Assembly (NCBI GenBank): GCA_016235545.1
Contig: JACRKB010000182.1
Coordinates: forward strand, 1 to 32,180
Source of the DNA: Verrucomicrobiota bacterium
GTDB lineage: Bacteria > Verrucomicrobiota > Verrucomicrobiia > Limisphaerales > SXTU01
Direction of reading: 5' to 3'
Length of the DNA: 32,180 bases
The notes under the pieces are model-generated. The model did no database searches, was not told where the DNA came from, and worked only from the letters and a program-made list of their open reading frames with translations. The position numbers and the translations under genes were made by a program. Shown one piece after another: positions 1-32,180 of this stretch. Position 1 is the first letter of the stretch, and each line of letters opens with the position of its first letter.

Positions 1-3000
1 CCGAGAGGTCGCCCCAAAGCTTCTCGAACTGCGCCACTGGAAAGACGTCTTCCTGCCCGTGGCCCCAGCGTTTCTTCACGTCCTTGGTGGTGATGTAAGT
101 CGGCACCTTCGCCGCGAGCGCGCGGATGGCGGCGGTGATCTTGGCGTCGTTCGCTGCGAGGATGTCTTCCCGCGTGAGCTGCAAGGCACGGAGGAACCCA
201 TCCACATCAATCCACGTCGTCAGCGTGTTGTAGTAACTCAGGCCGAACTCCAGCGTTTCATGCGGCATCGCGAGGCCTTCGACCAAGCGAGTGCGCCCGT
301 CCACTCGCGCGAGGCCGCCACCTCGGTCATCGAGGCGGCGCGTGATGACCTCGAAGGAAAACGTCGCGCCGCTCGCGAGATGCTGGCCCAGCAGCGCGGC
401 GTCGAGGTTCGCGCCGGTGGTGTCAATGTTGTGCAGCAGCAGCGTCTTGAGCTGCGGACGCTCGCGGAGCAGCGCGGCCAGCGTGCCGTTGCGCAGCAAG
501 TTCGGCACTTCGTAGAAATGGCCGACGGGGTGGAGACATTGCAGCGCGAGATTGTCGCGGTAGTCAGTGGCTTCACCGGCGGACTGCGCCCAACGCAGCA
601 GCGCGGCGCGCAGCGAGTCGCGGACCTTTTGCTGCTGCTCGTCGAGCACTTGCTGAGACGTTTCCTCCCACGCAAAGCGCAGGTCGCGCGCCGTCGGCAC
701 AAGCCGCAGGCCGACGCTTGCGCCCCGGCTCAAGAGCAGCGGGCCGTCGTAGCCATAGTTCTGGTTGGCCGCGAGGAACTCGGAGAGCGGGCCGTGCGTG
801 AGGTAGCTCGTGGTGAAGACGTGCGGCACAGCCACACCCGCGAGCCGCGCGGTCTGCCGCGACTTGGCGAGGTGGACTTCGAGGAACGTGCGGTGGCGTC
901 CGCCCAATTTGCAGAAGGGATGCAGCGACTTCACCACGCCCGCGCCTTGGGTCCAACGGCTCGCGGCACCGGCGGCGAGCGTGATGACAGCGGCTTCACC
1001 GTTGCGGAGAGCGGCGAGACCGCGTTCGATGATGGCCCTTTTCTGCGATGCGTGGGCTACGTCCTCCGGGCGGACATCCTCGATGACGCTGTTGGCCGGA
1101 AGCCGGTTCTGGGCGAGGCCGATGCGTCCGCCTTTCAAGTCCGCCCGGATGGCCTCGTGGCCTTCGCGGTCGAATCCGTTGGCGGCAAGCAACTCGTCGA
1201 GCGTCTGCGCGCCGGCTTTTTCCTCCTTGAGGCGCGGGAACATCGTGTCGAACAAAGTCTGCACCATGCCGCGCAGCTCGGGCTTGGCGCGGCAGGCGGC
1301 GGCGAACTTGTCCATCTCGGCGCGGCGCGCGGTGGGGAGTTCGTGGCGGTCGGTGCGCAGGAGGTTCGGCACCGTGAGCGCGTAGTAGCCGGCGGGCATG
1401 AGCGCGGCGTCGGCGATGAGCAAGTCGGCCCATGTGCCGCGCTCGTTGATGGCATAGTCGAAGACGGCCGGCTCCATCGCGAAGGGCAGCGCGTGCTGCA
1501 ACTCGCGCTTCGTGGCGGACATGATTTCCTGCAAACGCTGCTGGCCCTCGGCCTTGCGGTGTGGTGCAAAAATAAAACCCATGCCGCCGCCGCTCATGCC
1601 GCCGAGCATCCAGAAGCCCCAGAAGTCGTCGCCGAACTCGCGGCCCACGCGCTCGATGAGCTGCTCGGTGAATGCGGTCGAGGCCCACGGGATGATGGCT
1701 TGAATCGGCTCGCGGAAGTTGCGCGTGGTGGCCGCGCCGAGCGCGCGGATGTCGCCGGACTTCAGCGCGGCGAGGACTTCATCGAGGATGCGGAGCGCGT
1801 CCTGGCGGCCGCGCCACTCGGCTTCGCAGCGCAGGAGATACTTCTCCGTAACCATCTCCAGAATCGGCCCGACGTTCTGCGCCATGCCGCCGTGAACGAG
1901 CACGAGCGAGTCTTGCAGCTTGCGGCGCGTCTCGGCGGAGCAGTCGCCGAGGTCGAGGATGCGGTGCTGCGGCATGAGCCGGCCGCGCGAGATGGCGAAC
2001 TCGGGGTCGCCCTCGCCGGCGATGACGCCTTCGATGAGCTTCATGCCGGGCCAGACGCCGCCGCTATCCTGCCAGCCGCCGCCCGAGCCGCCGAGCCATT
2101 CGCCGAGCAAGGCGCGGGCGAGCACGATGCGGCGCTCGTTCTCCTGAAGTTCGCCAGTGAGCGACGCGGCTTGCCCTGTCGCGCGCATGAGCACGCTCAC
2201 GAGTGAGCCGAGCAAGTTCGTGCTGACGGCTAGCCGTGAGCCTTTCGGAATGTCGTTCACGCACGAGACGAGTTCCAACCCGCGCCCCGGTCCGACGATG
2301 CGCGCGAGCAGTTCGGCGAGACTTTGCCCGCTGCCTTCAATGCCCGGCGGCACGATGCCCGCTGCGATGACGGCGGCCTTGAGCAAGCCGAGGTAATCCT
2401 TCGCGAAATCGAACACGTCGGCGAGCGCGGTGATGTCCGCCGTCGCGCCGAGGTCCACGGAGGTGAGGCGCAGCACCGGTTCGTCGAGCACGCGGAGCCA
2501 CGCGCTGACGGGCGGACGCGGCGCGGTGTCGCGACCGTGGATGCCGAGGTCCACGGAGACGTTGAGCACCTTCGCGCCCTCGGGGAAATCCATGCCGAGG
2601 AAAAAGATGTCGCTCCACGCGGAGTGCGTGAGGTCCATGCGCACGGGCGTCAGCTCGCGCAGAATCGGGTAGGTGCCGTCGGGCGCGCGCTGGAGCAGCT
2701 CGGGGCGGAGGCGCAGCGGCTGGTCGGCGGGATGGCCCACGCGGAACATCCACTGGTTGCCGCGCACGCTGCGCACGCTGCGACGGACTTGGTCGGCGAG
2801 CGTCTGGAAGGCTAGGCGATGGTAGGCATTGGCAAGCGCGGAGGAGAGGCCGTCGCTCGGGCCGTCGGCGGCTTGCGCTGCGAGGAAAGTGTCTATTGCC
2901 TCCTCAAACCGACGGTTCAGCAGCTGCTCGTAGCCCGAGAAAGGAATGAGACCGGACGGCTTCTGACTTCTGGCTTCTGACTTCTGAATCCGCTTCGGCA

Positions 3001-3193
3001 GCTGGAAGCGGTGGATGGCGTAGAGGAAGAAGAGCGCGCGGACACGTTCGTAGAGGTTGTCGGAGCGCCGGCGGAAGGCGTCGAGTTCAGCGCACTCGGC
3101 GAGGAGTTGAGTGGCGGAAAGTTCGCGGCAGTGCGCGTCGAGCGAGGCGTTGCGCTTGGCGGCTTTGCGGGAGGTGATGAGGTCAACGAGCAT
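1..3193 (-). CDS. Bifunctional GHMP (fucokinase-like) kinase / UDPGP-family nucleotidyltransferase, C-terminus cut by window edge
   Basis: An uninterrupted minus-strand frame starts at ATG 3193 and is still open at base 1, giving 1064 visible residues. The first half looks like a GHMP sugar kinase of the fucokinase type: motif 1 [11 protein letters not shown] at residues 185-195 followed by VLNVSVDLG, motif 2 [13 protein letters not shown] at 315-327, and [16 protein letters not shown] at 371-386. The second half looks like a UDPGP/AGX pyrophosphorylase: nucleotide loop [16 protein letters not shown] at 737-752 with a lysine at 755, then [13 protein letters not shown] near 888-900 and [10 protein letters not shown] near 921-930. 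Known fusions (Bacteroides Fkp, plant FKGP) have the pyrophosphorylase first, so the order here is reversed. Inferred role: phosphorylate a free sugar and activate it to a nucleotide sugar; substrate unknown. The canonical glycines of both GHMP motifs are partly replaced. It overlaps the upstream small gene by 11 bases, suggesting translational coupling. Residues 70-79 are encoded by a heptanucleotide repeat. Confidence 0.82.
2961..2988. repeat. Heptanucleotide tandem repeat TTCTGRC x4 inside a coding region
   Basis: Four consecutive 7-base units (TTCTGAC, TTCTGGC, TTCTGAC, TTCTGAA). They are read through in frame by the minus-strand kinase/pyrophosphorylase gene, adding roughly residues 70-79 ([10 protein letters not shown]) in the N-terminal region before the kinase motifs. 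Related CTGRCTT-like units recur in the gap upstream of recG at 14040-14060. Confidence 0.85.
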
Positions 3194-3569
3194 GGGACTC
3201 AGTCTCAGCCTTCGGACTGGGCGGCGGATTTTCAGATGGGGAGCGTGCGACCAGTCCCGCAAAAAAGAAGAATCCGCCCGTCGCAAACAGCAAGAAATGA
3301 GCACCATGCTTCATCAATGTGATGGGTTCCCAAGTGCCAGCCCAATACATCTGCGCTTTGGACAAGCTATCACCGGGAAGCGATTGCCAATATTCGAGTT
3401 GGTTCAACTTCTCTTGGTTGACGACTCCTTTCACCTCCCATTCCCTGTAGAAGCTCATCGCCCTCGTCCGGCGAACGGCGACATCCGCCGCATCCAAGTA
3501 TGCCAATGTCGCCGAGAGCAAAATGCCAAAGACCCCAAGGGCGATGGTTGCGAATCGAGAAAGCATCAT
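3183..3569 (-). CDS. Small two-helix membrane protein, unknown function
   Basis: A 128-residue protein starting at the first of two adjacent ATG codons (3569). It has a hydrophobic N-terminal segment at about residues 5-25, a soluble middle rich in charged and aromatic residues (about 30-85), a second strongly hydrophobic segment rich in Phe and Gly at about 88-108, and a Pro/Ser-rich tail. I do not recognise a family. It lies 32 bases after the GalU-like gene, and its last codons overlap the start of the kinase/pyrophosphorylase gene by 11 bases, so the three are probably one transcript. A membrane anchor or export role in nucleotide-sugar use is only a guess from position. No Shine-Dalgarno sequence is visible upstream. 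Spurious-call risk is moderate, but the membrane topology and tight packing support a real gene. Confidence 0.65.
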
Positions 3570-3601
3570 AGGGTCAAGGAGGTGAATGCTGACTACCGAG
3601 T

Positions 3602-4447
3602 CTATTTCGAGCGCTGCGCAAGCAGTTCCACCAGCCCCGTCAGCACCTCATCCCGGTCCTTGCCGCTGAGGGCGAGCGCGAGTTGGGCGGTGAGCAGGCC
3701 GTAGTGCGCGCCGATGTCGTAGCGGCGACCGGTCAGCTCGGCGGCGAGGTAACGCTCCTTGCGCGCGAGCTTGGCCAGCGTGGCCGAGAGGTGGACGCCG
3801 CCGCGCGAGCCGGCGGCGGCGACTTCCTCCGCCAGCAACGCCATGACCGTCGGCGTGAGCACGTGCATGCCGAAGAAGCACAGGTAGTGGCCCGCGCGGA
3901 GGCCGGGGACGATGAGCCGCTGCTCGGCAACGGTGGGCGTTGGCTTCTCGACGACCTCGGTTATTTCGTAGAGACCCTTGCGCGCGGCGACGAGGCGTCC
4001 GCCAATCGCACCGTAGTAAGGCAGCTTGCTCTCGTGGGTGGCCTGCACGGCGGACACGGCGCAATCCTCCTTGGCCGCGACCTCGACGAGCTGCTGCGCG
4101 CATCGGCGCACTTCGCCACTGACGTAGAGGTGGTCGCCCACGAGGAGGAGGAACGGTTTCTTTCCGGCAAACTTCGCGGCGCACGACACGGCGTGGCCGT
4201 AGCCGAGCGGCTTCTTCTGCTCGACGAACTCAAGGCGCTTGGCGTGCTCGCCGGCGGCGGTGCGGTAAGCCTTCTCATCGCCGGGGCAGACCACGACGCA
4301 CAACTCCTCGATGCCCGCCGCGAGGACTTCCTCGATGATGATGGCCAGCGCGGTCTTGGTCTGGCCGTCTCGGTCCACGAGGGACTGGAGCGGGAGCGTG
4401 CGCTGGCTCTTGCCGGCGGCGGTGATGATGGCGCGTTTGATGTCCAT
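3602..4447 (-). CDS. GalU-like sugar-1-phosphate nucleotidyltransferase
   Basis: A 281-residue protein with a Rossmann-like nucleotidyltransferase fold. The N-terminal loop reads [14 protein letters not shown] (residues 7-20), followed by [15 protein letters not shown], the family's second strand-helix unit. [11 protein letters not shown] (about 80-90) matches the GalU PLGTGHA motif, LLLVGDHLY supplies the metal-binding Asp region, and VEKPTP precedes the sugar-binding half. The end ([19 protein letters not shown]) matches the GalU C-terminal helix. Family members transfer UMP or another nucleotide to a sugar 1-phosphate. The usual G-x-G-T-R loop is replaced by G-K-S-Q-R, so UTP/glucose-1-phosphate specificity should not be assumed. 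It is the first gene of the operon that also encodes a small membrane protein and the kinase/pyrophosphorylase fusion. A heptad inverted repeat lies directly upstream. Confidence 0.8.
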
Positions 4448-4457
4448 GGGCTGGAAA

Positions 4458-4597
4458 GTGATTAGTAATTAGTGCTTAGTGAGCCGTGCTATCGCGCGGG
4501 CAGAGTGTGGCGGGAACTTTCCATGCCTGCCAGTCAGGAACGAGTCCAAGCGGACGATTGGATGCCCAGCGACCACTTCGCACTAATTACTAATTAC
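4458..4597. repeat. Inverted repeat with GTNNTTA heptad arms, locus 1
   Basis: The left arm is GTGATTA GTAATTA at 4458-4471 followed by GTGCTTA at 4472-4478. The right arm carries the reverse complement. A perfect 15-base inverted repeat is formed by 4461-4475 and 4580-4594, with 104 bases of unrelated sequence between. The element fills the gap between the isomerase-like gene (stop at 4609-4611, minus strand) and the GalU-like gene (start 4447, minus strand). The same arm family recurs at 11252-11323 and 29460-29526. Confidence 0.9.
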
Positions 4598-4608
4598 TGT
4601 CCGATTCC

Positions 4609-5502
4609 TCACAGCAGCCCTTGATACGCAAGCCACAGGGAGCGGTAATACTTCATCACGCGGATGGGGTCGGTGCTGGGCGGGATCTCGGCGAAGGTGA
4701 AGCCGGTGAAGCCGATCTCGTTCAGGCCGTTGAGCAGCTTGCGGAAGGGATACTCTTCCAGATAGAGGTCCCTCATGTGGACGGTGAAGATTTTGTGCTT
4801 CACGAGGTTGAAGTTCGCGTCCCAGCCGTCGCCGAAGATGTCGGACTGGTTGGAGTTCCAGCAGAGGCCGACGTTCTTGTGGTCGGCGGCGTCGAGGATG
4901 GTCTTGATGTGCTGGAGGAGCGAGGTGCCCGTGCCGTGGACTTCGAGGCGGATCTGCTGGCCGTGCTGCGCGCCGAACTCGCCCAGTTCGCGGAGGGACT
5001 TGCCGATTTGCGCGAGCGTCTTCTCGACGGGGACTTCCTTGGGCAGGCCGTTGGGGCGGACCTTCACGCCGGTCGCACCGACATCTTCGCCGAGCAGGAT
5101 GTATTCCTTCGTGGCCTCGATGTCCTTGCGGAGCTTGGCCTGGTCGGGCGTGTGGTAGTCGAAGGCGCTGCCGAGACTCCAAAGTTTCACCTTCGAGTCG
5201 GCGAAGCGTTTGCGCACGTCGGCGCGCTGCTGCTTGGAGAGGTCCACTTCGACCTTGTGCGCGTGGCCGGTGCGCAGCTCGACTCCCTCGAACTTCGCCT
5301 CGGTGCAGTTCTGGATGATGGTGGGCACGTCCCACTTCTCGGCCAAGTTGTAGGTCACGGTGCCGAGGCGCATCTTCGAGGGCTTGGAGAAGAGAGGCGA
5401 TTTGACCTCGGGCAGCTTGATCTTCTCAGCGGCGCCGGCACTGGCCACGAATGCGGCGGAACCAAGGGCGGAGGTGAGGAAGGCGCGGCGGGTTGTGTTC
5501 AT
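4609..5502 (-). CDS. Secreted sugar phosphate isomerase/epimerase-like TIM-barrel protein
   Basis: A 297-residue protein beginning with a twin-arginine-like leader, MNTTRRAFLTSALGSAAF, with probable cleavage near AGAAEK (about residue 25). The mature part fits the AP_endonuc_2 / xylose isomerase-like TIM barrel: FEGVELRTGHAHKVEVDLS, KVKLWSLGSAFDYH, GATGVKVRPNGLP, IRLEVHGTGTSLL, NVGLCWNSNQSD, IFTVHMRDLY and FTGFTFAEIPPS supply the alternating strand ends. The Glu in LEVHG, Asn/Asp in WNSNQSD, His in FTVHMRD and Glu in FAEIP sit where metal ligands usually lie. Exported members of this family are common in Planctomycetes and Verrucomicrobia, where they are linked to sugar catabolism; the substrate cannot be read here. 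The gene appears to be a single transcription unit, with the small secreted gene 31 bases upstream. Confidence 0.8.
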   Translation of the reverse strand: MNTTRRAFLTSALGSAAFVASAGAAEKIKLPEVKSPLFSKPSKMRLGTVTYNLAEKWDVPTIIQNCTEAKFEGVELRTGHAHKVEVDLSKQQRADVRKRFADSKVKLWSLGSAFDYHTPDQAKLRKDIEATKEYILLGEDVGATGVKVRPNGLPKEVPVEKTLAQIGKSLRELGEFGAQHGQQIRLEVHGTGTSLLQHIKTILDAADHKNVGLCWNSNQSDIFGDGWDANFNLVKHKIFTVHMRDLYLEEYPFRKLLNGLNEIGFTGFTFAEIPPSTDPIRVMKYYRSLWLAYQGLL

Positions 5503-5533
5503 GGGCGGGAGCTTAGTTGGATTTCTGGGGTGG

Positions 5534-6064
5534 TCACTTGAATTTCACCTCGGCCTTGGGCTGCTCGCGGTAAGTCGTTTCGCGGCCAAGGGACCACTCG
5601 CCGTTTTTCAAATACTCGGCTTTCACGAAGAGCGTGCCGTCCGCGCGGAACTCGCTGGTGGCGCGGACCTCAGTGACGCCGTTGGCGCTGCCGGAAACCA
5701 TTTCGTGGCTGGTGAGCTTGCCGTCGCTGAAGGTCATCGTGCCGGTCGTCATGAAGCCCGCCGTGGTGAAGTAGTGGAACACAAGCGCCGCCTTTTCCTT
5801 GTCCCATCGGATGATGCTCTCGCCTCCGTAGGCACCATGGTTGATGGAGTGAACCACGCGGATGGCCTGGCCGTTGAGGGCGCGCTCCCAGCGCGAGATG
5901 TCCACCACGGGTTTGTCCGGCGTGGAGTTCTTGAATTCGCCGCGCCACGTCTTGCCGAGGTGCGGTCGGAACAGTTCGAGGTCCTTGGCGAGCGTGGCGG
6001 TCTCGGCGGCGAGGGCGGAACTGCTAAGCAGGACTGCGAGGCAGGCGCATAAGCTGATGTGCAT
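5534..6064 (-). CDS. Small secreted protein of unknown function (lipocalin-like beta fold suspected)
   Basis: A 176-residue protein with a clear Sec signal peptide: MHISLCACLAVLLSSSALA, cleavage likely after ALA at about residue 19. The mature part has the pattern of a small beta-barrel: FRPHLGKTWRGEF, then strands such as IRVVHSINHG, ESIIRWDKEKAALVFHYFTTAGF, GTMTFSDGKL, EVRATSEF and LFVKAEYLKNGEW. The opening 'L.PHLGKTWRGEF' and repeated short strands resemble secreted DUF1579-type or lipocalin-like proteins, but I cannot assign a family. It is followed after 31 bases by the secreted isomerase-like gene on the same strand, so the two may be co-expressed. Upstream, 188 bases separate it from the divergent hybrid histidine kinase; I see no clear promoter motif in that gap. 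Confidence 0.65.
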   Translation of the reverse strand: MHISLCACLAVLLSSSALAAETATLAKDLELFRPHLGKTWRGEFKNSTPDKPVVDISRWERALNGQAIRVVHSINHGAYGGESIIRWDKEKAALVFHYFTTAGFMTTGTMTFSDGKLTSHEMVSGSANGVTEVRATSEFRADGTLFVKAEYLKNGEWSLGRETTYREQPKAEVKFK

Positions 6065-6252
6065 AGAGGAGTGTTTGCTTGAAAGTGAAATAGCAAATCG
6101 CCGGGCAGTGTCACGCGGATTCCCAAGTCAGCGCTTGCCAAGGCGCCGGCTGGCCGGGACTTTAGCGGCATCGTTCGCGCCGAGCACAGCCTTGCATTCG
6201 GCAGCCGGGGGGAGTTCCCCGGCGCGGTGTTCCCCTGCCCTGCCCCGTCGCC

Positions 6253-10698
<4,446 letters not shown>

Positions 10699-10850
10699 AG
10701 TGGAGATTTGGTGGCGGGACATTTCTCATCGGGGCGGCTGGCAGAAATATCATCGGCGCCCCAGTCCAGCGTTGAACTGCGCTAGCGGCTGTGCCAGCGT
10801 GCGCCGTGAACAACGCGCCGAAGGCGCTCTCAACCCACCGCTCCCCCACC

Positions 10851-11243
10851 ATGCAAATCACCAAGCAGCTAGCCATCTTCCTGAACAACGAACCGGGAAT
10901 GCTCGCCCGCGTCTGCCACGCCCTGGCCCGCGCGAAGGTCAACATCTACGCCATCTCCGCCAGCGACACCGTGGACCACACTGTCATCCGCATGGTCGTG
11001 GACAACCCGCAGAAGGCCATGTTCACCTTCGAGGAGCACGGCACACTGGTCGTGGAGGACGACGTGCTGATGATTGACGGGGACAACCGGCCCGGCTCCC
11101 TTGCGCTCATCTGCGAGAAGCTCGGCAAGGCGAAGGTCAACATCGAATACTGTTACTGCGCCACCAGCCCCGCCACCCGGCGCGGCCTGCTCATCTTGCG
11201 CGTGAAGAACCCGCAGAAGGCGTTGAAGGTGCTTAACAGCTAG
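10851..11243 (+). CDS. Double ACT-domain regulatory protein
   Basis: A 130-residue protein consisting of two ACT domains. The first starts MQITKQLAIFLNNEPGMLAR (residues 1-20) and the second near GDNRPGSLALICEKLGKAKV (about 77-96); each shows the beta-alpha-beta pattern with the loop 'N.PG.LA' that usually binds a small ligand, often an amino acid. An in-frame ATG lies 20 codons upstream at 10791, but the ACT fold begins at 10851, so I take that start. Stand-alone tandem ACT proteins are typically allosteric sensors or partners of amino-acid enzymes; the ligand is unknown. It sits between the hybrid kinase (152 bases upstream) and the amylase-family gene. A heptad hairpin separates it from the latter and could end its transcript or alter read-through. 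Confidence 0.85.
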   Translation: MQITKQLAIFLNNEPGMLARVCHALARAKVNIYAISASDTVDHTVIRMVVDNPQKAMFTFEEHGTLVVEDDVLMIDGDNRPGSLALICEKLGKAKVNIEYCYCATSPATRRGLLILRVKNPQKALKVLNS

Positions 11244-11251
11244 GGCGGAAA

Positions 11252-11323
11252 AGTAATTAGTGCTTAGTAATTAGTAGCGTCGGCGCGGCACTTCACTCTT
11301 CAACTAATCACTAATTACTACTC
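11252..11323. repeat. Inverted repeat with GTNNTTA heptad arms, locus 2
   Basis: The left arm has units GTAATTA (11253-11259), GTGCTTA and GTAATTA (ending 11273). The right arm at 11303-11323 is built of the reverse-complement unit ACTAATT/ACTAATC. Positions 11252-11268 pair with 11303-11319 at 16 of 17 bases, with a 34-base spacer. The right arm ends 10 bases before the start of the amylase-family gene, so a hairpin in the mRNA would lie right at its ribosome entry region. Confidence 0.9.
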
Positions 11324-11332
11324 ACTCTCCCC

Positions 11333-12811
11333 TTGCACCCCCTCCTCTACGAGCTGAACACCCGCTGCTGGCTGCGCGAACTCTCCGCGCAGCACAGGCA
11401 GGTCATCCAGCTCGGCAATGTGCCAGAGGAGGAGTTCGCCTCCTGGCTGCGGCAGGGCTTCACCCATCTCTGGCTGATGGGCACGTGGACCACCTGCACC
11501 CGCGCCCGCGAGACGGCGTTGAATGACCCCGCGCTCATCGAGCTGTTCCGCAAGGCGCTGCCGGACTGGACGCCTGACGACGTGACCGGCTCTCCCTACG
11601 CGGTGGCCGAATACCGCGTGCCCGATGTGCTGGGCGGCGAGGAGGGCCTGCGCCAGTTCCGCGCGCGGCTCAACACGCACGGGCTGAAGCTCATCCTCGA
11701 CTTCGTGCCCAACCACACCGGCCTGGGCCACCCGTGGGTGACGATGCAGCCGGAGCTGTTCGTGCAGAGCCATCCCGGCGTGCGCGAGACGTTCGTCACG
11801 GAAACCAACTCTGGCATCGCCTGGATTGCGCACGGCAAGGACCCATTCTTCCCCGGCTGGAACGACACGGCCCAGCTCGACTACCGCCGCGCGGACACGC
11901 AGGCCATCATGCAGGAGATATTGCGCGGCATCGCCGCACGCTGCGATGGGGTGCGCTGCGACATGGCCATGCTGCTGCTGCGGGACGTGTTCGCCAAGAC
12001 ATGGGCCGCGTTCCCGAAGACCGCGCCGCAATCCCCGGACGAGTTCTGGACCGAGGCCATCGCGTCCGTGAAGCGCGCTCAGCCCGGTTTCCTGTTCATG
12101 GCGGAAGTCTATTGGGACCTGGAGGAAAACCTTCAGCGGCTGGGCTTCGATTTCACCTACGACAAGTGGCTCTACGACCACCTCGCCTACGACAACTATG
12201 CGGAGACGCAGAATCATCTTCTCGACGTGGAGCCGGATTTCCTGCAACGCAGCGTCCACTTCCTCGAAAACCACGACGAGCAGCGGGCTGCAACCCGCTT
12301 CACCCTGGAGGAGCACCGCGTCGCCGCCCTGCTCACCTTCGGCCTGCCGGGGATGCGCTTCCTACATGAAGGGCAGCTCGAAGGCGCGCGCGTCCGCCTG
12401 CCCGTGCACCTGTCCCGCCGCCCCGTGGAGCGCGAGGACATGCAGATTGCCTCCTTCTATGAGAGGTTGCTCGCCGCCATAGACAACACCGCCGTCGGCC
12501 ACGGCGAGTTTGCAGTCCTCCGCCCCCGCGCCGCCTGGTCGGAGAACGCGACCGACCACTGCTTCGTCGTCGTGCAATGGCAGTCTGCGCCAGACTCCTT
12601 CGACCTCGTCGTGGTCAACCTCGCCGCGCAGTCCAGCCAGTGCTACGTCACACCAGCCATCACCGGCCTCTCCCGCCGCGAGTGGAAGATGGAAGACCTA
12701 CTCGGCGAGGAAAAATACTGGCGCAACGGCACCGAGATGCAGGCCAGCGGCCTCTACCTCGCGCTCCCTCCGCGCGGCGCACAGCTCTTCCACTTCACCC
12801 CGGCGAAGTAG
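11333..12811 (+). CDS. GH13 alpha-amylase family glycoside hydrolase or transferase
   Basis: A 492-residue protein with all four GH13 signature regions: region I DFVPNHTG (Asp123-His128), region II DGVRCDMA with nucleophile Asp210, region III FMAEVYW with acid/base Glu258, and region IV FLENHDEQ with His314-Asp315. The C-terminal part (about 400-492) looks like the usual beta-sandwich domain C. The start is TTG at 11333; the next residues HPLLYELNTRCWL are where this fold normally begins, so the rare start codon seems right. No signal peptide, so it acts in the cytoplasm, presumably on glycogen, maltodextrin or a related alpha-glucan; exact specificity is not readable. No other glycogen gene is in the window. 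It ends convergently with argF, with an octad hairpin filling the gap. No Shine-Dalgarno sequence is visible. Confidence 0.9.
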   Translation: MHPLLYELNTRCWLRELSAQHRQVIQLGNVPEEEFASWLRQGFTHLWLMGTWTTCTRARETALNDPALIELFRKALPDWTPDDVTGSPYAVAEYRVPDVLGGEEGLRQFRARLNTHGLKLILDFVPNHTGLGHPWVTMQPELFVQSHPGVRETFVTETNSGIAWIAHGKDPFFPGWNDTAQLDYRRADTQAIMQEILRGIAARCDGVRCDMAMLLLRDVFAKTWAAFPKTAPQSPDEFWTEAIASVKRAQPGFLFMAEVYWDLEENLQRLGFDFTYDKWLYDHLAYDNYAETQNHLLDVEPDFLQRSVHFLENHDEQRAATRFTLEEHRVAALLTFGLPGMRFLHEGQLEGARVRLPVHLSRRPVEREDMQIASFYERLLAAIDNTAVGHGEFAVLRPRAAWSENATDHCFVVVQWQSAPDSFDLVVVNLAAQSSQCYVTPAITGLSRREWKMEDLLGEEKYWRNGTEMQASGLYLALPPRGAQLFHFTPAK

Positions 12812-12812
12812 G

Positions 12813-12938
12813 GTGAGCAGGTGGGAGAGTGAGCAGGTGAGCAGGTGAGCAGGTGAGAAAGTGGGAAAGTGGGAAGGTGATGCCCCATTCTCTCTCGCTT
12901 TCTCACTTTCTCACCTGCTCACTCTCCCACCTGCTCAC
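12813..12938. repeat. Inverted repeat with octanucleotide (GTGRGMAR) arms between convergent genes
   Basis: The left arm is eight consecutive 8-base units from 12813 to 12876 (GTGAGCAG, GTGGGAGA, GTGAGCAG x3, GTGAGAAA, GTGGGAAA, GTGGGAAG). Positions 12813-12841 are a perfect 29-base inverted match to 12910-12938. It exactly fills the gap between the amylase-family stop (12811) and the argF stop, touching the latter by one base. In either direction the transcript would form a long hairpin, so it may act as a bidirectional terminator, though no T-run follows. Confidence 0.93.
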
Positions 12939-13903
12939 TACCCCACCAGCCACGCGATGATCGCCTTCTGAGTGTGCAGGCGGTTCTCAGCCTCGTCGAA
13001 GATGGTCCGCGAGTGCGCCTCGAAGGTCGCGTCGTCAATCTCCTTGCCGCGATACGCTGGCAGGCAGTGCATCACCAACGCGCCCGGCTGCGCGAGCTTC
13101 ACAAGCGACTCGTTAATCTGATAGCCGGTGAGCACCTGGATGCGAGCGGCGGCCTCGGCCTCCTTGCCCATCGAAACCCACACATCCGTGTAAAGCAGAT
13201 CGGCTCCGGCGGCCGCGGCCTGCAAATCAGCGGTGATCACAATCTTCCCGCCCGTGGCGGCGATCGTGGCCTGGATCACCTCACCCGCCGGCGTGCTCCG
13301 CGCGTGAAGGTGCGTGAAACCCGCCCGCTCCAGCAGCGACAGCGCCGGTTGAAATCCCCTCGGCGCAGCGATGCGCAGCTCGAAGCCCAGCTTCGCCGCG
13401 GCGAACACCCAGCTCGCCGGCACATTGCACGCGCCGTCCCCCACAAACGTCACCACCTTCCCGTGAATCGGCCCGCGCTGCTCCTGAAACGTGAAGATGT
13501 CCGTGAGTATCTGGCACGGGTGTTCCTCATCCGTCAGCGCGTTGATGGTCGGTATGTTCGCATAGCGCGCGAACTCCTCCACATCCGCCTGCGCAAATGT
13601 GCGGAACACCGCCCCGTGAACCATCCGGCCAAGAACCCGCGCCGTGTCCTTGATCGGCTCGCCGCGCCCGAGCTGGATGTCGGCGGCGCTGAGAAACATC
13701 ACGTCCGCACCCAGCTCGCGCAGGCCCACCTCGAAGGACACCCGCGTGCGCGTGGAGGACTTCGCAAAGATGAGCGCCCATGTCTGGCCCGCCAGCGGCC
13801 TCGTCGCGTGATGGCCGCGCTCGCGCTTCATGGTGAGGGTCGCGGACAGGATCGATTCCATGTCCGCCCGGGACAAATTTTCAAGGCTCAACAGATGCTT
13901 CAT
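12938..13903 (-). CDS. argF: Ornithine carbamoyltransferase
   Basis: A 321-residue enzyme that joins ornithine and carbamoyl phosphate to make citrulline in arginine synthesis. Carbamoyl-phosphate motif SSTRTR at residues 49-54, HPCQILTD at 128-135, ornithine-binding DVWVSMG at 240-246, and the catalytic HCLP at 279-282 are all present. The frame extends 25 codons further upstream (to 13978), but MKHLLSLENL at 13903 matches the normal N-terminus of the family and the length is then typical. No other arginine gene is adjacent. It converges with the amylase-family gene and diverges from recG, with about 200 bases upstream containing a heptad repeat. Confidence 0.96.
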   Translation of the reverse strand: MKHLLSLENLSRADMESILSATLTMKRERGHHATRPLAGQTWALIFAKSSTRTRVSFEVGLRELGADVMFLSAADIQLGRGEPIKDTARVLGRMVHGAVFRTFAQADVEEFARYANIPTINALTDEEHPCQILTDIFTFQEQRGPIHGKVVTFVGDGACNVPASWVFAAAKLGFELRIAAPRGFQPALSLLERAGFTHLHARSTPAGEVIQATIAATGGKIVITADLQAAAAGADLLYTDVWVSMGKEAEAAARIQVLTGYQINESLVKLAQPGALVMHCLPAYRGKEIDDATFEAHSRTIFDEAENRLHTQKAIIAWLVG

Positions 13904-13976
13904 GGTCGAGAGAAAGCGCGCAGTGTAGGCACGGAGTGGGGAAGTGCAAAAACTTTCTCGGCGCAAGGAACGATTC

Positions 13977-14073
13977 AAGTCAGGAGCGAGTCAGGACTCA
14001 GGAGCCGGAATCGCCGAGCACACGACGCTCCGCACATTCTGGCTTCTGTCTCCTGACTTCTTCCTTCTTCAAC
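13977..14073. repeat. Imperfect heptad inverted repeat upstream of recG
   Basis: The left part carries AGTCAGG (13978-13984), AGTCAGG (13989-13995) and ACTCAGG (13996-14002). The right part is a run of 7-base units CTGGCTT, CTGTCTC, CTGACTT, CTTCCTT from 14040 to 14067. AAGTCAGGAG at 13977-13986 pairs perfectly with 14051-14060. It lies between divergent argF and recG, so the promoters of both genes must share the rest of the gap. The right-arm units resemble those inserted in the kinase gene at 2961-2988. Confidence 0.75.
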
Positions 14074-14102
14074 CCGGGACGTTCCTTCCGTAACCTGCCG
14101 CC

Positions 14103-16175
14103 GTGCCTGAGCCGCCGATGCCAGCCCCGCTTGCCCGGCCCATCACCGCCTTGCGCGGCGTGGGGCCCAAGCACGTGGAGTTCTTCGCGAAGCTCGGCAT
14201 CGCAACCGTCCAGGACTTGCTCCTGCTCCAGCCACGCCGGCATGAGGACCGCCGCACGGGATGGAGCATCGGGCAGTTGAAGTTGAAAGTCCCCGCCACA
14301 GTGCTGGGCCGCATCGTCGCGCAGGGCACGAACTTCTACTCGAAGAAGACCAAGTCCACTTTCGAGTTCATCCTCGATGATGGCACCGGGCGGCTGCATT
14401 GCCGCTGGTGGAACCTTCCCTGGCTGGCGGACAAGTTCCGCGTCGGCGACGAGGTCTTCGTGCACGGAAAGCTGCTCTCGCTCAAGCCGCGCATGATGGA
14501 TCATCCCGAGACGGAGATCGTCGAGTCGGACGGCGAGGCATCCACGCACCTGCACCGAATCGTGCCGGTGTATCCGCTGACGGAGGGCTTGTCGCAACGC
14601 TGGCTGCGCGGGCTGATGTGGCGGACGCTGGAGGAATACGGCGCGCAGATTCTTGAGCGGCACGGGGAATTGCTGGCGCGGGGAAGGGGCGGAGCAGGAT
14701 TAGGCTCAGGATTACGAGCACGAGTCACGGCGACGGAAGCGGCTTCTTCTCCTGCTCCTAATCTTGATCCTAATCCTGCTCTCTCCCTCTCCTGCTCCGC
14801 CGCCATCCGCTCCCTTCACTTCCCCGCCGAACTCCCCGACGCCGAACTCGCCCGCCAGCGTCTCGCACTCGACGAGTTTCTCGACCTCCAGCTCGCCGTC
14901 CGTGCCCGGCGCGAGAAGCTCCTCGCCAACGCCCGCAGCCAGCCGTGCAAAGGGGACAACCACCTCATCCGTCCGTTCCTCGCCCAGCTGGGCTTCCCGC
15001 TCACCGACTCGCAAACCACCGTGCTCCGCGAAATCCGCGCCGACCTCGCGCGCGGCACGCCCATGCGCCGCCTGCTGCAAGGCGACGTGGGCGCGGGCAA
15101 GACCGTCGTCGCCGCCTGCACCGCGTTGATGGCCTTGGAGAGCGGTCACAGCGTCGCGCTCATGGCCCCGACCGAGATTCTCGCCGAGCAACACTTCCGC
15201 AACTTCACCCGCTGGCTAAAACCCCTCGGCGTGCGTGTCGAACTCCGCACCGGCTCTCGAAAGACCGCCCCCAACTCTCAACTCTCAACTCTCAACTCAC
15301 AACTTTTCATCGGCACCCACGCCCTCATCGAGGATACCTTCACCGTCGAGCGCCTCGGCCTCGTCATCATTGATGAGCAGCACAAGTTTGGCGTCGCACA
15401 ACGCGAGCGGCTGCTGCGCAAGGGTCATTACCCGCACCTCCTCGTGATGACCGCCACGCCCATCCCGCGCACGCTGGGCCTCACGGTTTACGGCGACCTT
15501 GATGTCTCCGTCATCGCGCACCTGCCGCCGGGTCGCGGGGCCATCAAGACTTTCGTCAGGGGCCCGGAGAAATTGCCCAAGGTCTGGACTTTTGTCCGCG
15601 AGCGGCTCGCCGAAGGACGCCAGGCCTACATCGTCTATCCGCGCGTCGAGGACACGGACTTGAAGACCGGCACGAAGGCAGTGATGGCGGAGTTCGAGAA
15701 GCTGGCGAAGGAACTTGCGCCGCATCGCGTCGCGCTGCTGCACGGGCGCTTGTCGGCGGAGGAAAAGGAATCGGTCATGGCCGACTTCCGCGCGAACCGC
15801 GTGCAGGCCCTGCTCGCCACCAGCGTCATCGAGGTCGGCGTGGACGTGGCGAACGCGACCGTCATGGTCATCGAGAACGCCGAGCAGTTCGGCCTCGCGC
15901 AGCTCCACCAGTTGCGCGGCCGCATCGGGCGTGGCGCGCATGACTCGTGGTGTGTCCTCGTCGCCGCCAAGCTCACCGACGACGCCCGTGCGCGGCTCAA
16001 GGTCTTGGAGGAAACGACCGACGGATTCGCCATAGCCGAGGCGGACTTGCGCCTGCGCGGGCCGGGTGAATTGCTCGGCCAAGCCCAGAGCGGTGCGCAA
16101 CAGTTCAGGTTCGCTGACCTGACGAGGGATTTGGAACTGGCAAAGCTGGCGAGGGAGTTGGTCACTCGCGCGTAA
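14103..16175 (+). CDS. recG: ATP-dependent DNA helicase RecG with two repeat-derived insertions
   Basis: A 690-residue helicase that remodels stalled forks and branched DNA. It has the N-terminal segment with LRGVGPKHVEFFAKLGI and the wedge OB-fold (about 60-145), then the helicase core: Walker A GDVGAGKT (327-334), Walker B DEQHKFG (424-430), TATPIPRTL, and motif VI QLRGRIGRG (603-611), plus the C-terminal LRLRGPGELLG. The start is GTG at 14103; an ATG five codons later is also possible. Two stretches look foreign: about residues 195-234 (Gly/Ala/Ser/Pro-rich, from a hexad inverted repeat) between the wedge domain and the helicase core, and about 390-401 (NSQLSTLNSQL, from a CAACTCT heptad array) just before the strand leading to IGTHALIE. 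Both are in frame and all motifs remain intact, so the enzyme is probably active. Confidence 0.95.
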   Translation: MPEPPMPAPLARPITALRGVGPKHVEFFAKLGIATVQDLLLLQPRRHEDRRTGWSIGQLKLKVPATVLGRIVAQGTNFYSKKTKSTFEFILDDGTGRLHCRWWNLPWLADKFRVGDEVFVHGKLLSLKPRMMDHPETEIVESDGEASTHLHRIVPVYPLTEGLSQRWLRGLMWRTLEEYGAQILERHGELLARGRGGAGLGSGLRARVTATEAASSPAPNLDPNPALSLSCSAAIRSLHFPAELPDAELARQRLALDEFLDLQLAVRARREKLLANARSQPCKGDNHLIRPFLAQLGFPLTDSQTTVLREIRADLARGTPMRRLLQGDVGAGKTVVAACTALMALESGHSVALMAPTEILAEQHFRNFTRWLKPLGVRVELRTGSRKTAPNSQLSTLNSQLFIGTHALIEDTFTVERLGLVIIDEQHKFGVAQRERLLRKGHYPHLLVMTATPIPRTLGLTVYGDLDVSVIAHLPPGRGAIKTFVRGPEKLPKVWTFVRERLAEGRQAYIVYPRVEDTDLKTGTKAVMAEFEKLAKELAPHRVALLHGRLSAEEKESVMADFRANRVQALLATSVIEVGVDVANATVMVIENAEQFGLAQLHQLRGRIGRGAHDSWCVLVAAKLTDDARARLKVLEETTDGFAIAEADLRLRGPGELLGQAQSGAQQFRFADLTRDLELAKLARELVTRA
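14686..14804. repeat. Hexanucleotide-arm inverted repeat inserted in frame in recG
   Basis: The left arm (14693-14722) is five 6-base units: AGCAGG, ATTAGG, CTCAGG, ATTACG, AGCACG. The right arm (14751-14780) is CCTGCT, CCTAAT, CTTGAT, CCTAAT, CCTGCT. The arms pair at 26 of 30 bases around a 28-base spacer; a further CCTGCTCC copy follows at 14791-14798. The frame of recG is kept, adding about 40 residues (195-234) at the linker before the helicase core. Confidence 0.9.
15272..15305. repeat. CAACTCT heptanucleotide array inserted in frame in recG
   Basis: Three perfect CAACTCT units (15272-15292), one CAACTCA, and a partial CAACTT. No inverted partner is nearby. Translated as NSQLSTLNSQL, residues about 390-401 of RecG, at a position that is a surface loop in the family. 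Confidence 0.9.
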
Positions 16176-16176
16176 C

Positions 16177-16332
16177 GGGGACACTCCTGTCCCCGTAGCC
16201 GTCCCCGAGTTACTTGCCGCGAAAGGGCGCAAAGGACACGAAGCTGAGAGCTTTAACTTTCCTTTGTGCTCTCTGCGCCCTTTCGCGGCTAATCCATTTG
16301 AATCTCGCCGGACTGGGGACAGGAGTGTCCCC
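16177..16332. repeat. Nested inverted repeats between recG and thyA
   Basis: Outer arms 16177-16194 (GGGGACACTCCTGTCCCC) and 16315-16332 are perfect 18-base reverse complements; each is also nearly self-complementary. Inner arms 16216-16231 (GCCGCGAAAGGGCGCA) and 16274-16289 are perfect 16-base reverse complements. The left outer arm begins just two bases after the recG stop codon. No T-run, so any terminator role is uncertain. Confidence 0.92.
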
Positions 16333-16388
16333 CTCACGCCACGGGGAGATTGCCCGCTCACCTTCACCTCCCGCATAGTCCGCCCGAC

Positions 16389-17183
16389 ATGCAGCCATAC
16401 CTCGACCTGCTCCAGCACGTCCTCGACAAGGGCAAGTTCAAGTCCGACCGCACGGGCACCGGCACTTACTCCGTCTTCGGCGCGCAGACGCGCTTCGACC
16501 TGCGCACCAGCTTCCCCGTCCTCACCACCAAGAAGCTCCACCTCAAGTCCATCATCTACGAGTTGCTCTGGTTCCTGCGCGGCGAGACGAATGTGAAGTG
16601 GCTGCAAGAGCGCGGCGTGACCATCTGGAACGAATGGGCCGACGCCGAGGGCAACCTCGGCCGCGTCTATGGCGCGCAATGGTGCGACTGGCGCACCACC
16701 GACGGCCGCAGCGTGAACCAGATTGACCAGGTCATCGCGCAGCTTCAGCGGAACCCCGACTCGCGCCGGCACATCGTCAGCGCGTGGAACGTCGGCGAGA
16801 TTGACCAGATGAAACTCCCGCCCTGCCACGCGCTCTTCCAGTTCTACGTGGCCGACGGCGAACTCTCCTGCCAGCTCTACCAGCGCAGCGCGGACCTCTT
16901 CCTCGGCGTGCCGTTCAACATCGCCAGCTACGCGCTGCTCACGCTGATGGTCGCGCAAGTCACCGGTCTGAAACCCGGCGAGTTCGTCCACACCTTTGGC
17001 GACCTGCACCTCTACGCGAACCACCTCGAACAGGCGAAGCTCCAACTCACCCGCGCCCCGCGCCCGCTCCCCGTGATGAAGCTCAACCCCGCCGTGAAGA
17101 ACATCCACGACTTCCAGTTCGAGGATTTCACGCTGGAGGGCTACGACCCGCACCCGGGCATCAAGGCACCGATTGCGGTGTGA
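16389..17183 (+). CDS. thyA: Thymidylate synthase
   Basis: A 264-residue enzyme, the same length as E. coli ThyA, converting dUMP to dTMP with methylenetetrahydrofolate. The catalytic cysteine is Cys146 in [11 protein letters not shown]; the phosphate-binding SDRTGTGT (19-26), [10 protein letters not shown] (126-135), the substrate and folate region [24 protein letters not shown], and HLYANHLEQ near the end are all present. An in-frame ATG 13 codons upstream exists but precedes the conserved [15 protein letters not shown] start, so 16389 is chosen. No dihydrofolate reductase gene follows, unlike many thyA-folA operons. It follows recG on the same strand across a 213-base gap filled by nested palindromes. 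Confidence 0.97.
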
Positions 17184-17190
17184 GCCCCTA

Positions 17191-17210
17191 GCAGCCGACG
17201 TGAGGAGGCT
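17191..17210 (+). promoter_or_regulatory. Short motif with Shine-Dalgarno-like core upstream of the aminotransferase gene
   Basis: GCAGCCGACGTGAGGAGGCT lies in the 36-base gap after thyA. Its GAGGAGG core (17202-17208) is 11 bases before the aminotransferase ATG, slightly far but usable as a ribosome binding site, one of few visible in the window. Nearly the same core, CGACGTGAGGAGTCT, occurs at 23896-23910 between the two DUF1501 genes, where it does not precede a start on that strand, so it may be a repeat rather than a dedicated signal. Confidence 0.4.
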
Positions 17211-17219
17211 ACATTTTCC

Positions 17220-18518
17220 ATGCGCTTGAAATTTCCGACCAAGAAAAGTCAGAGCCTTGTCACTTCGGTTCCTACACAATCAGTCTGGCCGCTCGACCCC
17301 GCCGTCACGTTCCTGAACCACGGCTCGTTCGGCAGTTGCCCGCTGCCGGTGCTGGAGTTCCAGCGCGAGCTGCGCGAGCGGATGGAGCGGCAGCCGGTGA
17401 AATTCTTTGTGCGGGACTTAGAGGGCTTGCTGGATGAGGCGCGGGCGGAGCTGGCGGCGTTTGTCGGCAGCGCGGCGGAGGACTTGGTGTTCGTGCCGAA
17501 TGCGACCTCGGGGGTGAACGCGGTGTTGCGCGCGCTGGACTTCCAGCCAGGCGATGAACTCCTCGTCACCGACCACGAATACAACGCCTGTCGCAACGCG
17601 TTGGACTTCGTCGCCCAGCGCAGCGGCGAGCGCGTGGTGGTGGTGAAGGTTCCGTTCCCCGTGCCGGCGACTTGCAGTCGCCGTCCGGAAGTATCGTCAG
17701 CTTCGGAGCGGCGACTGGAAGTCGCCGGCACGGGCGGCGGGGCCGCGGAAATCATCGGCCCCATCCTCGCGGCGGTGACGCCCCGGACGAAACTGGCCTT
17801 GCTCGACCACGTGACCAGCCAGACGGGGCTGGTGCTGCCCATCGAATTTCTCGTGCGCGAGTTGAACGCGCGCAACGTGGACACGCTGGTGGATGGCGCG
17901 CACGCGCCGGGCATGGTGCCGCTGGACCTACACGCGCTCAACGCCGCCTACTACACGGGCAACTGCCACAAGTGGATTTGCGCGCCGAAGGGCGCGGCCT
18001 TTCTCCATGTGCGCGCGGACCGGCAGAAGCACATCCGACCGTTGGTCATCAGCCACGGCGCGAACTCGCAGCGCACCGACCGCTCGCGGTTCCTCATCGA
18101 GTTTGGATGGATGGGCACGGGCGACCCGAGCGCGGCGTTGTCTGTGCCCAAGGCGATCGAGGTTGTCGGCTCGATGCGGCCCGGCGGCTGGAAAGAAGTG
18201 ATGAGGCACAATCGCGACCTCGCGCTCACCGCTCGCCGCGTGCTGTGCAAGGCACTGAACGTTCCCCTTCCGTGCCCGGATGAACTCATCGGCTCGCTGG
18301 CTGCCGTGCCCATCCCCGACGCGAAGAGCGCGAAGCCTTCGAAGAACCCGCTCTATCTTGACCCGCTGCAGGACGAACTGCTGGCCAAGTTCAGCATCGA
18401 AGTCCCGGTCATCCCGTGGCCTGCGCCGCCAAATCGGCTGCTCCGCATCTCCGCGCAGCTCTACAACTCGCTGCCACAATACGAAAAGCTGGCGGGGGCC
18501 TTGAAGAGGCTGCTGTGA
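17220..18518 (+). CDS. Class V aminotransferase (isopenicillin N epimerase-like) with a palindromic insertion
   Basis: A 432-residue PLP enzyme of the CefD/SufS-related class V fold. VTFLNHGSFGSCP near the N-terminus (about 29-41) is typical of the epimerase-like branch; VPNATSGVNAVLRAL is the cofactor phosphate region; DGAHAPGM holds Asp225, which contacts the PLP ring nitrogen; NCHKW holds Lys251, the Schiff-base lysine. The substrate is unknown; members act as epimerases, lyases or desulfurases. Residues about 147-172 (VPATCSRRPEVS and following) come from a palindromic DNA element inserted in frame between VVVVKVPFP and the AAEIIGPI segment, where relatives normally have a short link. The GAGGAGG sequence 11 bases upstream may be its ribosome binding site. 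It ends convergently with the methyltransferase gene. Confidence 0.88.
   Translation: MRLKFPTKKSQSLVTSVPTQSVWPLDPAVTFLNHGSFGSCPLPVLEFQRELRERMERQPVKFFVRDLEGLLDEARAELAAFVGSAAEDLVFVPNATSGVNAVLRALDFQPGDELLVTDHEYNACRNALDFVAQRSGERVVVVKVPFPVPATCSRRPEVSSASERRLEVAGTGGGAAEIIGPILAAVTPRTKLALLDHVTSQTGLVLPIEFLVRELNARNVDTLVDGAHAPGMVPLDLHALNAAYYTGNCHKWICAPKGAAFLHVRADRQKHIRPLVISHGANSQRTDRSRFLIEFGWMGTGDPSAALSVPKAIEVVGSMRPGGWKEVMRHNRDLALTARRVLCKALNVPLPCPDELIGSLAAVPIPDAKSAKPSKNPLYLDPLQDELLAKFSIEVPVIPWPAPPNRLLRISAQLYNSLPQYEKLAGALKRLL
17658..17734. repeat. Palindromic element inserted in frame in the aminotransferase gene
   Basis: Arms 17658-17683 and 17709-17734 are inverted copies that match at 25 of 26 bases, with a 25-base spacer. 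The core word is GCCGGCGACTTGCAGTCGCC in the left arm. The 77-base element (plus flanks) is translated as an Arg/Ser/Glu-rich stretch without a stop, at residues about 147-172. Confidence 0.93.
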
Positions 18519-18527
18519 GCCGAGGCC

Positions 18528-18642
18528 GTCTTGGACTGCGCCGGCACAGCGCAGCGGCGACGGCGCTTTGGCCAGAAGGTTCCACACTTTGCTTCCGCTC
18601 GGAAAGCGGTGTCGCGCTCCGCTTGTCGCCGCAGCCCAAGAC
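18528..18642. repeat. Large imperfect palindrome between convergent genes
   Basis: The left arm 18528-18569 starts GTCTTGGACTGCGCCGGC; the right arm 18603-18642 ends with the complementary GCCGCAGCCCAAGAC. The arms match over about 40 bases with a few mismatches and small gaps, around a loop of about 33 bases. It fills the gap between the aminotransferase and methyltransferase stops. The 12-mer GGACTGCGCCGG (18533-18544) recurs at 28194-28205 inside another palindrome, so this is a dispersed family. Confidence 0.85.
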
Positions 18643-18648
18643 ACGCCC

Positions 18649-19341
18649 CTACTTCGTGGCAACCACACGCACCTCGGAGGCGGGCAACAGCAGATGTGCT
18701 ACTGAGCGCAGCAGGCGGAAGCCGCGTTCGCCTAACCGCAGTCTGCAAGCCCGCGCAGCGGCCGCGCGGTCGTAGCCGAACTGGCTGATGCCCGCAGACT
18801 CCAGCTTGAAGCCGCACTCGGTCACAAGATTGCCGAGCGTCTGAGCGTTCCAAGAGAAGAGGTGATGGTTCGGCTCGGCAGGATCGTGACGGCGGTAGCG
18901 GCATTCTTTCTCAAATGGCACATGGAGCAGGAGCTTGCCGCCGGGCTTGAGCACGCGGCGAATTTCGGCCAGCGAGGCAGCGGGATTCAAAGCGTGCTCC
19001 AGCATATGGTGGCATATCACCACGTCGGCGATTGCATCAGCGAGTCCGGCGGAATCACGGACAAACTCGATGCCAAGCTCACGGACGGACGGCTCCACGC
19101 AGTCCGCAAGGTCGAAGCCGATTCGCCGCGCACACTTCAGCTCCGCCAGATTCCATCCCGCGCCGACACCGAACTCGACCACGGTGTCTGCAACGCGGAT
19201 GTGCGATGTGAATTTCTCGGCGCGCAGGCGGGCGACCCACGGAAATGCCGGTGGCGGAAGTCCACGTTTCCCTTCGTGGTAAGCGCGCCCGGCCTCGCCT
19301 TGGTAGTGGCGCGCAGCAGAATTATCCGGCGAATCGGGCAT
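18649..19341 (-). CDS. Class I SAM-dependent methyltransferase
   Basis: A 230-residue protein if started at ATG 19341 (MPDSPDNSAARHYQG); the frame extends to ATG 19401, adding 20 residues that do not look conserved. Motif I is TVVEFGVGAGWNLAEL (SAM-binding glycine loop), followed by ARRIGFDLA, then DVVICHHMLEHALNPAASLAEIRRVLKPGGKLLLHVPFE, the classical post-I to motif III run of Methyltransf_11/23 proteins. The segment AEPNHHLFSWNAQTLGNLV matches methyltransferases that act on small molecules or in polysaccharide synthesis. The C-terminal stretch is rich in Arg and Leu and ends hydrophobic. The acceptor is unknown. It diverges from the serine hydrolase gene across a short gap and converges with the aminotransferase gene. 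Confidence 0.83.
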   Translation of the reverse strand: MPDSPDNSAARHYQGEAGRAYHEGKRGLPPPAFPWVARLRAEKFTSHIRVADTVVEFGVGAGWNLAELKCARRIGFDLADCVEPSVRELGIEFVRDSAGLADAIADVVICHHMLEHALNPAASLAEIRRVLKPGGKLLLHVPFEKECRYRRHDPAEPNHHLFSWNAQTLGNLVTECGFKLESAGISQFGYDRAAAARACRLRLGERGFRLLRSVAHLLLPASEVRVVATK

Positions 19342-19449
19342 GGCCCAAACGTAGTTGAAATGCGCCGTCATTGTCGAACGTGCAGGTGGCTGCGTGTGCA
19401 ACCTCTTGCGTGGCCCTTGGGCTTCTGGCTAGAGTCCGACCTCGCTTCC

Positions 19450-21150
19450 ATGCCCCGCGCCCTGCCAATCGCCCCGCTGCTCCTGCTCACCTCCTGCTGC
19501 CTGATGACGAGCGACGCGCGTGGGCAAACCACTCCTCAAGCTGAACTCGTGAAGGCCCTCGCACAACTCAAGCAAGTCACCGCCGCCGAAGTGGAGCGCG
19601 GCATTCTCAATGGCTTCTCCATCGCGCTCGTGGACGACCAGCGCGTGGTCTTCAGCGCCGGGTTCGGACTGGCGGATGTGAAGCGGAAAACTCCTGCACG
19701 CGCCGACACCATCTACCGCGTCGGCTCCATCTCTAAGCTGTTCAACGCCGTCGCAGTGATGCAGCAGGTCGAGGGCGGCAGGCTCGACCTTGACGAGCCG
19801 GTGCAGAAGTTTGCCGGTGATTTTCACATCCAGTCGCGGTTCCCAGACGCCGGCCCCATCACGCTGCGGCAACTTCTCAGCCACCGCTCCGGCCTCATCC
19901 GCGAGTCGCCCGTGGGCGGTTACTTCGATGACCAGCAACCAACCGTCGGCGCCAGCGTGCGGAGCGTGGCGGATTGCGCGCTCGTGAACCGGCCCAACAC
20001 GCAGACGCGCTACTCGAACATCGGCGCAACGCTCGCCGGCTACGCGGCGCAGACCGTCGCTGGCATGGCGTTCGACTTCTACCAGCGGCAACACATCCTC
20101 GGTCCGCTCGGAATGAGCGACTCATCCTTCGCCATCACGCCCGCCGTGCGCCGCAAGCTCTCGAACAGCTACATGAGAATGGCGAACGCCGACGGCACCT
20201 TTCGCCATGAGGCCTCGCCGCTCTTCGAGCTGGGCACCATCCCCGCCGGCAATCTCTACGCGAGCGCGGAAGACCTCGCGCGCTTCATGTCCTTCATCTT
20301 CGCGGAGGGCCACACTGCCGATGGAAAGCTTCTTCTCCGCGCCGAGACGCTCAAGGAGATGTGCACGCCCCAGCTCACGGGCGCGACCAACGGCTTTGGC
20401 CTCGGCTTCAGCGTCGGACGCTTCGGCAGCTTCAAGGCCGTCAGCCACGGCGGAGCGGTGTATGGCTTCAGCAGCTCGTTCATCGCGCTGCCGGGGCCGA
20501 AGGTCGGCGTCATTGTGCTGGCGAACGAAGACATCGCGATGGGACCAGTCTCCAAGCTTGCCGAGGCCGCGTTGGAACTGCTGCTGCAAGCGAAGCTGGG
20601 CCGCGCGCCCGTCGCCAAGCCCGCGCCGGTGAAGCTCGATGCCGCCGCGCTCTCGGCCTTTGCCGGCGAATACGAATCAGAAAGCTACTGGGCGAAGCTC
20701 GAAGTCAACGGCGACAAGCTCCGCGCGAACATCGCGAGCCAGGAGCTGGACTTCACGCCGCTCGGTCCAACGAAGTTCCGCGCGGATGGTCGCTTCGCGC
20801 ACAACGGCCCCGTGGAGTTCAGCCGCGACGCGTCCGGCCAAGTGACCTTCACCGCGCTCGGCCAGAAGTTCTCCCCTGCCCCGTCGAACCCGCCGCCCGT
20901 GCCGCCCGCGTGGAGGAAGTTCCTCGGCAGCTACGGGCCGAAGTTCATCCCCGCCATCGTCTCGGTGCGACACGGCCATCTCTATGTGATGACCGAGAAC
21001 ATGGTGGACTATCGCCTCACGCCGCTGAACCGCACGACCTTCGCCTTCTCTCCCGGCCTCTACACGGACGAGCACCTCGTCTTCAACGTGGACGCAAGCG
21101 GCATGGCGCGCAGCGTCGTGCTGGCGAACATGGAGCTGAAGCGGAACTAA
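19450..21150 (+). CDS. Class C beta-lactamase-fold serine hydrolase, probable lipoprotein
   Basis: A 566-residue protein starting at ATG 19450. The signal sequence MPRALPIAPLLLLTSCC carries a lipobox LTSC with Cys16, suggesting lipid attachment. The catalytic domain has the three family motifs: S-x-x-K (Ser93-Ile-Ser-Lys96), Y-x-N (Tyr188-Ser-Asn190) and H-x-G (His333-Gly-Gly335). The last 170 or so residues, from about FAGEYESES, form a separate beta-rich domain of the kind often appended to these esterase/peptidase-like enzymes (DUF3471-like). Family members include D-alanyl-D-alanine carboxypeptidases, esterases and beta-lactamases; which one applies is not readable. The frame is open back to 18862, but that part overlaps the methyltransferase gene on the other strand and lacks a signal peptide, so it is not used. 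Confidence 0.9.
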   Translation: MPRALPIAPLLLLTSCCLMTSDARGQTTPQAELVKALAQLKQVTAAEVERGILNGFSIALVDDQRVVFSAGFGLADVKRKTPARADTIYRVGSISKLFNAVAVMQQVEGGRLDLDEPVQKFAGDFHIQSRFPDAGPITLRQLLSHRSGLIRESPVGGYFDDQQPTVGASVRSVADCALVNRPNTQTRYSNIGATLAGYAAQTVAGMAFDFYQRQHILGPLGMSDSSFAITPAVRRKLSNSYMRMANADGTFRHEASPLFELGTIPAGNLYASAEDLARFMSFIFAEGHTADGKLLLRAETLKEMCTPQLTGATNGFGLGFSVGRFGSFKAVSHGGAVYGFSSSFIALPGPKVGVIVLANEDIAMGPVSKLAEAALELLLQAKLGRAPVAKPAPVKLDAAALSAFAGEYESESYWAKLEVNGDKLRANIASQELDFTPLGPTKFRADGRFAHNGPVEFSRDASGQVTFTALGQKFSPAPSNPPPVPPAWRKFLGSYGPKFIPAIVSVRHGHLYVMTENMVDYRLTPLNRTTFAFSPGLYTDEHLVFNVDASGMARSVVLANMELKRN

Positions 21151-21240
21151 CGCGATGAAGCGACGTGTTCCGTCTCCCGTGTTCCGTGAATCAGCACGGA
21201 AGCGCCCTGCCTAAATCACGGAACACGGAACACGCATCGC
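21151..21240. repeat. CGTGTTC heptad inverted repeat between the serine hydrolase and DUF819 genes
   Basis: Left: CGCGATG at 21151-21157, then CGTGTTC, CGTCTCC, CGTGTTC, CGTGAAT from 21164 to 21191. Right: CACGGAA (21217-21223), CACGGAA, CACGCAT (ending 21237), then TCGCG. CGTGTTCCGTGA at 21178-21189 pairs perfectly with 21216-21227. The element fills the whole gap, ending three bases before the next ATG. Confidence 0.88.
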
Positions 21241-21243
21241 GCC

Positions 21244-22437
21244 ATGATTTCCCCCACCGACACCTGGTCCCTCTGGGCGCTCATCCTCTCCGGCACCGCC
21301 CTGGCCATCTGGGCGGAGAACACCTTCAAGTGGGCCGCCAAACTCAGCGGGCCGGTCATCGCGCTGCTCATCGCGATGGTGCTCTCGAACCTCCGCATCA
21401 TGCCCGCCGAGTCACCGGCCTACGACTTCATCGGCGACTACTTCGTGCCGCTGGCGATTCCGCTCCTGCTCTTCCGCGCGAACGTCTTCGAGATCGCGCG
21501 CGTCACGGGCAAGGTCTTCATCATCTTCCACGTCGCGTCGCTCGGCACCATCCTCGGCGGCGTGCTCGCCACATGGCTGCTGAATGGCCGCGTGCCCGGC
21601 ACCAACACCGAAACCCTCAGCCAGGTCGCCGGCATCATGACAGCCAGCTACATCGGCGGCGGCATCAACTTCTTCGCGGTGAAGGAAACCTTCGGCACCA
21701 GCGAGAACCTCGCCAGCCCGCTGCTCGTCGCCGACAACTTCATCATGGCCGGTGCTTTTGTCGCCATGCTCGGGATGTGCAGCAGCGCGTTCTTCCGCCG
21801 GCATTTCCCGCACCCGCATGAACTCGCCGCCGAGCAGGCCGGAGCCGCCGAAGTGGGCGGCCACTGGACCGCGAAGGACGTGACGCTCATCGACGTGGCC
21901 AAGGCCCTCGCCGTCGCCTTCGTCGTCGTCGCGCTGGCGAAGAAACTCGGCGTGCTTATCAACGACGCCCTGCCGTCGTCATTTTACCGCACGCTGCTGG
22001 GCAACCGCTTTGTGCTCATCACCGCCATTGCCGTCGCCACTGCGTCAGTTTTCCCGAAGCAGTTGGCCAGCATCCGTGGCGCGGACCTGCTCGGTGGCTT
22101 TTTCCTCTACGTTTTCCTCTTTTCCATCGGCCTGCCCGCCGACCTCGTGGCCGTGGTCCTGAATCTCCCGATGCTCTTCCTCTTCTGCCTCATCATCGCC
22201 GTGGTGAACATGGGCTTCACGCTCGCCGTGGGCCGCTGCTTCCGCTGGAACATCGAGGAGATGGCGCTCTGCATGAACGCCACGCTGGGGGGTCCGGCTT
22301 CCGCCGTCGCCATGGCCGCGTCGAAGGGCTGGACCAAGCTCGTCCTCCCCGGCCTTCTCGCCGGCATCTGGGGCTACATCATCGGCACCGCCATCGGCAT
22401 CGGGATGACAAGGGGCCTGAGGCTCTGGCTTCCGTAG
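21244..22437 (+). CDS. DUF819 family membrane protein (putative transporter)
   Basis: A 397-residue integral membrane protein with about ten hydrophobic segments. The opening TWSLWALILSGTALAIWAE, KLSGPVIALLIAMVLSNLRIMP, YFVPLAIPLLLFRANVFE, and the paired glycine-rich motifs GIMTASYIGGGINFFAVKE and MNATLGGPASAVAMA are hallmarks of DUF819 (YjcL-like) proteins. These two motifs sit in the two halves and look like a pseudo-symmetric pair, as in transporters built from an inverted duplication. Function in the family is not established; a solute/cation transporter is likely. A long hydrophilic loop at about residues 180-215 follows FRRHFPHPHE. It follows the serine hydrolase by 93 bases; co-transcription is possible but the gap holds a hairpin. 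Confidence 0.85.
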   Translation: MISPTDTWSLWALILSGTALAIWAENTFKWAAKLSGPVIALLIAMVLSNLRIMPAESPAYDFIGDYFVPLAIPLLLFRANVFEIARVTGKVFIIFHVASLGTILGGVLATWLLNGRVPGTNTETLSQVAGIMTASYIGGGINFFAVKETFGTSENLASPLLVADNFIMAGAFVAMLGMCSSAFFRRHFPHPHELAAEQAGAAEVGGHWTAKDVTLIDVAKALAVAFVVVALAKKLGVLINDALPSSFYRTLLGNRFVLITAIAVATASVFPKQLASIRGADLLGGFFLYVFLFSIGLPADLVAVVLNLPMLFLFCLIIAVVNMGFTLAVGRCFRWNIEEMALCMNATLGGPASAVAMAASKGWTKLVLPGLLAGIWGYIIGTAIGIGMTRGLRLWLP

Positions 22438-22482
22438 TCCTTCTACCGGCCTGCGGGGAGTGGCGCCTGCACTCAACCCCAA

Positions 22483-23829
22483 TCAGGCGAACAGTTCCTT
22501 GATGGGCCGGCCGCCATTGACCAACTGCGCGGGACGACCTGTGTTCGTGTGCAGCACCTGGTGCGGGTCAATGCCCAGCTTCGTGTAGAGAGTCGTGGCG
22601 AAGTCCTCCGGCGCATAGACGTTGTCCGCCGCGTAGTAGCCCTTCGGGTCCGTCGCTCCAATGACCGTGCCGCGCGGCACGCCCGCGCCCGCGCAGAGCA
22701 CACTCATGGCGAACGGCCAGTGGTCGCGGCCCGAGTCCTTGTTCACTTTCGGTGTCCGGCCAAACTCACCGAGCGCCAGGACAAGGGTGTTTTCCAGCGA
22801 GCCGCGCCGGTCAAGGTCGGCAATCAGAGCCGCCACGCCCTTGTCGAAGTTCACGCCTTGCTGGCCCTTAAGCGTCTCGAAAATCTTCGTGTGGTGGTCC
22901 CAGCCTCCGCTGTAGATCGTCACCCACGACACGCCGCCCTCGACGAGGCGGCGCGCGAGCAGGCAGCGCTGGCCAAAGTCGTTCATCCCATAGAGATCTC
23001 GCGTCTTCTGGTCTTCCTTGCCGATGTCAAAGGCCGCCTGCGCCTGCGGGCTGGTGATGAGGTCCACGCCCTGCTCATAAAACTTGTCGAAGCCCACCGT
23101 GGGATCCTCCGACGACGCATCGGCGATGCGCGCGAGGCGGTCGAGTGATTTGCGCAAGTCCTGCCGCGTCACGCCACGGCCCTCGCTAATGTCCGCCGGC
23201 AGCACCACATCGCGAACTTTGAAACCCGGGTTCTGCGGCGAGCCACCCACGACGAACGGCGCGTGCTCCGCCCCGAGAAAGTTCGGCCCGCCAGAGCGCG
23301 ACATGCTCGGCATGGTCATGTAGGGCGGGATACCGCTCTGCACGCCGCGCTTGAAGGAGACGACCGAGCCGAACGACGGGTGGAACGTGACAAACGCGCC
23401 GCAGCCCACCGGCACGGGCGTGGGTGCACCGGTCATCAAATAGTGATTCCCGCCGCCGTGGTTCGGGTCCTTGTGGGCGAGCGAGCGGAGGACGGTGAAT
23501 TTGTCCGCCACCTTCGCCAACTCGGGGACACACTCGGAGAAATGAATGCCCGGCACGGCTGTCTTGATGGACTTGAACTCCCCGCGAATCTCTGACGGCG
23601 CGTCCGGCTTCGGATCGAAGCTCTCGTAATGGCTCGGCCCGCCATCCTGCCAAATCATGATGACGTTCACGCGCCTGCCGGACGGTTTGCCATCAGCCTT
23701 CGCGGACTCGGCCGCGCTCGCACGCAAACGGAGCAGATCGGTGAAGCCCAGCCCGGCCGCAGCTCCGAGGCCGAGCTGCAGAAAGTCTCGGCGCCCGAGA
23801 CCGGCGCAGTTATAACGAAGTTGGCTCAT
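22483..23829 (-). CDS. DUF1501 family secreted protein, first copy
   Basis: A 448-residue protein with a twin-arginine-like leader, LGRRDFLQLGLGAAAGLGF (residues 11-29). The mature part is a DUF1501 protein, a family with an alkaline phosphatase/sulfatase-like fold: VNVIMIWQDGGPSHYESFDPKP (about 53-74), CVPELAKVADKFTVLRSLAHKDPNHGGGNHYLMTGA, DFGQRCLLARRLVEGGVSWVTI, GWDHHTKIF and LGEFGRTPKVNKDSGRDHW, where Asp, Glu and His residues probably bind metals. The biochemical role is not established. It follows the second DUF1501 gene by 123 bases on the same strand. The 123-base gap holds a CGACGTGAGGAG motif but no clear promoter. Confidence 0.93.
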   Translation of the reverse strand: MSQLRYNCAGLGRRDFLQLGLGAAAGLGFTDLLRLRASAAESAKADGKPSGRRVNVIMIWQDGGPSHYESFDPKPDAPSEIRGEFKSIKTAVPGIHFSECVPELAKVADKFTVLRSLAHKDPNHGGGNHYLMTGAPTPVPVGCGAFVTFHPSFGSVVSFKRGVQSGIPPYMTMPSMSRSGGPNFLGAEHAPFVVGGSPQNPGFKVRDVVLPADISEGRGVTRQDLRKSLDRLARIADASSEDPTVGFDKFYEQGVDLITSPQAQAAFDIGKEDQKTRDLYGMNDFGQRCLLARRLVEGGVSWVTIYSGGWDHHTKIFETLKGQQGVNFDKGVAALIADLDRRGSLENTLVLALGEFGRTPKVNKDSGRDHWPFAMSVLCAGAGVPRGTVIGATDPKGYYAADNVYAPEDFATTLYTKLGIDPHQVLHTNTGRPAQLVNGGRPIKELFA

Positions 23830-23893
23830 GTGGTGAAAAGCGACGCAAAGTGGACGGGCTGTGGCTCGGCGAATTCAGCGCCACCGCGTAGGT

Positions 23894-23910
23894 GACGACG
23901 TGAGGAGTCT
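23894..23910 (+). repeat. Second copy of the GACGTGAGGAG motif
   Basis: GACGACGTGAGGAGTCT in the gap between the two DUF1501 genes shares 14 of 15 bases (CGACGTGAGGAGNCT) with 17196-17210 upstream of the aminotransferase gene. Nothing on the plus strand starts here, so it is not a ribosome binding site at this place. It may be part of a small dispersed repeat. Confidence 0.4.
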
Positions 23911-23952
23911 CCAACGGGAAACACGGACCAACACCGCCAACCATCTCAACGT

Positions 23953-25356
23953 TCAAGCGATAATCTCCCGCACCACGTTGCCATGCACATCTGTCAGCCG
24001 GAAGTCGCGGCCGGAGTAGCGATACGTGAGCCGCTCGTGGTCGAGGCCGAGCAGATGCAGAATCGTCGCGTGCAGATCGTGGACGTGGACGGGATTCTCC
24101 TGCGCGTGCATTCCGAACTCGTCCGACGTGCCGTAAGTCTTCCCGCCCTTCACACCGCCGCCCGCAAGAAGATAAGAGAACGCCGTGTGGTGATGGTCGC
24201 GCCCATGCTTGGCCTTCTCCTGCACTTGCGCGTAAGGCGTCCGTCCGAACTCGCCGCCGAAGAGCACCAGCGTGTCATCGAGCATTCCCCTGCCCTTGAG
24301 GTCGCGGATGAGCGCGGCGGCGGCCTTGTCCGCGTCGAGGCAGAGCTTCTTGTGGCCGTCGTCGTGGTTCGAGTGCGTGTCCCAAGGCTGGTTGCTGCCA
24401 CCGAGCGTGTAGTAAATCGAAACGAAGCGCACGCCATCCTCGACGAGCCGCCGCGCGAGCAAGCACGAACGCGCGAACGGCGTCTCACCATACATCTCGC
24501 GGACGTAAGCAGGCTCGCGCGAGATGTCGAAGGTCTGCATCGCGCGCTTCTGCATCGCGAACGCCGTCTCCATCGCCTTGATTTGCCCATCAAGCTCGCC
24601 GTCGTTGCCGCGCGCCTTGAGATGCAGCTTGTTCAAGGTGCTCAAGAGGTCGAGTTGCTCGCGCTGATCGGCGTGCGAGAGCTTCGCGTTCTTGATGTTG
24701 GCCACCAACTTGTCCACCTGCATGTTCTCCGTCACGACGCTGGTCGCCTGAAACTCGGCGGGCAGGAAGCTGTTGCTCCACAAGGCCGGGCCGACGACAA
24801 TTTTGGGCGAAGGCCGCAGGACGACGTAGCCGGGCAGGTTCTCGTTCTCCGTGCCCAGCCCGTAGAGCGCCCACGAACCGAGCGACGGGCGGATGGGCTG
24901 GAGGTTGCCGGTGTTCATCATCAGCAGGCCCGGCTCGTGATTCGGCACGTCGGTCTTCATCGAGCGGATGACGCAGCAATCGTCAATCACGCTGGCCAGG
25001 TGCGGCAGCGACTCGCTCACCTCGATGCCGCTGCGCCCGTGCTTCGCGAACTGGAGCGGAGACGGCACGAAGCCAGTGCCCTTGTAGTTCTTGTAGAGCG
25101 AGCCAGTCGGTTGCTTGCCTTCGTTCGTCTTGAGCGCGGGCTTCGGGTCAAACGTGTCCACATGGGAAGGCCCACCGTTGAGGAAGAGGAAGATGACGCG
25201 CTTGGCCTTTGGCGCGAAATGCGTCTGCCGCGTCGCGCCCTCGGCGAACGCCCGCGAGCCGAGCAAGCCCGACAAGCCCACCATGCCGAAGCCGGCGGCG
25301 GTGCGCTGCAGCATCTGGCGGCGGGAAACCGATGGGAGTGAAGCGTCGTGGTTCAT
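23953..25356 (-). CDS. DUF1501 family secreted protein, second copy
   Basis: A 467-residue protein. The frame opens 12 codons earlier (25392), but MNHDASLPSVSRRQMLQRTAAGFGM at 25356 gives a proper twin-arginine-like leader (SRRQML), cleavage near ASRAFAEG at about residue 37. DUF1501 landmarks: AKRVIFLFLNGGPSHVDTFDPKP, LPHLASVIDDCCVIRSMKTDVPNHEPGLLMMNTG, FARSCLLARRLVEDGVRFVSIYY, WDTHSNHDDGHKKLC, FGGEFGRTP and GRDHHHTAFSYLLAGGGVKGG, and it ends with HDLHATILHLLGLDHERLTYRYSGRDFRLTDVHG, a strongly conserved tail of these proteins. The second copy (22483-23829) is diverged and lacks that exact tail. It probably works with the DUF1549/DUF1553 protein encoded upstream; the pairing is a hallmark of the phylum. 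Confidence 0.94.
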   Translation of the reverse strand: MNHDASLPSVSRRQMLQRTAAGFGMVGLSGLLGSRAFAEGATRQTHFAPKAKRVIFLFLNGGPSHVDTFDPKPALKTNEGKQPTGSLYKNYKGTGFVPSPLQFAKHGRSGIEVSESLPHLASVIDDCCVIRSMKTDVPNHEPGLLMMNTGNLQPIRPSLGSWALYGLGTENENLPGYVVLRPSPKIVVGPALWSNSFLPAEFQATSVVTENMQVDKLVANIKNAKLSHADQREQLDLLSTLNKLHLKARGNDGELDGQIKAMETAFAMQKRAMQTFDISREPAYVREMYGETPFARSCLLARRLVEDGVRFVSIYYTLGGSNQPWDTHSNHDDGHKKLCLDADKAAAALIRDLKGRGMLDDTLVLFGGEFGRTPYAQVQEKAKHGRDHHHTAFSYLLAGGGVKGGKTYGTSDEFGMHAQENPVHVHDLHATILHLLGLDHERLTYRYSGRDFRLTDVHGNVVREIIA

Positions 25357-25674
25357 ATCAAATTCTCCTGAGCCAAGCGGCCATCTCGCCAAGCGGCTAT
25401 CTCATTAGCACCCGGCTTCAGCCGAGTGGTGGGCGACGGGAGCGGGTGAAACCGTTTCAACGGTTTCAGCCCGAATACCGAAGCCAAGCCGTTGAAACGG
25501 CTCGGCTCCTCGCCGGCGGGCACACCGGGCTGAAGCCCGGTGCTAATGAGAGGGGGCGGGTTCCTGTGCATTTCTCATTTCAAACACATCGCGCCCAAAG
25601 CCTGCCATGCAAAAAGCCGGAGGCAGAAGGCAGCCACAGATCGCGGACAATTTCCATGAAAGCTCGGTTGGCGC
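25357..25674. other. 318-base gap holding a nested palindrome
   Basis: The gap between the second DUF1501 gene and the small secreted gene. Positions 25401-25550 are an inverted repeat (listed separately). The remaining 124 bases to 25674 show no convincing ORF, promoter or terminator. Confidence 0.6.
25401..25550. repeat. Nested palindromic repeat in the DUF1501 cluster
   Basis: Outer arms 25401-25428 (CTCATTAGCACCCGGCTTCA at the start) and 25523-25550 match at 25 of 28 bases as reverse complements. Inner arms CCGTTTCAACGG (25452-25463) and CCGTTGAAACGG (25489-25500) are perfect inverted copies. Each outer arm also contains a small hairpin around GGCTTCAGCC. The element separates the small secreted gene from the DUF1501 gene, inside a same-strand cluster. 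Confidence 0.9.
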
Positions 25675-26115
25675 TCAATAACCAGTGCAGTGATATTTGA
25701 AAGTAACGCCAAAGTCCTGACAGAATCTTTCGAATTGGTGGATTGTCATGTCCGACTTGGGAATTGGAATCCTTTGAAAGAGAAAACAACCGGAGTCCCA
25801 CTTCAGCACCGCGCCGCGCGGAAGGGAACGCACGAAGGCCTTGAGCGCATCCATGTCTTGAAACAGCCGTTTCTCAACTTGAAAGTGCCACACACTTGGA
25901 CGCTCTGCTGGACGGCTGACGCGAATCTGAAGAATGGAGAAGTGTGTTTCGGTCGCTGATTGCGCCGGTTCGCGCTTCGAAGAGTCATTCGTAGGGGATT
26001 TCTTTTCTCCTTCCTGAGCGAAGTGGTGCGGCGCCCCGATTAGAAGTATGCCGACAACCAAGCCTAAGTGGATGGCTGAAGGAGAAAGAAGGCGTCTGGC
26101 AGCGCTAGTCCACAT
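25675..26115 (-). CDS. Small secreted or membrane-anchored protein, unknown function
   Basis: A 146-residue protein starting at ATG 26115, which overlaps the last 11 bases of the upstream DUF1549/DUF1553 gene, implying coupled translation. A hydrophobic segment at about residues 14-33 (IHLGLVVGILLIGAPHHFA) serves as signal or anchor; a Lys/Ser/Glu-rich linker follows. The C-terminal 90 residues look like a small alpha/beta domain: FSILQIRVSR, VWHFQVEKRLFQDMDALKAF, LPRGAVLKWDSGCF, then SDMTIHQFERFCQDFGVTF. I do not recognise the family. It contains two cysteines in the first part of that domain's second half and one near the end. Base composition is clearly less GC-rich than its neighbours, so it may be a recent arrival. 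Confidence 0.65.
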   Translation of the reverse strand: MWTSAARRLLSPSAIHLGLVVGILLIGAPHHFAQEGEKKSPTNDSSKREPAQSATETHFSILQIRVSRPAERPSVWHFQVEKRLFQDMDALKAFVRSLPRGAVLKWDSGCFLFQRIPIPKSDMTIHQFERFCQDFGVTFKYHCTGY

Positions 26116-27979
26116 ACAGCATCTCGTTCGCCATGAGCAGCGCCTGCGCGTATTGCTGCCAGCGGGTGACTTCGCCGGTCGCGGGCTTGCGCAGGAAGGC
26201 CAGCGCGGCGGCGGTTTCCGCGCTCTCGGGGTTGCGGCCGTAGAGGAGTTGATACGCGCGCTGGATGCTCGCGGCGTCGGACTCGCTTGCGTCCGTGGTC
26301 ACGCGCTCGGCCAGCACCTTCGCGCGCTCCAGCATGAACGGGCTGTTCAGCATGAAGAGCTTCTGCGTCGGCGTGGTGGTGGCGGAGCGCTTCTCGGCGT
26401 GGACGTTCGCGTCCGGGTAGTCGAACTGCATCAGGAGGTCGTTCAGCTTCAGCCGGCTGATGCGCGCGTGGACGGTGCGGCGCAGGTTCTTCGCGTCGTC
26501 GAGTTCAAGGGATTTGCCGCCGGACAAGTCCAGCTCGCCGGTGACCGCCAGCACGCTGTCGCGCCATTGCTCGATGGAGAGCCGGCGGCGGTTCATGCGC
26601 CAGAGCGATTCGTTCGCCACGTCGGCAACGGACTTCTTCACGTCCTCGCGCGAGGCTTGGCGGTAAGTGGCAGAGAGCACCAACTCGCGCACGAGCGACT
26701 TCACGGACCAACCGCCCGTCATGAAGCGCACCGCGAGGTCGTCCAGCAACTCGGGATGCGTGGGCGTCATGCCCGAGTGGCCGAAGTTGCTCGCCGTCGC
26801 GACCAACGGCCTGCTGAAGAGCACGCCCCAGACGCGATTCACGAACACGCGCGAGGTGAGCGGATTGTCGCGGCTCGCGATGGCCTCGGCCAGTTCACGG
26901 CGACCGCTGCCATCGGCGAAGGGCTTCGGCTCGCCGGTCGAAAGCACTTTCAGGAAACTGCGCTCGGCGACCGCGCCCTTCAGCTCCGGGTTGCCGCGCA
27001 GGAAGATGCTCAAGTTCTGCGCCGTGCCTTCCTCGACCATGTGGACGGCGTCGGCGGGCATCTTGTCGGCCTGCACCTTGCCCTCGACGATTTTACCTTC
27101 GGCGGTCTTGTTGACCATCTTCACACTAGCGAAGACCCCGGCCAGCGCATAGTAGTCGCGCTGGGTGATGGGCTCGAACTTGTGGTCGTGGCAGCGCGCA
27201 CACGCGACCGTGAGGCCGAGCGTCGCGCGCGTCACGGTGTCCACGCGGTCTTCCCACTCGTCCGCCATCACCTCGATGCGACCGCGATTGTAATACTTCG
27301 GGCCGAGGCCGAGGAAGCCGAGCGCGACCAAGTCGTCGGGCTTCGCCGTCGGGAACTTGTCCGCCGCGAGCTGAAACTGGATGAACTTGTCGTAAGGCAG
27401 GTCGCGGTTGAACGCGCCCATCACCCACTCGCGGTAGCGGAAAGCGTTCGCGTAAAACATCGTCGAGTCCGCGCCGACCTGATGCGCCTGGTCCTCCGCA
27501 TAGCGCGCCAGCGGCAGCCACACGCTCGCCATCCGTTCGCCGAAGCGCGGTGACGCCAGCAATCGTTCGACAAGTCGTTCGTAAGCATCTGCGCGCTTGT
27601 CAGCCACGAAGGCCGCGACTTCCTCCGGCGTCGCGGGCAAGCCGGTCAAATCCAGCGTCAGCCGGCGAATCAAAGTCCGCCGCTCCGCCTCAGCCGACGG
27701 CGAGAGTTTCTTCTGCTCCAGCCGCGCGAGGATGAAGTAATCCACCGGCTGGCGCGGCCACTTTGCGCTCCTCACTGCCGGACGCGGCTGTGCCTGCGGC
27801 ACCTTGAACGACCAGAATTGCCGCTCCTTGTTCCAATCAATCGTGGAGCCGGGAGAGCTGACCGGTGGGGCCTCGGCACCGAGCCCACGCGCGACCAGCA
27901 GCAGGGTCAACACCGCCGCCAAGCCCATCTGGCGGGACGCATTCGGTCGGTTGAGGAAGCTGGGCAAATCAAAGTTCAT
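26105..27979 (-). CDS. DUF1549/DUF1553 domain secreted protein
   Basis: A 624-residue protein. The start at 27979 gives MNFDLPSFLNRPNASRQMGLAAVLTLLLVARGLGAE with a hydrophobic export segment at about residues 18-34. The DUF1549 domain includes PVDYFILARLEQKKLSPS, RRLTLDLTGLPATPEEV and YERLVERLLASPRFGERMASVWL, then CARCHDHKFEPI with a CxxCH heme-like motif, typical of the family. The DUF1553 domain follows with LTSRVFVNRVWGVLFSRPLV, SNFGHSGMTPTHPELLDDLA, WRMNRRRLSIEQWRDSVLAV and TTPTQKLFMLNSPFMLERA. There is no N-terminal cytochrome c domain, which many relatives have. The frame extends upstream to 28471 but only through palindromic repeat DNA. It leads the cluster small protein, DUF1501, DUF1501. 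Confidence 0.93.
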   Translation of the reverse strand: MNFDLPSFLNRPNASRQMGLAAVLTLLLVARGLGAEAPPVSSPGSTIDWNKERQFWSFKVPQAQPRPAVRSAKWPRQPVDYFILARLEQKKLSPSAEAERRTLIRRLTLDLTGLPATPEEVAAFVADKRADAYERLVERLLASPRFGERMASVWLPLARYAEDQAHQVGADSTMFYANAFRYREWVMGAFNRDLPYDKFIQFQLAADKFPTAKPDDLVALGFLGLGPKYYNRGRIEVMADEWEDRVDTVTRATLGLTVACARCHDHKFEPITQRDYYALAGVFASVKMVNKTAEGKIVEGKVQADKMPADAVHMVEEGTAQNLSIFLRGNPELKGAVAERSFLKVLSTGEPKPFADGSGRRELAEAIASRDNPLTSRVFVNRVWGVLFSRPLVATASNFGHSGMTPTHPELLDDLAVRFMTGGWSVKSLVRELVLSATYRQASREDVKKSVADVANESLWRMNRRRLSIEQWRDSVLAVTGELDLSGGKSLELDDAKNLRRTVHARISRLKLNDLLMQFDYPDANVHAEKRSATTTPTQKLFMLNSPFMLERAKVLAERVTTDASESDAASIQRAYQLLYGRNPESAETAAALAFLRKPATGEVTRWQQYAQALLMANEMLYVD

Positions 27980-28461
27980 CACAATCGTTTCAGGTGCTGA
28001 GTCGCTGCCGACCAACGGCAGCGCCAAGTCAGACGCCTCGCCGACGACAGGTGTTCGCCGGGTTTTCGTGGCGGCGCCTGCACGAGGTGTTCTCCCCCAG
28101 CTGCGGAGCAGCGGCAGAAAGTAGCCCACGGCGTAAGCCGTGGGGTTGTCGAATCCGGGACCGGAGCCCCAGCGGGGCGGCAGAATCCGGCTCGGACTGC
28201 GCCGGTGGACCGCTATCTGTCGCCGCGCTGCGGCTTGCCGCTGCCATCTACCCCACCCACGGCTTACGCCGTGGGCTACTTTCTTTCGCAACTCCGTTGC
28301 TGTTGCGTGCTTCGCACACGGGTTGAGAGAAACCGAGATGCTCCCGCCAAAGCACGCCGCCGAGTTCAGGATGGACAACCACAGGCGTTTCGGAGATTTC
28401 ATTCGCCCATGTCCCGCGCTGGCAATCATGCCCTCGTCCGTCCCAGTCCACGCTCCTGCCC
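27980..28461. other. 482-base gap between divergent genes, half filled by a palindrome
   Basis: Upstream region shared by the DUF1549/DUF1553 gene (minus) and the sugar-binding lipoprotein gene (plus). Positions 28116-28284 are a palindrome (listed separately). The promoters of both genes must lie in 27980-28115 and 28285-28461; I could not pick out convincing -35/-10 boxes. No ORF here looks real. Confidence 0.6.
28116..28284. repeat. Palindromic repeat with perfect 29-base arms
   Basis: Arms 28116-28144 and 28256-28284 are perfect 29-base reverse complements, and each contains its own hairpin (CCCACGGC loop GCCGTGGG). The 111-base interior holds a further stem GCCCC-AGC-GGGGC (28166-28178) and the 12-mer GGACTGCGCCGG (28194-28205), shared with the palindrome at 18528-18642. 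This looks like a composite of several small dispersed elements. Confidence 0.93.
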
Positions 28462-29454
28462 ATGAAAGCAAAACTCCTCGCCCTCCCGCTCGCGCTTCTC
28501 GCCCTCGCCGTCGGTTGCAACAAGCCCGCCGAGCCAGCCAAGCCCTCCACCTCCGCCAAACCAGCCGCGTCCGCGCCCGCCAAGAAAGGCACCATCGGCG
28601 TCACGTTGCTCACATTGCAAAACCCGTTCTTCAAGGTCATCGGCGACCACATCACCGCCGAGGCCGCCAAGCACGGCTACGACACCATCGTCCTCAGCGC
28701 CGACACCGACGTCGCACGGCAGGCGAACCATGTGAAGGACTTCATCGTGAAGAAGTGCGTCGCCATCGTCCTCAGCCCGTGTGAGTCGCGCTCCATCGTG
28801 CCGGTGATTCAGGAGGCCAACGCCGCCGGCATCCCTGTGCTCACCGTGGACATCCCCTGCAACGAGCCGGGCGTGAAGCTCCTCACGCAGGTCGCCACGG
28901 ACAACTACGGCGGCGGCAAGGAAGCGGGCCGCGCGATGATTGAGGCGCTCGGCACTGCGGGCGGCAAGGTGGCGATTCTCCACTTCAAGCAAGCCGAGTC
29001 CTGCCGCCTCCGCGTGAACGGCTTCCGCGAAGTCATTGACGCCCACAACGCCAAGGCCGGCGCGAAAATCAACCTTGTCATGGAACTCGACGGCGGCGGC
29101 GCGAAGGACGTGGGTTACAAAGCCGCCGAGGACGCCCTTCAAGCCCACGGCGACCTGCGGGGCGTCTTCGCCATCAACGACCCGTCCGCCCTCGGCGCGC
29201 GCGCGGCCATCGAGAAGGCCGGCAAGACCGCGCAGATTGTCATCGTCGGCTTCGACGGCCAGCCCGAAGGCAAGCAAGCCATCAAGGACGGCAAGATTTA
29301 CGCCGACCCGATTCAGTTCCCCGACAAGATGGGCATCGAAATCGTCCGCGCCATCGTGAAGCACTCCAAAGGCGAAGAAGTGCCCAAGGAGATGCTGATT
29401 CCGACCAGCCTGTATCGGAAGGCGGATGCGATGAAGGATACGGAGCTGAAGTGA
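28462..29454 (+). CDS. Sugar ABC transporter substrate-binding lipoprotein (ribose-binding-like)
   Basis: A 330-residue periplasmic binding protein of the RbsB type (Peripla_BP_4). A lipoprotein signal ends in LALAVGC with Cys19; a Pro/Ala/Lys linker (about 20-42) follows. The binding domain begins GTIGVTLLTLQNPFFKVIGDHITAEA, typical of this family, with DTDVARQANHVKDFIVKKCVAIVLSP, GIPVLTVDIP, VATDNYGGGKEAGRAM, VAILHFKQAESCRLRVNGF, GVFAINDPSALGA and IVGFDGQPEGKQAIKDGKI. The phenylalanine, asparagine and aspartate residues lining the ribose pocket have plausible counterparts, but the sugar is not predictable. No permease or ATPase gene follows: the next gene is aroE-like, beyond a heptad hairpin. 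It may serve a transporter encoded elsewhere or a sensory role. Confidence 0.93.
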   Translation: MKAKLLALPLALLALAVGCNKPAEPAKPSTSAKPAASAPAKKGTIGVTLLTLQNPFFKVIGDHITAEAAKHGYDTIVLSADTDVARQANHVKDFIVKKCVAIVLSPCESRSIVPVIQEANAAGIPVLTVDIPCNEPGVKLLTQVATDNYGGGKEAGRAMIEALGTAGGKVAILHFKQAESCRLRVNGFREVIDAHNAKAGAKINLVMELDGGGAKDVGYKAAEDALQAHGDLRGVFAINDPSALGARAAIEKAGKTAQIVIVGFDGQPEGKQAIKDGKIYADPIQFPDKMGIEIVRAIVKHSKGEEVPKEMLIPTSLYRKADAMKDTELK

Positions 29455-29459
29455 AAGAA

Positions 29460-29526
29460 GTGCTTAGTAATTAGTGCTTAGTCGTCGCACTCCCGAACCC
29501 GCCTCACTAATTACTAAGCACTAATT
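29460..29526. repeat. Inverted repeat with GTNNTTA heptad arms, locus 3
   Basis: Left units GTGCTTA, GTAATTA, GTGCTTA (29460-29480); right units ACTAATT, ACTAAGC, ACTAATT (29506-29526). Positions 29460-29476 and 29505-29521 form a perfect 17-base inverted repeat around a 28-base spacer. It begins five bases after the sugar-binding gene's stop and ends 12 bases before the aroE-like ATG. Confidence 0.93.
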
Positions 29527-29538
29527 ACTTCTTCCGAC

Positions 29539-30390
29539 ATGTCTTCCCCCGACTTCCTCCCCTCCCTCGTCGGCTCCCTGTCCGTCGGGGCCGCCGGCAA
29601 CCCGACCGTCGCGATGGTCGAGGCGGCCTTCCGCCATCACGGCCTGCACTGGCGCTACGTGAACATGGAGGTGCCGCCCGCCGGCCTCGCCGACGCCGTG
29701 CGCGGCGCGCGGGCAATGGGCTTCCGAGGCTTCAACCTCTCCATGCCGCACAAGGTCGCTGTCATCCCACTCCTCGACGGCCTTGGCGAATCCGCCACGC
29801 TCATCGGCGCGGTCAACTGCGTCGTGCGGCGCGGCGAGCAACTCATCGGCGAAAACACGGACGGCAAAGGCTTCCTCAAATCGCTCCAGGAAGTCTGCGA
29901 CCCGCGCGGGAAGAACATCGTGATGTTCGGAGCCGGCGGCGCAGCTCGGGCCGTGGCGGTGGAAGTCGGACTGACCGGTCCGAAGCAAATCACCATCGTC
30001 AATCGTGACGAATCACGCGGCACTGCGTTAGCCGACCATCTGCGCGAGCGATTGGCCCTCTCCGTCGCATTCGTCCCATGGTGCGGCGACTACTCCCTCC
30101 CCACCGACACCGACATCGTCATCAACGCCACCTCCATCGGCCTCTACGAGGCCGACGTCCGCCTCGCATTGAGCCTGGATTCCCTGAAGCCGAACATGGT
30201 GGTCGCCGACGTGGTCTTCAGCCCGCCGCAGACGCGCCTCCTCCGCGCCGCCGCCGCGCGCGGCTGCCGCACGCTCGACGGCCTCGGCATGCTCGTGAAC
30301 CAAGGCGTCATCGGCGTGCAGTATTGGACGGGCGTGAACCCGGACCCGACCGCCATGCGCCGCGCGCTGGAAGAGGCGATGGGAATCTGA
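29539..30390 (+). CDS. aroE: Shikimate dehydrogenase-like protein (divergent AroE family)
   Basis: A 283-residue NADP(H)-dependent oxidoreductase of the shikimate dehydrogenase family. Catalytic Lys72 (SMPHK) and Asp109 (ENTDGKG) are present, as are GAVNCV and the nucleotide-binding FGAGGAARAVAVEVG; NATSIGLY and GLGMLVNQGVIGVQYWTG complete the C-terminal half. The N-terminal H-S-x-S-P motif, whose serines bind the shikimate carboxylate, is replaced: the equivalent stretch reads GNPTVAMVEAAFRHHGL, with Asn21 and Thr23 in the serine positions. So the protein belongs to a divergent branch, and whether it makes shikimate or reduces a related compound is open. No other aromatic pathway gene is close. 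It follows the sugar-binding gene across a heptad hairpin. Confidence 0.85.
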   Translation: MSSPDFLPSLVGSLSVGAAGNPTVAMVEAAFRHHGLHWRYVNMEVPPAGLADAVRGARAMGFRGFNLSMPHKVAVIPLLDGLGESATLIGAVNCVVRRGEQLIGENTDGKGFLKSLQEVCDPRGKNIVMFGAGGAARAVAVEVGLTGPKQITIVNRDESRGTALADHLRERLALSVAFVPWCGDYSLPTDTDIVINATSIGLYEADVRLALSLDSLKPNMVVADVVFSPPQTRLLRAAAARGCRTLDGLGMLVNQGVIGVQYWTGVNPDPTAMRRALEEAMGI

Positions 30391-30468
30391 GAAAGCAGAA
30401 TGAACATCCGGTTGTATTCCACTCCGCCAACGGCACGCGACTGCCGCTTGAACGTCCATCCTCGGCTC

Positions 30469-30616
30469 GGGTGGAACGGGCCACCGGCCCGTTGCGGCGG
30501 GCGACTCGCCCGACGCTTACACTGCGCCAAGAACGCTCCTATCTGTTCGAGTGGTCACTGTGCCGAAAATCGTCGGCTAGTTGCCGCCGAGAACGGCCAG
30601 GTTTGCCGTTCCACCC
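30469..30616. repeat. Cluster of GC-rich hairpins between aroE and the mutarotase-like gene
   Basis: An outer pair GGGTGGAACGG (30469-30479) and CCGTTCCACCC (30606-30616) is a perfect 11-base inverted repeat. Inside lie two tight hairpins: AACGGGCC-ACC-GGCCCGTT (30475-30493) and CGGGCGA-C-TCGCCCG (30498-30512). They could end the aroE transcript, but no T-run follows. The rest of the 269-base gap has no recognisable feature. Confidence 0.8.
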
Positions 30617-30659
30617 AAACCAGTCTGTCAACAGCTCACCCAGCTAACCCAACACACTC

Positions 30660-31871
30660 ATGAAACATCGCTTCTCCACTCCAATTCTTGCACTCGTCCT
30701 CACCCTCTCTGCCCACGCCGGCCCCGGCGAGAAGACCCGCACCGTCGCCTCGCAGCCGAGCTGGATAGTCGCCACGCCGCAGGTTGAGCTGTCGCTCACA
30801 CACCTCGGCGGGCACATGGCTCCCGTCACCTTCTACCGCGACTCCGCCAAGCCCGTGCAGCCCTACCACATCAGCCCGTGGCAGGGAGAGAAGCACGCCT
30901 ACCCCGTGCCCGTGCTCGTGCCCTTGCGCGGCGATTTCTTCTGCCTGCCCTTCGGCGGCAACGGCGACGTGGTCAACGGCGAGAAGCACCCGCCGCACGG
31001 CGAGACCGCCGGTTCGCCCTGGAAGCACGTTGCCACGAAAAAATCCGGCGACGTCACCACGCTCACCGCCACGCTCGAAACGAAAGTTCGCCCCGGCAAA
31101 GTGACCAAGGAACTCTCCCTCGTGGACGGGCAGAACGTCGTTTACTCCCGCCACCTCATCGAAGGCTTCGCCGGCAAGACGCCCGTCGGCCACCACGCCA
31201 CGCTCGCGATGCCAGAGAAGGACGGCGCATTCCGCATCGCGACGAGTCCGTTCAAGTTCGGCATGGTCGCGCCCGGCCTCTTCAGCGACCCGAAGTCCGC
31301 CGAGTATCAAGCGCTGCAAATCGGCGCGCGCTTCACCGACCTCCACAAAGTCCCGCTCGCGTGGAAAGGCGCGCCCGACACCGACCTCGCGTCGCTGCCC
31401 GCGCGCAAAGGCCACGCGGACCTCTTCCTCCTCCTCAACGAACCGACCGGCCCCGCGTGGGTCACCGCCACGCGCGGCGACGAAGGCTGGGTGTGGTTCG
31501 CGCTCAAAGACCCGGCGGTGCTGAACGGCACGCTCTTCTGGCTGGAGAACCACGGTCGCCACGGCCTGCCGTGGTTCGGCCGCAACAACTGCGTCGGCAT
31601 CGAAGACATCACGGGCCACTGGGCCGACGGCCTCGCCGCGTCCATCGCGCCCAACGTGCTGTCGAAGGAAGGCATCGCGACGGCCATCGAGTTGAGCGCC
31701 ACGCGCCCGACCGCCGTGAACTACATCCAAGGTGTTGTCCGCGTGCCCGCCGGTTTCGTCGAAGTAAAGACGCTGGAGTTCGCCCCTGGCCAAGTGACCT
31801 TCACCTCCACCACCGGACAACGCGTCACCGCGCCGGTGCGGCATGAGTTTTTGAAGTCAGGAAAACTGTGA
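30660..31871 (+). CDS. Secreted galactose mutarotase-like protein
   Basis: A 403-residue exported protein. The signal peptide MKHRFSTPILALVLTLSAHA probably cleaves after AHA (residue 20). The mature part is beta-rich and resembles the galactose mutarotase superfamily: VELSLTHLGGHMAPVTFY near the start (the 'G.GG.. PV.' strand), LRGDFFCLPFGG, and the tail WLENHGRHGLPWFGRNNCVGIEDI, which fits the family's active-site-lining loop with a Glu as possible base. Similar secreted proteins of unknown substrate are frequent in Verrucomicrobia. Assignment is by overall pattern, not by a diagnostic motif. It stands alone, with hairpins both upstream and downstream. Confidence 0.65.
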   Translation: MKHRFSTPILALVLTLSAHAGPGEKTRTVASQPSWIVATPQVELSLTHLGGHMAPVTFYRDSAKPVQPYHISPWQGEKHAYPVPVLVPLRGDFFCLPFGGNGDVVNGEKHPPHGETAGSPWKHVATKKSGDVTTLTATLETKVRPGKVTKELSLVDGQNVVYSRHLIEGFAGKTPVGHHATLAMPEKDGAFRIATSPFKFGMVAPGLFSDPKSAEYQALQIGARFTDLHKVPLAWKGAPDTDLASLPARKGHADLFLLLNEPTGPAWVTATRGDEGWVWFALKDPAVLNGTLFWLENHGRHGLPWFGRNNCVGIEDITGHWADGLAASIAPNVLSKEGIATAIELSATRPTAVNYIQGVVRVPAGFVEVKTLEFAPGQVTFTSTTGQRVTAPVRHEFLKSGKL

Positions 31872-32180
31872 CGCACGAACCGCCTAACGCGGAGGCGAGA
31901 AGCTTTGGACCTTGCACGCTTTCTCCCTCACCCCGGCCCTCTCCCGCTGGGAGAGGGAGCCAGTCAGTCCGCGCTCGACAAGCCGAACGCACAATTTCGC
32001 TCCAACGCTGGCTGCGATTCTCCCTCTCCCAGTGGGATAGCACTGTTGGCTTGTGAGCAGCGGCAAATCCGAGCCCTGCGAAGGGAGAAAGTGAGGCGGC
32101 GTGGAGCACTAAAGGCCACAGCGACAACGTGATTGCGCCTCTCCTCCATAGCAATGAGGAAATGGCAGGAAGCAGCCCAA
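31872..32180. other. 309-base right end with no supported gene, mostly palindromic repeat
   Basis: After the mutarotase-like gene's stop, most of the sequence to the window end is a palindrome (listed separately). Short frames across it have no recognisable protein features. Confidence 0.55.
31919..32090. repeat. Palindromic repeat with CTCTCCC-type arms at the right end
   Basis: The small hairpin CCCTCTCCCGCTGGGAGAGG begins near 31937. TGGGAGAGGGAG (31948-31959) pairs perfectly with CTCCCTCTCCCA (32020-32031). An outer pair TTTCTCCCT (31920-31928) and AGGGAGAAA (32082-32090) is also perfect. Words of this kind are common intergenic palindromes in many bacteria. Confidence 0.85.

Follow-up and report, generated by a model that had tools for sequence, protein, structure and literature searches.

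Why does the recG gene of a lake bacterium contain, in frame, a palindrome built from short repeats, and how did this DNA come to lie in the stretch that joins the wedge domain to the helicase motor? The bacterium belongs to the Limisphaerales (Verrucomicrobia subdivision 3), a lineage known via metagenome assemblies. In-frame palindromic repeats have so far been a curiosity of the Rickettsiales and a few REP-rich genomes. We think it probable that the recG segment is a non-autonomous, dispersed foldback that entered a permissive slot, one that unrelated families have colonized repeatedly and independently. A few places within bacterial genes seem to undergo invasion time after time, which would give unrelated DNA a recurrent route for adding disordered segments to core enzymes, RecG and PrmA among them. 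A caution follows for gene models and protein families of this order, which include repeat-derived residues. The locus was analyzed within a stretch of 32,180 nucleotides (the window), and all genomes compared are metagenome or draft assemblies.

The foldback in recG

The recG gene (14103..16172, forward strand, GTG start) was identified by domain matches and encodes a protein of 690 aa, with 1gm5 and 9wm0 as relatives in the PDB. The RecG_wedge (residues 14-175), DEAD (324-456) and Helicase_C (502-610) domains are all present and undamaged, so that the helicase parts are intact, as the original prediction held. The insert at site 1 (14675..14798, forward strand, residues about 192-232) is defined by an inverted-repeat call, by its palindrome score and by the short loop found at this place in other families. 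Its ungapped arms (14675-14724 and 14749-14798) are 50 nt each and 78% complementary. They are degenerate 6-base (hexad) arrays through which the recG reading frame stays open, which bears out the description of an in-frame, insertion-type palindrome with hexad-array arms.

Within these arms lie two 34-nt units that match the consensus of a repeat family (GGAGCAGGATTAGGATCAGGATTACGAGCAGGAG). The F arm (14691..14724, forward strand, hexads GGAGCAGGATTAGGCTCAGGATTACGAGCACGAG) agrees with the consensus at 32/34 positions and, by frame analysis, is read as AGLGSGLRAR. The R arm (14749..14782, reverse strand) is the reverse complement of the hexad arm, agrees at 31/34 positions and is read on the forward strand as PAPNLDPNPA. 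Between them is a loop (14725..14748, forward strand) that is partly self-complementary (GAAGCGGCTTC). The two family arms pair at 29/34 positions, consistent with the 26 of 30 given originally, and the whole copy is ~108-124 nt long.

The inverted repeat is real. The palindrome score at site 1 is 21, compared to 9 in the best control window of the same gene, and the RNA fold has an energy of -72.1 kcal/mol, where shuffled sequences average -44.3 (z = -7.7). Markov-shuffled versions of the same 432 kb of surveyed sequence (see below) contained zero inverted repeats of similar score. No Rfam family matched across the recG insert at the gathering score, and a phage or plasmid origin was set aside as no match was found.

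In the AlphaFold model of RecG (40-row alignment, mean pLDDT 84.6), pLDDT drops below 50 at only two internal stretches, residues 197-217 and 390-395, which are the two inserts of this protein. The site-1 insert is thus modeled as a disordered linker, and its effect on the protein may be near neutral.

A dispersed family restricted to the genus

Used as a query against its own genome (5.0 Mb in 311 contigs), the recG segment had 94 matches. Since a palindrome is matched on both strands, these represent about 40-50 separate sites. The insert is thus not an isolated event in recG but one of these copies, and the genome has many other palindrome families besides this one. The hexad family was matched in 10/11 congeneric genomes and, among the relatives searched from elsewhere, in 3/47 other genera, with marginal matches. 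It therefore appears to be dispersed and restricted to the genus, with at most marginal hits elsewhere. Most copies lie between genes (36 of the 39 examined), though ~82% of that DNA codes. Beyond recG, in-gene copies were identified in prmA and in one signal-peptide gene. In the latter (L034:2503-2542), a near-consensus hexad arm forms the hydrophobic core of what is predicted to be a signal peptide (MKTPSSPRPFPLLLVILILFLLRLSPAHA). In congeners, cores of about the same length are also hydrophobic but different, so the hexad core may be a replacement.

The family occurs in two topologies. Topology A has its arms in the order R-F, often around a GC-rich loop of type AGTGCGGGGAAGGGCAGGAT, and is sometimes found inside outer arms GGGCGCATCTCAGTTTCTTGC. 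Topology B, to which the recG and prmA copies belong, has the order F-R and a variable loop that is often self-complementary. The foot of the arm is GGAGCAGG / CCTGCTCC, and the GTAG/CGTC tetranucleotide is absent. Four of the six arm frames are open (GAGLGSGLRAG, SRIRIRITSR, LLLVILILILL and PARNPDPNPA), and recG and prmA, two genes only, both use the flexible pair of AGLGSGL-type and PA(R/P)NLDPNPA readings.

Slippage and template switching within recG could in principle have produced the segment with no dispersed element involved, and the tandem hexads, along with prmA copies that differ by whole hexads (G008 versus G009), would suit such a local origin. This is highly improbable given that the same 34-nt consensus stands at tens of unlinked sites and that arms are no more similar within a copy than between copies (27.1 versus 26.8 of 34 positions, p = 0.14). 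The same comparison led us to reject quasi-palindrome correction between the arms; derived bases shared between arms gave a weak signal (p = 0.04) that vanishes within each topology.

Occupants of site 1 among relatives

The site-1 loop of RecG is about 21 aa long in other phyla (range 17-21 aa) and 17-26 aa in many members of the order, whereas in this genus it has 41-74 aa. The loop is extended in 9/9 resolved congeners, and short loops were found only in other families. The 40 residues are thus not conserved in distant RecG proteins, in line with the original prediction. The further expectation that close relatives would lack the segment or have it replaced was right as to replacement, since they often have a different palindrome, and wrong as to simple absence.

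Hexad elements occupy the site in G000, G010 and G001 (decayed in the last). The occupant in G004 and G003 is CGTGCCGACGGCTT..GCCGCCGGCACG, that in G002 is a foldback CCCTCTCCC..GGGAGAGGG and that in G006 is GGTAGGGCCGACC..GCGGCCCTACC; the loops of G005 and G007 are extended with no clear palindrome. Other families of the order have further palindrome kinds at this place. Where a palindrome is clear, it scores 14-26, versus a maximum of mostly 8-12 elsewhere in the gene. Judging from arms read side by side, the basis on which occupants of any one slot are called unrelated here, at least three unrelated palindromes appear to occupy the same RecG loop among congeners. The presence of the hexad segment in three congeners is what a native part of RecG with a function of its own would predict, but this reading is contradicted by congeneric loops that vary in length (41-74 aa) and are unrelated in sequence, and by the far shorter loop in other phyla, and we find it hardly credible.

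In the recG tree, hexad and P2 occupants are interleaved. Sliding identity between the G001 and G000 genes is 72-85% 5' of site 1 and about 91-92% over and after it. This mosaic structure means that recombination suffices for the interleaved occupants, and several independent hexad insertions in recG were rejected as an explanation, as mosaic genes account for the tree pattern. Since no empty site 1 was found among congeners, its polarity is read from other families.

Unrelated occupants and empty sites in other genes

We surveyed 432 kb (400 kb of genome stretches plus the window), with gene models from a purpose-made hexamer score that covered 83% of the surveyed DNA. This gave 66 palindromes over the score threshold and 0 in Markov-shuffled sequence. 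Intergenic regions hold 56 of these, gene edges 5 and genes 5; along with the intergenic bias of the hexad copies, this indicates many palindrome families that are mostly excluded from genes. The array arms in the surveyed DNA have periods of 6 to 11. Six in-gene palindromes were compared among congeners, a small sample made up of the five from this unbiased survey (recG included) and prmA from the hexad search. Besides recG, 4/5 slots hold unrelated in-frame palindromes in congeners and 5/5 are empty in some congeners.

One of these slots is in the window, where a class-V aminotransferase gene has an unrelated in-frame palindrome (17658..17734, forward strand; survey and congener comparison). 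The insert is 72 bp, or 24 aa, and the slot is empty in G004, G005 and G006. The prmA slot contains the hexad family in G000, G002, G008, G009 and G004 (decayed), an unrelated GTAGGGCGAGACTCC family in G005 and G006, and is empty in G001, G003 and G010. In the PSD1 gene, one family is present in G000 and another in G002 and G004 (shortened), with empty slots in G006, G007, G009 and G010. A linker between pseudouridine synthase and methyltransferase has different palindromes in G000, G010 and G006 and a further insert in G007, and is essentially empty in six congeners. The class-III aminotransferase slot holds a shell with heptads in G000 and G006, heptads but no shell in G005 and an unrelated palindrome in G002, and is exactly empty in six congeners; the four occupants join at the same junction, after codons EEL.

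For RPE-4/6/7 of Rickettsia, the favored view is a single ancestral insert that diverged past recognition (PMC3767692). Here such an insert would accommodate the extended site 1 in all nine congeners and the G004 prmA copy, which is a decayed hexad element. The alternative occupants are, against this, recognizable as other dispersed families with arms of their own, and empty sister-species sites at five slots contradict it. As a general explanation it is very unlikely; for recG site 1 alone, it is possible.

A genome is estimated, by extrapolation from five cases, to have ~58 in-gene palindromes, which gives any one congener a chance of about 3e-4 of having such a palindrome no more than 3 codons from a particular slot. 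The same slot was occupied in 8/30 comparisons without recG, a count that includes kin-shared occupants and one unclear insert (G007). As a rough reckoning, same-slot occupancy appears to be far above random placement, and usable slots, also roughly estimated, would number of the order of 200 per genome. A refinement of the explanation that we prefer is that the slots are targeted rather than tolerated, with machinery that prefers certain DNA features and unrelated families that hit the same nucleotide. The shared junction past EEL and the low number of usable slots point this way, but no shared target motif emerged, and it may simply be that few loops can accommodate 30-60 additional residues. 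We regard targeting as possible, leaning somewhat against it.

Alternatively, each slot may have been filled once, in an ancestor, with later palindromes entering the loop of the resident hairpin while the outer shell decays, so that the slot stays occupied and its sequence is swapped. Nested palindromes are common, with outer arms GGGCGCATCTCAGTTTCTTGC around three different cargo palindromes, and the class-III aminotransferase slot, where the shell surrounds heptads in two genomes and heptads stand alone in a third, is what this would look like; recG site 1, occupied in all congeners, also fits. At the five other slots, where three to six congeners are empty, this would require many precise losses, and we consider replacement unlikely. 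Given the nested palindromes, a resident hairpin is still a candidate for the next landing site.

A probable route into the linker

Under the preferred explanation of repeated, independent entry, a hexad-armed foldback would insert in frame into the flexible linker from wedge domain to helicase motor, where RecG would take up 30-50 added residues with no obvious damage. Of the several open frames of the arms, the one retained would be small and flexible (AGLGSGL / PAPNLDPNPA). The linker would belong to a restricted number of permissive slots that unrelated families fill repeatedly and independently in sister species, and homologous recombination among congeners would then spread or reshuffle the slot alleles. 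Selection would retain only in-frame copies within flexible linkers. Insertion was presumably enzymatic, and at slots with congeneric empty sites the change was presumably a gain.

Three Y1_Tnp genes were identified, none with a hexad foldback within about 1.5 kb. A RAYT was rejected as mobilizer of the hexad family because none of the three is flanked by it. An autonomous partner reached via GGGCGCATCTCAGTTTCTTGC likewise found no support, as the paired spans examined in this draft genome hold cargo palindromes or ordinary genes and no transposase. No target-site duplication was seen by eye at the compared junctions. More speculatively, a hairpin-directed insertion process may act alike on many unrelated palindrome families and deliver them to a few landing sites that all of them share. 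Among sister species, coding slots would then be filled, exchanged and vacated. The landing sites would comprise fixed codons of housekeeping genes and loops of resident palindromes.

Comparison with known elements

The hexad family works like the Rickettsia palindromic elements (RPEs, reviewed in PMC10969869), a parallel already drawn in the original prediction. RPEs are repeated palindromes of about 100-150 bp, scattered over the genome, that lie in frame in exposed loops of housekeeping genes, in a consistent frame that gives a similar peptide. The size and site number of the hexad family, its in-frame position in recG and prmA, the disorder predicted for RecG and the shared reading in these two genes are all comparable. 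The likeness is one of way of working, with no demonstrated sequence kinship. The hexad family differs in that more than 90% of its copies are intergenic, its arms are short-period arrays, the occupants of one slot come from families that are plainly unrelated, and empty sites persist in sister species. A study of R. japonica had noted different RPE groups in the same gene of different species, and hotspot versus divergence was not fully decided there (PMC3767692). Because unrelated families stand at the same codons beside empty sites, gain, loss and swap are datable here and that question becomes testable.

The parallel was also said to come from a different phylum, which is correct for the lineage (Verrucomicrobiota, Limisphaerales) but not new, as in-frame GTAG/CGTC REPs are known from Opitutus terrae, also of the Verrucomicrobia, many of them in replication and repair genes (PMC3733652). 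The main text of that study does not include recG (PMC3733652). Both systems place hairpin repeats in frame, and several alternative occupants described here have GTAG near their start (GTAGGGCGAGACTCC, GTAGCGGCGC). The hexad family, in contrast, has no GTAG/CGTC tag and no adjacent RAYT gene. In-frame palindromes are thus already known, from Rickettsia RPEs and from the repair genes of Opitutus terrae; the array arms and the invasion of the same slot by unrelated families beside empty sites are new.

Hairpin arms made from short repeat motifs also occur in the P6b region of the Nostoc tRNA-Leu(UAA) intron, where Class I and Class II repeat stem-loops replace each other at one position, in several lineages independently (PMC4476775); the host there is a group I intron, not protein-coding sequence. 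Cyanobacterial STRRs are degenerate, dispersed head-to-tail arrays with units of ~7 nt; in recG, the array at site 2 (below) has 7-nt units and site 1 has 6-nt units. Geobacter metallireducens has dispersed arrays of 7-nt units, some of them foldbacks, within and between genes. These were read as regulatory elements or regulator binding sites (PMC2700814), and orthologous slots were not compared there.

Further repeats in recG and between genes

The second insert of recG (site 2, 15272..15304, forward strand) is an in-frame array of period 7, CAACTCT, identified by repeat search and congener comparison. Tens of sites have CAACTCT-like arrays, although the reversed-pattern control is the same repeat and so uninformative. 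Relatives have CAACTCT arrays, CCATCTC arrays, and TCGAGAG/TCGACCC and GCGTGTT/AACACGC foldbacks at site 2, which is in frame in 9/9 congeners. Gain or loss of a 7-base unit would shift the frame, making RecG phase-variable in principle. A more distant recG (L115) has a palindrome at a third place, the loop past YPRVEDT in the helicase C domain (aa about 599-635), which looks like the GGAGCGCGGAC family.

The spacer between recG and thyA (16170..16339) contains nested palindromes, with a different palindrome each in G000, G002, G005 and G003/G006. Intergenic slots thus appear to behave like coding slots with regard to alternative occupants. The outer repeat GGGCGCATCTCAGTTTCTTGC has 215 matches in the genome. 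It forms outer arms in many intergenic copies, where it might correspond to the terminal inverted repeats of a MITE, and is missing from the recG copy. Shells of this repeat surround different cargo palindromes (hexad, Acido-Lenti-1-like and GGGCTGAAAGCCCGGCATTCGC) at L272, L273, L274 and L276, and we interpret the enclosed copies as nested, modular foldbacks.

Two public assemblies of the same genus (L104, L105) are titled Klebsiella pneumoniae and Akkermansia muciniphila, though they are Limisphaerales. A peptidase-like ORF (L275, about 2.6-4.3 kb) has an in-frame palindrome-derived segment (VGRDSVEPHLERSEAS..) that is similar to the prmA insert of G005 and G006. More intergenic array foldbacks with 7- and 8-base units were identified in the window at 12812-12947, 11245-11326, 29459-29522 and 4450-4598. 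Both arms of a further long palindrome (28099-28144 and 28256-28301) match the Rfam Acido-Lenti-1 RNA (RF01687) and contain GTAG; in this lineage, the Acido-Lenti-1 'sRNA' may be a REP-type repeat dimer.
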